From positions 1 to 64,000 of the forward strand of contig CAMWVE010000004.1 of NCBI GenBank assembly GCA_947177685.1: a stretch of 64,000 nucleotides of DNA. The letters are read 5' to 3'. Positions 1-64,000 of the stretch are shown here, one piece after another. This stretch comes from an uncultured Porphyromonadaceae bacterium. GTDB taxonomy: Bacteria > Bacteroidota > Bacteroidia > Bacteroidales > Muribaculaceae. A program made the translations under genes and the position numbers. The notes beneath the pieces were generated by a model, which saw only the letters and a list, made by a program, of their open reading frames with translations, did not search any database and was not told the origin of the DNA. Numbering within the stretch: position 1 is the stretch's first letter; the number at the start of each line of letters is the position of its first letter.

Positions 1-25
1 TGTTTTTCAACATATTATACGAAAA

Positions 26-53
26 GAGGCTGCGCCTATTTTGACACAGCCTC
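26..53. terminator. Palindromic terminator-like repeat
   Basis: Arms GAGGCTG (26-32) and CAGCCTC (47-53) enclose a spacer ending in TTTTGACA. It belongs to the same palindrome family as the elements at 16381, 33271 and 57346. Whatever gene it terminates lies left of the window. Confidence 0.55.
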
Positions 54-147
54 GTGTTCATCGCAAATCGCGGAGCAGGAGTCTCCGGCTCCCGCCATTT
101 AACCAGTCCGACATATCAGACTTGTCTGCCAAACCAATAATGAGAAA

Positions 148-169
148 CGGACGCTCTATGGAGCGTCCG
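148..169 (-). terminator. Terminator of the mntA-hepT operon
   Basis: A perfect 9-bp stem, CGGACGCTC / GAGCGTCCG, with a 4-nt loop lies 53 nt past the hepT stop. On the minus strand it is followed by a T-rich stretch (TTTCTCATTATT), as expected of an intrinsic terminator. Confidence 0.6.
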
Positions 170-221
170 AAATACGGTTATTTAGCATCGAATTTTTCGA
201 TATATCCTCAGCCACAGAATA

Positions 222-572
222 TTAGCCCTCAAATTCATCAATATATTTTTTAAGAACAGGAATCATTGGAGGAATATCCTCAATAATGGTTTCCCAAACT
301 TTCTCAGGTTTTAAAGTATAATAACCATGAACCATTACATGACGCATACTCACTATTACTTCCCATGGTAATTCTTTATGACCATCCTTGAATTCTTTGG
401 TTAGTTTATAAGAAGCTTCCCCAATGATTTCTATCAGCTTGGCTAAGCCAAAGAACAAAATCCTATCATTCTTCACACCTTCCAAACTATGTTTTGGAGC
501 TTCCTCTGATAAGATTTGAGCAGCCTCGAGAATATGTCTTAATCTTTCAGGATCCTTAACCTTCTCTCTCAT
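222..572 (-). CDS. hepT: HepT-like RNase toxin (DUF86 / HEPN)
   Basis: This 116-aa protein is the HEPN-domain toxin of a MntA-HepT (type VII) toxin-antitoxin pair. The diagnostic RX4HXY active site is seen as R77, H82 and Y84 in RHVMVHGY. In characterised members this site makes a ribonuclease that cleaves RNA, and the tyrosine next to it is inactivated by AMPylation by the partner. The length is normal for the family and the protein looks intact. Its start overlaps the end of the upstream nucleotidyltransferase gene by 17 bp, so the two are co-transcribed and probably coupled. Here the antitoxin is the first gene, the reverse of the hepT-first order of the well-studied Shewanella pair. Whether it still acts as a toxin cannot be told from sequence. 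Confidence 0.88.
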   Translation of the reverse strand: MREKVKDPERLRHILEAAQILSEEAPKHSLEGVKNDRILFFGLAKLIEIIGEASYKLTKEFKDGHKELPWEVIVSMRHVMVHGYYTLKPEKVWETIIEDIPPMIPVLKKYIDEFEG

Positions 573-864
573 AAATCAATATCTTATCTCGTTCAACAGA
601 TGCACGTGCAAAGTCCTTTAAGCCACAGGATTCCACCAAGTCAACCTTTATTCCGGCAATATTTGACAAATCAACAAGCATAGACCCTATTTTAAATAGG
701 GAGACAACACCATGTGATTCATCATAATCAACAAGAATATCAATATCACTTTCAGGCGTTTCTTCTCCTCTTGAATATGAGCCGAAAAGCCATGCCCTAA
801 GAATAGGTTTGGTACTCATATATTCTTGAATTTTCGGAATAATATTTTTAATTTGGTCATTCAT
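556..864 (-). CDS. mntA: MntA-like minimal nucleotidyltransferase antitoxin
   Basis: A 102-aa minimal nucleotidyltransferase of the DNA polymerase beta fold. The defining GSX10DXD motif is complete (G28-S29, D40, D42) and a third acidic residue is present at D75 in the strand KVDLV. In the MntA-HepT family this enzyme neutralises HepT by attaching AMP groups to it. It is first in a two-gene operon with hepT, overlapping by 17 bp, and is read from a likely promoter at 924-954. Function is inferred from the paired arrangement plus intact motifs; without the partner one would call it only a nucleotidyltransferase. Confidence 0.88.
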   Translation of the reverse strand: MNDQIKNIIPKIQEYMSTKPILRAWLFGSYSRGEETPESDIDILVDYDESHGVVSLFKIGSMLVDLSNIAGIKVDLVESCGLKDFARASVERDKILIYEREG

Positions 865-923
865 TGGTAAACATGAAAATTTTGTCTATAAATCCCGCGG
901 ACGGTTCGGCAGGGAATCCTGTG

Positions 924-954
924 CGAAGATACGAAAATTTCCTGATGATACAAT
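924..954 (-). promoter_or_regulatory. Probable mntA-hepT promoter
   Basis: On the minus strand TATCTTCG (924-931) differs from the Bacteroidetes -7 consensus TAnnTTTG by one base, with ATTG 19 nt upstream as a -33 element. It gives an mntA leader of about 50 nt and lies back to back with the promoter at 964-994. Confidence 0.45.
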
Positions 955-963
955 AACTTTCCC

Positions 964-994
964 TTTGAGTTTTAGAAATTATTTATTACATTTG
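964..994 (+). promoter_or_regulatory. Bacteroidetes-type promoter for the Sel1 gene
   Basis: TTTG (964-967), a 19-nt spacer and TACATTTG (987-994) match both consensus boxes exactly. The start site should be near 1000, leaving a leader of about 70 nt. Any translation start upstream of here would lie outside the transcript. Confidence 0.75.
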
Positions 995-1072
995 CACCTG
1001 CATATCGCCCGCGGAGTCCCGATAGGGAGTACCGGACCGGATGCTAACAAAGTATTAGATATTAGAGCGTTA

Positions 1073-1726
1073 ATGAAAAACCCAATGAAAAAATTTTTTT
1101 ACTTTTTATTATTCCTCTGCTGTTCAATAACAGTAAGTGCCCAAAATCCCGATTCTGAATTGGTAAAAAAGGCAGAAACAGGCGATGCCGAAGCTCAATA
1201 TTCCCTTTCAAAGCACTATCTTCCGAATACTGAAACAGTAAGCGAAGATGGTATGAACTGGTTGACTAAAGCAGCCGAAAGTGGACATGCTGAAGCTCAA
1301 TGGAATCTCGGTAATGCATATAAAAAGGGTTGGTATGGTACCGAGAAGAATGATGAAAAACATCTGTATTGGGTTAAGAAATTAGCGAATCATAGTGACA
1401 TTGAGAAAAATAAAGATTTTATTGCCTCCGCTCAGTATGACTTAGGTGAACTCTATTATGACGGTGAGCATGGCGTGGATAAGAATATTTCAGAATATCT
1501 TAAATGGGAAAAGAAATCTGCCGACAACGGTTATTATCCGGCTGCATTGAGTCTCGGTTATTATTATAAAAGCGAAGGCGACAAAAAGGAGGCTATTTAT
1601 TGGTTCAAGAAATGCATGGATATGGTATGGGCAGAAAGACATGAGGAAGAAGAACATGCCTTTGATCAATTACGCGAATTGGGCGTGACTTACCACCCTG
1701 CTGACCATGTCGGTCACAATCATTAA
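1073..1726 (+). CDS. Secreted Sel1-like repeat protein
   Basis: A 217-aa exported protein built of Sel1-like (TPR-related) repeats. Residues 1-24 form a signal peptide (double-Met start, long phenylalanine/leucine core, cleavage near VSA-Q). At least four repeats follow, recognisable as AEAQYSLSKHY, AEAQWNLGNAY, ASAQYDLGELYYDG and AALSLGYYY. Sel1 repeats are protein-binding scaffolds; no enzymatic motif is seen. I chose the ATG at 1073 because the in-frame TTG at 965 overlaps the -33 promoter box, and the signal peptide begins only here. The C-terminus is His-rich (HPADHVGHNH). The gene stands alone and is AT-richer than the Bat operon, consistent with an accessory gene. Its partner is unknown. 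Confidence 0.85.
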   Translation: MKNPMKKFFYFLLFLCCSITVSAQNPDSELVKKAETGDAEAQYSLSKHYLPNTETVSEDGMNWLTKAAESGHAEAQWNLGNAYKKGWYGTEKNDEKHLYWVKKLANHSDIEKNKDFIASAQYDLGELYYDGEHGVDKNISEYLKWEKKSADNGYYPAALSLGYYYKSEGDKKEAIYWFKKCMDMVWAERHEEEEHAFDQLRELGVTYHPADHVGHNH

Positions 1727-1783
1727 GATTATACCGGCACAACAGCCACATCCTCTAAGAATCAAAAAGTTAGATATAACACC

Positions 1784-1816
1784 GAAAGCGCTTCCCGACC
1801 ACCGGGACGCGCTTTC
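1784..1816 (+). terminator. Long hairpin downstream of the Sel1 gene
   Basis: Arms of about 14 bp (GAAAGCGC-T-TCCCG with CGGGA-C-GCGCTTTC, one mismatch) close a small loop 57 nt after the Sel1 stop. No T-run follows, so it may be a 3' stabilising structure instead of an intrinsic terminator. Confidence 0.5.
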
Positions 1817-1920
1817 AGCATCTATCATATTCAGCATTTATCATCTATGGCGATGGGTGAAGGGTGCGTTATGCGCTCCTTTGCCGAGCAATAACCGCTC
1901 CATAATTGCCCTGCTTCCTT

Positions 1921-1965
1921 ATTAGTCCCATTAGTCTCATTAGTCTTATTAGTCTTATTAGTCTT
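1921..1965. repeat. Five tandem 9-bp repeats (ATTAGTCYY)
   Basis: Five head-to-tail copies of a 9-mer: ATTAGTCCC, ATTAGTCTC, then ATTAGTCTT three times. The element sits in a 450-bp gene-free stretch (1727-2176). Apart from the hairpins and promoter listed separately, I see nothing coding there; the 72-codon frame over it has no RBS, motif or homologue I recognise. Confidence 0.9.
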
Positions 1966-1991
1966 ATGTGCCATCTTGGTGGGGAGGCTTT

Positions 1992-2059
1992 AAAAATCTG
2001 TTAGTTAAATTTAACAATACTTATATTTTAATTGCACCTGTTTTTGAACAGATTTTTTT
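1992..2059 (+). terminator. Terminator-like structure upstream of moxR, with alternative pairing
   Basis: CTGTT (2038-2042) pairs with AACAG (2047-2051), followed directly by an A and seven T residues, giving a small intrinsic-terminator shape. The same right arm also sits in AACAGATTTTT (2047-2057), a perfect 11-bp complement of AAAAATCTGTT at 1992-2002. The two pairings are mutually exclusive. Confidence 0.45.
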
Positions 2060-2066
2060 AATTTTG
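2059..2066 (+). promoter_or_regulatory. Candidate -7 box of the Bat operon
   Basis: TAATTTTG matches TAnnTTTG exactly. No good TTTG lies at the right distance upstream (only CCTG at 18 nt), so the assignment rests on the -7 box and position. It would give a leader of about 105 nt before moxR. Confidence 0.4.
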
Positions 2067-2176
2067 TGTCAATAAAACAGGCAACTGCATGTCAACGGCT
2101 CAATAACATGAATCGCTGAACCGTACAGATGCCCGATTTGTTATTTTAAATTGAAAAACGTCACAAAACAAGTAAT

Positions 2177-3172
2177 ATGAACGAACCCGTCAACATCAGA
2201 GAACTCAACGAAATAGTTGCTTCAAAGAGCAACTTCGTGAATCTTATCACTTCAGGCATGGACCAGACCATAGTAGGTCAGAAACATCTGGTAGAATCAC
2301 TGCTGATAGCCCTGCTCTCCAATGGCCATGTACTGCTCGAAGGTGTCCCCGGTCTGGCTAAGACACTGGCTATCAAGACTCTTTCGCAGCTTATCGATGC
2401 CAAATACAGCCGTATTCAGTTCACCCCTGACCTTCTGCCTGCCGACGTACTCGGTACAATGATCTACAGTGTGCAGAAAGAGCAGTTCCAAGTGAAGAAA
2501 GGTCCGATTTTCGCCAACTTCGTCCTCGCCGATGAAATCAACCGTGCTCCTGCCAAGGTGCAGTCAGCGCTGCTTGAGGCTATGCAGGAACGTCAGGTGA
2601 CAATCGGCGAAAGCACTTACCGCCTCGACGAGCCCTTCCTTGTGATGGCTACCCAGAACCCTATCGAGCAGGAAGGTACCTATCCGCTGCCTGAAGCGCA
2701 GGTTGACCGTTTCCTTCTCAAAGTCATCATCGGCTACCCCACAAAAGAAGAAGAGAAGGTCATCATACGCCAGAACATTTCGGAACGTCCAGCCAAAGTG
2801 GTTCCGTTGTTGAAACCTGAGGAAATCATTGAAGTGCAGAAGATTGTCAACAAAATCTATGTTGATGAGAAAATCGAGCGCTACATTGTCGACATTGTGT
2901 TCGCCACCCGCTTCCCTGCCGACTACGGATTGAACGATCTGAAATCAATTATTGCCTTCGGAGCGTCGCCCCGTGCGTCAATCAATCTGGCAAAGGCTGC
3001 CCGTGCCTACGCTTTCCTGCGCCAGCGCGGCTATGTTGTGCCTGAAGATGTACGCGCCGTGTGTCACGACGTTATGCGTCACCGCATTGGTCTGACCTAC
3101 GAGGCTGAGGCTAACAATATCACCTCCGACGAAGTAATCTCAACCATCCTCGACAAAGTAGAGGTGCCCTGA
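2177..3172 (+). CDS. moxR: MoxR-family AAA+ ATPase
   Basis: A 331-aa MoxR-type AAA+ ATPase, the usual first gene of the Bacteroidetes Bat operon. Walker A is GVPGLAKT at residues 56-63, Walker B is VLADE around 116-120 followed by INR, and sensor 1 is ATQNP near 158-162. The C-terminal lid is of normal length. MoxR proteins are thought to act as chaperone-like ATPases that load or mature partner proteins with von Willebrand A domains, several of which are encoded directly downstream. It is cytoplasmic with no signal peptide. The spacing to the DUF58 gene is 46 nt. The substrate is inferred from gene context only. Confidence 0.95.
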   Translation: MNEPVNIRELNEIVASKSNFVNLITSGMDQTIVGQKHLVESLLIALLSNGHVLLEGVPGLAKTLAIKTLSQLIDAKYSRIQFTPDLLPADVLGTMIYSVQKEQFQVKKGPIFANFVLADEINRAPAKVQSALLEAMQERQVTIGESTYRLDEPFLVMATQNPIEQEGTYPLPEAQVDRFLLKVIIGYPTKEEEKVIIRQNISERPAKVVPLLKPEEIIEVQKIVNKIYVDEKIERYIVDIVFATRFPADYGLNDLKSIIAFGASPRASINLAKAARAYAFLRQRGYVVPEDVRAVCHDVMRHRIGLTYEAEANNITSDEVISTILDKVEVP

Positions 3173-3218
3173 TGAACGGCGTTCATCCCACAGTTAATCA
3201 TGAAACCACCAACGTCGT

Positions 3219-4097
3219 ATGGATGCTAACGAACTATTAAAAAAAGTAAGGAAAATAGAAATCAAAACCCGCGGACTGTCGCAGAACATATTCGCGGGCG
3301 AATATCACTCAGCCTTCAAAGGCAGGGGTATGACTTTTTCTGAAGTACGCGAATATCAGTATGGCGACGACATCCGCGACATCGACTGGAATGTGACAGC
3401 GCGTCACAACCACCTCTATGTCAAGGTCTACGAGGAAGAACGCGAAATGACGGTGATGCTCCTTGTGGACGTATCCTCAAGCCGACTGTTCGGTGCCGTG
3501 GGTGATGAAAAACGTGAGAAAATAGCCGAAATAGCTGCCACGCTCTCCTTCTCGGCGATTCAGAACAACGACAAAATCGGTGTGATTTTCTTCTCTGACA
3601 AGATTGAGAAATTCATACCCCCGAAAAAAGGAAAGAAACACATCCTTTTCATAATCAGGGAGTTGCTTGACTTCACCCCGGAGAGCAAAGGCACTGACAT
3701 AGGTCAGGTTCTCCGCTTTTTCACCGATGCGCTGAAGAAACGCTGCACCGCCTTCCTCATCTCGGACTTCATAGCCCCTGACGACTACAAGCAGCAGCTC
3801 TCCATAGCTTCGAACCGCCACGACATAATAGGTATTCAGATATATGACAAGCGCGATGCCACTCTGCCCGACGTGGGTTTCATGCGCGTTCAGGATCTGG
3901 AAACCGGGCAGGACCGCTGGATCGACACTTCGTCGAAATCCACCCGGCAGCGCTACAACAAATGGTGGTATGAACGTCAGCAGCGCATGACCGACATACT
4001 CACCCGCAGCCGTGTCGACTTCACCAGCATCACCACTGACGAGGACTATGTGAAGGCGCTGATGGCACTGTTCCGCCGTAGAGGCGTAAAGATGTAA
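3219..4097 (+). CDS. DUF58 domain protein (VWA-like fold)
   Basis: A 292-aa cytoplasmic protein with the DUF58 signature GDDIRDIDWN near residues 51-60, followed by a von Willebrand A-like core. The segment LLVDVSSS carries a DxSxS metal-site-like motif at its start. DUF58 proteins are nearly always encoded right after a MoxR ATPase, as here, and are taken to be its partner or substrate. No transmembrane helices are visible, unlike BatA and BatB downstream. Biochemical role is not established for the family. Confidence 0.9.
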   Translation: MDANELLKKVRKIEIKTRGLSQNIFAGEYHSAFKGRGMTFSEVREYQYGDDIRDIDWNVTARHNHLYVKVYEEEREMTVMLLVDVSSSRLFGAVGDEKREKIAEIAATLSFSAIQNNDKIGVIFFSDKIEKFIPPKKGKKHILFIIRELLDFTPESKGTDIGQVLRFFTDALKKRCTAFLISDFIAPDDYKQQLSIASNRHDIIGIQIYDKRDATLPDVGFMRVQDLETGQDRWIDTSSKSTRQRYNKWWYERQQRMTDILTRSRVDFTSITTDEDYVKALMALFRRRGVKM

Positions 4098-4116
4098 TGA
4101 TTTTCAACTATCGCTA

Positions 4117-5112
4117 ATGAAGAACAGAAACTACATAAAAGCACTCATGGCAATGGCACTGCTGCTGACCGGCTCACTGAGCCTTTCGGCAGCAAAGCCC
4201 GTGTTCCGCGCCATGATGGACTCCACCCAGTTGCTGATGGGCAACACAATGACCATTCACTTGGAGGTTGTTGAGCCGGCAGATGCCACCGAAGGCCACA
4301 TAGTGCTACCCAAGGACTCCACCCTCATTCCCGAGATTGAGGTGCGACGCATCGTCACCCTCGACACCACAGACATAGGCAACAATCTGCGCCGCATACG
4401 CCACGAGATGATCATACAGTCGTTTGACTCAGGCGATTACGTCATTCCCGAGCTCCGCTACGCCATAGGGTCGGACACTGTTTTAGGCGACAAGCTGGCG
4501 CTCCGGGTGATTCCGGTCGACGTTGACCGGATGGAAACCATCAACCCCAATGCCGACGTGCAGCCGGGAGATTCTCGCTGGTATGATTTCCTGCCCGCTT
4601 TTCTGGTAGACTACTGGGAGTGGATACTGCTTTCAATAGTGGTCATCATCGCAGTCATAGCAGCCTTCATCATATTCCGCAAGAAAGGAGTCAAGAAAAT
4701 ATTCACTGCGCCCAAACCGAAGCTGTCGCCCTACGAGGTTGCCATTCGTGACCTTATGTCGCTCAAAGAGAAAAATCTCTGTGCAGCCGGAGCTGAAAAG
4801 GAATATTACACTGACCTGACCGACATTCTGCGTGTTTACCTGCAGAACCGCTTCGGCATCAATGCAATGGAGATGACCACCTCGCAGATCACCGATGCGC
4901 TGAACCGCAACGAAGAAACCCGTCTGCCCAACCGACTGATGAAACAGATACTGGAGATTGCCGATTTCGTGAAATTCGCCAAACAGCGTCCGTTGCCTGA
5001 AGATAACACCCGCTCGTTCAACTCTGCCGTGCAGTTTGTGGAGGACACCCGCCCCCAACCGGCTGCCGATCAAGAACCGGCACAGGGCAACCCCAAACTG
5101 AAAAAGCCGTGA
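4117..5112 (+). CDS. Bat-operon membrane protein with periplasmic N-terminal domain
   Basis: A 331-aa protein at the position in Bacteroidetes Bat operons usually filled by a poorly named BatD-like or DUF4381-like membrane protein. Residues 1-25 form a signal peptide ending near SLSAA-K. A beta-rich periplasmic domain of about 140 residues follows, then one strong transmembrane helix (WILLSIVVIIAVIAAFII, about 168-186) and a cytoplasmic helical C-terminus with conserved EYYTDLTDILRVYL. It is 19 nt after the DUF58 gene and 41 nt before batA. The layout resembles the C-terminal half of BatD further down the operon, suggesting both anchor the complex in the membrane. Function is inferred. Confidence 0.75.
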   Translation: MKNRNYIKALMAMALLLTGSLSLSAAKPVFRAMMDSTQLLMGNTMTIHLEVVEPADATEGHIVLPKDSTLIPEIEVRRIVTLDTTDIGNNLRRIRHEMIIQSFDSGDYVIPELRYAIGSDTVLGDKLALRVIPVDVDRMETINPNADVQPGDSRWYDFLPAFLVDYWEWILLSIVVIIAVIAAFIIFRKKGVKKIFTAPKPKLSPYEVAIRDLMSLKEKNLCAAGAEKEYYTDLTDILRVYLQNRFGINAMEMTTSQITDALNRNEETRLPNRLMKQILEIADFVKFAKQRPLPEDNTRSFNSAVQFVEDTRPQPAADQEPAQGNPKLKKP

Positions 5113-5153
5113 AACAAGCTTTCTCCTGACCAAATAACTAAAAACAGATAATA

Positions 5154-6140
5154 ATGCAATTCGCAAATCCGGGATATTTTTGGCTACTACTGTTACTTGT
5201 TCCGCTGATAGCGTGGCAAGTGATCAAACACCGCAACGCTCATCCTGCCATGGAAATCTCCACGGCACGACCGTTCGACGGCATGCGCCGACCGCTGAAG
5301 GAGTATCTTCTGCACGGTTTGTTTCTGCTGCGTCTGGCTGCCATCACCTTCATCATTGTGATGTTGGCTCGTCCGCAGTCGCACGACAGCTGGAACACCA
5401 CCAACACAGAAGGTATCGACATTGTCATTGCCCTCGACGTGTCGCCGAGTATGCTCGCGAAAGACTTCGACCCTGACCGTCTGGAGGCTGCAAAAAGCGT
5501 GGCGTCAAACTTTGTTTCAGCGCGTGAGAACGACAACATTGGTCTTGTGCTGTTTGCCGGCGAGAGTTTCACCGGAGTGCCGATGACCATGGACCGCGCC
5601 ACGCTGACAAACTACATCAACAGCATAGAGATGGGCATGCTCGGCAACGCCACCGCCATAGGCGACGGTATAGTCACCTCAATTAACCGCATCAAGGATG
5701 GCAAAGCCAAGTCGAAAACCATAATTCTGCTCACCGACGGATCAAACAACACCGGTAACGTAGCCCCAAAAACAGCAGCCGAAATAGCTGCCAAATATGG
5801 AATAAAAATCTACACCATCGGCGTAGGAAAGAACGGAACCGCACTCTATCCGCAGCAAAACTACTTCGGTCAGATCGAATATGTGCCGCAGGAGGTTGTC
5901 ATTGACGAGGAAACACTGAAAGATATTGCAGCCACCACCGGAGGCAAATATTTCCGTGCAACCAACAATAATGTTCTTGAGGATGTATTCGAGCAGATTG
6001 ACCAACTGGAGAAAACTGCCATGGACGTACGCAACTTCTCGCACACTCAGGACAATTACATGATGTGGGCATGGCTGGCACTGATATGCTTCGCCACGGA
6101 ACTGCTTCTCCGTCACACCGTTTTACGAACAATACCTTAG
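5154..6140 (+). CDS. batA: BatA, VWA-domain membrane protein
   Basis: A 328-aa inner-membrane protein. Two N-terminal transmembrane segments (residues about 6-22 and 55-75) precede a von Willebrand A domain, and a helix near 305-320 closes the protein. The metal-ion-dependent adhesion site is complete: DVSPSM (DxSxS) about residue 92, a conserved threonine further on, and LTDGSNNTG. BatA and BatB are the paired VWA proteins of the aerotolerance operon, thought to form a membrane complex with BatC and the MoxR ATPase. It is followed after 9 nt by its paralogue batB. The aerotolerance role comes from mutants in Bacteroides; mechanism remains unknown. Confidence 0.93.
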   Translation: MQFANPGYFWLLLLLVPLIAWQVIKHRNAHPAMEISTARPFDGMRRPLKEYLLHGLFLLRLAAITFIIVMLARPQSHDSWNTTNTEGIDIVIALDVSPSMLAKDFDPDRLEAAKSVASNFVSARENDNIGLVLFAGESFTGVPMTMDRATLTNYINSIEMGMLGNATAIGDGIVTSINRIKDGKAKSKTIILLTDGSNNTGNVAPKTAAEIAAKYGIKIYTIGVGKNGTALYPQQNYFGQIEYVPQEVVIDEETLKDIAATTGGKYFRATNNNVLEDVFEQIDQLEKTAMDVRNFSHTQDNYMMWAWLALICFATELLLRHTVLRTIP

Positions 6141-6149
6141 TCAAAGAAT

Positions 6150-7181
6150 ATGTTTAACTTCGCTAATCCACATATATTATATCTGCTGCTTCTGCTCCCT
6201 GTCATCTACGGGCTCTTATACTGGGCACGAATGGCACGGCGACGCAAGCTGCGCCGCTACGGTAACCCCGCCATGCTCCGCCATCTGATGCCCGACGTGT
6301 CGCCTTACAAGCCTTACGTCAAGATTACGTTGCAGCTGATTGCTCTCACAGCATTGATAATCGCACTGGCGCGTCCCCGTTCCGGTCAGAAAGAGGACAT
6401 CGAGAACACCAAGGGAATCGAAGTCATGATTGCCTTTGACGTGTCGCGCTCCATGCTCGCCAGCTCCACCGACGATCCGGGTGGCATTTCACGCCTCGAC
6501 CGTGCCAAACATATTCTCTCGCGGCTCGTCGACAAACTCGACAACGACAAAGTGGGGCTGATTGTCTTTGCCGGCGAAGCCTACACCCAGTTGCCGCTGA
6601 CCTCGGACTTTGTATCAGCAAAAATGTATCTCAACTCACTGAATACCGAAATGATACAGACCCAAGGCACATCGGTGGGCGATGCCATAGCACTTGCTGC
6701 CAACTCATTCTCGCCCGATCCCACCATCAACCATGCCATAATCCTCATCACCGATGCCGAGGACCACGAGGGCAATGCGGTGGAGATGGCGCGTGACGCT
6801 GCCAAGCGCGGCATTCAGGTGGATGTGCTCGGAATCGGTTCGCCCAAAGGTAACCCCATTCCGCTTGACAAACGAGGCACCTACATGAAGGACCGTGAGG
6901 GCAACGTGGTGACTACAGCGCTGAACGAGTCAGCTGCCCAACAGATAGCGCAGGCAGGCGACGGCATCTATGTCAACGCTGCAGCATCAGGAGCTTTGGG
7001 CGACATAGCTGATAAACTTGATGAGCTTGAAAAAGGCGACATACGCCACATCGTCTATAAGACATCAGCCGAGCAGTTTCCCATCTTCGGATGGATAGCC
7101 CTGATATTCCTTGTGGCTGACATCTTCATCCTTGACAGAAAAATAGGATGGCTCAGCAAAATCAATTTCTTCTCAAAATAA
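6150..7181 (+). CDS. batB: BatB, VWA-domain membrane protein
   Basis: A 343-aa paralogue of BatA with the same plan: N-terminal transmembrane helices, a von Willebrand A domain, and a C-terminal helix (FGWIALIFLVADIFIL). The metal site DVSRSM and the later LITDAEDHEG loop are intact. The domain is slightly longer than that of BatA because of an insert after the first motif (SSTDDPGGISR). The gene sits 9 nt after batA and 13 nt before batC, so all are surely co-transcribed. Role as for BatA, inferred from the family and operon. Confidence 0.93.
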   Translation: MFNFANPHILYLLLLLPVIYGLLYWARMARRRKLRRYGNPAMLRHLMPDVSPYKPYVKITLQLIALTALIIALARPRSGQKEDIENTKGIEVMIAFDVSRSMLASSTDDPGGISRLDRAKHILSRLVDKLDNDKVGLIVFAGEAYTQLPLTSDFVSAKMYLNSLNTEMIQTQGTSVGDAIALAANSFSPDPTINHAIILITDAEDHEGNAVEMARDAAKRGIQVDVLGIGSPKGNPIPLDKRGTYMKDREGNVVTTALNESAAQQIAQAGDGIYVNAAASGALGDIADKLDELEKGDIRHIVYKTSAEQFPIFGWIALIFLVADIFILDRKIGWLSKINFFSK

Positions 7182-7194
7182 AGGAGGATACGAA

Positions 7195-8058
7195 ATGAAG
7201 AATCTGATAGCAACAACCTTCATAACGCTCATGACACTGCTTGCCGGCGGTGTGGTTCAGGCTCAGTCGCTCGACATAAATCAGCAGCCACAGGATGAAT
7301 CCACTCAGGAGCAACAGGCACCCCAGCACAAACCACGCCGTAGCGATGCCATGCAGGTGCGAAACTACATAAAACAAGGTAACAAAAACTACAACGACAA
7401 ACGCTACAGCGAGGCTGAACGCGACTACCAGAAGGCTCTGGAAATCGACCCCAACTCCGAGGTGGCGAATTTCAACCTTGCATCGGCTCTGCTGCAACAA
7501 AATTCCAATGGCGAACAGGAGGACCCGAACTCGCCTCTGAACCGAGCCGTGCGCACTCTGAACAACCTCACCAAAACCGCACAGAATCCTGAAATTGTAG
7601 AGAAATCATACTACAATCTCGGCAACATCGCATACAACGGACAGAACTACTCCGAAAGCATTGCCATGTACAAGGAGGTGCTCCGCCGTAATCCTGCCAA
7701 TGACAAAGCCCGCGAAAATCTGCGCCTCGCTCAGAAGAAACTGCAGGAACAGCAGCAGAATCAGCAAAACCAGCAACAGCAACAGGATCAGCAGCAACAG
7801 CAGCAGGATCAACAGCAGAATCAGGATAAGCAGGAAGAGCAAAAGCAAGATCAGCAGCAACAGCAGAATCAACAGCATCAGCAGCAAGATCAGCAACAAC
7901 AGGATCAGCAACAGCAACATCAGCAGATGAGCGACAACAACGCCGAGCAGATTCTGAAAGCTATGGAGAACGCTGAAGCTGAAACCCGCCGGAAAATTGA
8001 GGCGCAGAAAGCCCGTGAACAACAGACTAACCGCCGCCGACCTGAAAAACCATGGTAA
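7195..8058 (+). CDS. batC: BatC, TPR protein with a glutamine-rich tract
   Basis: A 287-aa exported TPR protein. Residues 1-24 form a signal peptide (cleavage near VQA-Q). Two TPR regions (about 53-100 and 135-180, with NYNDKRYSEAERDYQKAL and SYYNLGNIAYNGQNYSESI) are followed by an extraordinary glutamine-rich tract at residues 184-244, coded by CAG/CAA triplets, and then a charged helical C-terminus. BatC is the periplasmic partner of BatA and BatB. The Gln tract is the odd feature: many family members have a Gln/Lys-rich linker here, but this one is long and nearly pure, and its triplet DNA is prone to length change. Frame is open throughout. Confidence 0.9.
   Translation: MKNLIATTFITLMTLLAGGVVQAQSLDINQQPQDESTQEQQAPQHKPRRSDAMQVRNYIKQGNKNYNDKRYSEAERDYQKALEIDPNSEVANFNLASALLQQNSNGEQEDPNSPLNRAVRTLNNLTKTAQNPEIVEKSYYNLGNIAYNGQNYSESIAMYKEVLRRNPANDKARENLRLAQKKLQEQQQNQQNQQQQQDQQQQQQDQQQNQDKQEEQKQDQQQQQNQQHQQQDQQQQDQQQQHQQMSDNNAEQILKAMENAEAETRRKIEAQKAREQQTNRRRPEKPW
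7744..7926 (+). repeat. CAG/CAA triplet-rich tract in batC
   Basis: About 61 codons, dominated by CAG and CAA with scattered GAT, AAT, CAT, AAG and GAA. The complementary strand reads as a long leucine-rich frame, which is only an artefact of this repeat. Confidence 0.9.
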
Positions 8059-8070
8059 AAAAGAGCTAAG

Positions 8071-9876
8071 ATGAAAAAACGTTTCACAATATTATTATCC
8101 CTTTTACTCGCCGCGGTGACAATGACGCTCTCAGCAGCCGAATTCACCGTAATACCGCCACGCACGGTAATCGCGGGTCAGCGGTTCACCGTAACCTACC
8201 GACTGAAGAACGCCGACTCTGACGGAACCGCGCTTAAAGTGCCTGAAATCGACGGGTGCAAGCTGCTCTACGGTCCGGCTACGTCGACCATGAAGTCCTA
8301 TCAGATAATCAACGGACGCCAGTCGTCAAGCACAACAGTTGACTACACTTACACCTATCTGGCTGAGAAAGAAGGCACTTACACCATTGAGCCAGCATCA
8401 ATCAACGCCGACGGCAAGACCATGCGCAGCTCCACGGCATCGTTCAAGGTGCTTCCGCCTGACGTCACCACTCAGTCAGGCAACCGGCAGACTGACCGTC
8501 AGAGTCCGGCAAGCAGCGAAGTCCGCGACGTGACTCAGAAAGATGTGTTCATCCGCATCCTTCTCAACAAAAAGCAGGTTTATGAACAGGAGGCGGTAGA
8601 GTGTACCATGAAACTCTACACCAAATTGAATGTCAACAACATAAGCGCTCAATCTCCACCCACATTCGACGGCTTCCTGATTGAAGATGTCGATCTCCCT
8701 GCAAACATCAATGACACCGAGCATATCGACGGTCAGAACTACATGACCGCCGTGCTGCGCAAGTACATCATTTTCCCGCAGAAATCAGGCAAACTCACCA
8801 TAAACTCAGGCAAATACGACATTGAGGTTGTGCAGTATGAGACCGTGCACATGGGTTACTTCCCCACCCGACGTCCGGTTGTGAAAACCGTTCATGTGGC
8901 TCCCGGCAATCTGGAAATCAATGTCAACCGACTCCCTGACGGCGCTCCTGCCGGATTCACCGGCGCCGTAGGCAACTATGCGCTGAAAACTGACATCAGC
9001 ACCGAGTCGCTGCGCACCAACGAGGCTGCAACACTCACTGTAACCGTAAAAGGTTCGGGTAACATCAAGTACCTGAAAGAGCCTGTGGTTGACTTTCCCA
9101 CGGAATTCGAGCAGTACACTCCCAAACAGGACATCAACGTACATGTGGCAGGCAACAACGTAGCCGGCAGCAACATAACCGAATATACCTTCGTGCCGCA
9201 ATCGGTGGGCGACTTCAACATCCCGCCCGTCACATTCGTGTACTTCAATCCTTCGTCAGGAAAATATGAAACCCTGACCTCCGGTGGCTATCATGTGAAA
9301 GTGGCTAAAGGAGTAAACTCCGTTTCGACCACAACCGCACAGCAGGATATCACTGCCAAAAACAACGATATTCTCCACATCAAGACCGGCGACAAATCGC
9401 AGTCCAAGAATCACGAGCCGGTGATACACAGTCCCATTTACTGGATTTTCTACATACTCCTGATAATCCTGCTCGCCACATCCATCTTCCTCTATTCAAA
9501 ACATGTCAAGTTCAACGCTGACGTGACCGGAGTGAAGAAAGCACGCGCCAACAAAGTTGCCAAGCGCCGACTCAAAGATGCCGAACGAGCCATGAAACTC
9601 CATCAGACCGACAAATTCTATGCCGAGCTGCTGCAAGCTCTGTGGGGTTATCTGAGCGACAAACTCTCCATTCCCGCATCGCAACTGACCCGCCAGAACA
9701 TCCAGCAGAATCTCACCGACTATCACACCCCGCAATCGCTCATTGACCGCGTCATAGCGTTGCTTGATGAGTGTGAGATGGCACGATTCACCCCTGATAT
9801 CACCAACGAATCAGTAGAGACAACCTATCGTGAGGTCAGCGATGTTATCAACGAAATGGAAAACATGAAAAAATAA
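8071..9876 (+). CDS. batD: BatD, oxygen-tolerance membrane protein
   Basis: A 601-aa BatD-family protein. Residues 1-22 are a signal peptide (cleavage after LSA). Several immunoglobulin-like beta domains fill about 23-440 in the periplasm, one transmembrane helix follows at about 453-473 (YWIFYILLIILLATSIFLY), and a cytoplasmic helical tail of about 125 residues ends the protein. Length and layout are typical. It starts 12 nt after batC and ends 8 nt before batE. The family name comes from oxygen-tolerance phenotypes; the protein may be the scaffold that links the periplasmic BatC to the inner membrane, which is inference. Confidence 0.92.
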   Translation: MKKRFTILLSLLLAAVTMTLSAAEFTVIPPRTVIAGQRFTVTYRLKNADSDGTALKVPEIDGCKLLYGPATSTMKSYQIINGRQSSSTTVDYTYTYLAEKEGTYTIEPASINADGKTMRSSTASFKVLPPDVTTQSGNRQTDRQSPASSEVRDVTQKDVFIRILLNKKQVYEQEAVECTMKLYTKLNVNNISAQSPPTFDGFLIEDVDLPANINDTEHIDGQNYMTAVLRKYIIFPQKSGKLTINSGKYDIEVVQYETVHMGYFPTRRPVVKTVHVAPGNLEINVNRLPDGAPAGFTGAVGNYALKTDISTESLRTNEAATLTVTVKGSGNIKYLKEPVVDFPTEFEQYTPKQDINVHVAGNNVAGSNITEYTFVPQSVGDFNIPPVTFVYFNPSSGKYETLTSGGYHVKVAKGVNSVSTTTAQQDITAKNNDILHIKTGDKSQSKNHEPVIHSPIYWIFYILLIILLATSIFLYSKHVKFNADVTGVKKARANKVAKRRLKDAERAMKLHQTDKFYAELLQALWGYLSDKLSIPASQLTRQNIQQNLTDYHTPQSLIDRVIALLDECEMARFTPDITNESVETTYREVSDVINEMENMKK

Positions 9877-9884
9877 ATGCCGAC

Positions 9885-10682
9885 ATGATTAAAAGCAACA
9901 TATCCCGACATATTGTGGCAGCGTTGATGCTGATTATCGCCACCGTGTTTCCGGCAGTGGCACAGACGCTTGCCGAGCAGGCTGACGCCGCATACACCGC
10001 CGATGACTATGCCACAGCCATCGAACTTTACAATCGCGCGGCAGCCGAGGACGGAACATCGTCCGTTCTGTTCTACAATCTCGGCAACGCATACTACCGC
10101 AACGGAGAGTTAGGCAAAGCCATCCTCAACTACCGGCGTGCGCTGCGTCTCGATCCGGGAAATGCCGACGCACTTGCCAACTTGGAATTCGTCAACTCCA
10201 AAATTATTGACAAACCGGTCGACAACGACTCGCTGACTGACAAAATTTCGGATAGGGTGATTAACCTGATGACTGCCGACGGATGGGCTTACACCACCGC
10301 GGCACTATTCCTGCTCTTCATTCTGTTCACAGCCGGCTACATCTTCGTCAACTCCGTGGGCTTACGCAAGGCATCGTTCTTTCTTGCACTGATATTCCTG
10401 TTCGCGAGTATCTTCGGAGTAGTGGTGTCAATCTCAGCTGCCAATCGTCAGCTCGACAACAACGATGCGGTCATTCTGAGTGAATCAGTCCAGCTCAGCA
10501 CATCGCCACGCCATCCCAAAGACAAATCAGAGGAGGCGTTGCTGCTTCACGAAGGCACCTGCGTCCACATCATTGACTCGCTCCGCGTTCAGGGGGTCAG
10601 CGACAATCCGCTTTGGTATGAAGTGACGGTCAACAAAGAGCACCGCGCATGGATAAATTCAGCCGATGTCGAAAGAATCTAA
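9885..10682 (+). CDS. batE: BatE, TPR and SH3-like membrane protein
   Basis: A 265-aa last gene of the Bat operon. It has a signal peptide (1-26), a TPR pair (AAYTADDYATAIELYNRA, then FYNLGNAYYRNGELGKAI), two adjacent transmembrane helices (about 131-155 and 160-187), and a C-terminal bacterial SH3-like domain ending WYEVTVNKEHRAWINSADV. This layout is standard for BatE. SH3-like domains often contact peptidoglycan or proteins in the envelope. No further gene is coupled to it; an AT-rich hairpin follows. Confidence 0.9.
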   Translation: MIKSNISRHIVAALMLIIATVFPAVAQTLAEQADAAYTADDYATAIELYNRAAAEDGTSSVLFYNLGNAYYRNGELGKAILNYRRALRLDPGNADALANLEFVNSKIIDKPVDNDSLTDKISDRVINLMTADGWAYTTAALFLLFILFTAGYIFVNSVGLRKASFFLALIFLFASIFGVVVSISAANRQLDNNDAVILSESVQLSTSPRHPKDKSEEALLLHEGTCVHIIDSLRVQGVSDNPLWYEVTVNKEHRAWINSADVERI

Positions 10683-10708
10683 TAAACTTCTATCAGTCAA
10701 CAAATTGC

Positions 10709-10732
10709 AACATATTTATCAAAAAATATGTT
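10709..10732 (+). terminator. AT-rich hairpin after the Bat operon
   Basis: A perfect 9-bp stem AACATATTT / AAATATGTT with a 6-nt loop, 27 nt past batE. It is weak because it is AT-rich and lacks a T-run, so it could be a terminator or a protein-binding site. Confidence 0.35.
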
Positions 10733-10761
10733 ATAAAGCATGAAAAAATTTGATTAAAAAA

Positions 10762-10793
10762 TTTGCACATATCAAAACAATAGGCTAATTTTA
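10762..10793 (+). promoter_or_regulatory. Promoter of the small HTH gene
   Basis: TTTG (10762-10765), a 20-nt spacer and TAATTTTA (10786-10793), which is one base from TAnnTTTG. Predicted leader about 43 nt. Confidence 0.55.
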
Positions 10794-10842
10794 AACCAAT
10801 TTCAAAACCCAATCGCATTTAACTAATAAATCCTATAAGATT

Positions 10843-11106
10843 ATGAGCAAGACAATAACCTTCAACGAACTCCGCCGTCTCAAAGCAAGCCTGCCTGAGG
10901 GCGCCATCCATCAGATAGCTGACAAACTGAACACCACAGTCCAGACCGTCCGTAACTATTTTGGTGGCACCAACTATGAATTCGGCAAAAACAATGGCAT
11001 TCACATCGAACCGGGTCCCGACGGAGGTATTGTTGTCCTCGATGACACCACAATCTACGACATGGCTCTGGAAATCCTCAAACAGCAGGAAAACAAAGAG
11101 AACTAA
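10843..11106 (+). CDS. Small conserved HTH-type DNA-binding protein
   Basis: An 87-aa protein of a type common in Bacteroidales and annotated there simply as DNA-binding. A helix-turn-helix-like stretch is seen at about 21-41 (HQIADKLNTTVQTVRNYFGG), where the second helix would read the DNA. The middle is Gly/Pro-rich and the C-terminus is a short amphipathic helix. It has its own promoter and terminator, so it is a single-gene unit. Target sites are unknown. The sequence supports a regulator or nucleoid-associated role, not more. Confidence 0.75.
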   Translation: MSKTITFNELRRLKASLPEGAIHQIADKLNTTVQTVRNYFGGTNYEFGKNNGIHIEPGPDGGIVVLDDTTIYDMALEILKQQENKEN

Positions 11107-11132
11107 ATAGGTAACATGGAATAAAATAATCT

Positions 11133-11172
11133 GACGGTGTGTCAAAACTCGTTTTTTGACATACCGTCTTTT
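11133..11172 (+). terminator. Terminator after the small HTH gene
   Basis: A 15-bp stem (GACGGTGTGTCAAAA with TTTTGACATACCGTC, one G-T pair), a short loop and a trailing TTTTAG. Its core GTGTGTCAAAA resembles the dispersed palindrome family but the base of the stem differs. Confidence 0.8.
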
Positions 11173-11221
11173 AGTTTGGCTGATGCCATTCACACATTAT
11201 TGATTAATCATTTCGCAGCTT

Positions 11222-12307
11222 ATGTCACAGGAACGACTGATAACACTTGCCATCCACACCCTCGAATATGCCAAAACAGTTTGTGAAATGCTTGAGAGGG
11301 AGGGAATCACGGCAGAACTCCACAACATCAACCTAGATCATCCGGTGATTGCACCCGGTGTCAGAATCCGAATCAAGGAATCGGACCTTCCGTTAGCACT
11401 CCGTATAGTGGAGAACAGGGAAATTCTGGAAACATCGACCAGAACGCCCGATGCCGTCCGCACCATCCTCGTTCCTACCGACTTCTCCGACCACTCGTTC
11501 AATGCCGCACTGCTCGCATTCTGCCTTGCACGGCAGTTCAACACCGACATTACATTCATCCACGCATATCTCGACCCTGACCGGTCAGCGAACATACAGC
11601 TCTCCGACGTTTATAACTACAAGTCAGTTGACCCGGTGAACTCAGCCGTTGCCATGGAGGCGAAAGAAAAAATGGAGTCGTTTCTTGACCGCATCAAGGA
11701 CGCCATTAAAAAGGGGGAAATTCCGGCTGTTCGATTCCGTACAATAATCAAGGAGGGAGTTCCCGAGGATATTATCAACGGATATGCCAAGGAACATTCA
11801 CCCTACCTGATTGTAATGGGTACCCGCGAGGCATTGCGCAAGGAGCGTGAACTCATAGGGTCAGTAACAGCTGAACTTCTCGACGGATGCCGCCACTCAA
11901 TCATCTCGCTGCCGGCGCTTTGCAACTTGCGCGACCTGATGACAATCAATGAGGTTACATTTTTCTGCAACCTCGACCAGACCGACATTCTCGCCCTCGA
12001 CACCCTGAGCCGAGTGTTCCCCGACCGCAAACTCACCATCAATCTGGTCTACATCGACCGCCTTTACCTGCGTCATCCAAAAGATGCAGCCTCAAGTCTG
12101 CTCGATTATTGCCACCTCCATTTCCCGTACTACACCTTCACATTCCGCAACACTGCCGCCGACAAACTTGTCATTGACAGCAAGGAGAACGAGATGATTG
12201 TGGTGCCGAACAAACACAAAAATATCATTTCACGAATTTTCAACCCCGGGCTCGCCCATCGTATTCTTTTCCGCGCCGACATTCCAATGATGGTTATCCC
12301 GGTCTGA
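11222..12307 (+). CDS. Universal stress protein with N-terminal DUF2007-like domain
   Basis: A 361-aa three-part protein. Residues 1-70 resemble the DUF2007 putative signal-transducing domain (EYAKTVCEMLEREGITAELHN, then RIRIKESDLPLALRIV). Residues about 82-225 are a universal stress protein domain: TILVPTDFSDHSFNAALLAF opens it, and VMGT followed after some ten residues by GSVTAELL matches the ATP-binding G-2X-G-9X-G(S/T) region only loosely. The last ~130 residues look like a second, degenerate Usp domain ending in MMVIPV. No signal peptide is present, so it is cytoplasmic. It probably senses nucleotides under stress; ligand and partner are unknown. Confidence 0.8.
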   Translation: MSQERLITLAIHTLEYAKTVCEMLEREGITAELHNINLDHPVIAPGVRIRIKESDLPLALRIVENREILETSTRTPDAVRTILVPTDFSDHSFNAALLAFCLARQFNTDITFIHAYLDPDRSANIQLSDVYNYKSVDPVNSAVAMEAKEKMESFLDRIKDAIKKGEIPAVRFRTIIKEGVPEDIINGYAKEHSPYLIVMGTREALRKERELIGSVTAELLDGCRHSIISLPALCNLRDLMTINEVTFFCNLDQTDILALDTLSRVFPDRKLTINLVYIDRLYLRHPKDAASSLLDYCHLHFPYYTFTFRNTAADKLVIDSKENEMIVVPNKHKNIISRIFNPGLAHRILFRADIPMMVIPV

Positions 12308-12438
12308 TACCCTCAGGCGAGAAATCTTATTTAATATATATTAACAGAACATATTCCAAACGCCGGAATTTTTTAACTACCTTTACAAATTGATTTTTAC
12401 AGTGTAACTCCGGAATCTCCGGATGAATCCGTAACAAT

Positions 12439-13182
12439 TTGAGAATGAAATTAATACGTCTACTACTGCTGTTCACAGCTCTGGCAACACTCAGTCCTGC
12501 GGTCAATGCACAGGAGAAGTTCCGCCGTGGTCTGGAGCAGTCAAAATTCATACCGAAGGGTCAGTGGATTACCGGCGTCAGCGTAAGCTACTCCCAGTCA
12601 ACCAACGACAACTATCAGTTCTTTATAGTCGAGGATATATCCGGCGACAACTACACCTTCAAGGTCAGCCCAATGCTGCTTTACAGCTTTCAGGACAACC
12701 TTGCAGCCGGCGGAAAATTCGGCTACCAGCGCTCGCTGATCAGAATCGATGACGCCCGCGTGGTGCTTGACAGCGAAACTGACTACAAAATCGACAACCT
12801 TTACTCGCTCAGTCATAACTATTATGGCATGGCTTGCTTCAGGAACTACATCAGTTTCGGTCAGAACAAACGCTTCGGTCTGTTCAACGAGGTTCAGCTG
12901 CAGTTCGGCGGAGGTGAATCGAAACTATGCAACGGACGTGGCGAGGACCTCACCGGCACCTTCGAACGAAACTATTCGTTCAACGTGGGTCTGGCGCCCG
13001 GCATGATCATGTTCCTCAACAACTACTCGGCACTGGAAGTGAACATAGGCGTGTTAGGTTTCGACTACACCCACACCAAATCAGTCACCGATCAGATCTA
13101 TGTGGCTTCGCGCGACAGCCGGAGCGCGAACTTCCGTATTAACCTTTTCTCAATCACCTTTGGCGTAGCATTTTACCTATGA
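12439..13182 (+). CDS. Outer-membrane beta-barrel protein
   Basis: A 247-aa protein with a signal peptide (1-25, ending VNA-Q) and alternating amphipathic strands to the end, closing on an aromatic-rich final strand ITFGVAFYL, typical of a small outer-membrane barrel. It shares motifs with the next gene (FIPKGQW early, then KRFGLFNEVQLQFGGG, and a related last strand), so the two are tandem paralogues. Its TGA stop overlaps the next ATG by 4 bp (ATGA). No enzymatic motif is seen. A candidate -7 box TACCTTTA lies at 12378-12385. Role unknown. Confidence 0.8.
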   Translation: MRMKLIRLLLLFTALATLSPAVNAQEKFRRGLEQSKFIPKGQWITGVSVSYSQSTNDNYQFFIVEDISGDNYTFKVSPMLLYSFQDNLAAGGKFGYQRSLIRIDDARVVLDSETDYKIDNLYSLSHNYYGMACFRNYISFGQNKRFGLFNEVQLQFGGGESKLCNGRGEDLTGTFERNYSFNVGLAPGMIMFLNNYSALEVNIGVLGFDYTHTKSVTDQIYVASRDSRSANFRINLFSITFGVAFYL

Positions 13183-14093
13183 AAACAATTTGGAAGTTAA
13201 AATACTTGGTCCTGACCATGGCAATGGTGCTGATATGCTCGGCTGAAGGTCAGGCACGCGAGCTTCGCCAAAACCCTGACGAGGACATTATCATTCTCGA
13301 CAAACTGTCGAAAGGAGAAAAAATCATTCTTGACTCCACGTTTATCAACAGCGGAGCCATTGACGAAACCGTCATCGTGGGCGAAGACACCGTCAGCATC
13401 ATCATACCCCAGAAAAACTACGGCAGATTTGACCGCGGACTTTACAATTTCATGTTCATTCCAAAAGGTCAGTGGGGATTCGGGCTGACTGCCTCCTACG
13501 GCGAGTTCAACACTGACGACGTGCAGCTTCTCAGCATCCTCAAGGACCTCGACCTGAAAATAAAGGCTTATTCGTTGAAGCCGTCAATATCATATTTCTT
13601 CAACAACAACCAGTCCGTGGGACTGCAGTTCAACTACTCGCGCACCATCACTGACCTGTCAGGGCTTACAGTCGATTTCGATGAGGACATCAACTTCTCG
13701 CTCCGCGACGTAAGTTTTTATTCTGAAAGCTATTCTACCTCAGCCTTCTACCGCTACTATGTAGGTCTCGGCACCATGAAGCGTTTCGCAATTTTCAATG
13801 AGGTGGAACTCTCGTTCGGCAGCGGCTCGTCACGCTTCAAGCGCATCTACAACGATGAGCCGCGCGACACCCGCACCAACGCCTCGTCGGTCGGGCTCAA
13901 TTTCAGCCCCGGACTCTGCGTGTTCATCATGGATAACGTCTGTTTCAATGTCTCCTTCGGTGTGTTCGGCATCAATGCCAAGCATGAGAAGCAGTGGGTC
14001 AACGACATAGAGACCGGCTCTCGCACATCATCGGGCGCCAACTTCAAATTCAACATTTTCAACATCAACTTCGGAATGGGGGTATATATATGA
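13179..14093 (+). CDS. Outer-membrane beta-barrel protein (paralogue of upstream gene)
   Basis: A 304-aa barrel protein with a signal peptide (about 1-27). It carries an extra N-terminal segment of about 60 residues with KLSKGEKIILDSTF and a strand-rich IDETVIVGEDTVSIIIP before the barrel. The barrel part mirrors the upstream gene: FIPKGQWGFG, KRFAIFNEVELSFGSG, and the last strand INFGMGVYI. It overlaps the upstream stop by 4 bp and overlaps the downstream lipoprotein start by another 4 bp, so all three should be translationally coupled. The duplicated pair followed by a lipoprotein suggests an outer-membrane complex of unknown function. Confidence 0.8.
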   Translation: MKTIWKLKYLVLTMAMVLICSAEGQARELRQNPDEDIIILDKLSKGEKIILDSTFINSGAIDETVIVGEDTVSIIIPQKNYGRFDRGLYNFMFIPKGQWGFGLTASYGEFNTDDVQLLSILKDLDLKIKAYSLKPSISYFFNNNQSVGLQFNYSRTITDLSGLTVDFDEDINFSLRDVSFYSESYSTSAFYRYYVGLGTMKRFAIFNEVELSFGSGSSRFKRIYNDEPRDTRTNASSVGLNFSPGLCVFIMDNVCFNVSFGVFGINAKHEKQWVNDIETGSRTSSGANFKFNIFNINFGMGVYI

Positions 14094-15652
14094 AACGAAT
14101 CATTTATCTCAGCCTGCTGATAATTTCAGTAGCTTTCTGCGGATGTATCAAAAACGACATCCCCTACCCCCGTATTCAAGCTAATTTCATCACATTTGAT
14201 GTTGAAGGCGCAAGCAAAGCCACACTGATTGACTCCACCAACCGTGTTCTGACGGTTTATCTGGAAGAGACGACTGACATACGCAATGTCCGCGTACGCA
14301 GCTATTCCGTCACTCGCGGCTCCACGGTCAAGTTCCCTGACCTGAAAGAGCCTGTCAATCTGCAGTATCCGGTCAGTGCGGTGGTGTCGCTCTATCAGGA
14401 CTATGTATGGACCATCACGGCTGAACAGAACATCGAGCGCTACTTCACCATTGCCAACCAGATGGGCACCTCGGTGATCGATGTGCCCGGAAAACGAGTG
14501 GTAGCCACCATACCCTCATCCCAGCCTATTGACAAAGTGAAGGTGCTGACCATGAAGTTGGGCGCCACCGGATCAGTAACCGTGCCTGAACTTGAAGGCA
14601 AGACCGTTGACTTCACGCAACCGGTCAAAGTTGAAGTCACAGACCACGGCTACACCGACGACTGGACAATCTATGTTGAACAGAGCGAGGCAACCGTAAC
14701 CACTGTCAGAGCCGACGCATGGACCTGTGTGGCATGGGTTTACGGCGAAGCTGAAGCCGGAAAGAACAACGGTGTGGAATATAGGCGCGCCGACAGCGAC
14801 ACTTGGATCAAGGCACCGCAAGAATGGGTGACACACGATGGCGGCAGCTTCTGCGCACGACTGGTTCACCTTGAACCGCTCACCTCCTATGTGGCAAGAG
14901 CATATTCCGATGATGACTTAGGTGTGGAAATGGAGTTCACCACCGGCACGACACTGCAGATACCCAACTCCGACTTCAACAATTGGTGGCTCGACGGCAA
15001 AGTGTGGTGTCCGTGGGCTGAAGGGGGTACACCCGTCTGGGATTCAGGCAACAAGGGTGCCACCACACTCGGCTCAAGCAACACCACTCCGTCTGACGAC
15101 ACCCCGTCGGGCAGCGGAACCGCCGCACAGCTTGAAACCCGGTTCGTGGGCATTGGAATCATAGGTAAACTCGCTGCAGGAAACATCTTTACCGGAAAAT
15201 ATGTGGCTACGGACGGCACGAACGGTATTCTGAGTTTCGGCATCCCGTTCAAGGAACGCCCCACCAAGCTGCGTGGCTACCTTAAATATAAATGTGCACC
15301 CATCTCTTCAGCGACCTCCGGATTTGAGTCGCTTAAAGGTCAGCCTGACACATGCATAGTCTGGGTGGCTCTTTCCGATGGTGATCAGCCATATACAATC
15401 CGCACGAATCCGAAAAATCTGCAACTTTTCAGTCCTGATGACCCTTCAGTGATAGCTTACGGAAACATTCAGTACGGTTCGAGTGTTAATAGTTATATAC
15501 AGTTTGAAGTCGAGCTCAACTACAACAGCACATCGCGTGTTCCCAACTATGTTGTGGTGGTAGCATCAGCCAGCAAATACGGCGACTACTTCACCGGAGG
15601 AAACGGCAGCTGCCTTTGGGTCGATGACTTCGAGTTGTTATATGACTACTGA
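14090..15652 (+). CDS. PCMD-domain surface lipoprotein
   Basis: A 520-aa lipoprotein. The signal peptide ends in a lipobox (VAFCGC, cysteine about residue 17). Two or three immunoglobulin-like/DUF-type beta modules follow (about 25-215; LYQDYVWTITAEQNIERYF and YTDDWTIYVEQ are equivalent positions of a repeat), then a fibronectin-like stretch and a C-terminal PCMD domain (IPNSDFNNWW near 300 to the end LWVDDFELLYDY). PCMD stands for putative carbohydrate metabolism domain and is common in Bacteroidales surface lipoproteins, often glycan-related. The start at 14090 overlaps the upstream stop (ATGA); a longer in-frame reading from 13994 is rejected because it lies inside the barrel gene and has no signal. 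Glycan binding is inferred. Confidence 0.82.
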   Translation: MKRIIYLSLLIISVAFCGCIKNDIPYPRIQANFITFDVEGASKATLIDSTNRVLTVYLEETTDIRNVRVRSYSVTRGSTVKFPDLKEPVNLQYPVSAVVSLYQDYVWTITAEQNIERYFTIANQMGTSVIDVPGKRVVATIPSSQPIDKVKVLTMKLGATGSVTVPELEGKTVDFTQPVKVEVTDHGYTDDWTIYVEQSEATVTTVRADAWTCVAWVYGEAEAGKNNGVEYRRADSDTWIKAPQEWVTHDGGSFCARLVHLEPLTSYVARAYSDDDLGVEMEFTTGTTLQIPNSDFNNWWLDGKVWCPWAEGGTPVWDSGNKGATTLGSSNTTPSDDTPSGSGTAAQLETRFVGIGIIGKLAAGNIFTGKYVATDGTNGILSFGIPFKERPTKLRGYLKYKCAPISSATSGFESLKGQPDTCIVWVALSDGDQPYTIRTNPKNLQLFSPDDPSVIAYGNIQYGSSVNSYIQFEVELNYNSTSRVPNYVVVVASASKYGDYFTGGNGSCLWVDDFELLYDY

Positions 15653-15687
15653 TGACATCACATCAACACTAAATAATCACTGATAGT

Positions 15688-16341
15688 ATGAAAGCTACAT
15701 TTTGCACACTGACTCTCCTGATTTCATCACTGATGCCTGTAACGACATTCGCCGATGACTTCACCTCGACTGATTCAAGCCGTGACGCCTTCGGCGTGCG
15801 TGCCGGTGTGGAAATATCATCGGCAGCAGGTGCCCCTGACTATTACAGCAACGGAGCGGGCGGTTCGGCAGGTGTTGTCTACACCAAGTATTTCTACAAA
15901 GATTTCTATGTGGAGCCGGGCGCCTATCTGTTCTACGACACATTCGGACAGACCGTCGAGACAGCCCTACCAACCGAGCAGATGCCTGCCGTTGCTGACG
16001 GAAGCATCCGTAACTTCGGTTTCCGTGTTCCGGTAAACGCCGGTTGCCGTCTGGCGCTCACTGACGATATGGGACTGAAATTCTTCACCGGACCGCAGAT
16101 GAACGTCAGTCTGATAGCCCGTTCGCACTTCGACGACAAGGATATTCCTGATGAAGGTAATATTCTGGGCAAGAAAGGATTCAAGCGGTTCGACCTCCAG
16201 TGGAACTTCGGAGTGGGTCTGGACTATAACCGATGGTTTGTGGGTGTCAGCGCATCAGCCGGTGTCACAAAAGTGATGAACCGTACCTTCGAACATTTCC
16301 GTCGTAACTACGCCTGTATCTCAGTGGGTTACACATTCTGA
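15688..16341 (+). CDS. Outer-membrane beta-barrel protein (PorT-like)
   Basis: A 217-aa protein with a signal peptide (1-22, ending TFA-D) and an eight-strand-like barrel pattern, with GVRAGVEISSA at the first strand and YACISVGYTF at the last. It fits the outer-membrane protein beta-barrel (PorT/OprF N-terminal-like) families of Bacteroidetes. It is 35 nt after the PCMD lipoprotein, so probably the last gene of the same operon, and is followed by a terminator of the dispersed palindrome family. Not clearly paralogous to the two upstream barrels. Confidence 0.78.
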   Translation: MKATFCTLTLLISSLMPVTTFADDFTSTDSSRDAFGVRAGVEISSAAGAPDYYSNGAGGSAGVVYTKYFYKDFYVEPGAYLFYDTFGQTVETALPTEQMPAVADGSIRNFGFRVPVNAGCRLALTDDMGLKFFTGPQMNVSLIARSHFDDKDIPDEGNILGKKGFKRFDLQWNFGVGLDYNRWFVGVSASAGVTKVMNRTFEHFRRNYACISVGYTF

Positions 16342-16380
16342 TAACATCAACGCCTGTAGGCGGCGTATAACAAAAACCTT

Positions 16381-16418
16381 AGGAGGGTGCATCAAAAGCA
16401 ATTTTGACACACCCTCCT
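16381..16418 (+). terminator. Terminator, dispersed palindrome family
   Basis: Arms of 17 bp (AGGAGGGTGCATCAAAA and TTTTGACACACCCTCCT, two mismatches) around loop GCAA. Ends the outer-membrane operon. Same family as 33271 and 57346. Confidence 0.8.
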
Positions 16419-16452
16419 GTTGTGTCCGGCTCACATTTTTTCACAAATATCA

Positions 16453-16483
16453 TTGGTGGAACTAATTATTTTTCCTACTTTTG
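16453..16483 (+). promoter_or_regulatory. Promoter of the Fur-like gene
   Basis: TACTTTTG (16476-16483) matches TAnnTTTG exactly and TTGG lies 19 nt upstream. The start site is predicted within a few bases of the ATG at 16493, so the transcript would be almost leaderless. Confidence 0.6.
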
Positions 16484-16492
16484 TGCAAGATT

Positions 16493-16978
16493 ATGGCAAA
16501 GAATAACAACAGATCCATTCTCAGCGAGCGGTTACAAAAATACATGCAAAGCAAGTCGATGCGAAACACTCCTGAACGCGAAGCTTTGCTTGACGCCTTG
16601 CACAAGTTCAAGCGCCGTTTCACCATAGATGATCTGGAAAAACATTTTGCAGAATCGAATTTTAAACTCAGCAGAGCCACGCTCTACAACAACATCCATC
16701 TGTTTGAATCTGCCGGAATACTGAAATGTCACAAAATCAGCAGCCACAAAGCCAGTTACGAGGTCGTTTACTCTGATACTCCCCTCAGCGGCTATCAGGA
16801 AATATGCACCATCTGCGGCAAAATCCGTGACTTCACAGACCCGGAACTGGCTAAACAAGTTCAGGCACGCAAAAGCCGCTTTTTCCGTCCGGAATATTTT
16901 GCAGTGCAAATCTATGGAATCTGTTATGCGTGTCTCCGAAAACGAAAAAAAGAGAAACTAAACAACATAAACCAATAG
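16493..16978 (+). CDS. Fur-family transcriptional regulator
   Basis: A 161-aa Fur-superfamily regulator. The N-terminal winged helix (about 10-80, with MRNTPEREALLDAL and LSRATLYNNIHLFESAGIL) binds DNA; the C-terminal half holds two CxxC pairs, CTICGK and CYAC, that would bind structural zinc. The His-rich HHDHxxC motif just before the first CxxC in classical Fur is absent here (PLSGYQEIC instead), so metal sensing may differ from iron-Fur. I use the ATG at 16493, since the in-frame TTG upstream is inside the -7 box. It precedes purA by 50 nt, an arrangement I recall from other Bacteroidales. The ligand cannot be named from sequence. Confidence 0.85.
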   Translation: MAKNNNRSILSERLQKYMQSKSMRNTPEREALLDALHKFKRRFTIDDLEKHFAESNFKLSRATLYNNIHLFESAGILKCHKISSHKASYEVVYSDTPLSGYQEICTICGKIRDFTDPELAKQVQARKSRFFRPEYFAVQIYGICYACLRKRKKEKLNNINQ

Positions 16979-17028
16979 CTGACCGCACGACACAACATCA
17001 TGCCGGTGGCTTTAAAAAAAATTGAACA

Positions 17029-18315
17029 ATGAAGGTTGACGTACTGCTCGGATTGCAATGGGGCGATGAAGGTAAAGGAAAAGTTGTGGATGTTCTGACT
17101 CCACGTTACGATATAGTGGCACGCTTTCAGGGCGGTCCGAACGCCGGACACACTCTGGAGTTCGACAATAAGAAATATGTGCTCCGTTCAATCCCGTCCG
17201 GAGTGTTCCAGAATGGAAGAACCAACATTGTCGGCAACGGCGTAGTGCTTGACCCGGTGCTGTTCATGGAGGAAGCCAAAGCGCTGGAAGAAAGCGGCGT
17301 GGACATCCGCAAAGCTGTCAAGCTCGCCAAGAAAATCCACCTCATCATGCCAACTCACCGCATGCTTGACGCTGCCAATGAAAAAGCTAAAGGCGGCGCC
17401 AAAATCGGCACGACCGGCAAAGGCATCGGTCCCACCTACACTGACAAAATCAGCCGTAACGGTCTGCGTCTGGGCGATACTCTGCGCGACGATTTCGCAA
17501 CACGCTATGAGGCTGCCCGTGACCGCCATGTGGCTATGCTCAAAGCCATGGATGCCGACCTCGGCAATCTCGCCGAACTCGAGTCGAAATGGATGGATGC
17601 CATCGAATATCTGAAAACCTACGACATTGTCGATGGCGAGCAGTTTGTCAATCAGGCGCTTAAGGATGGAAAACGTGTTCTCTGCGAAGGCGCTCAGGGC
17701 ACCATGCTTGATGTTGACTACGGTTCATATCCCTTCGTGACCTCAAGCAACACCATCACAGCCGGAGCATGTTCCGGTCTGGGTGTGGCACCCAACAAAA
17801 TCGGCGACGTGTTCGGCATCTTCAAAGCCTACTGCACCCGCGTGGGCAGCGGACCGTTCCCCACAGAACTGTTTGACGAAACCGGAAAATGTATCCGCGA
17901 CCTCGGGCATGAGTATGGTGCCGTTACCGGTCGTGAACGCCGTTGCGGATGGATCGACCTCGTGGCGCTCCGCTATGCGATCATGATAAACGGTGTCACT
18001 CAGCTGATCATGATGAAATCAGATGTGCTTGACAACTTCCCCGTCATCAAGGCATGCGTAGCTTACAAAGACAAGGAGGGCAACACACTCACCCACTTCC
18101 CCTACTCCATCGATGCCGATGAGGTCACACCTGTTTATGTGGAAATTCCCGGTTGGCACACTGACCTCACAAAAGCCAAGAGCGAGGCTAACTTCCCCAA
18201 AGAGTTCAAGGACTACATAGCATTTCTCGAAAAAGAACTTGAAACACCCATCACAATCCTTTCGGTGGGTCCCGACCGCGAACAAACCATAGTACGCGAT
18301 TCATTCAAAGCATAA
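17029..18315 (+). CDS. purA: Adenylosuccinate synthetase
   Basis: A 428-aa complete PurA, which joins IMP and aspartate using GTP in the first committed step of AMP synthesis. All hallmark segments are present: GLQWGDEGKGKVVD at the N-terminus (P-loop and catalytic Asp), GGPNAGHT, GTTGKGIGPTYTDK about 128-141, and TAGACSGLGV. Length is standard for bacteria. It follows the Fur-like gene and has a strong terminator 7 nt after the stop. Confidence 0.98.
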   Translation: MKVDVLLGLQWGDEGKGKVVDVLTPRYDIVARFQGGPNAGHTLEFDNKKYVLRSIPSGVFQNGRTNIVGNGVVLDPVLFMEEAKALEESGVDIRKAVKLAKKIHLIMPTHRMLDAANEKAKGGAKIGTTGKGIGPTYTDKISRNGLRLGDTLRDDFATRYEAARDRHVAMLKAMDADLGNLAELESKWMDAIEYLKTYDIVDGEQFVNQALKDGKRVLCEGAQGTMLDVDYGSYPFVTSSNTITAGACSGLGVAPNKIGDVFGIFKAYCTRVGSGPFPTELFDETGKCIRDLGHEYGAVTGRERRCGWIDLVALRYAIMINGVTQLIMMKSDVLDNFPVIKACVAYKDKEGNTLTHFPYSIDADEVTPVYVEIPGWHTDLTKAKSEANFPKEFKDYIAFLEKELETPITILSVGPDREQTIVRDSFKA

Positions 18316-18321
18316 TATAAA

Positions 18322-18359
18322 GGCTCCCGGCTAAGGTGTCTGACCCCCAGCCGGGAGTC
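18322..18359 (+). terminator. Terminator of purA
   Basis: An 11-bp stem GGCTCCCGGCT / AGCCGGGAGTC (one G-T pair) right after purA. The loop is 16 nt. No clear T-run follows. Confidence 0.65.
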
Positions 18360-18408
18360 ATAACTGATTAATCTACACCATCTAACACATTTCTAACACA
18401 TTAATTCA

Positions 18409-19659
18409 ATGGCAAAAGTTAAACCTTTCCGTGGCATTCGCCCCCCCAAGTCAATGGTCACCAAAGTGGCATCACGCCCCTACGACGTGCTTAACTCCGA
18501 GGAGGCGCGCAGCGAAGCCGAAGGTAATGAGAAATCACTTTACCACATTATCAAGCCCGAAATCGACTTTGAACCCGGCACTGACGAACATGATCCCAAA
18601 GTCTATGACAAGGCTGTTGAAAACTTCAAGGCATTCCGCAACAACGGATGGCTCGTGCAGGACGACAAGGAGCATTACTACATCTACGCCCAGACCATGG
18701 ACGGCAGAACTCAGTATGGCATCGTTATCGCAGCCAACGTTGACGACTACATGAATAACCGCATCAAGAAACATGAGCTCACCCGCCGCGACAAGGAGGA
18801 GGACCGCATGAAACATGTGCGCATCAACAACGCCAACATAGAACCGGTATTCTTTGCTTTCCCCGATAATGAAAAGCTTCAGGAAATAATCACCACCGTT
18901 ACAGCCGGAACTCCCGAATACGATTTCGTTGCAGAAGATGGCTTCGGTCATCACTTCTGGGTGATTGATGATGAGAATATGATCAACACCGTCACCGAAG
19001 AATTTGAGAAAATCCCCTATCTCTACATCGCCGACGGTCACCACCGCACTGCCGCAGCCGCACTCGTAGGCAATGAAAAAGCCAAGGCTAATCCCGATCA
19101 CAAAGGTGATGAAGAATACAACTACTTCCTTGCTGTGGCTTTCCCTGCCTCACACCTGAAAATCATCGACTACAACCGTGTGGTAAAGGATCTCAACGGC
19201 AACACTCCGGAGCAGTTCCTTGAGAAACTTTCAGAGAATTTCATTGTTGAACCTAAAGGTGAAGAAATCTACTCACCCTCGGCGCTCCACAACTTCTCGC
19301 TCTACATGGGCGGTCAGTGGTACTCGCTCACCGCGAAAGAGGGTCGTTATGACGATGCCGATCCCATCGGTGTTCTTGACGTGACCATCTCCAGCGATCT
19401 CATCCTGCGCGATATCCTCGGCATCACCGACCTCCGCTCGGACAAGCGTATCGACTTCGTAGGCGGTATCCGCGGACTTGGCGAACTCAAACGTCGCGTT
19501 GACTCAGGCGAGATGGCAATGGCACTCGCCCTCCATCCCGTGACCATGCAGCAGCTCATGGATATTGCCGACACCGGCAACATCATGCCTCCCAAAACCA
19601 CATGGTTCGAGCCTAAACTCCGCTCCGGTCTGGTAATCCACCATCTTGAGGACAAATAA
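18409..19659 (+). CDS. DUF1015 family protein
   Basis: A 416-aa member of the DUF1015 family, which spans the whole protein. Conserved landmarks are KPFRGIRPP at the start, SRPYDVL, KHELTRRDKEEDR about 123-135 and YIADGHHRTAAA about 205. The family is sometimes annotated as a kinase- or SerC-associated protein and is often near serine biosynthesis genes in Bacteroidetes, but no serA or serC is seen beside it here. No signal peptide. It stands alone between two terminators. Molecular role is not established. Confidence 0.9.
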   Translation: MAKVKPFRGIRPPKSMVTKVASRPYDVLNSEEARSEAEGNEKSLYHIIKPEIDFEPGTDEHDPKVYDKAVENFKAFRNNGWLVQDDKEHYYIYAQTMDGRTQYGIVIAANVDDYMNNRIKKHELTRRDKEEDRMKHVRINNANIEPVFFAFPDNEKLQEIITTVTAGTPEYDFVAEDGFGHHFWVIDDENMINTVTEEFEKIPYLYIADGHHRTAAAALVGNEKAKANPDHKGDEEYNYFLAVAFPASHLKIIDYNRVVKDLNGNTPEQFLEKLSENFIVEPKGEEIYSPSALHNFSLYMGGQWYSLTAKEGRYDDADPIGVLDVTISSDLILRDILGITDLRSDKRIDFVGGIRGLGELKRRVDSGEMAMALALHPVTMQQLMDIADTGNIMPPKTTWFEPKLRSGLVIHHLEDK

Positions 19660-19683
19660 ACATCTCCACCCAATAACGCTTTT

Positions 19684-19718
19684 AAAGGCTGTTTCGTAAT
19701 TTACGAGGCAGCTTTTTT
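19684..19718 (+). terminator. Intrinsic terminator after the DUF1015 gene
   Basis: A stem with one bulge (AAAG-G-CTG paired with CAGCTTT, extended by TCGT/ACGA) leads straight into a run of seven T residues. Classic rho-independent shape. Confidence 0.8.
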
Positions 19719-19805
19719 TGTTTCGTGCATAAACATATAAGACTGAGGTCGGAGCCGTTTGATTTTGTTTAATGTTACCCGGTTTGAAAACTTTTATTAG
19801 AAAAG

Positions 19806-19852
19806 TTTGTTCGTGATATAAAAGTGATGTATCATTTGCATTACAAATGATA
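19806..19852 (+). promoter_or_regulatory. Palindromic operator and promoter of the antitoxin remnant
   Basis: A perfect 9-bp inverted repeat, TATCATTTG (19830-19838) and CAAATGATA (19844-19852), separated by 5 nt, sits just before the remnant ATG at 19858. A TTTG at 19806-19809 lies 20 nt upstream and the left arm resembles a -7 box (TA-nnn-TTTG, one base too long). Overlap of promoter and palindrome is what autorepression by a dimeric ribbon-helix-helix antitoxin would need. Nothing else is seen in the rest of this gap. Confidence 0.6.
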
Positions 19853-19857
19853 GCACT

Positions 19858-20016
19858 ATGGAAGCAGCAATAAATAGAAAATCTGCCATGTTCCGTCTGC
19901 GCGAAGAACTTTTGGAACGTTTGAAGCAATTGGCAGCCATTAGGAGCTGTTCGGCTAAAACCCCGTTCCCAATTCGACCAAGCCATAACAAATATTGGGG
20001 AACGGAGTCTTACTGA
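19858..20016 (+). pseudogene. Truncated ribbon-helix-helix antitoxin remnant
   Basis: A 52-codon frame whose first ~28 residues (NRKSAMFRLREELLERLKQL within them) match the N-terminus of the ribbon-helix-helix antitoxins common in Bacteroidales, which normally run to about 70-80 residues. After LAAIRS the sequence stops matching and reads into what is also the folE terminator on the other strand, ending at a TGA 7 nt inside folE. No toxin gene follows. I read it as a truncated antitoxin that kept its N-terminal DNA-binding strand and operator. Family assignment is from memory of the family. Confidence 0.6.
19963..20005 (-). terminator. Terminator of folE
   Basis: On the minus strand CCGTTCCCCAAT (20005-19994) pairs with the complementary ATTGGGAACGG (19973-19963) around a loop of about 20 nt, followed by GGTTTTAG. 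It lies 4 nt after the folE stop. Confidence 0.65.
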
Positions 20017-20597
20017 TTGCGGAGCATTTCGAAAAAGTCGGAGCGGAGCGAGGGATTCTCGGCAAAAAGTCCGCAATCACTGATGGTGACGGTGGAGGAG
20101 TCCTGTTTTTCAACTCCACGCATTTTCATGCAAAGATGTTCTGCCCGGCACACGACAATGACACCTTTGGGCGAAAGAGCCGCATTGACCGCATCACAAA
20201 TTTCGGAAGTAAGTCGCTCCTGCACCTGCAGGCGACGTGCTACCACATTGACGAGTCGCGCCAATTTGCTCAGCCCAACCATCTTGCCGTCAGGTATATA
20301 TCCGATTGACACCTTGCCGAAAAATGGAAGGATGTGATGCTCACAGAAGGAGTAAAATTCTATATCTTTGACCACCACCATCCGCGAGCCACCATCTTCA
20401 AATATCGCCTGACGGATCACCTCCTGCGCATCCTGCTCATAGCCCTGTGTGGCGAAAAGCATAGCTTTGGCAGCACGCTCCGGAGTCTTGAGCAACCCTT
20501 CGCGCGACGGGTCGTCTCCGATAATCTCAATTATTTTCTTGAAATGATATGCCAGCGCGGCGGTCTTATCCTTGAATTCCTTGCTTGATGAAGTCAT
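20010..20597 (-). CDS. folE: GTP cyclohydrolase I
   Basis: A 195-aa FolE, the zinc enzyme that turns GTP into dihydroneopterin triphosphate for folate (and possibly queuosine) synthesis. Clear motifs are FYSFCEHHILPFFGK, with the zinc cysteine and histidines, GYIPDGKMVGLSKLARLV, the active-site loop RRLQVQERLT and the late zinc cysteine in VVCRAEHLCMKMRG. I use the ATG at 20597; the TTG two codons earlier would abut the upstream stop. The gene is 6 nt after the SPOR gene, so these two are one operon. Confidence 0.97.
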   Translation of the reverse strand: MTSSSKEFKDKTAALAYHFKKIIEIIGDDPSREGLLKTPERAAKAMLFATQGYEQDAQEVIRQAIFEDGGSRMVVVKDIEFYSFCEHHILPFFGKVSIGYIPDGKMVGLSKLARLVNVVARRLQVQERLTSEICDAVNAALSPKGVIVVCRAEHLCMKMRGVEKQDSSTVTISDCGLFAENPSLRSDFFEMLRNQ

Positions 20598-20603
20598 AGG
20601 CAA

Positions 20604-21101
20604 TTATTTGTTGATTCTGTCACGCACCACGCGTACCTCACGCGAAATGCCGGGGAAATAGTGCTTTATTTCAGCCGCAGCTTCCTGTGCGTCACTTTCA
20701 GAACGGAAATCACCCACGCGAACACGCCAGTAGGGTGCCTCATAGGTGACGTATGTTGCCAGATGTGGCATCTGTTCCCTGATTGCCAATGCCTTTGCAC
20801 GGGCTTCATCCTTGGCTGTACGCGCATTGTTGTCAGCAAAAATCTGCACGCGATATCCGCCTACAACCGTGGTCCCCTGTTCCGAAGGCTGATTGGCATC
20901 AGACTGATCGTCAGTCTCAACAACCTCGATCTCAGTCTTTTCGGCACATACCAGCCGGTTTTCAAGCTGCTGCGGCTGACTGACGGTGATGATGGAATCG
21001 CGCTCTATGAGCCGTAGCACCTTGGGTGTTTCGCCCCGCATGATTGCGAACGGTGACAAAAGGAGTGCCGCTACAAGAATTGTTTTTCCGTATTTTGACA
21101 T
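20604..21101 (-). CDS. SPOR-domain envelope protein
   Basis: A 165-aa exported protein. The signal peptide spans about 1-24 and a C-terminal SPOR domain covers about 80-160 (GGYRVQIFADNNARTAKDEA, then YWRVRVGDFRSESDAQEA). SPOR domains bind denuded peptidoglycan strands at the division site. A short low-complexity acidic linker separates the two. It is transcribed ahead of folE; a terminator separates it from tpiA. Division-site localisation is inferred from the domain. Confidence 0.9.
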   Translation of the reverse strand: MSKYGKTILVAALLLSPFAIMRGETPKVLRLIERDSIITVSQPQQLENRLVCAEKTEIEVVETDDQSDANQPSEQGTTVVGGYRVQIFADNNARTAKDEARAKALAIREQMPHLATYVTYEAPYWRVRVGDFRSESDAQEAAAEIKHYFPGISREVRVVRDRINK

Positions 21102-21123
21102 TTTGTTGAATCAGAGAATAAAA

Positions 21124-21157
21124 GAGGGGTGATGAACACCGCGGCTCATCGCCCCTC
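21124..21157 (-). terminator. Terminator of tpiA
   Basis: GAGGGG-T-GATGA pairs with TCATC-G-CCCCTC around a 10-nt loop. Read on the minus strand it ends in TCTTTTATT, so it terminates tpiA and isolates the SPOR-folE unit. Confidence 0.75.
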
Positions 21158-21177
21158 TCATTATAACATATTACTAT

Positions 21178-21933
21178 TTAGAATGCGTTGACAATGCCCA
21201 TGAATGAAGCGCAGTCAAGCGATGCACCACCAATCAGACCGCCATCCACGTCAGGTTTGGCAAACAGTGCGGCTGCGTTCGAGGGCTTGCAGCTGCCACC
21301 GTAAAGGATTGAGGTGTTGTCAGCAACTTCTTTGCCATATTTGTCAGCGATGACACCACGGATGAAGGCGTGCATTTCCTGAGCCTGATCGTCGGTAGCA
21401 GTCTTGCCGGTACCGATAGCCCAAACGGGTTCGTAAGCAAGGATGATTTTGCCGAACTCCTCTGCTGACAGGTGGAAAAGAGCATCTTCAATCTGCTTTT
21501 TCACAACATCGAAGTGTGTTTCGTTTTCACGTTCTTCAAGAACTTCGCCGATACAGAAAATGGGAGTCAGACCGTTTTCAAAAGCCAGAGCGATTTTTTC
21601 ACGGAGAGTGTCAGAAGTTTCGCCATAGTACTGACGACGTTCAGAGTGACCGAGAATCACATATTTGGCGCCGGTCGATGCAACCATTGAGGCAGAAACC
21701 TCACCGGTGTAAGCGCCATTTTTGTGGTCAGCGCAGTTCTCAGCACCCAGACCGAGTTTTTCCTGATTGATTTCACCATTGATTGAAGCCAGATGAGTGA
21801 AAGGAACGCAGATGATTACATCACACTTGGGTGTTGCGTCCTTGAGTGCTTCGTTTACCTCTTTGGCAAGTGCCACACCTTCCTGAAGGGTGGTGTTCAT
21901 TTTCCAGTTACCTGCAACAATATTTTTTCTCAT
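21178..21933 (-). CDS. tpiA: Triosephosphate isomerase
   Basis: A 251-aa complete TIM-barrel enzyme that interconverts dihydroxyacetone phosphate and glyceraldehyde 3-phosphate. The catalytic residues are visible: K11 in GNWKM, H96 in GHSERR and E168 in [14 protein letters not shown], with the phosphate loop [11 protein letters not shown]. Length is standard. It is monocistronic, with a -7 box TAAATTTG at 21962-21969 on the minus strand and a terminator after it. Confidence 0.98.
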
Positions 21934-21961
21934 AATTGTAAAATTGTTTTGTTTTCCGCTG

Positions 21962-21969
21962 CAAATTTA
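21962..21969 (-). promoter_or_regulatory. -7 box of tpiA
   Basis: On the minus strand TAAATTTG matches TAnnTTTG. No TTTG is placed 19-21 nt upstream, so only the -7 element is supported. It gives a leader of about 22-25 nt. Confidence 0.5.
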
Positions 21970-22125
21970 CTAATTTTTTTTTGTAAGTTTACACTCTACA
22001 ATTAACTGATTGAACTGTTACGGAGCGCCCCGACTGTTAAATATTGTAAATTAAGCATTGCGTTGCAACCTTCCGCTCCTTAACTGCGTCAAAGAGTAAA
22101 ATCAACAACTAAAAATCATAATCAC

Positions 22126-22869
22126 ATGAAGAAAAGCATCTTTTTATTACCGTTCATTGCAGCTTGGCTGATTTTTGCCACCGCCTGCGTTGATGATTTA
22201 TCGGACTCCTACACCTACCGGCAGTCTAACATCGACACCGACGAAATTGTCGAAGCGGTCAATGAGGCATTCGCAGAAGCATTTGAGAATGCCCGCCTGA
22301 ATGACACCATCCTCAACTGCACAATCCAAGACACTGATTCAGTGATGATTCTGAGCAGCAGTCAGCTCACGCCCGCCGTTGTTCCCAACATGCCTGAGCT
22401 GAAAATCAACGTGATGACCAATGACAGCGAATGGATTGAACTCCAGAGCGACAAACTGAGCGCACGGAGCACCATAGCCATCCTGAGCATAATCATTCCA
22501 TGCCTGATGATCGTGGTAATCGCAGCTCTCTTCCTGCTGTTCTTCTATTTCAGAATGAGGAACCGTAACAAAGTCATCGAGGCAGCCATCGCAGCCGGCT
22601 ACCAACTGCCTGTAGAGTTCTACACCAACTCATCAGCCGGCACTCAGACATCAGCAGAAAAAACAGCCATTGCCGAAGTCGGCTCAGTGCCCCCGCCACT
22701 GCCTCGCGACGAACGTCTGCGTGTACGCGGTCTGCGACTTGTTGCAATAGGATTGGGACTGATGATCATGCTCGGAGTGTGGGGTGGAGTCGATGCGGCT
22801 GTGTTAGGCATTATTCCCCTGCTGATAGGAGCATCAAGTCTGGCAAGCTACTACAACATACTGAAATAA
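22126..22869 (+). CDS. Membrane protein with DUF6249-like C-terminus, sigma-factor operon
   Basis: A 247-aa protein starting with a signal peptide or lipobox-like end (LIFATAC, cysteine about residue 21). About 90 residues of soluble sequence follow, then a strong transmembrane helix (residues about 114-140), a basic linker, and two helices in the last 60 residues. The C-terminal half resembles DUF6249 membrane proteins that Bacteroidetes encode next to ECF sigma factors, as here, where the sigma gene starts 16 nt later. It might sense the envelope or hold the sigma factor, but no anti-sigma domain is recognisable. Function unknown. Confidence 0.7.
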   Translation: MKKSIFLLPFIAAWLIFATACVDDLSDSYTYRQSNIDTDEIVEAVNEAFAEAFENARLNDTILNCTIQDTDSVMILSSSQLTPAVVPNMPELKINVMTNDSEWIELQSDKLSARSTIAILSIIIPCLMIVVIAALFLLFFYFRMRNRNKVIEAAIAAGYQLPVEFYTNSSAGTQTSAEKTAIAEVGSVPPPLPRDERLRVRGLRLVAIGLGLMIMLGVWGGVDAAVLGIIPLLIGASSLASYYNILK

Positions 22870-22885
22870 AAGCTTTTGACCAGTC

Positions 22886-23419
22886 ATGTTGTCAAGAATT
22901 GAAGAACTTTCACTGATTGCCCGGTGCATAGCGACTGATAATCGCGATGCCTTCGGGCAACTGGTGGTGGAGTATGAAGAAGGGCTGCGGCGCTTCCTCT
23001 ACAACCTCACCGGATGTGATGCTTCACTCACTGACGACATAGCTCAGGAAACATTTCTCAAAGCCTATCTGTCAATCCGTTCATTCCGCGGAATATCACG
23101 CTTCAAGACGTGGCTCTACCGGATTGCCTACAACGAGTTCATCACCTATCGGCGCAAATACGGGCAGGAATATGCCGCCGATGAGCTGACCACCATTGAT
23201 GAACCGCAGCACTCCCCTGCCGCAGGCACAGAGATTTCCGTGGATCTGCAGACAGCCATCAACAGCCTGCCTGACACCGAACGAACCATAGTATTGCTTT
23301 TCTACATGGAGGATTTACCCATAAAAAAGGTGTCACAGATTACAGGCTGCCCTGAAGGAACCGTAAAAAGCTATCTGAACCGCGCCCGCACCCGACTGGG
23401 CGAACTGTTAAACCAATAA
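22886..23419 (+). CDS. ECF-type RNA polymerase sigma factor
   Basis: A 177-aa sigma-70 family member of the extracytoplasmic-function group. Region 2 is seen as DDIAQETFLKAYLSIRSFRGISRFKTWLYRIAYNEF (only part quoted: TFLKAYLSIRSFRG), and region 4 as LPDTERTIVLLFYMEDLPIK followed by the helix-turn-helix GCPEGTVKSYLNRARTRL. Regions 1 and 3 are absent, as expected. It is the middle gene of a three-gene unit with a membrane protein before it and a small membrane protein 8 nt after. Both neighbours are candidates to control it. The regulon cannot be told from here. Confidence 0.93.
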   Translation: MLSRIEELSLIARCIATDNRDAFGQLVVEYEEGLRRFLYNLTGCDASLTDDIAQETFLKAYLSIRSFRGISRFKTWLYRIAYNEFITYRRKYGQEYAADELTTIDEPQHSPAAGTEISVDLQTAINSLPDTERTIVLLFYMEDLPIKKVSQITGCPEGTVKSYLNRARTRLGELLNQ

Positions 23420-23427
23420 CCTGCACG

Positions 23428-23745
23428 ATGAAAGAAAACGACTTAGACCGCCAACTGCGCGAAACCATAAAAAAAGAACTTCCCGAAGCACGCCGCGACG
23501 AGTGGTTCGTACGCAAAACCATGAACCGGCTGCCTGACAAACAGGTGCCGTTGTTCAGCCGATGGGAACGTCTGGCTTACCTGATGAGTGCCCTTATCCT
23601 GATAGTGATGTGGGTGTTCGCCGGCGTAGACATCATCAACAACCCCGTTCTCACCGTCAGCTCACTGCTCAAGCCGGCAGTGCTGTCACTGATGTCCCTG
23701 TCGCTTATGGCAGCCGTGGCTGTGCCCTACATGAAACGCAGCTGA
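23428..23745 (+). CDS. Small two-helix membrane protein, possible sigma regulator
   Basis: A 105-aa protein with a charged N-terminus (about 1-45, KENDLDRQLRETIKKELPEA) and two transmembrane helices (about 50-68 and 80-98). The layout, a short cytoplasmic N-terminus and membrane helices directly after an ECF sigma gene, is what a small anti-sigma factor or DUF5056-like protein looks like. No zinc-binding anti-sigma motif (HxxxCxxC) is present. It is 8 nt after the sigma gene. Assignment as regulator is inference from position. Confidence 0.65.
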   Translation: MKENDLDRQLRETIKKELPEARRDEWFVRKTMNRLPDKQVPLFSRWERLAYLMSALILIVMWVFAGVDIINNPVLTVSSLLKPAVLSLMSLSLMAAVAVPYMKRS

Positions 23746-23858
23746 AGTATTATTTACCGGCATTTATTACAGAATTTGCCGTGAGTATGTATCCCAAACT
23801 GCAACATCTGAATATATCCCTTGATATATAAATGGTTCGGTATAGGAATCTTTATGTT

Positions 23859-24407
23859 TCAATCGTATGCCCAGTTCATGTAGGATGGTGCATTCTTAAT
23901 GTATTTTAAGCCATCGTTTGTTAATTCGAACAGGAAATAAAGGGGGTCGTATGTAAATGGCAGATAATCGTTATCCAACTCAATCTGAACTTTTATGTGG
24001 CGTCCGCTTTTATCCGGAATCACGTCAATCAGATTATTTGCTTTTATAAAACATATATTGTCATCAACCTTTATATATCCGTCAAAATATCCTGGATCCA
24101 TACGGGAAGACTCCTTCACATAACAATAATTACGCCCATAGTACTTGAACATTTTTATATAATAATAAGGTTTGTATGGGTTTGGAGTACTTATGGTTTT
24201 GATGTATCGTACAGCATTTTCAAACACATTGGATTTAGTATTAAGTAGAGGGTATAAATATTGCGTCTCCCCAATATAGTTTGACGGATAACTAACCGTG
24301 ATTATATTCTCAGGAATACTGTTCGTGACAATTTCTCTTGAATTGTCAGAATGTATCAAGGGACTGCTACATAAAGCTATTAATGATATTATTGATCTGA
24401 AATACAT
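23859..24407 (-). CDS. Probable secreted immunity protein of the RHS-tip toxin
   Basis: A 182-aa exported protein of no family I recognise. It begins with a signal peptide (MYFRSIISLIALCSS..., about 1-20) at the ATG 24407, which I prefer over the in-frame ATG 17 codons upstream because that one has no signal. It is rich in Tyr, Asn and Ile and low in GC, like the whole island. It starts 41 bp inside the end of the toxin-like gene and is the next gene downstream of it, the classic place for an immunity gene in polymorphic-toxin loci. Export fits immunity to a toxin acting in the envelope, or periplasmic arrival of the toxin. No sequence motif proves immunity. Confidence 0.5.
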   Translation of the reverse strand: MYFRSIISLIALCSSPLIHSDNSREIVTNSIPENIITVSYPSNYIGETQYLYPLLNTKSNVFENAVRYIKTISTPNPYKPYYYIKMFKYYGRNYCYVKESSRMDPGYFDGYIKVDDNICFIKANNLIDVIPDKSGRHIKVQIELDNDYLPFTYDPLYFLFELTNDGLKYIKNAPSYMNWAYD

Positions 24408-25356
24408 AGGGGTGATATTTAGCTTGATAGGGATTAATTGGTGTATATTTTGCTCCAAAATCAGAATTTGTATATATGTAATGGTTTAGTTTCTTACCTG
24501 CTAATTCATCCATCTTTTTAAATGTTTCAATATCTCCATGTTTGTTATCAATATATAAACCAGATGGTTTAGAAATACTATTTGGATGATTATGAATATC
24601 ATTTTCGAAATCCACAGTTTTTACATTTTTAAGAATATATGAAGATCCAATATGAGCTCCATTGTCGTGAGAAGTTGAAAGTACGCCTATATAATTCCCT
24701 TTTGAATCAGAACCTTGCAAAAGACCCCATTCGACACTTGTAAAACAAGTCATATATTCAAATACGCGTTTAGAATTCTGTTCGCCATTAATGGTATAAA
24801 TATCAACTTTATATTCTCCAACTTTGTATTCCTTTCTTTCGAGAATAATAGAGCCATTAAGAAATGTCATGCAAGTTCCATCTATGACATTATCATTGCC
24901 ATCTACTATAGCTATTTTGTCCTCTCCTTTTTTTATTTCGTATTTTATAACATATCCTTCCTGATTAATATGTAATACATTCTCACCAGTTGGGTCTATG
25001 GAGTTAGCAAAATTCGCTCCACAAAAAGAGTAATGCGACATTGATGGATATTTAATATACTGTGGGTCGCCGGATTTGAAATCACAGAGGATAGGGTCAT
25101 GAAGGCGTGCTGTGTTGTCGTAGTAGTTCAGCCCTGACTGCCCCAACCAGTGGTTGCCTATGTGAAGGCGGTCTGTGGCAGGAGTCATGGCGTTAGTGGC
25201 ATTCGAGCGGTAGTCACATGGGAGAACGAAGGGAGTGCCTGATGGGTATAACCCTGTGCGCTGCACGGTGTTCCCCACACCTGCCGGTTGCACAGATACC
25301 GATAATAGGCGTAGTTGAATTACCTTTAATGGTTCACCAAAGTTTCCAAATATCAT
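24367..25356 (-). CDS. Orphan RHS C-terminal tip with a JAB-like toxin domain
   Basis: A 329-aa gene that encodes only the end of an RHS polymorphic toxin. Residues about 28-118 are the tail of the RHS core, ending with the conserved boundary SFCGANFANSIDPTGE; before it come TVQRTGLYPSGTPF and LNYYDNTARLHDP. Beyond that point the DNA becomes sharply AT-rich and the protein changes to a variable tip. The tip has E...HNHPNSISKPSG near 255, then a D-rich stretch, reminiscent of the JAMM/JAB metalloprotease signature found in Toxin-JAB tips. The first ~25 residues do not match RHS and look like the breakpoint. No secretion signal or full-length RHS gene is present, so it is an orphan module. The start is the first ATG available and is uncertain. 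Confidence 0.7.
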   Translation of the reverse strand: MIFGNFGEPLKVIQLRLLSVSVQPAGVGNTVQRTGLYPSGTPFVLPCDYRSNATNAMTPATDRLHIGNHWLGQSGLNYYDNTARLHDPILCDFKSGDPQYIKYPSMSHYSFCGANFANSIDPTGENVLHINQEGYVIKYEIKKGEDKIAIVDGNDNVIDGTCMTFLNGSIILERKEYKVGEYKVDIYTINGEQNSKRVFEYMTCFTSVEWGLLQGSDSKGNYIGVLSTSHDNGAHIGSSYILKNVKTVDFENDIHNHPNSISKPSGLYIDNKHGDIETFKKMDELAGKKLNHYIYTNSDFGAKYTPINPYQAKYHPYVFQINNIINSFM

Positions 25357-26032
25357 ATAATGGGTATTTCACAGTTCCTGCTTTTATTGCGACGACATTA
25401 CCCACATCGTTCACTTCCATTCTAATGATATCTACATCTATATTATTAGGGTTGTTCAATTTTAGCGGGATTATCTTCAATTTGTATTTATTTTGATACT
25501 GCTCGATGGAGGATTGATCAACGCAGATTATATCTATTCCTCTTATTTTATTATCCCAAAAATCTATTTGCGCCTTAGATAATTGGGGAATTAAAAACGA
25601 ATATTTTAAGATACTTTTATATGGCATCCCAACTTTAATAAAATCATTGAATTCTGTTCCAAAGTTATTAAGTGACAGACTCTCAAATTTGATATTTCTA
25701 TTTTCGAATGAGGTTGTAAATAATGTGTCCTTTTTATGAATATACAACGCATTATATCTATCAGGTTCTAATTCTGTGACAAAAATGTTCCATTCATCTA
25801 AATTTTTGAGAATATATGGTTTCTTGTAATTTGGGAAAGCCGATAATGAGCCAAACCATGGGCTTTTAAATAAATCTAACTTGTCTGACAAGATAACAAG
25901 ACTATTTTGGTTAGATGCTACACATTGTATGCTATCATAGGAATAAACCTCCGCATGCACGAAATCTATTGATTTAATCATGATCAGAAGTATAACTACC
26001 CATTTTTTTGAAAATCTGAATCTTTTTAACAT
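25334..26032 (-). CDS. Secreted protein with DLFKSPW motif (possible immunity paralogue A)
   Basis: A 232-aa protein with a basic, hydrophobic signal peptide (LKRFRFSKKWVVILLIM, about 1-24) from the ATG at 26032. Longer in-frame starts would overlap the upstream gene. The mature part begins with SLVILSDKLDLFKSPW, a block that recurs in the next gene. No enzyme motif is seen. The gene overlaps the RHS tip by 23 bp. Low GC and unusual codon use (AAT, TTA, ATA) mark it as acquired. It may be an immunity or partner gene for a different toxin, a role I infer from position and duplication only. Confidence 0.5.
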   Translation of the reverse strand: MLKRFRFSKKWVVILLIMIKSIDFVHAEVYSYDSIQCVASNQNSLVILSDKLDLFKSPWFGSLSAFPNYKKPYILKNLDEWNIFVTELEPDRYNALYIHKKDTLFTTSFENRNIKFESLSLNNFGTEFNDFIKVGMPYKSILKYSFLIPQLSKAQIDFWDNKIRGIDIICVDQSSIEQYQNKYKLKIIPLKLNNPNNIDVDIIRMEVNDVGNVVAIKAGTVKYPLYDIWKLW

Positions 26033-26057
26033 ATCTAAAAAAATATAATTGCAATAA

Positions 26058-26687
26058 TTAATCCAAAAAGTCAAGGCAGTTGAATTCTCCAAAACTTATT
26101 TTGGTGAGAATGCCTTTTTTAAATATCAACTGCATGGAATTAAAATCTGTCGGATAAAGTTCTCGATTATCCACTTTCTCATTTTCCAACTTTATATACA
26201 TTGTAAAGTTATACTCCCACCCCTTAATTAAATCATACGAATTATCAGTGGCGCAATGCAGAAATTGAAACTCCTGTATATCAGACCAACTCATGCCAAT
26301 GTATAAATATTCATTTAAACATGTACCCAGTGTGCCAAGATGAACGTCTGTTACTAAAACCATATCTGTATCATCTCCCAACCCATAAATTTCTCCTAAT
26401 ATCTCATCATTTTGGTGTTTATATCTTATACTTCTACGTTCCCCATCACCCAAACTTACACTAATCTCCCAATTGCTATATTGAGGGAACCGTTCCAATA
26501 TCGTCATTGGATAAATTAAAGTACCATATACCCCTGCTTTCCATGGGCTTTTAAATAGATCTACATTATCTGAAAAATAAACCAATTTATGAGATTTGCT
26601 TTCCTCCATTGCATTATCAAGATTGCCGGAATATGCAATCAAGCAATGGAAAGCAAAGATGATGAGAATTATACATCTAAATTTCAT
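26058..26687 (-). CDS. Secreted protein with DLFKSPW motif (possible immunity paralogue B)
   Basis: A 209-aa exported protein (signal peptide about 1-20, ending AYSG) whose mature start HKLVYFSDNVDLFKSPW matches the same block of the downstream gene, with SD, DLFKSPW and the following Pro aligned. Elsewhere the two differ a lot, though both are beta-rich and of like size. I take them as diverged tandem paralogues. It precedes paralogue A by 25 nt from stop to start. Function unknown. Confidence 0.55.
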   Translation of the reverse strand: MKFRCIILIIFAFHCLIAYSGNLDNAMEESKSHKLVYFSDNVDLFKSPWKAGVYGTLIYPMTILERFPQYSNWEISVSLGDGERRSIRYKHQNDEILGEIYGLGDDTDMVLVTDVHLGTLGTCLNEYLYIGMSWSDIQEFQFLHCATDNSYDLIKGWEYNFTMYIKLENEKVDNRELYPTDFNSMQLIFKKGILTKISFGEFNCLDFLD

Positions 26688-26727
26688 AAACTATTTGATT
26701 TTTATTTTTGACTATTATATCATTTTT

Positions 26728-27150
26728 TCAATATTGCAAATAATACAACCTATGTTTTATTCCATTAGGGAATGATGAAGCTCGCCAATTAATCCATCCC
26801 TCAACAAATTCTTTCTCATTAAATGCAAGATGAGACTTTACATAGAATCTGTCCTTGGATTTTTTTAGAATAAGGACTTGCTCGAAATTTTCCTATACAG
26901 AATCATTCTGCATATAGTCTGTTATTTCGTTTTCATTATTATATACCGGTATTTTCCCAAAATACTTCCAGTCTAAGAAACATTCAACAGGAGTAAAGTC
27001 TGATGCGCTAATCTCGCTTTCTGTCAATTTAAGATTGAACTCAATATTATAAAATTCTTTGAGAGTCTTATAAAATTTAATCTCATTAAAACTATTAATA
27101 TTAAATTCTGACAGCACTAAGAATAATAGTATAATTGTTATTTTTTTCAT
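26728..27150 (-). pseudogene. Amber-interrupted secreted protein gene
   Basis: The reading frame starts at 27150 with a signal peptide (MKKITIILLFLVLSEFNIN) and runs 85 codons to a TAG at 26895-26893. The same frame then stays open for 54 more codons (ENFEQVLILKKSKDRFYVK onward) to a TGA at 26730-26728, with no other stop. The tail reads as a plausible folded beta-rich protein (FVEGWINWRASSFPN), so the TAG probably splits what was a 140-aa protein. A sequencing error or readthrough are alternatives. A possible -7 box TAACTTTA lies at 27193-27200 on the minus strand. Confidence 0.6.
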
Positions 27151-27420
27151 TTTCTAACAATTGTTTCATGGCAATGAAATTAGATTTTGCCGTAAAGTTA
27201 GCTTTAAGACACTGATAAAGCAAGTGATTTTAGTTAAAACTATTTGTTAATTCTGTTAATTACTCCAATTTATTACAATAAAAACACAGATACTCCAATA
27301 TATTTTTCAAAATAAAACATAAAACCCAAAATTCATATCAAAATAACAAAAAAATATCATCGATGAACCCGGCTCGGTGTCCCGGCTCAATGGCTCGCGA
27401 TGAACAATATATAGAAAAAA
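27151..27420. other. AT-rich gene-free right edge of the island
   Basis: Very AT-rich to about 27360. On the minus strand TAACTTTA (27193-27200, one base off TAnnTTTG) with CTTG 20 nt upstream is a weak promoter candidate for the island. GC content rises abruptly at 27361. I see no coding signal, attachment site or flanking direct repeat. Confidence 0.4.
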
Positions 27421-27456
27421 GTTGCCCCCACAAGCACTTGGTCTTGCGGGGGCAAC
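27421..27456 (-). terminator. Terminator of the LRR gene
   Basis: A 14-bp stem GTTGCCCCCACAAG / CTTGCGGGGGCAAC (one mismatch), loop 8 nt, followed on the minus strand by TTTTTT. Confidence 0.9.
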
Positions 27457-27479
27457 CTCCTATTTATAGAATCGGTCGG

Positions 27480-28538
27480 TTAGTAGTTCCATTGACATGC
27501 CACCATTCTGAGGTTATCGCATCCGATTGTACGGAGGTCAGTGATAACATTGAATCGGCAGTTGATGTAAGTAAGAGCTGAGTCGAACGAAACATCTACG
27601 GTGTTAAGCTGGTTGTTGTTGCAAAGCAGACGCTGCAGGAAGGTCTGGTTTGAAAGGTCGAGACGGGTAAGGTCGTTGTAAGAGCAGTCGATGAAGATGA
27701 TCTGCGGGCAACCCTGAACGTCGAGTGTGGTGAGGTCGTTGTAAGAGCAAACCAAGTCAAGAAGAGCGTTGCAGTTACGGACACCCAGAGTGGTCATGTG
27801 GTTGTCAGAGCAAACGAATGAGCTGAGTGAGGGGAGACCTGAAACAATCATTGTGGTGATTTCGTTGTCGTCAACATTGAGGTTGGTGAGGTTTTCAACA
27901 CCCATCATGTTGAGTGAGGTCAGTTTGTTGTAACCGCAGTAGAGGTTCTTCAGGTTAGCACAACCGGTGATGAGGAGTGATTCAAGGTGGCAACCCTGTA
28001 CGTTAAGAGTCTTAAGGTTAGCGAGGTTGGAGAAGTTGAGAACAGTGAAGTAGTTGTTAGAACAGTTCATGGTCTCAAGGAAGGGTGTGTTCTGGAAGTC
28101 AACGTCAGTCAGACGGTTTTTGTAGATGTTAACCTTGGTGAGCTGGTTGCAGCCTGTCACGTCAAGTGTGGTGAGGGCGTTGCGCTGAGCGTCAAGTTCT
28201 GAGAGAACTGCGTCGCCTGCCAGATTCAGTGAAGTGAGTTTGTTACGCTGAACGTCAACTTTTTTGAGGGCGGTGAAGTTCGAGAGGTCGAGAGAACCTG
28301 CGATTTTCTTATCTTTCCAGTCGATGGCGGTGATATGACCGTTTTCAACTGTCACACCTTCCCAAGTTGAGGGAGCGTTGAGATCTGCGATGCGGAGAGC
28401 ATCTGCGTTAGTACCATTTTCCTGTGCGGGTTGTGACAAGAATGCTTTTAGTTGAGCCATTTCTTTCTTGTCCATTTTCTGTGCAAACGCTACTAAACTA
28501 CCGAGAACGATTGCAAATAATAATACTGCTTTTTTCAT
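27480..28538 (-). CDS. Secreted leucine-rich repeat protein
   Basis: A 352-aa exported protein with a signal peptide (1-19, ending AFA-Q) followed by a short helical region (KEMAQLKAFLSQPAQENG) and then LRRs to the last residue. From about residue 110 the repeats are exactly 21 residues long, for example LTTLDVTGCNQLTKVNIYKNR with the same spacing eleven times. The last repeat ends CQWNY, with no C-terminal sorting domain, lipobox or anchor. LRRs of this kind bind proteins; surface or secreted location is inferred from the signal peptide. It has its own terminator and no coupled neighbour. Confidence 0.88.
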   Translation of the reverse strand: MKKAVLLFAIVLGSLVAFAQKMDKKEMAQLKAFLSQPAQENGTNADALRIADLNAPSTWEGVTVENGHITAIDWKDKKIAGSLDLSNFTALKKVDVQRNKLTSLNLAGDAVLSELDAQRNALTTLDVTGCNQLTKVNIYKNRLTDVDFQNTPFLETMNCSNNYFTVLNFSNLANLKTLNVQGCHLESLLITGCANLKNLYCGYNKLTSLNMMGVENLTNLNVDDNEITTMIVSGLPSLSSFVCSDNHMTTLGVRNCNALLDLVCSYNDLTTLDVQGCPQIIFIDCSYNDLTRLDLSNQTFLQRLLCNNNQLNTVDVSFDSALTYINCRFNVITDLRTIGCDNLRMVACQWNY

Positions 28539-28688
28539 ATAAATAGAATTTTAAATAGGTTTTCGATTTTGTTTTGATCTTAATTACACTTATATAACAC
28601 AATCAGATGAAAAAAGTTTTTTGAAAGTTCAATTTTTTTTAATTATTTTTTCAATTTGTTTTAGCTGTCATGGCTTACAGTCTGATAA

Positions 28689-30236
28689 TCAGAATGGTTG
28701 AGGCTGTTCACCCGGTTCAGGAAAAATGTCGGGGAGGGGTGAATTATTTTCCTGCGCACCCAACATGATGCCTGCGGCAGGATTATTCAGGCGCGAGCCT
28801 ATGACTGACTCGGAGGTGGTGAAGTCTGTCTCAGTCCAGTTTTCGAAACGGGCGAACTTGCTGCGGAAGCGCATGTCAACGTCAGCCGTGGAGCCTGAGC
28901 GGTGCTTGGCTATGATGAACTCAGCCTTGCCGCGAATATCCCTACCCTCGGCATCGACTCCGCTCTTGAGATAATATTCCGGACGGTGAATGAAGCATAC
29001 GATGTCGGCATCCTGCTCGATGGCACCGGACTCACGGAGGTCGGAGAGTTGCGGTTTCTTTCCGTCGGTGCGGTTCTCTACCTGACGGTTAAGCTGCGAC
29101 AGGGCAATGATGGGGATGTTAAGTTCCTTGGCAAGCTGCTTGAGCGAGCGTGAAATCATGCTGACCTCCTGCTCACGGCTGCCGAACTTCATGCCGGAGG
29201 CGTTCATCAGCTGCAGGTAGTCGATGATGATGAGCTGCACCTGATGTTCGCGCACCAGACGGCGTGCCTTTGTACGCAGCTCGAAGATGGAGAGCGAAGG
29301 TGTGTCATCGATGAACAACGGGGCGCCGTAAAGATGCTTTATGCGCGACATCAGCTGGTCCCATTCCATTTCGGTGAGGCGACCGCTCTTGATTTTCTCA
29401 CCCTCGAGTTCACACACATTGCTTATCAAACGGTTAAGCAGCTGAATGTTTGACATTTCAAGCGAGAACACGGCAATGGGGGTGTTGTAGTTCACCGCCA
29501 TGTTCTTTGCCATGGAGAGGACAAAGGCGGTCTTACCCATGGCAGGGCGTGCGGCGATGATAATAAGGTCAGAGTTCTGCCATCCGGAGGTGATGCGGTC
29601 CAGATCATGATATCCGGTTTCCAGTCCGCTCAGTCCGCTCGTGCGGTTGGCAGCATTCTGAATCTGCTCCAGTGCCTGTTGTATGACGGGGTCGATCTGC
29701 GTCACATCTTTTTTCACATTACGCTGTGAAATCTCGAAGAGCTTACCCTCGGCTTCCTGCAGCAGGTCGTCCACATCGTTGCTCTCGTCAAATGCTTTCG
29801 ACTCTATTTCGGAAGAGAAACGAATCAGTTCGCGTGCCAGATATTTCTGCGCCACGATGCGGGCATGATATTCGACATGAGCTCCCGACGCCACGCGCGA
29901 AGTGAGGTCAGCTATATACATGGGTCCGCCCACTTTGTCGAGCAGGTCCATCTGGCGCAACTGTTCGGTCACCGTCAGCATGTCAATCGGCTCCTGTGCT
30001 GCGCCTAACGCCTGCACTGCGGAATAAATGTGCTGGTGAGCGGGTTCATAGAAGCTTTCCGGTTTCAGAATGTCGCATACCTCGGTGTAGGCATCCTTCT
30101 CAAGCATCAGCGCGCCTAACACGGCTGCCTCAATTTCAATGTCACGCGGCTGCAGACGTCCGCCGGTGGCATACATTGAATCGTGTTGCGGTTTTTTGTC
30201 GGAACGAGGGGTGGTATTCTCGAATTTCATACTCAT
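28689..30236 (-). CDS. dnaB: Replicative DNA helicase
   Basis: A 515-aa DnaB, the hexameric 5'-3' replicative helicase. The N-terminal domain begins at LQPRDIEIEAAVLGALM; the RecA-like domain has Walker A AARPAMGKT, the Walker B-like LIIIDYLQLM, and arginine-finger region KHRSGSTADVDMRF. A linker helix and the C-terminal tail are complete. I place the start at the ATG 30236 (an ATG at 30230 is equally possible), because the longer frame to 30284 lies upstream of the -7 box TAACTTTG at 30255-30262. Monocistronic. Confidence 0.96.
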   Translation of the reverse strand: MSMKFENTTPRSDKKPQHDSMYATGGRLQPRDIEIEAAVLGALMLEKDAYTEVCDILKPESFYEPAHQHIYSAVQALGAAQEPIDMLTVTEQLRQMDLLDKVGGPMYIADLTSRVASGAHVEYHARIVAQKYLARELIRFSSEIESKAFDESNDVDDLLQEAEGKLFEISQRNVKKDVTQIDPVIQQALEQIQNAANRTSGLSGLETGYHDLDRITSGWQNSDLIIIAARPAMGKTAFVLSMAKNMAVNYNTPIAVFSLEMSNIQLLNRLISNVCELEGEKIKSGRLTEMEWDQLMSRIKHLYGAPLFIDDTPSLSIFELRTKARRLVREHQVQLIIIDYLQLMNASGMKFGSREQEVSMISRSLKQLAKELNIPIIALSQLNRQVENRTDGKKPQLSDLRESGAIEQDADIVCFIHRPEYYLKSGVDAEGRDIRGKAEFIIAKHRSGSTADVDMRFRSKFARFENWTETDFTTSESVIGSRLNNPAAGIMLGAQENNSPLPDIFPEPGEQPQPF

Positions 30237-30254
30237 ATATATAATGTGATAATG

Positions 30255-30284
30255 CAAAGTTACTGACTTTAATCCACAACACAA
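30255..30284 (-). promoter_or_regulatory. Promoter of dnaB
   Basis: On the minus strand TAACTTTG (30262-30255) is an exact -7 match with TTGT 19 nt upstream. The leader is only about 10-18 nt. Confidence 0.6.
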
Positions 30285-30347
30285 CGCGGCTCCGGATAAA
30301 ATTATCCAACATTTATCTACAATAATTCAACACCCACAAAAATTTAA

Positions 30348-30389
30348 CAGAGGTGCGAACCATTATTGCACACCTCTGCTATAATTTTG
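30348..30389 (+). promoter_or_regulatory. Hairpin and -7 box upstream of the 67-aa gene
   Basis: CAGAGGTG (30348-30355) and CACCTCTG (30371-30378) form a perfect 8-bp inverted repeat that ends just before TAATTTTG (30382-30389), an exact -7 box. The position suggests an operator overlapping the promoter; no good -33 box is seen. Confidence 0.45.
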
Positions 30390-30417
30390 CGGTATCAAAT
30401 CAATAAATATCAAAGTC

Positions 30418-30621
30418 ATGAACCCGAAATCTATTGTATTCAGCCAGCGTGTAATCAACACAATCAACTCTCTTCCCATGGAGGACCGGGTAGCCATTTC
30501 AACCGCCATGTTCGGCGAATTTGTGCTTGGCATGAAAGAGAACCTCGGCTTATCGTCGCAACACATCATGCTCTATGCCGTCATCCGCCAGTATATCCTC
30601 CGTGATTCGGAGGCATCATAA
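30418..30621 (+). CDS. Small conserved protein of unknown function
   Basis: A 67-aa soluble, mostly helical protein (MNPKSIVFSQRVINTINSLP at the start) of a type I recognise as conserved in Bacteroidales but without a named domain. It has a good -7 box and a plausible start. It converges with gpmA: the two genes overlap by 6 bp at their 3' ends and no terminator lies between them. Function unknown. Confidence 0.65.
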   Translation: MNPKSIVFSQRVINTINSLPMEDRVAISTAMFGEFVLGMKENLGLSSQHIMLYAVIRQYILRDSEAS

Positions 30622-31302
30622 CTGATAGTGGCGAATCACCTGCATCTCGTGGTCAAGTTCGAACACAATGGGCACACCGGTGGGGATTTCGTAGGTGGCT
30701 ATCTGCTGGGGTGAGAGACCGAGCAGATTCATGACCAATCCGCGCAAGGAATTTCCGTGGGCTGTGATCAGCACCGTGTCATATTGGTGGAGAGCCCTGA
30801 GAATCATGTTGTTATAAAACGGCTCGACTCGTTCTATGGTATCCCTGAGTGACTCGGTCAGCGGCAAAGACTGCCGGGGCACCTGATTATAACGGGGATC
30901 GAAGCCGGGGAAGCGTGGATCAGACGGAGTGATGGCAGGAGGCTGCACATCGTAGCTGCGACGCCATATATGCACTTGCTCATCGCCATATTCCTTGGCT
31001 GTTTCCGCCTTATTAAGTCCTTGAAGCGCACCATAGAAACGCTCGTTCAATCGCCAGTCCTTGACTACGGGCACCCAGTCGCGCTCCATAGCGGCAAGTG
31101 CTATCTGCTGGGTGTGGATGGCTCGACGGAGATAGGATGTGAAACAGATGTCGGGATAGAGTGACGCCTGTTTCATTTTTAGCCCGGCTCGGCGCGCCTC
31201 TTCGAGTCCGGTATCGCTAAGTTCCACATCGGTCCATCCGGTAAAACGGTTTTCCAGATTCCACTGGCTCTGACCGTGGCGGAGTAAAATCAGTTTTTTC
31301 AT
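30616..31302 (-). CDS. gpmA: 2,3-bisphosphoglycerate-dependent phosphoglycerate mutase
   Basis: A 228-aa GpmA that interconverts 3- and 2-phosphoglycerate in glycolysis. The phospho-histidine motif LLRHGQSQWN is at residues 5-14, followed by RFTGWTDVELS; the second histidine is in ITAHGNSLRGL and the loop SYLRRAIHTQQIAL is present. Length is typical of the dependent class. A perfect 9-bp hairpin (31305-31329) ends 2 nt before the ATG. It lies downstream of the HD-domain gene on the same strand. Confidence 0.95.
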   Translation of the reverse strand: MKKLILLRHGQSQWNLENRFTGWTDVELSDTGLEEARRAGLKMKQASLYPDICFTSYLRRAIHTQQIALAAMERDWVPVVKDWRLNERFYGALQGLNKAETAKEYGDEQVHIWRRSYDVQPPAITPSDPRFPGFDPRYNQVPRQSLPLTESLRDTIERVEPFYNNMILRALHQYDTVLITAHGNSLRGLVMNLLGLSPQQIATYEIPTGVPIVFELDHEMQVIRHYQL

Positions 31303-31304
31303 AG

Positions 31305-31329
31305 TATCAGTAGGTTTGTTCTACTGATA
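31305..31329 (-). promoter_or_regulatory. Hairpin at the gpmA start codon
   Basis: On the minus strand TATCAGTAG, a 7-nt loop, and CTACTGATA form a perfect 9-bp stem ending 2 nt before the gpmA ATG. It covers the whole ribosome-binding zone. It could occlude initiation, act as a processing site, or simply terminate the HD gene; no T-run supports the last. Confidence 0.55.
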
Positions 31330-31358
31330 TAACATCCGCCTGATGGAATGGTTTTACA

Positions 31359-31898
31359 TCATGAGAATTCTGCCTTCAATTTAAGAAATCTTTGCATTGT
31401 GGCATCGCCGAAGCGTTGCATTGAGCGTTCCACCTCGTCGATCGATTTACGCTCCATATCTCCGCTTTTGGAGTAAAACTTATCGGCGTAGCATACGACA
31501 CGTTCAAGTAGAGTCTCCGGAACCAGATCAATGTGGGGCAACGGCAAATCGCGTGCTTCGATTTCGGCGCGGGTCAGTCCGGACCCGGTGTGCCGTTCTG
31601 CCACACGCGCGTCAGCCTCCGGGTAGCCCTCGCGTCGCAACAGTTCCGCTCCAAGGATTCCGTGGCGTATGTAAGGTTCTGTTCCGTGACACTCAATAGA
31701 TGGGGCATCAGTCATGAATACTCCAATGTCATGAAGCATGGCAGCCTCACGCACTTCCTCCTCCGAGAGTGGCAACCGCTTCGCGCGCACAATCTCCACA
31801 GCCATCTCTGCCACCCCTTGGCAATGGCGTAAATAAATATCCCGCAGGGGAGAACCCACGGGATAATATTTATCTATAATTTTGTTATAATCAGCCAT
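31359..31898 (-). CDS. HD-domain phosphohydrolase
   Basis: A 179-aa HD-domain protein. Metal ligands fit the HD pattern: H25 (LRHCQGVAEMA), the HD pair in AAMLHDIGVF about 55-56, and a later D in VVCYADKFYSKS. HD proteins of this size cleave phosphate esters of nucleotides or act in dinucleotide signalling; the substrate cannot be named. It starts directly at the end of ilvE (1 nt after its stop), so the two are co-transcribed. The C-terminus is helical and complete. Confidence 0.88.
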   Translation of the reverse strand: MADYNKIIDKYYPVGSPLRDIYLRHCQGVAEMAVEIVRAKRLPLSEEEVREAAMLHDIGVFMTDAPSIECHGTEPYIRHGILGAELLRREGYPEADARVAERHTGSGLTRAEIEARDLPLPHIDLVPETLLERVVCYADKFYSKSGDMERKSIDEVERSMQRFGDATMQRFLKLKAEFS

Positions 31899-32921
31899 TT
31901 ATAAGATCGTATTCCAACCAAAAATGTCCTCTATATCGCCGTTCTGGATGCCGCGCAATGTATTGTAGAGCATGGTGGTCACCGGACCCGGCTTCCCATC
32001 TTTGGAAATGACATATTTCTTGCCTGTGTCAAGGTCATCGATTTCGCCTACGGGCGATGCCACTGCCGCTGTGCCACAAGCTGCCGCTTCATCGACATGC
32101 TCCAGTTCATCAACCGTGACATGGCGCTGCTCAACCTTTATTCCATTGTGGCGTGCAATGGTCATCAGCGAGTCATTGGTGATCGAGGGGAGTATGGAGT
32201 CAGATGCCGGGGTGACGTAGACGCCATCCTTAATGGCATAGAAGTTGGCAGGACCGCACTCGTCGAGATAACGTTTCTCCTTGGGGTCAAGATAGAGCAC
32301 GGCTGAATATCCGAGCGAGTGAGCTTTTTCACCGGCAGAGAGCGATGCCGCATAGTTGCCGCCTACCTTCCAGCGACCTGTGCCCTGCGGAGCCACACGG
32401 TCAAACTCTCTCATGATGCAGATATTCGTGGGCTTGAATCCGCTCTTGAAATAGGGACCAACCGGACTCACCATTATTATGAAAACATACTCTGACGCCG
32501 GTTTCACACCAATCTGGGCAGTCATTCCAAGCTCTATGGGGCGGATATAGAGCGATGCACCGGTGCCATAGGGAGGCACGAAGCGGGCATTCAGCTCAAC
32601 AACCTTCAGCACCATTTCCTTGAAAAGTTCCACAGGGACAGGTTCCATCATGAGTCCGCAAGCTGAGGAGCGGATGCGCTTGGCATTCTCTTCCAGACGG
32701 AAAATCCTGATTTTGTCATCTTTGCCGCGGAAAGCCTTCAGTCCTTCAAAGACTTCCTGCCCATAGTGGAGCGCCGTAGCGGCAATGTGCATATCAATTT
32801 TATCAGAGGTAGACACTTCTATTTCACCCCATTTGCCATCACGGAAATGACAGCGGACATTGTAATCAGTGGGAACATATCCGAACCCGAGGTTACTCCA
32901 GTCAATATCTGTATTATTCAT
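31899..32921 (-). CDS. ilvE: Branched-chain amino acid aminotransferase
   Basis: A 340-aa fold-type IV PLP enzyme that makes leucine, isoleucine and valine from their keto acids. The PLP lysine is in the segment GRWKVGGNYAASL, with GQEVFEGLKAF and LDECGPANFYAI as further hallmarks. Length and layout fit the BCAT-type (IlvE) enzyme. It is first in an operon with the HD hydrolase. A -7 box TAAATTTG lies at 32942-32949 on the minus strand, giving a leader of about 15-20 nt. Confidence 0.96.
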   Translation of the reverse strand: MNNTDIDWSNLGFGYVPTDYNVRCHFRDGKWGEIEVSTSDKIDMHIAATALHYGQEVFEGLKAFRGKDDKIRIFRLEENAKRIRSSACGLMMEPVPVELFKEMVLKVVELNARFVPPYGTGASLYIRPIELGMTAQIGVKPASEYVFIIMVSPVGPYFKSGFKPTNICIMREFDRVAPQGTGRWKVGGNYAASLSAGEKAHSLGYSAVLYLDPKEKRYLDECGPANFYAIKDGVYVTPASDSILPSITNDSLMTIARHNGIKVEQRHVTVDELEHVDEAAACGTAAVASPVGEIDDLDTGKKYVISKDGKPGPVTTMLYNTLRGIQNGDIEDIFGWNTIL

Positions 32922-32941
32922 TCTTTCACGAAATTTTTGTG

Positions 32942-32949
32942 CAAATTTA
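32942..32949 (-). promoter_or_regulatory. -7 box of ilvE
   Basis: On the minus strand TAAATTTG is an exact match to TAnnTTTG. A TTTT around 20 nt upstream is a possible -33. Confidence 0.5.
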
Positions 32950-33120
32950 CAAAATAATTCAATCAGGATGAAAAAGAATTAAGAAATTTTCAAGAAATAT
33001 TATTCCGATGCAGGTTTGACAGCCGTTTGCTGTTTTTGAACTGAGTTTACCCTCATTATGATGTCCGACAATGACAGATCCCGTTCCCTAATATTTATTA
33101 ACGCTGTGAAACGGGGTATT

Positions 33121-33306
33121 AACTTGCAGGCGGATGTCAAAAAAAGGCGGTGTGTCATAATAAGCCATCTGCGGTGTTGCTTTCGGAAACGGCTTCGGTC
33201 ACATACTTATGTATGCTCCCCTCAGCCTTATCCTCAGCGCCTTGCGTCTGACTCATTCTGACAAACCTGAAGAGGGTGCGCCAAAATGCATTTTGACACA
33301 CCCTCT
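33121..33306. repeat. Intergenic repeat ending in a palindromic terminator
   Basis: In the gene-free stretch 32922-33329, this segment contains a GGTGTGTCAT half-motif near 33149, a short hairpin CATAC-TTAT-GTATG (33202-33215), and a 3' part (33232-33306) nearly identical to 57306-57380. The end is the 16-bp palindrome AGAGGGTGCGCCAAAA / TTTTGACACACCCTCT (33271-33306), which terminates the amidase gene or the opposite strand. The 67-codon frame over this repeat is an artefact. Confidence 0.75.
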
Positions 33307-33329
33307 TTGTTCATGGATTGTCTGTGGAA

Positions 33330-36300
33330 TTATCTCACAATGACTTTGGTGGCTTGATTTCCTTGTTTACGGATGTAGATTCCGGCGGGAATATTTTCGC
33401 CGCTAATTTCCATGCCTTGGAGATTATAGTAGCGTACCGGACCTTCCGTTACGTTACCGTCAACAGCAATTTCGTCAACTGAATCCCACTTACCGCTGAT
33501 GACATATTCCGCTTTGGCAGGTGTCACGGTCTGCATAGCTTCACGCGGGAGAGTGAACACGCGCATTGACGAGCGGTTTGCAACATAGAGGTTACCGGCA
33601 GGGTCAAAGCATGCCTGATAGCTGTTGCTGTCAGAGCCGCCATCTTTGAGGACATCAAATGAGTAAAGCTCGGTGAGCGTAAATTCAGGTTCCCATGTGA
33701 GGGCACATACATGGATTTTTCTACCATCGTCCTGCATGAGGAACAGAGAAGCGTCATCGCTCAGAGCAAACAAACCTTTTGAACCGGTAAGACCTTCCCA
33801 GTCCGAACCTGAATTGTAAATGATATTGCCGACAGGATCGGTTATCACGAAGCAGGGCACTCCTTTGGAGTTGTTGCCGCCACCGCGAACCTGACCCAAC
33901 ACCATTCCTTTTTCATGCACAAGAACGTCAACGTTGCCATTGATGAGGTAAGCTGAAGTGGTTTTAAATTCCTCGGTCTGCACGGGCTGCTGTGTGATTT
34001 GGTCGGCAGTGCCTATGTTGTAGTAAACAAGGTTTCGACAGTAGTCAGAGGGCCAGTCCTCTTGGAATGAGATGAGTTTGGTTTCCTCACCGGTTCCCAC
34101 TACAGCCATACCTGAAGTTGAGCCACCGATGACCTCACCATTGTAAGTCCATTCGCCGCTTGCCGGTTTGCAAGTACCGGCAAAGAAGTTCGAGCGTTTT
34201 GCATTGGCATCGGCGGGGTCGTAAAGATACAGACCACCCTGTGCATCACCCCAGTCGCTGACAAGAAGTTTGCCTGTCGGGAGCACAGCCAGTCGCCAAG
34301 GCGACGCGCCGACTGAGGTATCCCACTGATTGATCATGTAAGGACTGCCTGAGAGGGGTTCAAATGTGGCTGAGAAGCCGTTAACCTGACGGGGAGTTCC
34401 ATACTGGGAAACATAAATGTTACCAAACATATCACTTTCCGGATTGCGGTCAATGGCTACACCACTTGAATGGATACCTGAGTCATGAACAGTGGCAAGA
34501 GCCGGTACGGCGGGATTTTCAACAACCACGCGCCATGTGTAGTCACCATCATATTCCTTGCTGTCAACTGTCACGGTGTTCACACCTTTCTCAAACAGCT
34601 GTTTTGCCACGGTGACTGTTGAGGCATCGGCATCAACTGGAACGAGTTCGACAGCAGCATCAGCTTCGTCAGTAAGTTCAAAGCTGAGGGTATAGACATC
34701 GTTTTCAACACTCTGTTTGAGTGCGAAAGCATAATTGCCTTTTACGACAGGCTGTTCAACGCCGGAAGTGGTGAAACGGCTGATTTTGTTATCGCGCACT
34801 GTGTAGAGGTCAATATCAGCGGCAGAGATATTGTCCTCACCGTCATAAGTAACCACTGTGCGGCCTGCAGCAGCAGAGGACTTATGTCTGATCGGTTCGA
34901 TGGCAGTGTTTGATGTTCCGATGGTGGAAGCTTTTGAAAGACCTTCCTTCAGGCTGTACAACAACACACCACCGTGATTTCCTTGTGCATCCTTGTCAAC
35001 AACAGACATCATGGGAGTTCCGGCGAACATGAAGTAACCCTCATTTGCCGCGTGATTGTCAGCTGATTTGCGTTCAAGGTTGTAATCAACCATTGAGAAC
35101 TGCATGGGTGCCACCTTAGAGCTGTTAACAATGAATGAGTTGCTTTGAACGGGTGAAATTGTCACGGTTACGTCATCGCCCAAATCATCCATGTTCATCA
35201 GATCGCGGGTAGAATTGACGAAACGTGAGCCTGCGAGCACTCCGTCGACAACGTCAAGAACGTTGAGCCAAACCTTTCGGTTGTAGTATGTGGAATATGA
35301 CGGGAGCACGATTGAACCTTCCTTGGAAGTTCCCGTATAAGCAAATGTAAATCCGGTCACGGCGCGGTAGAAGTTTGCGGTAGCCGTGGTGCCAAACCAT
35401 TTTTCAGGATTGCCTGTGGGCAGACCCTTCTCATCGTTAGTCCATTTGTAGAAATTACATTCGCCCATTACCTCACCGGGTTCCATCTGATCGGCACTGA
35501 TGAAATTGAGCTGTGCGGCAGAACCGACAAGCACTCCGTCAGCCGTTACCTGAATATCGGCAAGAGGATTGACTGTTCCCTGAGTTCCATCAGTACTTAC
35601 TTCTGTAATCATTTCGAGTGTCGACGCGTCAAGCACATAAATTGACGGCATTTTATTCTCATCGTGTGCGAGAATATAGATTTTGTCACCTTTGACAATA
35701 AAACGTTTGATTGTTGATCCTATAAGAACGGGGAGTTCTTTGTCAACGACAGCCTGACGGAATTCATAATTATCGGCAGCCTTGATATAGGGCACGTTGA
35801 TTTCGTCGATATAGTCGGCAACAGTGGTAGTGGGTGGTTCGTAAGCTTCGCTCTCAATAGCGACACAGGGATATACGGTTTCAGCAGCCTTGACCTCAAA
35901 CGGACCGCAATATGTGGCATCTGCCGGTTTGTAACCTTCGGCGGTAACCGCTATTGTGTACATACCCGGAGTCAGATTACGGAACACGAAGGCGCCATTG
36001 TACTCATCGTCAGTGGTATATGTAGCTACAACCGTACCTGTAGAATCCATCAGCTTTATTTCGGCATTGTTGATGGGAAGATAAGCGTCAGGGTTTGAGT
36101 TTGAGGTGTTGTAAAATGTATGACGGAATTTTTCGTGGAGGTCACGGACAATACCGTAGAGACTTCCGGTTTTTTCCTTTTCTATTCCAAACCAGTCAGC
36201 TATGCCGCGAGCATAAGCCTCACCTTCAATGGCACATACATCAGGATTCATGGCGCGATGACGTGCAGGCTGATAGGTGTGGAAATATCCTTCAGCAAGC

Positions 36301-37073
36301 ATGCCGGGAACATTGTGACGAAGCACGGCATAATATCCCTTTACCTTGTTTCCGTTGCCATAATCAATAGTAACGTAGTCACCATTCCAGAAGTCAATAT
36401 CATAGTAAACCGCAGGGTTAGTCATTGAGTAGTTCGACCACTGCGAGTGGGTATTGGCATAAGCATGAGGCCAAACCGTACGGGCAAAAGCATCCGAACC
36501 GGCAGAGAATGCCACTCTGTTTTCACCACGGACAAAGAAAGCGGGATAATTGACAGTGGAGCCTTCTGAAGCTGCATTCGAGTGAATTGACAGGAAAAGG
36601 TCGAAGTTGTTGTACTCAACCTCCGCGGCTATTTCATTGATATTGCGGCTATAACCGTTCTTGACATGGCTCATTACAATGCCTTGCGACATGTCGCGGG
36701 CTGCCCCGTAACGGAAACTTTCGTCAGCGTTTGTCTGCAAGTCGTGGAGACTGTCTTTACACCGGTAACCGACAAAATTTTCGGGGAAAGGATTGAGCGT
36801 AGGGTCAAATTTAAATCCGTACTCAACAAGGCGCTGGAATGTGGCGAAACCTTTCCAAAGGTTGGTGTTGGTTTCATAGAACCCACATGTGTCAAGATAA
36901 GTAGCGGCACCATGTTTTACGGTTCCCATGTGACGGTCGCCACCATCGAAACCTCCGTGACCGGGATTGAGGTAAATGCGGAGATCCTGTAAATCTTTCT
37001 TCTCCTGAGCCTGCAGCGATGTTGCGGCACAAACGAAAGCCGTTACACCTAAAAATATATATTTGAGTTTCAT
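33330..37073 (-). CDS. Large secreted N-acetylmuramoyl-L-alanine amidase
   Basis: A 1247-aa exported protein. Signal peptide at 1-22, then an amidase_3 domain about 30-295: LNPGHGGFDGGD with zinc ligand H39, E67 in FYETN, H164 in SIHSNA and the catalytic E261 in MLAEGYFH. This class cuts peptide stems off peptidoglycan. Residues about 310-410 form a carboxypeptidase-regulatory-like beta domain (YGIVRDL; NAEIKLMDSTGTVVATY; MYTIAVTAEGYKP), followed by a long beta-propeller-like region. The C-terminus YYNLQGMEISGENIPAGIYI...ATKVIVR resembles type IX secretion tails. Such a large extension on an amidase is unusual. It follows the TolB-like gene by 12 nt in one operon. Confidence 0.88.
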   Translation of the reverse strand: MKLKYIFLGVTAFVCAATSLQAQEKKDLQDLRIYLNPGHGGFDGGDRHMGTVKHGAATYLDTCGFYETNTNLWKGFATFQRLVEYGFKFDPTLNPFPENFVGYRCKDSLHDLQTNADESFRYGAARDMSQGIVMSHVKNGYSRNINEIAAEVEYNNFDLFLSIHSNAASEGSTVNYPAFFVRGENRVAFSAGSDAFARTVWPHAYANTHSQWSNYSMTNPAVYYDIDFWNGDYVTIDYGNGNKVKGYYAVLRHNVPGMLAEGYFHTYQPARHRAMNPDVCAIEGEAYARGIADWFGIEKEKTGSLYGIVRDLHEKFRHTFYNTSNSNPDAYLPINNAEIKLMDSTGTVVATYTTDDEYNGAFVFRNLTPGMYTIAVTAEGYKPADATYCGPFEVKAAETVYPCVAIESEAYEPPTTTVADYIDEINVPYIKAADNYEFRQAVVDKELPVLIGSTIKRFIVKGDKIYILAHDENKMPSIYVLDASTLEMITEVSTDGTQGTVNPLADIQVTADGVLVGSAAQLNFISADQMEPGEVMGECNFYKWTNDEKGLPTGNPEKWFGTTATANFYRAVTGFTFAYTGTSKEGSIVLPSYSTYYNRKVWLNVLDVVDGVLAGSRFVNSTRDLMNMDDLGDDVTVTISPVQSNSFIVNSSKVAPMQFSMVDYNLERKSADNHAANEGYFMFAGTPMMSVVDKDAQGNHGGVLLYSLKEGLSKASTIGTSNTAIEPIRHKSSAAAGRTVVTYDGEDNISAADIDLYTVRDNKISRFTTSGVEQPVVKGNYAFALKQSVENDVYTLSFELTDEADAAVELVPVDADASTVTVAKQLFEKGVNTVTVDSKEYDGDYTWRVVVENPAVPALATVHDSGIHSSGVAIDRNPESDMFGNIYVSQYGTPRQVNGFSATFEPLSGSPYMINQWDTSVGASPWRLAVLPTGKLLVSDWGDAQGGLYLYDPADANAKRSNFFAGTCKPASGEWTYNGEVIGGSTSGMAVVGTGEETKLISFQEDWPSDYCRNLVYYNIGTADQITQQPVQTEEFKTTSAYLINGNVDVLVHEKGMVLGQVRGGGNNSKGVPCFVITDPVGNIIYNSGSDWEGLTGSKGLFALSDDASLFLMQDDGRKIHVCALTWEPEFTLTELYSFDVLKDGGSDSNSYQACFDPAGNLYVANRSSMRVFTLPREAMQTVTPAKAEYVISGKWDSVDEIAVDGNVTEGPVRYYNLQGMEISGENIPAGIYIRKQGNQATKVIVR

Positions 37074-37085
37074 CAGTCGTAGGGC

Positions 37086-37991
37086 TTATTTAAGGTTAAT
37101 AATGTACATTTCACCTGCGGGTGTGGTGAAAGCCACTCTGCCGTTAGCAGCGGAGGGGAATACCGCCACTACGTCATTGTTTGTCAGCATGGCATTTTCG
37201 GAGCCATCAGCAGCAAAAGCCTTGATTGAGGATTCGGTAGTCACGGTTCCGTTATCATAATCTTCCATTGCTACAACAACCTCGTTATCAAGCCATTTAG
37301 GTGCGCGAACCATTCCCAGTACACGGACATCAGAACCGTCGAGATTGCAGGTGAAAGCGCCTGTACCCACGCCGAATGCGAGAATACGGGTGCCATCGGG
37401 CGAGAGTGTAGGCCACAGATAGCTGTTACATTCGTTACCGAGCGGAGAAATGGTGGTGGTAACGCCGTTATTGGTCACACACAGCTTACCGTACTTGATT
37501 GATAAGGCAGCACGACCGGTTGTCCGGGGTGCCGAGCCAAGTGCACGGGTACGCATACGACCGTTTTCAACAGCCACTGCCGTCTGACCGTCGACACTGA
37601 AGCCTTCGAGCGAACGGCTTTTGTCAACAATAGTAATGGTCTTGCCCTCTTTAACGTTATAAGCCTTGAGCGAAACCAGTCGGTGGTGCGAAGAATCCGT
37701 CGCACTCTCGCGGAACAACAGATTTTGTCCATCGGCACTGAACTCAAGCATCATCGGCGATGCTGTTTTTGAAATTTCAGTAATCTCCTTGGTTGACAAA
37801 TCAAGCAGAGAGAGTCCGGAGCCGGACAACGGCGAAATCACCGCATACGATCCATCGGGACTGAGAGTTGCCATACTGACAGAGATTCCGTCAGGTAGTG
37901 CTACTTTCTCAACCGATGCTACTTCGGGTAGTGTGGCATGCGCCAGCAACACACCCATCAGCATTAATGCTGAACAGAAAGTTTTTTTCAT
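37086..37991 (-). CDS. Secreted beta-propeller-like (WD40/TolB-like) protein
   Basis: A 301-aa exported protein. I take the ATG at 37991, which opens a clear signal peptide (MKKTFCSALMLMGVLLAHA); upstream in-frame codons have no signal. The mature part is a run of four-stranded repeats with TolB/WD40-like PD40 motifs, e.g. LSPDGSYAVISP, FSADGQNLLF, LSPDGTRILAFG. Such propellers bind proteins or glycans. It precedes the amidase by 12 nt, so the two are co-expressed and may act together on the cell wall. No enzymatic residues seen. Confidence 0.75.
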   Translation of the reverse strand: MKKTFCSALMLMGVLLAHATLPEVASVEKVALPDGISVSMATLSPDGSYAVISPLSGSGLSLLDLSTKEITEISKTASPMMLEFSADGQNLLFRESATDSSHHRLVSLKAYNVKEGKTITIVDKSRSLEGFSVDGQTAVAVENGRMRTRALGSAPRTTGRAALSIKYGKLCVTNNGVTTTISPLGNECNSYLWPTLSPDGTRILAFGVGTGAFTCNLDGSDVRVLGMVRAPKWLDNEVVVAMEDYDNGTVTTESSIKAFAADGSENAMLTNNDVVAVFPSAANGRVAFTTPAGEMYIINLK

Positions 37992-38103
37992 AGAAAATGA
38001 TGGTAAATAATATTTAAGGGTTCGTAGGATTACAATAGAATTGGTTTTCTGCGTAAAATTAGGAAAAACATTGCTTGCTGCCAAATAATTTCTACAGAAA
38101 AGT

Positions 38104-38115
38104 GACATGTGTCAA
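38104..38115. promoter_or_regulatory. Short inverted repeat between divergent genes
   Basis: TGACA and TGTCA separated by 2 nt, in the 183-bp space between the divergent propeller gene and the TonB receptor. Possible regulator site; nothing else supports it. Confidence 0.25.
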
Positions 38116-38174
38116 GAATACACAAAATAAAATCCTATTTCTGCCGTTAACATATATATTATATGTTGTGCAGC

Positions 38175-40592
38175 ATGAAAAAATCAATCTTACTTATCAT
38201 ATTTATCATATTCTCAATTGCGGGCGTAACGGCGCGTGACGTAAATATCCACGGCAAGGTTGTCGACGCCGAGAACAAGCCGCTGGAATTTGTGACCGTA
38301 CGCATCGGCGGCACCGCAGTCGGCTCCATGTCAGGTCTTGATGGCGGCTATTCGCTCACCACCCACTACTCTGACACCATAAAGGTAATATTCTCCTGCA
38401 TAGGATTCCGCGAGGTTGAACGGAAACTTATCGATGCGCAGGACGACGTCACTCTCAACGTCACACTGCATCAGGCAAGCAAGGAGCTGACCGAGGTTGA
38501 AGTTACCGATTTCAAGAAACAGACCACCCAGATGCAGACCATCGACGGCAAAGCGGGCAGACTGATGCCGAACGCTTCCGGGGGCGGCGTGGAAGCCATG
38601 ATCACAACTCTCGCCGGCGTCAACTCCTCCGATGAAATGTCATCGCAATACTCGGTCCGAGGCGGCACGTTCGATGAAAACTCGGTGTATATCAACGGAA
38701 TAGAAGTTTACCGTCCGCAGCTCGTGGCATCGGGTCAGCAGGAGGGGTTGAGTATCATCAACCCTGACATGGTGGACAAAATCGGTTTCTCCACAGGCGG
38801 CTTCTCAGCCGAGTATGCCGACAAGATGTCATCGGTGCTGGATATAACCTACCGCGAACCTGAGGCTCTGGAGGGTTCTCTGTCATTGTCGCTCATGGGC
38901 GGATCGCTCGCCTTCGGACAGCACTCCGGCAAGTTCTCGCAACTCCACGGCATCCGCTACAAACGCAACTCCTCGCTGCTCAGTTCCATGGACACAAAGG
39001 GGGAGTATGACCCTAATTTCTTTGATTATCAAACCAATATGGTGTTCCGCCCGTCAAAGCATTGGCGCATATCAGTGTTAGGCAACATTGCCATCAACAA
39101 CTATAAATTCGTTCCGGCTTCGCGAACCACAAACTTCGGTACATCGACTGATGCAAAACAGTTCAAGGTGTATTTCGACGGTCAGGAAAAAGATAAGTTC
39201 GAGACATGGCTCGGTGCGGTTTCCATTGACTATCTCCGCTCTAAAAGCAGCTATTTCACCCTTCAGGCATCGGGCTATCTGACTAATGAGTTGGTAGCAT
39301 ACGACATTCTTGGCGAATACTGGCTTGACCAAGCCGGCACCACCGGCAGCGGTTCGTCAGGTAGTGCCGTAGGTGGTGAATTAGGCGTGGGGCGCTATCA
39401 CGAGCATGCCCGCAACCGATTGAAAATGAGTGTTATGTCATTAGGACTGAAAGGTCACACCGGCATAGCGCGTCACAATCTGTCCTACGGTTTTTCCATG
39501 CAACACGAAACCATTCACGAGCGCGCCCGCGAGTATGAGTTGCGCGATTCCGCCGGTTTCACGCTCCCTACCGACCCCGAACATATAAAAATGATCTACA
39601 ACCTGACCTCGGTGCAGGAACTTTCAACCAACCGACTGGCATTTTACGCCGAGGACACCTATCGCCTCAACAGCAACGTAGGCTATTTCAACTTCAACGC
39701 CGGACTTCGCATGAGCTATTGGGATTTCAACAAACAATTTCTGGTGTCGCCGCGCGTCAACGTGGCATTCGTACCTGAGCGAAACAGCGCATGGACCTTC
39801 AGGTTCGCGACAGGTGTCTACTATCAGTCGCCGTTCTACAAGGAGTATCGCCGCCCGGTGGAGGATGCCGAGGGTAACACGGTCATAGTGCTGAATAAAG
39901 ATATCAAGGCACAGCAGAGCCTCCAGTTCATATTCGGTTCGGACTACACATTCCGTGCCTTCGACCGTCCGTTCAAGCTTTCCGGAGAGCTATACTACAA
40001 GAAGCTTAACGACCTCGTTCCCTACGAGATAGACAACCTCAAATTCGTTTACTCCGGGCTGAATGAATCAAGCGGTTACACCGCCGGACTTGACCTGAAA
40101 CTGTTCGGTCAGTTCGTGCCGGGCAACGACTCATGGGTCAGCTTCTCGCTGATGAAAACCGATGAGCTTGTCAACGGCGTGCATGTACCCCGCCCTACTG
40201 ACCGCCGCTACTCATTCGCACTGTATCTGACCGATTATTTCCCCAAAATACCACGTCTGAAATTCTCGCTCCGAGGCATCCTCTCTGACGGGCTGCCTAC
40301 AACTGCGCCACACACCACCCGCGACAAGGGCTATTTCCGTGCGCCCGCCTACAAACGTGTCGACATAGGGCTGAGCTACGCTCTGCTGCGCGAACTGCGC
40401 GAGAGCGAGACACCGTCCGGGCTGCACAAATATCTTAAGTCGGCATGGTTAGGCGTTGACGTGTTCAATCTGCTCGACATCTCGAACGTGTCAGGCTATT
40501 ACTGGGTGACCGATGTCAACAACATCCAGTATGCCGTGCCTAACTACCTCACACGCCGACAGATAAACATCCGTCTTACGGTGGATTTCTGA
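38175..40592 (+). CDS. TonB-dependent outer-membrane receptor
   Basis: An 805-aa receptor with a signal peptide (1-22, ending TAR-D). A carboxypeptidase-regulatory-like domain (IHGKVVDAENKPLEFVTVRI, then GGYSLTTHYSD) spans about 23-110, followed by a plug with EMSSQYSVRGGTFDENSVYINGIE about 155-178 and a 22-strand barrel ending in NIRLTVDF, a normal aromatic terminus. No SusD partner follows, so it is not a classical SusC/D glycan system. The start at 38175 is chosen for its signal peptide over the ATG 12 nt upstream. Substrate unknown. Confidence 0.92.
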   Translation: MKKSILLIIFIIFSIAGVTARDVNIHGKVVDAENKPLEFVTVRIGGTAVGSMSGLDGGYSLTTHYSDTIKVIFSCIGFREVERKLIDAQDDVTLNVTLHQASKELTEVEVTDFKKQTTQMQTIDGKAGRLMPNASGGGVEAMITTLAGVNSSDEMSSQYSVRGGTFDENSVYINGIEVYRPQLVASGQQEGLSIINPDMVDKIGFSTGGFSAEYADKMSSVLDITYREPEALEGSLSLSLMGGSLAFGQHSGKFSQLHGIRYKRNSSLLSSMDTKGEYDPNFFDYQTNMVFRPSKHWRISVLGNIAINNYKFVPASRTTNFGTSTDAKQFKVYFDGQEKDKFETWLGAVSIDYLRSKSSYFTLQASGYLTNELVAYDILGEYWLDQAGTTGSGSSGSAVGGELGVGRYHEHARNRLKMSVMSLGLKGHTGIARHNLSYGFSMQHETIHERAREYELRDSAGFTLPTDPEHIKMIYNLTSVQELSTNRLAFYAEDTYRLNSNVGYFNFNAGLRMSYWDFNKQFLVSPRVNVAFVPERNSAWTFRFATGVYYQSPFYKEYRRPVEDAEGNTVIVLNKDIKAQQSLQFIFGSDYTFRAFDRPFKLSGELYYKKLNDLVPYEIDNLKFVYSGLNESSGYTAGLDLKLFGQFVPGNDSWVSFSLMKTDELVNGVHVPRPTDRRYSFALYLTDYFPKIPRLKFSLRGILSDGLPTTAPHTTRDKGYFRAPAYKRVDIGLSYALLRELRESETPSGLHKYLKSAWLGVDVFNLLDISNVSGYYWVTDVNNIQYAVPNYLTRRQINIRLTVDF

Positions 40593-40630
40593 CACAGCCG
40601 CGTCCAGTCAGATATTTTTGCCATGACCGG

Positions 40631-40661
40631 TTTACAGCTTCAAAAAAAAGTGTTATCTTTG
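40631..40661 (+). promoter_or_regulatory. Promoter of the metal-uptake-like operon
   Basis: TTTA (40631-40634), 19 nt, TATCTTTG (40654-40661), an exact -7 match. The ATG is at 40673, so the leader is only a few nucleotides. Confidence 0.6.
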
Positions 40662-40672
40662 CATAGCGAAAC

Positions 40673-41179
40673 ATGGTCATTGTCACAGAAAAATTCAAGA
40701 CAACGCCGGCGATGTATGCCGGTGTTCTGCTGCGCCGCTGGTTATTAAACAACCTGTGGTGGTTGCTTGCACCTGTGGCTGTATTCCTGATTCTGGGCTT
40801 GAAGGTCAACAATGCGTTTTTCTATTTCACGTTTATATATCTGCTTTGCCTCGGTCCGTTCGTCTTAGCCGTAGTCTACTTCCATCATGCGCTGAGTCCG
40901 GCAATCGTGAGCAAGACATTCAACCAATTCTGGGAATTCGGAAACAGCTCGGCAACAGCACATTATCTTCCCATAACCACTATTGATGACCGCACGGTGG
41001 CACCACAGGTCGACACCCTTGTTATCGACAGCGGGAAGATCCGGAAAGTCGGCATCACTTCCGGGAACCTTGTCCTGACTCTGCGCAATGACTATGACAT
41101 TCATCTCATACCCCTTGACTCAATCAACGGCAAGGAGGAACTAAGTAGCATTATAAAGTTTTATGAAACAAATAGTTAG
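40673..41179 (+). CDS. Two-helix membrane protein, YcxB-like layout
   Basis: A 168-aa protein with two transmembrane helices (about 30-46 and 50-70) followed by a soluble beta-strand domain of about 90 residues. This layout resembles YcxB-like membrane proteins, though I cannot confirm that. It overlaps the following TonB receptor by 17 bp, so it is the first gene of that operon. Function unknown. Confidence 0.6.
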   Translation: MVIVTEKFKTTPAMYAGVLLRRWLLNNLWWLLAPVAVFLILGLKVNNAFFYFTFIYLLCLGPFVLAVVYFHHALSPAIVSKTFNQFWEFGNSSATAHYLPITTIDDRTVAPQVDTLVIDSGKIRKVGITSGNLVLTLRNDYDIHLIPLDSINGKEELSSIIKFYETNS

Positions 41180-43367
41180 CATATTATTCATATTACTTTC
41201 ACTTCCCCTTATGGCAGCCGTGAAGGTGCGTGGAGGTGTCACTGCCGAAGATGGCGAGCCGCTGGCAGGGGCAACCGTCATCTGGCTGGGCAGTACACGC
41301 GGCACGGTTACGGATGCCGACGGACTCTATGAAATCACACGTCCGAAGGGAGCTACGCGACTGATTGCATCCTATGTGGGATGCCTTGCCGATACCGTGA
41401 CAGTGCCCCTTAATGAAAAAGAGGTTGACTTCGAGCTGAAATTCAACACATTGACTGAAGTTACAGTGACCACGCGCGGCAAAGGGCTCCGACGGTTGCA
41501 GGGAGTTGAAAATTCCTCGATGATCGGTCGCACCGAACTGTTCAAGGCGGCATGCTGCAATCTGGGCGAGAGCTTTACCACCAACCCCTCGGTGGATGTG
41601 ACATACAGCGACGCAGCCACCGGCGCGAAGCAGATTCGACTGCTCGGTCTGTCAGGCAGTTATGTGCAGATGCTCACCGAAAATATACCCAATTTCCGCG
41701 GCATATCGGTGCCTTACTCGCTCGGCTACGTTCCCGGTCCGTGGATGCAGTCCATACAGGTGTCGAAAGGGTGCAGCTCGGTCAAGAACGGCTATGAGTC
41801 GATAACCGGTCAGATTGACATTGAATATCTGAAACCGCAGACTGACGAGCAAATCAATGCCAATCTTTACGGTGACTCCAAGGCGAAAATCGAAGCTAAT
41901 GCTGACGGCAACATCCATCTGACCGACAAGCTGTCGACAGCCCTTCTGCTACACTATGAGGATGCACTTGCCGATCATGACTCAAACAAGGACGGCTTCT
42001 CTGACTCGCCACGCATCCGTCAGGTCAACCTGCTCAACCGATGGGCTTATTTCTCGCGCCGCTACATAATGCAGACTTCGTTCAATGTCATTGACGAGCG
42101 GCGTCGCTCCGGTGTGAGTCATCATCATGCCGACGCCTTCACCGAGGAGGAAATGATGAAAATGAGCGCCGTAGGAACCATGCTGATTGACAGCCGCCGC
42201 TACGACCTGTGGACAAAAAACGCTTTTGTCATTGACCCCGACGACGGACGCAACGTGGCGCTGATGCTCAACTTTTCAAATCAGACCAACGACGGCATTT
42301 ACGGAACCAAACGGCTCGACTCCTATCAGTCGACTGTCTACGGGTCACTGATGTTCGAGACTGATGCCAACGCCCCTCACTCGCTCTCAGCCGGTCTGAG
42401 TCTGAATCATGATCATTTCAGGCACATCACCGACTTTGCCGAACCTATGATGCGCACCACGGAAACTGTGCCCGGAGCCTACGCGCAATACACCTTCAAC
42501 CATCAGGAAAAGTTTGTCGCTATGGTTGGGTTACGCTATGACCACAGCAATCTGTTCGGCAATTTCATAACACCACGCGCTCATGTCAAATGGAACATCA
42601 CGCCGGCAGTAGCCCTGCGTGGCTCAGCCGGAAAAGGATACCGCACGGTCAACACACTGGCTGAGTATTCCTATCTGCTGACCTCCACAATTCCGGTGCG
42701 GTTCAACTCGGCTTACGGACGCGACGAGGCGTGGAATTTCGGTGCATCGGCATCGTGGTCATTCTCGCTATGGAAAAGAAATTTCAGCCTCAGCGGCGAG
42801 TATTACTACACCACATTTGACCAACAACTGATAGCCGACCGCGAAAGCGATCCCATGCTGATTGACATAGTGCAGTCTGACGCCCGCTCCTACTCCCACA
42901 CCGTTCAGGTAGAGGCAACCGCGGAACTGTTCAAAGGATTCAGTCTGACGGGGGCTTACCGCTACAACGACGTCCGCGAGACCTATTCGGGCACTCTCGA
43001 CCGCAAAGCTCTGGTGCCGCGCTACAAAGGCTTGCTGACCGCTTCATACACCACTCCGCTGGAACTGTGGCAGTTCGATGCAACGGTTCAATTCAACGGC
43101 GGCGGACAATTGCCCGCATCACCAGTGGTCGATGGCAAACCGCTGTGGGGCAACTCGTTCAAATCATTCACACGACTCAATCTGCAGGTGACCCGCCACT
43201 GGCGAAACTTCTCGGTTTACGCCGGAGGGGAAAATCTGACCGGTTTCACACAGAAAAATCCGGTGATTTACTTGCCTGCCGCTGATATATATGATCCTAC
43301 CATGGTATGGGGTCCGGTCCATGGCGCCATGTTCTACGCCGGATTCCGCCTTAACCTAAAAAAATAA
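41163..43367 (+). CDS. TonB-dependent receptor, likely metal-linked
   Basis: A 734-aa receptor with a signal peptide (1-18), a carboxypeptidase-regulatory-like domain (GGVTAEDGEPLAGATV), a plug (TGAKQIRLLGLSGSYVQMLT about 155-175) and a barrel ending in FRLNLKK. A histidine cluster (SGVSHHHADAF, about residues 315-325) lies in an extracellular-type loop. It is followed after 5 nt by an HMA-type metal-binding protein. Together the pair looks like a route for a metal or metal complex, with copper the commonest HMA ligand, but this is inference. It overlaps the upstream membrane gene by 17 bp. Confidence 0.9.
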   Translation: MKQIVSILFILLSLPLMAAVKVRGGVTAEDGEPLAGATVIWLGSTRGTVTDADGLYEITRPKGATRLIASYVGCLADTVTVPLNEKEVDFELKFNTLTEVTVTTRGKGLRRLQGVENSSMIGRTELFKAACCNLGESFTTNPSVDVTYSDAATGAKQIRLLGLSGSYVQMLTENIPNFRGISVPYSLGYVPGPWMQSIQVSKGCSSVKNGYESITGQIDIEYLKPQTDEQINANLYGDSKAKIEANADGNIHLTDKLSTALLLHYEDALADHDSNKDGFSDSPRIRQVNLLNRWAYFSRRYIMQTSFNVIDERRRSGVSHHHADAFTEEEMMKMSAVGTMLIDSRRYDLWTKNAFVIDPDDGRNVALMLNFSNQTNDGIYGTKRLDSYQSTVYGSLMFETDANAPHSLSAGLSLNHDHFRHITDFAEPMMRTTETVPGAYAQYTFNHQEKFVAMVGLRYDHSNLFGNFITPRAHVKWNITPAVALRGSAGKGYRTVNTLAEYSYLLTSTIPVRFNSAYGRDEAWNFGASASWSFSLWKRNFSLSGEYYYTTFDQQLIADRESDPMLIDIVQSDARSYSHTVQVEATAELFKGFSLTGAYRYNDVRETYSGTLDRKALVPRYKGLLTASYTTPLELWQFDATVQFNGGGQLPASPVVDGKPLWGNSFKSFTRLNLQVTRHWRNFSVYAGGENLTGFTQKNPVIYLPAADIYDPTMVWGPVHGAMFYAGFRLNLKK

Positions 43368-43372
43368 CTGAT

Positions 43373-43654
43373 ATGAAAAAATTCCTGCTTTTCCTCACCG
43401 CAGCCATCATGGCTGTAACCGCTTTTGCAAAGGATATCAAAACTGTCACCTTCACGGTTGATCCGCCCATGCACTGCGAGAAATGCGAGGCTCGGATAAA
43501 GAACCAGCTGAAATTTGAGAAAGGAATTAAAAGCATTGATGCCTCTGCTGAAAAACAGACAGTTACGATTGTCTATGACGCTGACAAAACATCAACTGCC
43601 AAGCTCGCCGTATCGCTCAAAAAAATCGGCTACACCGCAACAAAAAAGAAATAA
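43373..43654 (+). CDS. Exported HMA-domain metal-binding protein
   Basis: A 93-aa protein with a signal peptide (1-19, ending AFA-K) and one heavy-metal-associated domain. The ligand loop MHCEKC (M33, C35, C38) is complete and the fold ends in the usual beta strand. HMA domains bind soft metals such as copper. It directly follows the TonB receptor (5 nt), and export suggests it hands over or buffers metal in the periplasm. It has no ATPase or partner domain. Confidence 0.88.
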   Translation: MKKFLLFLTAAIMAVTAFAKDIKTVTFTVDPPMHCEKCEARIKNQLKFEKGIKSIDASAEKQTVTIVYDADKTSTAKLAVSLKKIGYTATKKK

Positions 43655-43678
43655 CCCGCATACCCCCACCCTCCGTCA

Positions 43679-44635
43679 ATGACAATTCCGGAAATCATTA
43701 ACTCCAAGAGCCCCCGCACGTTCTCCTTTGAAGTGCTTCCGCCGCTGAAAGGTAAGGGCATAACGCGCCTGTTCGAGAACATCGACAAACTGATGCCTTT
43801 CTCACCGGCATACATCAACATCACCACGCACCGCAGCGAAATGGTGTTCAAGTCAACTGCCGACGGGCTATACAGGCGCGTGTCAGAACGCTCACGTCCC
43901 GGCACCGTTGCAGTAGCGGCTGCCATCCAACACCGTTATAATCTGCCGGCTGTACCCCACATCATTTGTTCAGGTTACTCCCGACTTGAAACCGAGTATG
44001 CGCTGATTGACCTCAACTTCCTTGGAATCACCAATCTTCTGATTCTGCGCGGCGACAAGGCAAAACATGAGCCTCGGTTCATCCCCAACCCCGACGGCTA
44101 TTCTCATGCACTTGAATTGCAGCAGCAGGTCAATGCCTTTAACCGCGGACAGTTCATTGACGGTACCCCCATGGACTTGATGCCTCAGACACCATTCTCC
44201 TATGGCGTAGCCGGCTATCCGGAAAAGCATGAGGAATCGCCAAACATGGCTATCGACCTTCAATGGCTCAAGGCAAAGGTCGATGCCGGAGCGCAATATG
44301 TTGTCACCCAGATGTTTTTTGACAACAGCAAATATTTCCGCTTCGTGGAAATGGCGCGTGAAGCCGGCATCACCGTGCCCATCATCCCCGGCATCAAACC
44401 TATCATCAACCTCAACCAGCTCTCGCTGTTGCCCAAAGTGTTCCGCGTGGATCTGCCCGACCAACTCGCACACCGCCTGATGGCATGCACAAATGACACA
44501 GAAGCGAAACGGGTGGGCGTTGACTGGTGCATGCAGCAGTCAGCCGAGCTTTACGAAGCCGGCGTACCCTCAATCCATTTTTATTCCCACAACGCCATTT
44601 CATCAGTTCATGAAGTGGTGTCACACCTGTTCTGA
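43679..44635 (+). CDS. metF: 5,10-methylenetetrahydrofolate reductase
   Basis: A 318-aa TIM-barrel flavoprotein that reduces methylene- to methyl-tetrahydrofolate for methionine synthesis. Landmarks are the early glutamate in FSFEVLPPLKG, HIICSGYSR, LLILRGDKAKHEP (FAD site) and IPGIKPIINLNQ. Length is standard. It begins 24 nt after the HMA gene and is 4 nt before holB, so it lies in a housekeeping run in the same direction. Confidence 0.95.
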   Translation: MTIPEIINSKSPRTFSFEVLPPLKGKGITRLFENIDKLMPFSPAYINITTHRSEMVFKSTADGLYRRVSERSRPGTVAVAAAIQHRYNLPAVPHIICSGYSRLETEYALIDLNFLGITNLLILRGDKAKHEPRFIPNPDGYSHALELQQQVNAFNRGQFIDGTPMDLMPQTPFSYGVAGYPEKHEESPNMAIDLQWLKAKVDAGAQYVVTQMFFDNSKYFRFVEMAREAGITVPIIPGIKPIINLNQLSLLPKVFRVDLPDQLAHRLMACTNDTEAKRVGVDWCMQQSAELYEAGVPSIHFYSHNAISSVHEVVSHLF

Positions 44636-44639
44636 GCCG

Positions 44640-45767
44640 ATGAAATTTTCTGACATTCACGGACATAGCTCCATTAAAGAGCAATTGGTGGCACTTGCCG
44701 ACTCTGACCGTATTCCTCATGCTCTGCTGCTTGAGGGCAAACAGGGCACAGGCAAATTTGCCCTTGCCCGCGCCCTTGCACAATACATCCACTGTGAAAA
44801 CCGGCAGAACGGCGACAGTTGCGGTGTTTGCCCGTCATGTATCCAGCATCAGACTTTCAATCACATCGACACCATATTCTCATATCCGGTCATCAAGAAA
44901 AAAAATTCCACACGTCCGCCGGTATCGGATGATTACAGCGAGGAGTGGCATCAGTTTCTCGAGGAGGACGGCTACATGGACCTCGCAACATGGATGCGCG
45001 TGTTAGGCAATCCGTCGACTCAGCCGCAGATGTATGTCACCGAGAGCGATGATCTGATTCACAAACTGGCGTTTACCTCTCACCGCTCGCGCTACAAAAT
45101 AGTGCTGATGTGGCTACCGGAAAGAATGAATGAGCAGTGTGCCAACAAAATGCTCAAATTGATTGAGGAGCCCCTCGGCGACTCTATTTTTATCATCACC
45201 TCGGATAACCCCGGCGAAATTCTCCCCACCATCTATTCCCGATGCCGCAGAATTGAAGTTAACCGGTTGTCAGACAGCGATGTCGCCGACTATCTCACTG
45301 AGAATTTCGCTATTGAACCGCAAGATGCCGTTGCCATAGCCCACACTGCCGAAGGGTCTGTGACCGAGGCTGTACGCCAACTCTCGGTAGCAGATGAAAG
45401 CCGGCTCTACCTTGCCAAGTTCATGGAGCTGATGCGTCTGGCTTATCAGCGCAAGATAGTTGAACTGCGCAAATGGTCGGTAGAGGTTTCGGAAATGAGC
45501 CGCGAGCAGCAGATGGCGTTCATGCGCTACTGCACCCGGCTGATGCGTGAGAATTTCATCATGAATCTGCATGATCCAGAGCTGAACTACCTTAACCGCG
45601 CCGAAGCTGATTTCTCCGTCAGGTTCTCACCCTTCATAAACGAACGCAATGTTGAGCGGCTTGTCAGCACATTCGATAACGCCATCACCGACGTTGCCGG
45701 AAACACCAATTCAAAAATTCTGTTTTTTGATGTGGCAATCCGCGTAATCCTCCTGTTAAGATCCTGA
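44640..45767 (+). CDS. holB: DNA polymerase III delta' subunit
   Basis: A 375-aa clamp-loader subunit. The AAA+ N-terminus shows a P-loop-like EGKQGTGKFALARAL in which the usual Thr/Ser after GK is Phe, so ATP binding is probably lost, as in many delta' proteins. A zinc-binding cluster CENRQNGDSCGVCPSC and the sensor helix NKMLKLIEEPLGDSIFIITS (with TYSRCRR region) are present. Start 44640 comes 4 nt after metF stops; the longer frame to 44493 lies inside metF. Confidence 0.93.
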   Translation: MKFSDIHGHSSIKEQLVALADSDRIPHALLLEGKQGTGKFALARALAQYIHCENRQNGDSCGVCPSCIQHQTFNHIDTIFSYPVIKKKNSTRPPVSDDYSEEWHQFLEEDGYMDLATWMRVLGNPSTQPQMYVTESDDLIHKLAFTSHRSRYKIVLMWLPERMNEQCANKMLKLIEEPLGDSIFIITSDNPGEILPTIYSRCRRIEVNRLSDSDVADYLTENFAIEPQDAVAIAHTAEGSVTEAVRQLSVADESRLYLAKFMELMRLAYQRKIVELRKWSVEVSEMSREQQMAFMRYCTRLMRENFIMNLHDPELNYLNRAEADFSVRFSPFINERNVERLVSTFDNAITDVAGNTNSKILFFDVAIRVILLLRS

Positions 45768-45769
45768 CC

Positions 45770-48763
45770 ATGAAACCATTTCTCCGACAAATTGCCGAAG
45801 CCTACATGGGGCAGCGCCGCTACAGCCTGATTGACACATGTTTCGTTTTCCCAAACAAACGCTGCGCCGCTTTCTTCACTGACTATCTCACGGAACTCTC
45901 AGGCGGTCAGATGCTTATGCCTGCCATGACCACTATCGACGAGCTTGTGTGCGACATGACGGAAACGGTTGTGGAGTCGCGACTTGAGCTGCTTTTTGAC
46001 CTCTATGAATGTTACGACAGGATTGTATCGCGCCGTTCAACGCCGGTCGACAATTCCTTCGACACATTCCTGCCGTGGGGCGAAATGGTGCTGAATGACT
46101 TCGATGACCTCGACCGCTATTGCGTCAATGCGTCGGAAATGTTGCGCAACCTAACCAATTTTAAGGAAATACTGTCGAACTATCTGACTGACGAGCAGGT
46201 AGATGTGATAAACCGCTACTGGAATGACCCGATAACTTATGTTGATGAACTGCACCTGTGGCGATTGAAGAATCCCGATGACCGTTCAGCCTCCGGCGTG
46301 AAAAGTTTCTTCAGCCTGTGGATGATACTCGATGAGCTGTACACCATGTTCCGCGCGCGTCTGAAACGGAAAGGCACCGCCTACTCCGGAATGGCTTACC
46401 GCAAAGCCGCCGAAATGACTGACACGCTGTTGCCTGAGGCTGCCGAGTTCAAACGATATGTTTTCATTGGATTCAATGCGCTCTCCAAGTCGGAAGAGAT
46501 TATCCTCAAATGGTTCAGAGACAACAAGTTGGCTGACTTCTACTGGGATTGGGACCTATATACGCCTGATGAGCTGAAAGGAATCAACCCCGCAGGTGAT
46601 TTTGTCGGGCATTACAAAAAAATGTTTCCACGCGATGCTGAGATAAGCTATGACTTTGAAGCATACAAACCCACCTCGTTACCGGAAATTACAGTTATAG
46701 GAGTGCCTTCGAAAATCGGACAGGTCAAAGAGGCAGCCCGTATACTTTCGGCTATGATTGCCGAAAACCCCGATGATTTCAAAGGGAAAAAGGGATGTGA
46801 GACAGCCGTGGTTCTGCCTGAAGAAAACCTGTCGCTACCGATGCTTGACTCCTTCCCCGAAGGTCGATGCAAGTTCAACGTCACCATGGGCTATCCCATG
46901 CGCTACACCACTGTGGCATCCCTGATAAAGAATATTGAGCGGATGGTTACCAACAGCCGTTTGCTCCACGGCGAACAGACATATTACTACAAGGATGTGA
47001 TTTCTGTGGTCACCCACCCGCTTATTCATGATAGTTTCCCGGAGAAGTCCGATGCTATTGTTGCTGAAATCAACGAGTATCATCTGTTCAACTGCAACCG
47101 TGAAAAACTTATTGAGAAGTACCCCGAACTGGAGCCTGTTTTCCCTCTCCGAGCCACCTCTGACGTTGAGGCGCTCGACGGAATCATGCGGCTGTTGGTT
47201 CTGCTCAAAAGCATCACGGAAAAGAACAGTCTGGACCACACCTTCGTGCTGCAATATATCAAATCACTGGAGATTCTGAGCGGCATAGTGTCAACACACG
47301 ATGTTGTCATGAGCCGTTCAACCATAATCCATCTGCTTACCCAGCTCACCGATGGCGAATCGGTCAACTTCGAAGGCAAACCGCTTGACGGAGTGCAGAT
47401 GATGGGTGTGCTGGAAACGCGTGCGCTTGACTTCGAGAACCTGTTCATACTCTCCATGAACGATGGCATTTTCCCGCGAATCACCATGCAGAACTCGTTC
47501 ATACCCAACGGTATGCGTGCAGCCTACGGCATGTCGACCATCGAGCGGCATGAAGCCGTATTCGCCTACTACTTCTATCGCCTTATTTCACGCGCAGGCA
47601 AAGTGTGGCTGATTTATGACTCACGCTCCGGCAATGCTAACGATGTGTCGCGCTACATAACGCAGCTCAAATATCTGATGCGACCTGTCAACATGAAATT
47701 TGTCAGCAAGACCTATCAGATAAAGCCGTCGGAAAAGCGCGAGATAGAACTGCCCAAAGTTGTTGACAGCAAGGGTATTATCAAGGATAACCGGATAATG
47801 GAGAAAATCAACCGGTTCCGCAACACCGAAAATCCCCTCTATCTTTCGCCCACCTCCATCATACGCTATCTTCAGTGTCCGCTTGGTTTTTTCCTTGAAT
47901 ATATCGCTGACTACCGTGAGCCTGATGAAATCAAGGACTATATCGATGCAAGCAAATGGGGAACGATTGTCCATCTGGTCATGGAGAATCTCTACACAAG
48001 GCTCTCCAAACAGAATCAGGAGATAACCCCTGTTGTACTCAGGCAATTACGCCACACTCAGGAGTCACTGATTGAGGAGGAAGTGGTCAGCGCGTACATG
48101 AAAGTTTTTCTCAAACAGGAACTTAAGGAATCGGCTGCTCCCCGGTTCAGTTCGCTCTCCGGAGCAAACTTTCTGCTGGCGAACATGATTTACAAAGTTG
48201 TGTGCAAAATCATAGAACGCGAGGCTGAAAGCGACTTTTTCGGAAACTTCGAGTTTATAGAAGGTGAACAGAAGTTCAATGAATCAATCAGGCTGTCGGC
48301 TGACCTGTCAGTGAATATCAAAGGCTCGATTGACCGCGTGGACCGAACATTTACCCCTGATGGTAAAGAAGTTATAAAACTGATTGACTACAAAACCGGC
48401 AAAGCTGACACCTCTTTCGCTTCGGTTGACACCCTTTTTGAAAATCTTGATAAAAAGGCAATAATCCAGTTGCTGCTCTACTGCAACGGATATGCGGCGC
48501 GCAACAACTATAAAGGGATAGTGAAGCCGGTGGTCTACACCATCAAAAGCATCCTCAAAAAGTCACTCGAACACATAAAATCAACCGATGACGGGCAGAT
48601 TGACGACTACCGGGTCATCAATGAACGCTTCCTGCAGGAGTTCGAGAAAAAAATTGCCCCGCTGTTCGACCCGGATGTTCCGTTCACTCAGGCAAAAGAT
48701 GAAAAGGCATGCACTTACTGCCGCTTCACAGGAATATGCGACCGCAAACCGAAAAAATTCTGA
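45770..48763 (+). CDS. addB: AddB-like PD-(D/E)XK nuclease with Fe-S cysteines
   Basis: A 997-aa protein matching the AddB subunit of the AddAB recombination nuclease. The N-terminus (FVFPNKRCAAFF about 25-36) has the AddB-type start but no Walker A, so the helicase part is inactive. The nuclease motif is complete near residues 850-885 (DRVDRTFTPDGKEVIKLIDYKTGK). Four cysteines for a [4Fe-4S] cluster are visible: one in YLQCPLGFF near 703, then C981, C984 and C990. AddA should be the partner helicase but is not adjacent. It starts 2 nt after holB. Role in double-strand break repair is inferred. Confidence 0.88.
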   Translation: MKPFLRQIAEAYMGQRRYSLIDTCFVFPNKRCAAFFTDYLTELSGGQMLMPAMTTIDELVCDMTETVVESRLELLFDLYECYDRIVSRRSTPVDNSFDTFLPWGEMVLNDFDDLDRYCVNASEMLRNLTNFKEILSNYLTDEQVDVINRYWNDPITYVDELHLWRLKNPDDRSASGVKSFFSLWMILDELYTMFRARLKRKGTAYSGMAYRKAAEMTDTLLPEAAEFKRYVFIGFNALSKSEEIILKWFRDNKLADFYWDWDLYTPDELKGINPAGDFVGHYKKMFPRDAEISYDFEAYKPTSLPEITVIGVPSKIGQVKEAARILSAMIAENPDDFKGKKGCETAVVLPEENLSLPMLDSFPEGRCKFNVTMGYPMRYTTVASLIKNIERMVTNSRLLHGEQTYYYKDVISVVTHPLIHDSFPEKSDAIVAEINEYHLFNCNREKLIEKYPELEPVFPLRATSDVEALDGIMRLLVLLKSITEKNSLDHTFVLQYIKSLEILSGIVSTHDVVMSRSTIIHLLTQLTDGESVNFEGKPLDGVQMMGVLETRALDFENLFILSMNDGIFPRITMQNSFIPNGMRAAYGMSTIERHEAVFAYYFYRLISRAGKVWLIYDSRSGNANDVSRYITQLKYLMRPVNMKFVSKTYQIKPSEKREIELPKVVDSKGIIKDNRIMEKINRFRNTENPLYLSPTSIIRYLQCPLGFFLEYIADYREPDEIKDYIDASKWGTIVHLVMENLYTRLSKQNQEITPVVLRQLRHTQESLIEEEVVSAYMKVFLKQELKESAAPRFSSLSGANFLLANMIYKVVCKIIEREAESDFFGNFEFIEGEQKFNESIRLSADLSVNIKGSIDRVDRTFTPDGKEVIKLIDYKTGKADTSFASVDTLFENLDKKAIIQLLLYCNGYAARNNYKGIVKPVVYTIKSILKKSLEHIKSTDDGQIDDYRVINERFLQEFEKKIAPLFDPDVPFTQAKDEKACTYCRFTGICDRKPKKF

Positions 48764-48769
48764 TATTCA

Positions 48770-49879
48770 ATGCTCTACCTGCACATTCCGTTCTGCCACT
48801 CAAAGTGTATCTACTGCGACTTTTTCTCTACTCCGGTTGCGTCTGCCCTCTATGAGAGTTACATCGATGCCATCGGTGAGGAGCTGACGCTGCGAATCGG
48901 GGAAATCGCGTCACCGTCATCAATATATATAGGTGGTGGCACACCATCGATTCTGCCGCTTGAGCTGACTGAAAAACTGCTTCGGATTGTCAGCAACCAT
49001 GTTGACATAAACCGTGTCAGGGAGTGGACCATAGAGATGAATCCTGAGGATGTAACTCCTGACAGACTCGACCTTTACCGAAGCTTCGGCGTCAACCGAA
49101 TCAGCATGGGGGTGCAGTCGTTCCACGACAAAACCTTGAAAAGAATTGGTAGGCGCCACACTGCAGATCAAGCTATCAGAGCCATTGAACTGCTCCAAAA
49201 ATCAGGATTAAATTTCAGTCTGGACCTGATTTACGGACTCCCTGACGAAGGAATGGAAGAGTGGAGCGATTCACTTGCCCGGATGCTCAGTTATGAACCT
49301 GCCCATTTCTCGGCATATCTTCTGTCCTACGAACCCGGAACGGCTCTTTACAAGATGACGGAACAGGGCAAAATTACCGAAACCTCGGAACAGCTTGCCG
49401 TGGCAATGTATGAGCATCTATGCCACGAAGCGGCTGCGCGGGGGTATCAACACTACGAAATTTCGAACTTCTCAAAACCCGGACACAAGTCGTATCATAA
49501 CTCACGCTATTGGGATGGAACGCCTTATTTAGGCATAGGCTGTTCAGCACACAGTTTCACCGGTGGCATACGGAAATTCAATCCGGCTGACATCAAGCTA
49601 TATATCAACAGGTTGTCGAACCACGAAACAGTGTTTGAAGCGGAGCCGGAAACCATCACGGAGCAGCTTAATGATATGATTATCACCGCTCTGCGCACCT
49701 CCGACGGACTAAAAATCAGTTCTCTGGACCGGTTTCCGCCTCATTTGGTGAATGAATTCATGCAGAATATGCGCCGTCAGCTTGCCGCCGGAAACCTTAT
49801 CGGCACGTCGGACCGCATCGTAATTCCCGAACGGCTGTGGTTGCGAGCCGATGCCGTCATGCGCGAACTTATCCTTTGA
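48770..49879 (+). CDS. hemW: Radical SAM heme chaperone HemW
   Basis: A 369-aa radical SAM protein of the coproporphyrinogen-oxidase-like group. The [4Fe-4S] motif CHSKCIYCDFF (CX3CX2C) is near residues 9-17, with GGGTPSIL and the DLIYGLP loop. HemW lacks the extra residues of true oxygen-independent HemN, and a length of ~370 aa favours HemW, which binds heme and inserts it into other proteins. It begins 6 nt after the AddB gene, ending the plus-strand run, and converges with rlmB. Confidence 0.93.
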   Translation: MLYLHIPFCHSKCIYCDFFSTPVASALYESYIDAIGEELTLRIGEIASPSSIYIGGGTPSILPLELTEKLLRIVSNHVDINRVREWTIEMNPEDVTPDRLDLYRSFGVNRISMGVQSFHDKTLKRIGRRHTADQAIRAIELLQKSGLNFSLDLIYGLPDEGMEEWSDSLARMLSYEPAHFSAYLLSYEPGTALYKMTEQGKITETSEQLAVAMYEHLCHEAAARGYQHYEISNFSKPGHKSYHNSRYWDGTPYLGIGCSAHSFTGGIRKFNPADIKLYINRLSNHETVFEAEPETITEQLNDMIITALRTSDGLKISSLDRFPPHLVNEFMQNMRRQLAAGNLIGTSDRIVIPERLWLRADAVMRELIL

Positions 49880-49914
49880 GAAACTTCTCCGTTCCGGGTC
49901 TGTCAATCGGCAAT

Positions 49915-50661
49915 CTATTCTGCCGCAAGCCTTTGACGTACAACCTCATACATCATTATTCCCGCAGCTACCGACACATTAAGCGAACCGATTTTGCCAA
50001 ATTGGGGAATACCCACCAAAGTGTCGCACTGGCGGAGCACCTCAGGTGAAATACCTGTATCCTCCGACCCCATGACTATGGCAACCGGCGTTGTGTAATC
50101 GCCCTGAGTATAGTTTATCGAAGCCTTTTCGGTGGCAGCGACCAACTGATAGCCGGCATCGCGCAGATAACGGACGGCAGAGAATGTGTTGCGTTCACGA
50201 CAAACCGGGATATGCAGCAACGCACCTGCCGATGTTTTTACTGCATCAGCTCCAACACTGACCGAGTCACGCTCCGGAATGACAATTGCGTCGACCCCGG
50301 CACACTCGCATGTACGGGCTATGGCACCGAAATTTCGCACATCCGTGATTCCATCGAGCACCACAATGAAAGGCAATTTGCCCTGCTCGTAAAGTTCCGG
50401 CACAAGGTTCTCAAGTCGGTGATAGGTTATGGCTGAGAGCATTGCCACCACGCCCTGATGATTCTTGCGCGTGATGCGATTGATTTTTTCCACCGGAACT
50501 TTCTTGCATACAATGCCGCGCTGACGAATCATCGCCATCAGTTCCTGCGCGAGTTCGCCGGTAAGCTCCTTGCTCATCAGCACACGGTCAATCTCTTTTC
50601 CGGCTTCTATAGCCTCCATGACGGCACGAATGCCGAAGATATAGTCATTTGTCTGCATCAT
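49915..50661 (-). CDS. rlmB: 23S rRNA guanosine-2'-O-methyltransferase
   Basis: A 248-aa SPOUT-family (TrmH) methyltransferase that modifies 23S rRNA. The N-terminal substrate-binding domain (about 1-80, DYIFGIRAVMEAIEAG) is followed by the trefoil-knot domain with NFGAIARTCE, MGSEDTGIS and SLNVSVAAGIMMYE. The first two codons are both ATG (50661 or 50658). It overlaps the end of recN by 17 bp and is the last gene of the dnaN operon. Confidence 0.93.
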   Translation of the reverse strand: MMQTNDYIFGIRAVMEAIEAGKEIDRVLMSKELTGELAQELMAMIRQRGIVCKKVPVEKINRITRKNHQGVVAMLSAITYHRLENLVPELYEQGKLPFIVVLDGITDVRNFGAIARTCECAGVDAIVIPERDSVSVGADAVKTSAGALLHIPVCRERNTFSAVRYLRDAGYQLVAATEKASINYTQGDYTTPVAIVMGSEDTGISPEVLRQCDTLVGIPQFGKIGSLNVSVAAGIMMYEVVRQRLAAE

Positions 50662-52324
50662 CGTTTTGTCTGTTTAATAATGAACGCGCATTGTCAAGAG
50701 CCGCTTGGTCAACCTCCGAACCGCCAAGCATCACTGCCAGCTCGGCGACCCGTTCCTCGGGAGTGAGGGTGAGTATGCATGTGTTGGTTTCAGTGTCACT
50801 GTCATGTTTGAACACCTTGAAATGGGTTGTTCCTTTGGCTGCTACCTGCGGCAGATGGGTGATGGCAATCACCTGAATGTTGCGCGCTATCTGTCGCATC
50901 AGCTCACCCATTTTGTCAGCCACTTTACCTGACACGCCTGTGTCGACCTCATCAAATATTATCGAGGGAAGTTGCATGCGTGACGCCACAATGGACTTGA
51001 TCGAGAGCATCAGGCGTGAGATTTCACCCCCTGACGCGGTCTTTCCAACCGGAAGCGGTGTCTGGTTTTTATTGAACGCGAACAGGAACTCCACGTTGTC
51101 AATGCCGGTTGCCGACATGTCAGCCGGCGTAACTTCTATTTTTACTATCAGGTTATCCATGCCGAGCGGCAACGCGCGCTCCCTGAGCAGCGAGGCGAGC
51201 TGTTCAGCAGCTTCCTTGCGGGCATCGGAAATCTCACGCGCCATTTCACGCGCGTGTGCTTTGGCACGTTTCGCTTTAGCCTCATATTGTCCAATCAGAT
51301 GCTCGGCATTGTCAACCTTGTCAAGACGGCGGCGCAAATCTTCCGCAATCTCCATCAGTGCATCGACCGAATCTACATTGTGGCGACGCTCCATGGTGGC
51401 AATCTGCAACAACCGCTGCTCTATTTCTTCAAGTTGCGCCGGATCAGCGGCTATGCCGTTGTCATAGCCTGCAAATGTGTCAGCAATATCCTGCAGCTCC
51501 ACACGCACCGACTCCAATCGCTGTGCCAGCGACTCAGATTCCTCGATGACTTCTGACAGACGCTCGGTCTCATCTTCAGCTTCACGCACCAGTGTCAAGG
51601 CAGACGCAGCGCCGTCGCGCAAACTGTCAAGAATCAGCCGGAGCGAACTTTTTACCCCGGTGACATTGGCAAGCAGCTCCCGTTCCCGTTCCAGATCGGC
51701 ATCCTCGCCGGCAGTCAGATTCAGTGACTCGAGCTGTTGCAGCTGATAGCGCATGAATTCCTCGTTCTCATTAGTTTTCTCAATTTCACGGCGCAGCGTG
51801 ACATACTCCTTGAGAGCCGCACGGTAAACTGCAAAACGTTTTGAATACTCCTCTAACTTAGCCTCGTTGCCTGCCATCACATCGAGAATCTGCATCTGAT
51901 AAGGGGGTGATGCCAGCAACAGGTTCTGGTGCTGAGAATGTATGTCAACCAAAAACAACGACACCGCCTTAAGCTGGTCGAGATTGACGGGCGAATCATT
52001 GATGAAGGCGCGTGAACGACCCGTGGGATATATCTCGCGGCGCATGTAGCATGTGCGTTCATCCCACTCAATGTCGTTTTCATTGCAATAGTTCTTCAGG
52101 GCGGTGTAACCCTCAACCGGGAAGGTTGCCTCAATGACGGATTTACGCGAAGGGTCGCGCACAACGCGGGTGTCGGCTCGTCCGCCCATAAGCATTCCGA
52201 GTGCGCCAAGTATGATCGATTTGCCGGCACCGGTCTCACCCGTTATTACATTGAAACCGGGAGTAAACGTAATGTCGATGGTGTCGATGAGCGCGTAATT
52301 TGATATGTGGAGACTCTCTATCAT
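50645..52324 (-). CDS. recN: DNA repair protein RecN
   Basis: A 559-aa SMC-like ATPase for double-strand break repair. Walker A GETGAGKS is at residues 31-38, a long coiled coil fills about 160-370, and the C-terminal ABC signature (SGGEISRLML) and Walker B (IIFDEVDTGVSG) are intact. The ATG overlaps the stop of the upstream gene (ATGA). Confidence 0.95.
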   Translation of the reverse strand: MIESLHISNYALIDTIDITFTPGFNVITGETGAGKSIILGALGMLMGGRADTRVVRDPSRKSVIEATFPVEGYTALKNYCNENDIEWDERTCYMRREIYPTGRSRAFINDSPVNLDQLKAVSLFLVDIHSQHQNLLLASPPYQMQILDVMAGNEAKLEEYSKRFAVYRAALKEYVTLRREIEKTNENEEFMRYQLQQLESLNLTAGEDADLERERELLANVTGVKSSLRLILDSLRDGAASALTLVREAEDETERLSEVIEESESLAQRLESVRVELQDIADTFAGYDNGIAADPAQLEEIEQRLLQIATMERRHNVDSVDALMEIAEDLRRRLDKVDNAEHLIGQYEAKAKRAKAHAREMAREISDARKEAAEQLASLLRERALPLGMDNLIVKIEVTPADMSATGIDNVEFLFAFNKNQTPLPVGKTASGGEISRLMLSIKSIVASRMQLPSIIFDEVDTGVSGKVADKMGELMRQIARNIQVIAITHLPQVAAKGTTHFKVFKHDSDTETNTCILTLTPEERVAELAVMLGGSEVDQAALDNARSLLNRQNDDADK

Positions 52325-53238
52325 CTGGTTTGCCCGTCACGAATTTTGTTAATTCTTTCCATTTCAGTGGGATAGATTGGCGACAGGAGGTCGTAGGCAT
52401 CCTTGCGCTCCTCCTGTGTACCTTTGCTGAAAACATTCACCAGTTCATCCATTTTTGCATCCTTGAACATGGAAAGTGCCACTGACATGGGGTTAGCTTC
52501 ATAGATTTTCTGTATGGCTGACAAGGACTTGGCTATGGTCTGGCGTCCTTTGTCAGGTGACACCGACATTTCATCGAGTCCCCGGCGATGATACTGATAG
52601 AGCAGCTCGCGAATGGCTGAGGTCGATGACTCGGTGAACGAAGAGAGTACTGCCGCACGGTTTTTTGTATCCTCAAACGCCTTCCAACCGGTTTCGCCTG
52701 ATGACTGACCCATCTGCACGATCTGTTCAAGAATCTTGTAGTATGGATCACCGCCATTGAGTTGGAATGAATCGGAATCAACGGCGAGAATGAGATAGGC
52801 ATAATAGTTCAGAATGGCGGTGAGCTGACTCTCCATGGTTGTGGGTGAGAAAATCAGCGGTTCGTTTTCCTGATAATTGAATTCAATTTTTGTGTCCTTG
52901 AAATTGATGAGCGTGGTGGTATAAGCTGAATTGTAAACCGGACGGGTAGCCTGAATCTGAAGGTCGCCGCTGAAGGTGTTGTCATTCTGCTCTTTTATTG
53001 TGAAATAAAGCTGACAGTCAATTCGCTCGTTGTTGGCATATTGCGCATTCGAGAAGTGCGTCTCGTTCATATATTGCGATATTGCCTCTTTCAGGGTGTT
53101 GAACACCTGCTTGTTGGTTCCCTGCACCTGATCGGAATTGACCTCGACGGTGCAGTTAAGTTCCTGCGCAGCTAACGGTTGTACAGCTAACACCGCACAC
53201 AGCATCAACAGTAAGTATGTCAAAACTTTACGGTTCAT
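52321..53238 (-). CDS. DUF4835 family protein (PorD-like, envelope)
   Basis: A 305-aa exported protein with a signal peptide (1-24, ending LAA-Q). It matches the DUF4835 family found in Bacteroidetes: QELNCTVEVNSDQVQGTNKQ at the mature start, PLIFSPTTMESQLTAILNYYAYLILA midway. Some annotations call this family PorD, linking it to type IX secretion; I have not confirmed that. It overlaps coaBC by 11 bp and recN by 4 bp. The operon position is conserved in my memory of related genomes. Confidence 0.8.
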   Translation of the reverse strand: MNRKVLTYLLLMLCAVLAVQPLAAQELNCTVEVNSDQVQGTNKQVFNTLKEAISQYMNETHFSNAQYANNERIDCQLYFTIKEQNDNTFSGDLQIQATRPVYNSAYTTTLINFKDTKIEFNYQENEPLIFSPTTMESQLTAILNYYAYLILAVDSDSFQLNGGDPYYKILEQIVQMGQSSGETGWKAFEDTKNRAAVLSSFTESSTSAIRELLYQYHRRGLDEMSVSPDKGRQTIAKSLSAIQKIYEANPMSVALSMFKDAKMDELVNVFSKGTQEERKDAYDLLSPIYPTEMERINKIRDGQTR

Positions 53239-54433
53239 GGGCTATTGAAATAATTGTATCGATCACATCATGCGCTACCTCGGTTTTGGACTTGAGGGGG
53301 GTGGCTATGGTGCGACCCGATGCTGTGAAAATGGTGACTTTGTTGGTGTCGGTGCCGAATCCGGCTCCGGCGTCACGCAACGAGTTCAGCACTATCATGT
53401 CGAGATTTTTCTTTCTCAGTTTCTCAATGGCATTGAACTCCTCATTGTCAGTTTCCAGAGCGAAACCCACCAGCAACTGACCGGGCTGTTTCATCTCGCC
53501 GAGGGTCTTGGCAATGTCGGGGTTCTTCACAAGTTTTATTACCGGCACATCTTCATGTTCGCGCTTGATTTTGTGAGTAGCCTGATGATCAGGTGCATAG
53601 TCTGCTACGGCTGCACACATGATACCGCAGTCGCACTGCGGATAGAGCGCCACACAAGCGTCGAGCATCTGACGTGCTGACTCAACAGGTATCAGCTCTA
53701 TTGCGGGGTTGTTGACCCTGATGTCGACCGGACCGCTGACAAGCGACACGCGGGCTCCACGCGAAGCTGCCTCCTCGGCGATGGCATACCCCATCTTTCC
53801 GCTTGAGTAGTTACCTATGAAACGCACGGGATCAATCTTCTCGAAAGTAGGACCGGCTGTGATCAGAATGTGATGACCTGTCAGATCCTTCTCGGCGAAG
53901 TGGTTGGTGAGAACGCGCACTATATTCTCAGGTTCTTCCATGCGACCTTTGCCAATCAGGTGGCTTGCAAGCTCGCCCTCGGCAGGTTCGATGATGTAGT
54001 TGCCGTAGCTCCGCAGCTTCTCTATGTTATGCACCGTCGACGGATGGCGCATCATGTCAAGGTCCATGGCAGGTGCGACAAACACGGGCGCCTTTGCCGA
54101 AAGATAGGTGGTGACGAGCATGTTGTCAGCAATGCCGTTAGCCATTTTGCCAATCGTACAGGCTGTTGCCGGAGCAATCACCATGGCATCAGCCCACAGT
54201 CCCAGATCGACGTGGCTGTTCCACTGACCGGTGTTCGCGGTAAAAAATTCCGTAATGACAGGTTTCCCCGTCAGGGTAGACATTGTCAGCGGAGTGATGA
54301 ACTCGCGTGCGGAAGGGGTCATTATTACCTGCACTTCAGCCCCGGCTTTGACCAGCAGTCGGGCAAGCGAGGCTGATTTGTAGGCTGCTATTCCGCCTGT
54401 TATACCCAATATTATGTGTTTATTTTTCAACAT
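53228..54433 (-). CDS. coaBC: Bifunctional phosphopantothenoylcysteine synthetase/decarboxylase
   Basis: A 401-aa two-domain enzyme of coenzyme A synthesis. The N-terminal flavoprotein domain (GITGGIAAYK; VIAPATACTIGKMANGIAD; APAMDLDM) decarboxylates, the C-terminal CoaB domain (ITAGPTFEKIDPVRFIGNYS; KMGYAIAEEA) joins cysteine to 4'-phosphopantothenate. Both domains look intact. It overlaps the exonuclease stop by one base. Confidence 0.96.
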   Translation of the reverse strand: MLKNKHIILGITGGIAAYKSASLARLLVKAGAEVQVIMTPSAREFITPLTMSTLTGKPVITEFFTANTGQWNSHVDLGLWADAMVIAPATACTIGKMANGIADNMLVTTYLSAKAPVFVAPAMDLDMMRHPSTVHNIEKLRSYGNYIIEPAEGELASHLIGKGRMEEPENIVRVLTNHFAEKDLTGHHILITAGPTFEKIDPVRFIGNYSSGKMGYAIAEEAASRGARVSLVSGPVDIRVNNPAIELIPVESARQMLDACVALYPQCDCGIMCAAVADYAPDHQATHKIKREHEDVPVIKLVKNPDIAKTLGEMKQPGQLLVGFALETDNEEFNAIEKLRKKNLDMIVLNSLRDAGAGFGTDTNKVTIFTASGRTIATPLKSKTEVAHDVIDTIISIAHEP

Positions 54434-55194
54434 CAGAGTTGTCCGAGTTTTATCTTTGTGAGAATACGTTTTGTGTCACGAGGGAAATCGCCTTTCTGCA
54501 CCCAGTCATAGAATCCGCGGTCAGTTTCCATGACCGTGCGTGCCACCTGACCTTTGTAGCGTCCGAAGTTGATGACGGCCTCTCCTTTTTCGTTTTTCAC
54601 GAAACGACCGGCAAGGTCAAGTCCGTTGTTCTGCGCCGAAAAATCAGCGAGAGCAGCCACGTCGTTAGGCAGATCGTCATAGTGGTCGAGCTGTGCCTTC
54701 AGCACTTCGTAGGTCGCACGAGTGTCAGCATTTGCCGAGTGTGCGTTTTCGATTTCGCCACCGCAATAGAAGCGGTAAGCTGCCACCAGAGTGCGTTGCT
54801 CCTTCTTGTGGAAAATGTTCTGCACATCAATGAAGTGAGCGCGGGTGAAGTCGAAATCGACATCGGCACGCGCAAACTCCTCGGCAAGCATAGGCACATC
54901 GAAACGGTTGGAATTATATCCTGCAATATCGCATCCGATGAACTTCTTGGCGAGCATGGAGGCAAGCTGCCTGAAGGTTTTCTCGCCTGCCACATCGCTG
55001 TCGGTGATATGATGCACAGCCGTTGATTCCGGAGGAATTGGCATCTCAGGGTTAACACGGGTTGTGTATTCCTCCTCAGTGCCGTCAGGGAACACCTTTA
55101 TGAGCGAAATCTCCACTATTCTGTCGCGGGTTACGTTGATTCCGGTGGTCTCAAGGTCAAAAAATATTATCGGGCGTGAAAGATTTAGTTTCAT
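54433..55194 (-). CDS. DNA polymerase III epsilon-like 3'-5' exonuclease
   Basis: A 253-aa DEDDh exonuclease. The motifs are FFDLETTG (residues ~12-19), AGYNSNRFDVPML and HSANADTRATYEVLKA, with the terminal H and D. The C-terminal ~60 residues, including NFGRYKGQVARTV, resemble a small extra domain seen in bacterial exonucleases of this type. I use the ATG at 55194; a frame from 55260 would begin beside the dnaN stop with no homology. It overlaps coaBC by one base. Whether it serves as proofreader or as a separate exonuclease is unknown. Confidence 0.9.
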   Translation of the reverse strand: MKLNLSRPIIFFDLETTGINVTRDRIVEISLIKVFPDGTEEEYTTRVNPEMPIPPESTAVHHITDSDVAGEKTFRQLASMLAKKFIGCDIAGYNSNRFDVPMLAEEFARADVDFDFTRAHFIDVQNIFHKKEQRTLVAAYRFYCGGEIENAHSANADTRATYEVLKAQLDHYDDLPNDVAALADFSAQNNGLDLAGRFVKNEKGEAVINFGRYKGQVARTVMETDRGFYDWVQKGDFPRDTKRILTKIKLGQL

Positions 55195-55263
55195 AAACTG
55201 AATTATAAACAGACACTGCCGCGCAGCTGTGAGGCAACACGGCAGTGCGGAATATTTCAATGA

Positions 55264-56394
55264 TTAAAAATCGCTGACTGTCATTGGCATAAGGAGCATG
55301 AGCAGGTTGCCGCCCTCGCTCTGAGTGTCAGGCAGGAACATGCCGGGACGTGAAGGATCAGCCAGACTGATGAAAATCTGTTCGGTGGTGATGGTGTTGA
55401 AAATCTCTATAAGATAGTGAGCCGAGAAACCGATTACCATTTCCGGACCGTTGAAGTCACATGGCATCGATTCACGCGCCGAGGTGCAGAAATTGGTGTC
55501 CTGCGCCTTCATGATAAGCTCGTTGGCAGTGATCTTGAACTTAACCAGACCGTTGCCCGGATCCACAAACACGCCCACACGACGGACCGCATTGAGGAAT
55601 TCAGTGCGGTCAATGGTCAGTGTGTAGGGATTGCCTGTTGGTATAACTCTGTTATAATCAGGGAAGTTACCCTTTATGAAGCGACAGTTGAAATTGAAAT
55701 TACCTGAAATGAATGTAGCGCTCTTGGGGTCAAGGATGATTTTCACTTCCTCGTTTTTGGCATAAACATTCTTGATGATGTTGGCAGGTTTTACGGGGAG
55801 AATGAATGAACCTTCTATGCCGGGAGCGCTCATGGTGTTGATGTAGCGCACCAGCTTGCGGACATCTGTGGCGACGAACGTAATCTGGTCGGGCTTGATA
55901 TCCCAGAGAATACCCATCATCTGCGGACGCACAGGATCGGTTCCCACAGCAAACAGGGTGTTGTCGATGCCGCTCAGAACCTGTTTCATAGGTGCTGTGA
56001 ACGTCATGGTCTGGCTCTGCGGAACCTCCTCGCGTGTAGAGGGATACTCGTTGCCGTTGATGCCGACAAGCGAGAATTTTCCACCGGGATATGTAAGATC
56101 AATGGCGAGATTCTCGTCATTGATATTGATGGTGATACCCAGATCAGGCAGCTCCTTAAGCAAGTCGAGAATGCGTTTTGCATCAACACAGAATTTTCCC
56201 TCACCCTCAGGTTCGGTAACCGAAAGAGTAGCTGAAAGGGTGTTTTCAAGGTCGGATGCGGTGATTGTAAGTGAATCTCCTTTAAGATCAAAGAGAATGT
56301 TGTTAAGAATGGTCATGGCATTCTTGGAGTTTATCACCTTACACACTGCAGCCACATAGGCATAAAGCGTCTTGCTGGGTACGTTGAATTTCAT
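55264..56394 (-). CDS. dnaN: DNA polymerase III beta sliding clamp
   Basis: A 376-aa beta clamp that holds the polymerase on DNA. Three clamp domains of about 120 residues each are visible, opening with MKFNVPSKTLYAYVAAVCKVI and ending in the conserved MLLMPMTVSDF, close to the canonical M-P-M/x-L end. It begins the operon dnaN-exonuclease-coaBC-DUF4835-recN-rlmB. The upstream AT-rich gap (56395-56525) separates it from the PIN gene. Confidence 0.97.
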   Translation of the reverse strand: MKFNVPSKTLYAYVAAVCKVINSKNAMTILNNILFDLKGDSLTITASDLENTLSATLSVTEPEGEGKFCVDAKRILDLLKELPDLGITININDENLAIDLTYPGGKFSLVGINGNEYPSTREEVPQSQTMTFTAPMKQVLSGIDNTLFAVGTDPVRPQMMGILWDIKPDQITFVATDVRKLVRYINTMSAPGIEGSFILPVKPANIIKNVYAKNEEVKIILDPKSATFISGNFNFNCRFIKGNFPDYNRVIPTGNPYTLTIDRTEFLNAVRRVGVFVDPGNGLVKFKITANELIMKAQDTNFCTSARESMPCDFNGPEMVIGFSAHYLIEIFNTITTEQIFISLADPSRPGMFLPDTQSEGGNLLMLLMPMTVSDF

Positions 56395-56525
56395 ATATCT
56401 GATATTTTTATTAATTTCTGTCAGTCAGCGGATTATCCTCACTAATCGTAACGACTCCGCGCTCTTCGTGCCTTTCGGGGCAATTATCAAGCAAAAATAC
56501 AAAATTTTTGCGATTTCCACAAATA

Positions 56526-56936
56526 TTACCGTAAAGTTGTTGCCATGAATTCTGCAGCGGTCAACACCGGGATTTTAGAATTTCCAAAATCCTTCTTGTT
56601 GCGTGAAATAATACAATCACAATTTGCCTCCATCGCTGCCTGATATTGCAATCCATCCTCAAAATCAGTGAAAGGATATTGAAGATTTAACATTATCTGT
56701 TCTCGAGTATTCCTGACTACATTGAAGTGAGTGCAAATCCGCCTGATAACATCGCTGAGTTGAGCAGGCGGCAATTTACGCATAATATAGGCAAAATTGG
56801 CTACGGTCAAATAAGAAATGAAAAAATTCAGGTTATTGTCAGAACCGAATTTCATCAACTTTTCAGAATCACCATTATAATCTTCCCTCACGAAATAATC
56901 AATAATAAAATTGGTGTCAAGGAAAATACGTTTCAT
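56526..56936 (-). CDS. PIN-domain RNase toxin (VapC-like)
   Basis: A 136-aa PIN-domain protein. The N-terminal metal site is IFLDTNFIIDYF (D7), the internal acidic cluster DFEDGLQYQAAME and the final aspartate in ISRNKKDFG fit the family. Such toxins cleave tRNA or rRNA. It overlaps the antitoxin gene by 4 bp (ATGA), the usual toxin-after-antitoxin order. Length is typical. Confidence 0.85.
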   Translation of the reverse strand: MKRIFLDTNFIIDYFVREDYNGDSEKLMKFGSDNNLNFFISYLTVANFAYIMRKLPPAQLSDVIRRICTHFNVVRNTREQIMLNLQYPFTDFEDGLQYQAAMEANCDCIISRNKKDFGNSKIPVLTAAEFMATTLR

Positions 56937-57160
56937 TTTGACATTATATAGTTTGTGCGTGAATCTGAAAGATCTATGACCGAAGGATCTATTGAGTTCT
57001 TTATTGCATGAAGCGAGTCAAGCAGAGTGGGTTCAGCATCTGCCTCCTGCATTTCCGCATGTTTCAATGAGGTCTTGACAACACCTTTCATATTTTCAAT
57101 CATGCGACGAAGAAGATTCTCATCGGCATTGCTTGCGAGTGTTACAACTATTTGTGTCAT
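56933..57160 (-). CDS. Antitoxin partner of the PIN toxin
   Basis: A 75-aa protein directly upstream of the PIN gene, overlapping it by 4 bp. It has a short hydrophobic start (QIVVTLASNADENLLRRMIENM) and a helical, acidic C-terminus that could wrap the toxin. It matches no antitoxin family I can name, such as VapB-type AbrB or ribbon-helix-helix. A -7 box TATCTTTG lies at 57200-57207. Role is inferred from gene order. Confidence 0.7.
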   Translation of the reverse strand: MTQIVVTLASNADENLLRRMIENMKGVVKTSLKHAEMQEADAEPTLLDSLHAIKNSIDPSVIDLSDSRTNYIMSK

Positions 57161-57199
57161 ACTTACTTATTTCACATCATCAAATATTACTATTCTTTA

Positions 57200-57207
57200 C
57201 AAAGATA
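57200..57207 (-). promoter_or_regulatory. -7 box of the PIN toxin-antitoxin operon
   Basis: On the minus strand TATCTTTG, an exact TAnnTTTG. No good -33 box is seen. Leader about 35 nt. Confidence 0.45.
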
Positions 57208-57305
57208 CAACTTTTTCTGGAATTATCGTATGTTTTAATCTAAATTCAATGTTTACAATGAATAATCACACTCTGCAGAATAATAAATAAGGTTGCAAGA
57301 GAGAA

Positions 57306-57380
57306 CCTCAGCCCCTTGCATCTGACTCATTCTGACAAACCTAAAGAGGGTGAGCCAAATTTGCATTTTGACACACCCTC
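57306..57380. repeat. Second copy of the intergenic repeat with terminator
   Basis: About 75 bp nearly identical to 33232-33306, with four substitutions and one small insertion. It ends in the palindrome whose right arm TTTTGACACACCCTC spans 57366-57380. It terminates the DUF4301 gene, which ends 25 nt away. Confidence 0.75.
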
Positions 57381-57404
57381 ATAAGAGATTTCATGCGAGA
57401 ATTT

Positions 57405-58946
57405 TCAGCCCTGATGAGAACTGCGCAAAAGGTCGTTTACGGTTTTGACCGGGTTAAAGGTAGCAATAGGAACCTCTACGAAAATTGTGTTCCAGTCGCT
57501 CATGGCGCCGTTCCAGAGTCCGGGCAACTCAAGTGCTTTTAATTCACGTCCGTGCAGCGACTTTGATGAGATGAAACCGGTATCGGGATCAACGTAGCGT
57601 GTAAGGTCGTATTTATTTCCTTTCCAGTCGCGGACATAGCATACAAGGTCAACCGGATTGAAGTGAGTCGCTGTTTTCATCATGGCTGTGTATGCCTCAT
57701 TAGCAGTGTCAATCTGGGAGCTTTCAAGAATCTGAGGCGACATGGAGCCGTCGGGGTTCTGTGCGATATACGGTCCTCCACCGGGCTCTCCTTCATTGCG
57801 AACCATACCGCATACGCGCAGCGGACGGTCGAATTTTGCTTTCAGATAAGCTTCAAGCTGTTCATCAGTCATCTCTTTCACACGTTCATCCTTTATGCAA
57901 AGGGTCTTTTGAGCGAACTCAAGCATGCGGTCAAGATTTTCACGGGTCGGTCTACCCTCTTCGAGCATCTGCATGTAAAGGGCTATGCGATCATGAGCCT
58001 CTATCAGTATGCCGGCAATGACTTTCTTATATGTGGTGGTGGCTTCGCGGAAGTTATCGGGCACTACATTGTCAATATTTTTTATGAAAATCACATCTGA
58101 TTCAATGTCATTCAAATTCTGAATCAGTGCGCCGTGACCGCCGGGACGGAACACGAGTTCGCCATTGTCGCGGAACGGTGTATTGTCGTTGTTGGCTGCT
58201 ATGGTGTCAGTGCTGCTTTTCTGTTCGCTGAGCGACACGTTGATTTTCACACCGTATTCCTTTTCGATGGCAGGGACAGCGGCAGCTATTTTGTCGAGGA
58301 AAAGCTGACGATGATTGCCGGAAACGGTGAAGTGCAGGTTAACCTTTCCATCGGAAGCCTTGGCTGTCTGAGCGCCTTCTGCCATCTGCTCCTCCAACGG
58401 TGTGCGGGTTGAATGTGTGGCGGGATAGGCATGGAAAGTAAGCAGTCCCTTGGGAAGATTCCCGTAGTTCAGACCTTCAGGAAGAATTATGGCGGCTATC
58501 ACCTTGCGTGTCTCACCCTCGGCAAGCATTGTGTCAACATCCTTGCCATATAGTTTTTTAACCGCCTCATCCAGTTCGCCGAAAAAGGCAAGTTTGTGAA
58601 TATCCTTGATCAGACGTGCCACATCGGAATTTTCAGCCGGAGTGTCAGTATCACCGTCAACGAAAGCGAACAACGCCTTGAACATACGCGATGCCGCACC
58701 TGAAGCCGGTACAAATTTTGTCACATGACCGCCGTTGAGAAGATATGCGTTCCATCGGGCTTTTGCCTGCTCTTTGGCGTCATCGTCGAGGACGAGGATA
58801 CCGCTGCCGGGACGGGCTGCTCCGTCAAGTCGTAGAAACGGAAAACCGGTTTCAAATCGTTTTAGCTGTGATTCAACCTGCTCGGGAGTTATTCCTTTTG
58901 CGGCAAGTATCGTCATGTCGTGTTCTGTAATCATTTTGGTTATCAT
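57405..58946 (-). CDS. DUF4301 family protein
   Basis: A 513-aa cytoplasmic protein matching the DUF4301 family along its length. FVPASGAASRMFKALFAF near residues 76-93 resembles the loop of sugar nucleotidyltransferases, and FIKNIDNVVPD is the equivalent of their acidic metal region; LVFRPGGHGALIQNL lies between. This suggests a nucleotidyltransferase-like fold, but the family is uncharacterised. The ATG at 58946 is one of two close starts (58946, 58934). No signal peptide. Confidence 0.85.
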   Translation of the reverse strand: MITKMITEHDMTILAAKGITPEQVESQLKRFETGFPFLRLDGAARPGSGILVLDDDAKEQAKARWNAYLLNGGHVTKFVPASGAASRMFKALFAFVDGDTDTPAENSDVARLIKDIHKLAFFGELDEAVKKLYGKDVDTMLAEGETRKVIAAIILPEGLNYGNLPKGLLTFHAYPATHSTRTPLEEQMAEGAQTAKASDGKVNLHFTVSGNHRQLFLDKIAAAVPAIEKEYGVKINVSLSEQKSSTDTIAANNDNTPFRDNGELVFRPGGHGALIQNLNDIESDVIFIKNIDNVVPDNFREATTTYKKVIAGILIEAHDRIALYMQMLEEGRPTRENLDRMLEFAQKTLCIKDERVKEMTDEQLEAYLKAKFDRPLRVCGMVRNEGEPGGGPYIAQNPDGSMSPQILESSQIDTANEAYTAMMKTATHFNPVDLVCYVRDWKGNKYDLTRYVDPDTGFISSKSLHGRELKALELPGLWNGAMSDWNTIFVEVPIATFNPVKTVNDLLRSSHQG

Positions 58947-58960
58947 TATATGTTAGGTAA

Positions 58961-60985
58961 TTATCGTCCCATTTGTTTGAGCAGGTTGTAAGATTCCACC
59001 ACGCCGAGTTCACCGGCTTTTGAAAGGTCGGCAACACCTTTCTCTTTCTGACCGAGCTGAAGGTAAACGAATCCGCGGTTATAGTATGCCTCGCCCATGT
59101 CAGGCTTAAGCTCAATGGTTTTAGTGAAATATTGAAGCGCCTGAGTCAGATCGCCTGTCTGTGCCAGCATCACACCCTTGTTGAAATAGGCAAACGGCAT
59201 GCGTGGCGACAGCTCTATAAGCTTGTCATAGTCAGCAAGCACCTTATCCATATCGGCGCGCATACGGGCATTAGCCACCGCAAACGATTCCTGACCGTCA
59301 GCCGGAATGGCATCGCGGTCAGCAAGAGCCTGACGGTAACGTGCCACCGCGCGAAGCAGGTAGGCAGGAGCCAAATCGGGCGTCAGGTCAATGGCTCGGC
59401 TGAAATCATCAATAGCGTTGTTATAGTTGTGGATTGACAAGAAGTCCATTGCACGACCGAAGTAGTCGATGGCACGCGGCGCATGGGTTGCGATATAGGA
59501 GTTATAATATTCTATGGAACCGAAGTGTTCCTGAATGTCATCTTCATCGTCAACACTATTCTCAGAGTTGGTCACAAGCAACATACGGCGCAGCGACCGG
59601 GTGGCATTGATGTCGTCAACCTCCTTAATATAATAAGGTGTTTCACGCAACTGGTTCGTTGACGCATAGTAAGAGATTGTGAACGGCTGACTCAGACGTG
59701 CCTGAACACGATTGTCCTGCACGCGACCACGAATCGACTTGTTGTTATATTCCTGATCAATATTGTGCTCGTTTTCTATTGTCAACAAAGTTGAGAACCG
59801 GCTTTTGGTAATTTCCTCCGGATCTGCCGGTTTCGGGTTCTCTCGGTTAACTTCGGCTCCCTGACCGCCATCTTTTGCAACAGTCTCCTTGCCCACATTT
59901 TTTGATAGAGCTACTGCCGCACGGTAGTCAGCTTCCGCTTTCCGTTTATCTCCCATTTTATCGTAGATCTGGAAACGTGTCAGCAAAGCTCCGTCGTAGT
60001 CCGGAAATGCCTCAACTACCTTGTCAATGTCAGCGAGCGCAGCCTTGTAATTGCCTGTTTCTGAAAAAAGCAACGCACGATTGAACAGAGCGCGGTAGTC
60101 ATTCGGATCCATCTTTATGACCATACTGAAGTCAGCGATTGCCTTGTCGTTGTCATGAACCTCGGCGCGCAAAAGTCCGCGGTTGAAATATGCGACATTG
60201 CTGGTGGGGTCAAGCCCGATGGCATAGTCGTAGTCAGCCATTGCGCCGAAATAGTCATCAAGATTATAACGTAGGAACGCTCGGTTGATGAAAAATCCGG
60301 CGAATCTGGGCTGCAGCTTGATAGCCTCGTTCATGTCGTCAAGTGCCTGCTTGTAGTTCTGCTCTTTTTTTATGGATATGTCGGCTCGAAGCACGTATGC
60401 GTTCACAAGATTCTTGTTGAGGGATGTAGCACGGTCAAGATCGGCAAGTGCTGCCACGGTGTCGCCTGTGAGGATATTGAGCCGGGCACGTCCGACATAC
60501 GCATTATCATATTTCGGATAGCGTTCAAGCAATTTGCTGAATGTGTTGCGTGATGCTTCATAGTCCTCCATATCCTGTTCGGCAAGAGCCTTGTTGAGCA
60601 TGAGTCCACGATTAAAAGGAAGCAGTTCAAGTGCCTTGTCATAATCGGCGACTGCATCGGCATAATTACCCATGTTCTGACGAGCCACTCCCCGCACCTC
60701 ATAGGCATCCGTAATAAACGGGTTACGTTGGATGGCTTCTGTGGCATCCGCCTCGGCACCCTGAAAATCTTCCAGATTCAGTTTGGCTATGGACCGGTAG
60801 AAGAACGGCTGTGCAAGATAGGGTTTCGCCTTTATCACCTGATTGAAATATTGGATAGAGAGCATGTAGTCCTCGAAATAGAGCGCATTCTGCCCCACAC
60901 GGAGCACCTGTTCCGTGTTGATCTGCGCCATGCCGAGCAGTGAGCCGACAATGAGCAGAATTAGTGTGTTAAGCAGTTTTTTCAC
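58961..60985 (-). CDS. Secreted TPR-repeat protein
   Basis: A 674-aa exported protein with a signal peptide (1-20) followed by TPR repeats through most of its length. About 30-370 form one array (DYMLSIQYFNQVIKAKPYLAQP, AVADYDKALELLPFNRGLML, and so on); a non-TPR region of ~130 residues follows, then a second array from about 500 to the end. Such arrays hold protein complexes at the envelope. It starts with GTG at 60985, overlapping the lgt stop by 4 bp (GTGA), so the two are coupled. Function unknown. Confidence 0.82.
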   Translation of the reverse strand: MKKLLNTLILLIVGSLLGMAQINTEQVLRVGQNALYFEDYMLSIQYFNQVIKAKPYLAQPFFYRSIAKLNLEDFQGAEADATEAIQRNPFITDAYEVRGVARQNMGNYADAVADYDKALELLPFNRGLMLNKALAEQDMEDYEASRNTFSKLLERYPKYDNAYVGRARLNILTGDTVAALADLDRATSLNKNLVNAYVLRADISIKKEQNYKQALDDMNEAIKLQPRFAGFFINRAFLRYNLDDYFGAMADYDYAIGLDPTSNVAYFNRGLLRAEVHDNDKAIADFSMVIKMDPNDYRALFNRALLFSETGNYKAALADIDKVVEAFPDYDGALLTRFQIYDKMGDKRKAEADYRAAVALSKNVGKETVAKDGGQGAEVNRENPKPADPEEITKSRFSTLLTIENEHNIDQEYNNKSIRGRVQDNRVQARLSQPFTISYYASTNQLRETPYYIKEVDDINATRSLRRMLLVTNSENSVDDEDDIQEHFGSIEYYNSYIATHAPRAIDYFGRAMDFLSIHNYNNAIDDFSRAIDLTPDLAPAYLLRAVARYRQALADRDAIPADGQESFAVANARMRADMDKVLADYDKLIELSPRMPFAYFNKGVMLAQTGDLTQALQYFTKTIELKPDMGEAYYNRGFVYLQLGQKEKGVADLSKAGELGVVESYNLLKQMGR

Positions 60986-61827
60986 TTTTCGTCAGGAAAC
61001 TTATTCGGGAAACTCAATACAACCGGCGGACGGCGCAATGCCCTCACAACAAAATATATGCCTAAAACAATGAAAGGTATGCTCAATAACTGACCCATAT
61101 TCAACATCATCCCGCGTTCAAATTCCTCCTGAGGATTCTTGATGAACTCAATGAGGAAACGCGACAGAAACAATATACTCAGGAATACACCGAAAATCAA
61201 TCCGGGTCGTTTCTCAGCATTCCGTTTCCAGTACATCCACATCAGCAAGGCGAACAATGCCAGATAGCACAGCGATTCATATATCTGTGTGGGATGACAT
61301 CCCATCCCCTCGTAAAACTGGTGCCACTCGCGCGAGCGCACGAACATGAAACCCCATGGCAAATCGGTGGCATGTCCGAAAATCTCGGAATTCATAAGGT
61401 TTCCGAAGCGGATGAGCGCTCCAACCAAAGCTATCGGTATGACCAGACGGTCAAATGTCCAGAGCGGACTCCGTTTGGTTGTAAACCACGAGAAGCACAA
61501 CACACCGAGTATGACTCCGATGGTACCTCCGTGACTTGCCAATCCGCCTTCCCACACGCGTATGATTTCCTCCGGATGAACGCTGTAATAGTCCCACGCG
61601 TAAAAAAAGACATGCCCCAGACGGGCACCGATTACTGTGCCAGCCATAGTCCACAGCAACAGCAGACCAAGCCATCGTTCAGGCGCGCCTTCATGCTTGA
61701 AAATCCGCTCCTCGATCTTGTAGCCTACCAAAAAACCTATGGCGAACATCAGTCCGTACCAACGCACGGAAATAACAGAATCTATCATAACGGGATTAAC
61801 ATCCCACACTATAGCATTATGAAGCAT
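60982..61827 (-). CDS. lgt: Prolipoprotein diacylglyceryl transferase
   Basis: A 281-aa seven-helix inner-membrane enzyme that attaches diacylglyceryl to the lipobox cysteine of lipoproteins. Signature segments are WYGLMFAIGFLVGY, the HGGTIG motif and LIRFGNLMNSEIFG, with HPTQIYES near 200. I use the ATG at 61827, because the longer frame from 61884 lies across the -7 box. The C-terminus ends FPNKFPDEK. It overlaps the TPR gene by 4 bp. Confidence 0.95.
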   Translation of the reverse strand: MLHNAIVWDVNPVMIDSVISVRWYGLMFAIGFLVGYKIEERIFKHEGAPERWLGLLLLWTMAGTVIGARLGHVFFYAWDYYSVHPEEIIRVWEGGLASHGGTIGVILGVLCFSWFTTKRSPLWTFDRLVIPIALVGALIRFGNLMNSEIFGHATDLPWGFMFVRSREWHQFYEGMGCHPTQIYESLCYLALFALLMWMYWKRNAEKRPGLIFGVFLSILFLSRFLIEFIKNPQEEFERGMMLNMGQLLSIPFIVLGIYFVVRALRRPPVVLSFPNKFPDEK

Positions 61828-61851
61828 TTTCGGTTCTTTTTGTGTACACCA

Positions 61852-61859
61852 CAAAATTA
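61852..61859 (-). promoter_or_regulatory. -7 box of lgt
   Basis: On the minus strand TAATTTTG is an exact match to TAnnTTTG. No -33 TTTG at the right distance. Leader about 20 nt. Confidence 0.45.
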
Positions 61860-62029
61860 CACAAAAAAAATGATTTATCATCAACTATAACATATTTTAC
61901 ACCTCGTTCCTCAAAATTTATTATCTCGAGAGCGGCAGAAAAGCAAGGTTTGAACGAGTTTAAGAGCAACTCTTTCACAAAAACAGATAATTTATGCCTT
62001 ATAATCACTGAGTTCTCCCAAAAATTAAT

Positions 62030-62037
62030 TACATTTG
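62030..62037 (+). promoter_or_regulatory. -7 box of manA
   Basis: TACATTTG is an exact TAnnTTTG. The ATG follows at 62060, so the leader is about 15-18 nt. No clear -33 box. Confidence 0.5.
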
Positions 62038-62059
62038 CAAAATATTTCAACAAACTGCT

Positions 62060-63028
62060 ATGTTTCCGATATTAAAGTTCAACACAATTTACAAATCGGT
62101 TCTTTGGGGCGGCGATAGAATCGCCGGCTTCAAAGGAATAGCTTCACAGGGTTCGTCGATTGGCGAATCATGGGAAGTTAGCCCGCTAAAGGATCATGAG
62201 TCAGTTGTTGCCGAAGGTGAATACAAAGGAATCCCCCTTTCTGACATCCTTGCCTCAAACGGTAAAGAAATCATGGGTCAGAGATTATATAACAAGTATG
62301 GAAACAACTTTCCGCTGCTGATAAAATTTCTCGATTCAGCGGATGATTTGTCAATACAGGTGCATCCCGACGATGAGCTTGCAGCAAGTCGGCATGATAG
62401 TCCGGGCAAAATCGAGATGTGGTATTCACTGCTTCCTTCACCTACTGCCTATCTTTATGCCGGATTCAACAAATCCGTGACTCCTGATAATTTTCTTGAA
62501 GCTGTCAAGAACGGAGAAATCATCAGTCTGCTCAAACGGTTCACACCTCGTCAGGGCGACGTTTTTCTGATTCCACCGGGATGCGTCCACGCATTGGGAA
62601 AAGGCAATTTGGTACTCGAAGTACAGCAGGCGAGCGATGTAACATACCGAATTTTCGACTACAACCGGCGTGATGCTGAAGGCAACCTGCGTGAGTTACA
62701 TGTACATGAGAGCATCGATGCTGTTGATTACAGTCAGGCACCACGCTCTGCCAAGAATATTTCTTCGCAAACCGGCAAAGAGTTGATTTTGGAGGACTGT
62801 CCGCATTTCACATCAACAATAATCAATGTGAAGGGGCACCACATTCTTGACCTTGAGCGACGTGATTCTTTCTCAATAGTCATAGCCACGAAAGGGAATC
62901 ATATCCTCACCTCACCTGACGGCACAACCTACCCTCTGCATCAAGGACATACACTGCTGATACCCGCTGTTATGCCGAAGGTTTCCGTTGATGGCGACGG
63001 TGACATTGTCACGGTTTTCATCAATTAA
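62060..63028 (+). CDS. manA: Class I mannose-6-phosphate isomerase
   Basis: A 322-aa cupin-fold zinc enzyme that interconverts mannose 6-phosphate and fructose 6-phosphate. Zinc-binding QVHPDD and the KIEMWYSL strand (the usual K/E-W) are at ~96-120, with IPPGCVHALGKGNLVLEVQQ further on. Shorter than the E. coli type because of the compact Bacteroidetes/Firmicutes version. It probably feeds GDP-mannose or sugar use. Confidence 0.95.
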   Translation: MFPILKFNTIYKSVLWGGDRIAGFKGIASQGSSIGESWEVSPLKDHESVVAEGEYKGIPLSDILASNGKEIMGQRLYNKYGNNFPLLIKFLDSADDLSIQVHPDDELAASRHDSPGKIEMWYSLLPSPTAYLYAGFNKSVTPDNFLEAVKNGEIISLLKRFTPRQGDVFLIPPGCVHALGKGNLVLEVQQASDVTYRIFDYNRRDAEGNLRELHVHESIDAVDYSQAPRSAKNISSQTGKELILEDCPHFTSTIINVKGHHILDLERRDSFSIVIATKGNHILTSPDGTTYPLHQGHTLLIPAVMPKVSVDGDGDIVTVFIN

Positions 63029-63039
63029 CGGGCAACAGT

Positions 63040-63071
63040 TTTGCTTTTCTGCTCTTAATTCCGTATCTTTG
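63040..63071 (+). promoter_or_regulatory. Promoter of the HU-CCDC81/SPOR gene
   Basis: TTTG (63040-63043), 20 nt, TATCTTTG (63064-63071): a perfect match to both boxes. The start site would fall at or within a few bases of the ATG at 63074, giving a leaderless or near-leaderless transcript. Confidence 0.75.
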
Positions 63072-63073
63072 CA

Positions 63074-64000
63074 ATGATGAAAAATATTTTCAGCCACATA
63101 GAATATCTGCTTTACCGCCACGACTGCGTCATCGTACCGCAGCTCGGTGCTTTTGTGGTGCGTCAGATTCCGGCTGAATATGATCCGACCGAGTCAGTGT
63201 TTCTTCCGCCGAGGCGTCAGATTCTGTTCAATCCCGAGTTGACACATTCCGACGGTCTGCTTGCGGCATCAGTAGCACGACGCGACAACATCACTTACGA
63301 ACAGGCTGCAGCAGTAGTGGCTGACGAAGTAGCAAAAATCAAGTCGGAACTTGCCTGTGCCTCCGCAAAGTCACCGGCAGGAGACCTCGGTCTTTTCATC
63401 CGCACTCCCCACGGAGCAATCACCTTTGAGTCAGCACACCGCTATTTTGCCGTTCCGCAACTTTACAAACTGCCTGCCATAAGTGTCACAACCGTTGAAG
63501 AGCGCGAGGCGATGCAACAACAGACGGCACGCACACGCATACTCCCGTTGTCGGCGATATTGCGGGTAGCCGCATCCATCATAGTCTTGGTGGCTATAGG
63601 TTTCCTCACCACCACACCTGTTGCAGTTGATGAAAACCGTATGCATATGGCTTCGCTGGCTGTGCCGGAGATTAAAGTGCCCGAACCTGCTGATGAAATT
63701 GTCCCAGTTGAAATCACCCTGAACATTGCTGTGCCTTCAGCCGAAGCGGAGCCATTCACTATTATCACTCCGCTGGAGCTTTCCCGACGTCTGGCATCTG
63801 CAAAAATCAATGACTCTGACCCATACTATCTGGTTGTAGGGTCAACCGAAACACCCCGACGTGCCCAGATGTTCATGGATGCCCACCCCGGTGTATACCT
63901 CGAAACAATCCGTCACAACGATTATTACCGCATCATAGCTGCCTCAGCCGGTTCACCTGCCGAACTGATGGAAATCTACAACAACTCATTTAAAGAGGAA
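63074..64000 (+). CDS. HU-CCDC81 and SPOR domain protein (cut by window edge)
   Basis: The frame is open from ATG 63074 (a second ATG follows at 63077) to the last base, 309 codons without a stop, so the gene continues to the right. Residues about 1-70 look like the first CCDC81-like HU domain (HIEYLLYRHDCVIVPQLGAFV), and a second HU-like part follows (LGLFIRTPHGAITFESAHRYF). One transmembrane helix (SAILRVAASIIVLVAIGFL, about 157-175) then leads to a Pro/Glu-rich linker and a C-terminal SPOR domain beginning YYLVVGSTETPRRAQMFMD. These proteins link peptidoglycan to the cytoplasm. The terminal part is missing. Confidence 0.82.
   Translation, partial: MMKNIFSHIEYLLYRHDCVIVPQLGAFVVRQIPAEYDPTESVFLPPRRQILFNPELTHSDGLLAASVARRDNITYEQAAAVVADEVAKIKSELACASAKSPAGDLGLFIRTPHGAITFESAHRYFAVPQLYKLPAISVTTVEEREAMQQQTARTRILPLSAILRVAASIIVLVAIGFLTTTPVAVDENRMHMASLAVPEIKVPEPADEIVPVEITLNIAVPSAEAEPFTIITPLELSRRLASAKINDSDPYYLVVGSTETPRRAQMFMDAHPGVYLETIRHNDYYRIIAASAGSPAELMEIYNNSFKEE

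Follow-up and report, generated by a model that had tools for sequence, protein, structure and literature searches.

An apparent orphan RHS C-terminal cassette with a JAB-like tip and likely exported immunity genes in a Muribaculaceae genome

The stretch of DNA considered here ("the window") comprises 64,000 nucleotides of contig CAMWVE010000004.1 from an uncultured Muribaculaceae bacterium, whose genome is a 2.40-Mb draft in 55 contigs, 98.7% complete. Positions 23859-27150, inside a contig of 112 kb, form an AT-rich island with a GC content of 0.331, versus 0.491 and 0.493 in the remainder of the window to the left and to the right. Every one of the 15 lowest-GC stretches of 3,292 nt listed in a scan with a 100-nt step overlaps it. 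GC3 is 0.29-0.41 in the island genes, the core piece described below excepted (0.505), and 0.48-0.65 in the six neighbours measured. The island holds five minus-strand ORFs, in the order up3 (27150-26728), up2 (26687-26058), up1 (26032-25334), an orphan RHS ORF (25356-24367) and a last, downstream gene (24407-23859). The first-pass annotation described an AT-rich island of five minus-strand genes; the composition and the five ORFs agree with this, except that its gene 26893-27150 is merely the first part of a longer, stop-interrupted frame. The island is flanked by an LRR gene on one side and by a converging sigma-factor gene and a small protein (weak DUF5056 match) on the other. A terminator-like hairpin of 19 pairs with a T run (27416-27461, minus strand) follows the LRR gene and likely shields the island from transcription coming from upstream; the scan found two such sites against a mean of 2.2 in shuffled sequences, so the call by itself is no proof of function.

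The orphan RHS ORF consists of two parts. The first is an RHS core fragment (24984-25330, minus strand), single-copy in the genome, with a GC content of 0.52; it aligns with the RHS cores of relatives, including at the DNA level with that of G003, a genome of the same genus. The RHS-associated core model TIGR03696 matches the ORF at 30.9 bits, slightly below the cut-off of 32.5, and the match terminates in DPTG near 24984. Across this point the GC content falls from 0.521 (24984-25300) to 0.295 (24367-24983), so that the earlier description of an RHS end with a core running to DPTG and a subsequent GC drop is borne out. At the 5' end of the core the DNA alignment shows the matching stretch to fall short of that in G003 by about 25 nt, the first 27 or so residues of the ORF are in another frame than the RHS core, and nearly 300 nt of core remain in frame (about 24984-25280). 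The ATG of the ORF overlaps the end of up1 by 23 nt.

The second part is a JAB-like toxin tip (24367-24983, minus strand), which matches the Pfam profile PF15659 (Toxin-JAB1) with an E-value of 1.7e-14 and 54.5 bits against a cut-off of 21, in agreement with the toxin homology presumed from the sequence before. Of the JAB motif the tip retains E, HxHP, S and D, the S and D being set apart by an insert, while the N of NxxxE is F both in the window and in G003. The tip was assigned to the JAB/JAMM (deaminase-like) fold. Both named proteins among the matches of the tip are from Muribaculaceae. Since the tip has neither an RHS body nor a signal peptide, its own delivery is likely impossible.

The downstream gene (23859-24407, minus strand) starts at an ATG at 24407 and overlaps the tip ORF by 41 nt. 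Its product has a hydrophobic N-terminus and an export-like start, and its homologue in G003 (188 aa, E-value 1.9e-20, 27.5% identity) occupies the third, not the first, place among the small genes that follow a full-length RHS-JAB1 gene. Position, overlap and homology to a gene of the G003 array are the basis for pairing it with the tip, and we consider its product the likely immunity partner. No phmmer match at E 10 was found between it and the genes adjoining other JAB1 tips, the best hhalign probability being 24.5%; none of the Pfam immunity families matches it or the 26 compared neighbours of other JAB1 tips. It has no Pfam match, which speaks on Imm65 only if Pfam contains a model for that family. 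A profile of its family matches nine places in three of the 297 genomes sampled from the bacterial family: seven in G003, of which one is weak, a single one in the window genome and a further weak one in G104, near a contig start with no tip in view; the profile was built from the G003 and window rows, so the matches there arise by construction.

Two predicted exported proteins are encoded upstream of the tip, up1 (25334-26032, minus strand, ATG at 26032) and up2 (26058-26687, minus strand, with a hydrophobic N-terminus as read from the sequence). They are paralogues (BLASTP E-value 5e-11). No relatives of them were found in 397 genomes beyond three chance-level matches, and none among 5.8 billion proteins. 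We presume that up1 and up2 are likely immunity genes of lost tips; as they have no relatives, it is the position and the hydrophobic start that carry this assignment. The frame of up3 (26728-27150, minus strand) has an export-signal-like start, is interrupted by an in-frame stop at 26895 and then runs for 54 open codons up to a second stop at 26730. With a stop inside the longer frame, it is likely a broken immunity-like gene, or else a sequencing error; neither of its pieces finds a relative among the fetched loci searched. Export-like starts are retained in all three small genes with open frames (the downstream gene, up1 and up2), which supports the earlier impression of small exported proteins in the position of immunity genes.

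As proposed before, there is no full-length RHS gene beside the tip, nor was any intact rhs gene found upstream of it whose core is nearly identical. The suggestion that a full-length toxin sharing this core is encoded elsewhere in the genome found no support: in this 55-contig assembly no matching full-length RHS gene was found, and beyond its one copy the core DNA gave nothing but chance matches of 14-22 nt. The tip protein finds only itself in its own genome at E 1, and no gene of the genome passes the DUF6443 cut-off (best 12.7 bits, cut-off 27.8). Just one further RHS core was found (C2:134340), and it belongs to a different lineage; its gene (C2:132231-135251) ends 60 nt before the contig end and has 29-30% identity to the G003 RHS protein in two stretches. 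Considering that these are draft genomes, the missing parent gene is no proof of absence. An assembly break within a toxin that is stable and full-length in close relatives is not what we see either, the tip being inside the 112-kb contig.

The full-length counterpart is the protein of G003 (1098 aa, DUF6443-RHS-JAB1), followed by three small genes, the first ATG of the next gene being also inside the RHS frame. Matches to this protein occur in three of the eight same-genus genomes, and a full-length version with this core was found in G003 alone; in G005 all four RHS matches are in frames of 130-347 aa. The same core lineage bears other tips in relatives, e.g., YkuD-like (P0005, P0006). The T6SS marker PF05943 (VipB) was matched in none of the eight genus genomes; among 14 controls it matched E. 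coli alone and may therefore fail to detect a T6SS of the Bacteroidales type.

A survey of relatives places these features in proportion. Over 52 RHS core ends the mean GC content changes from 0.536 to 0.356, and the drop exceeds 0.05 in 48 of them; in the same measure the core end of the window (0.485 to 0.307) is typical. The drop after DPxG is thus general for RHS tips and no special sign of this locus. The 52 ends were obtained after removal of loci repeating others and without hits above an E-value of 1e-3, hits short of the model end, hits near a locus edge and exact duplicates; they include the window's own (L003), while L004 and L026 are a pair of copies from a single genome. Toxin-JAB1 was found at 41 places in 28 of the 297 genomes sampled from the family; the G003 tip is absent from this count because its score (19.8 bits) is just below the Pfam cut-off of 21. 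Five of the 41 matches are in frames above 1000 aa and 29 in frames of at most 520 aa, some of which are cut by contig ends. Among the 30 JAB1 loci that were read, 19 frames are closed upstream at 144-619 aa, seven have no end inside the locus and four are at a contig edge. The orphan state is therefore the usual form of JAB1 frames and hardly special. In some genomes (G012:C21, G010:C16) a full-length frame is followed by short ones on the same strand, which is the usual displacement array.

What recurs beside these tips is a seemingly exported neighbour. An export-like start was seen for the gene adjoining the JAB1 tip in 27 of 29 loci, versus 16 of the 42 genes of 150-320 aa used as controls (Fisher p = 1.5e-6; 2.4e-6 without the window's own locus). 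The 29 loci, the window's own counted, are the 30 out of the 41 matches minus one that left no room for the next gene; export was judged by a rough criterion of hydrophobicity instead of a trained predictor, with several start codons tried in both sets. Of the two genes that lack such a start, one lies at a distance of 184 nt and the other behind a 71-aa fragment at a contig edge. When the window's own gene and these two are left aside, the remaining 26 neighbours form 17 sequence groups: 13 are singletons, and the rest fall into four clusters. Recent descent from a single gene therefore does not account for the export-like start that they have in common. These observations point to an action of JAB1 tips in the cell envelope rather than as a cytoplasmic nuclease and would suit a retained, exported immunity, without proving either; the frequency of such neighbours speaks against the nuclease suggestion published for toxin JAB domains (PMC3482391). 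A wider proposal would be that the JAB1-type RHS tips of Bacteroidales are envelope metallopeptidases, not cytoplasmic nucleases, and that cells without a matching full-length toxin bank fast-changing exported immunity proteins, as an RHS counterpart of orphan-immunity arrays acting in the periplasm; we offer it tentatively and consider it rather doubtful in this full form.

We believe the island to be an orphan C-terminal RHS cassette, made up of a core fragment, an open JAB-like tip without a delivery domain and an overlapping predicted exported, likely immunity gene, preceded by two open genes and one stop-interrupted gene, likely immunity genes of lost tips. We hold this reading, its history and retained immunity included, with moderate confidence. 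An incoming tip would have taken the place of an older one at the end of a full-length RHS gene by C-terminal displacement, as in enterobacterial rhs; later the full-length gene would have been lost, or the cassette array moved. The exported proteins may still bind, in the periplasm, JAB1-type tips coming from neighbour cells. The word "displaced" refers to a history reconstructed from relatives, because the genome has no second copy of the core. The locus is best read as a displaced cassette of toxin and immunity gene that lacks its parent; if it is being maintained, the reason is likely immunity.

The interrupted up3, the shortened and out-of-frame 5' end of the core and the full-length gene not found in the assembly would equally suit a decaying relict, i.e., a silent remnant of an RHS locus that is being lost and has no present function. 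The same is suggested by the upstream region, where no significant Bacteroidales-type promoter was found (its score is reached by 396 of 500 shuffled sequences), and by the Serratia rhs fragments, most of which are described as likely silent and two as further degenerated (PMC2935791). Against a relict stand the open frames of the tip, of its downstream gene and of both up1 and up2, the conserved JAB residues and the export-like starts of the small genes that are open; we regard it as a possible but unlikely account. The overlap of the tip ATG with the end of up1 makes translational coupling possible, and with it an internal toxin-antitoxin pair in which the tip is expressed inside the cell, as reported for an orphan rhs gene of Salmonella (PMC7043789). 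However, the likely partner has an export-like start, so toxin and antitoxin would sit in different compartments; we find this explanation quite improbable.

The first-pass annotation also proposed a recombination reservoir. A crossover in the core fragment would then move the tip onto a full-length RHS gene of the same lineage, which is conceivable given nearly 300 nt of in-frame core and a core lineage that bears different tips in relatives. It fails for the window genome, which has no second copy of the core and whose other RHS core is divergent; moreover, the core lies in the middle of the 112-kb contig; had a near-identical repeat existed, one would expect the assembly to be broken at this point. 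The chance of such a reservoir appears to us very small. The preferred reading, the orphan cassette, is of interest for two reasons: it concerns apparent C-terminal displacement cassettes in a Bacteroidales lineage with no parent gene in the assembly, and the locus offers a concrete test of whether immunity is what maintains orphan tips, as opposed to their being junk, and of where JAB1 toxins act.

Published work already covers C-terminal displacement, the existence of orphan tips and the keeping of such tips together with immunity genes (PMC2935791, PMC8125069, PMC5727410); among the titles and abstract beginnings searched, none was found on JAB1 orphan tips of this lineage. The dissociated rhs tips described by Jackson et al. 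(2009) likewise comprise a core fragment and a lower-GC tip, with partial degeneration and no RHS body, and a Serratia rhs locus has the same drop between core and tip (67.7% versus 46.4% GC; PMC2935791). In contrast to the tips as described there, the window has no intact rhs gene upstream and no identical core in the genome, and its array begins with small predicted exported genes. With Tox-JAB-1 and its partner Imm65 (Zhang et al. 2012, PMC3482391) the locus shares an RHS-linked JAB1 domain in Bacteroidetes, the E, HxH, S and D residues and an export-like partner, Imm65 having a signal peptide. It differs in the F for N of NxxxE, and no Imm65 match was found, as noted above with regard to Pfam. 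That paper states that toxin JAB domains might be nucleases and notes the lipoprotein partner Imm65 for Tox-JAB-1, whereas exported neighbours of the type found in the window suggest an envelope action.

The arrays of orphan immunity proteins (rAID) are similar in their co-oriented short genes, but the window has a toxin tip in addition. A tyrosine recombinase, a feature of rAID arrays, was not matched among the five island ORFs and the four adjacent genes scanned, and no repeated intergenic element stood out in a general repeat search of 23400-28700. There are genomes of Gilliamella apicola from the bee gut that resemble the present locus in having orphan tips with linked immunity genes and no full-length Rhs, and a defensive role has been proposed for these orphan Rhs toxin domains; these tips are discussed as T6SS-linked, whereas the parent gene of the window tip has no known delivery system (PMC8125069). 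The locus is thus a fresh example of an already described arrangement.

Besides the RHS ORF of the window, the only further RHS gene found in the same genome (G000) is located at G000:C2:132231-135251 (L033:15232-18252); it contains YD repeats and encodes 1006 aa counted from the first start. The genes downstream of it are out of view, since the contig stops 60 nt past the gene end.

The RHS-JAB1 end with the three small genes that follow it is present in two copies in the same-genus genome G003, on contigs C11 and C24 (loci L034 and L035). The copies are 95% identical across the RHS part, and the C11 copy contains Ns; they represent either a duplication or two strain versions within the MAG. 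Positioned between the two large genes of the full-length RHS locus of G003 is a gene (L034:8757-9818) whose protein product carries a T9SS sorting domain, which scores 24.5 bits with TIGR04183 (above the cut-off of 23) and 19.7 with Pfam PF18962 (under the cut-off of 27). This protein hints that the RHS system of G003 may use T9SS.

The core lineage of the window is also associated with other tips. Contig C19 of G005, another genome of the genus, carries a stop-interrupted core fragment of this lineage (L036:311-3837); its tip differs from that of the window and includes HEWYGHGIKY, a metallopeptidase-like motif as judged by eye. The Pfam search gave no match. Several small genes of this locus have starts that appear export-like on visual inspection.

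In P0014, a 446-aa protein, a signal-like start (by eye) is joined directly to an RHS core and a tip; it is possibly a mini-RHS that lacks the long RHS body but brings an export signal of its own. The proteins P0005 and P0006 share this core lineage with the window, and their tips resemble YkuD (L,D-transpeptidase) with scores of 21.6 and 21.1, just under the Pfam cut-off of 23.4; these sub-cut-off matches would represent a further envelope-directed activity.
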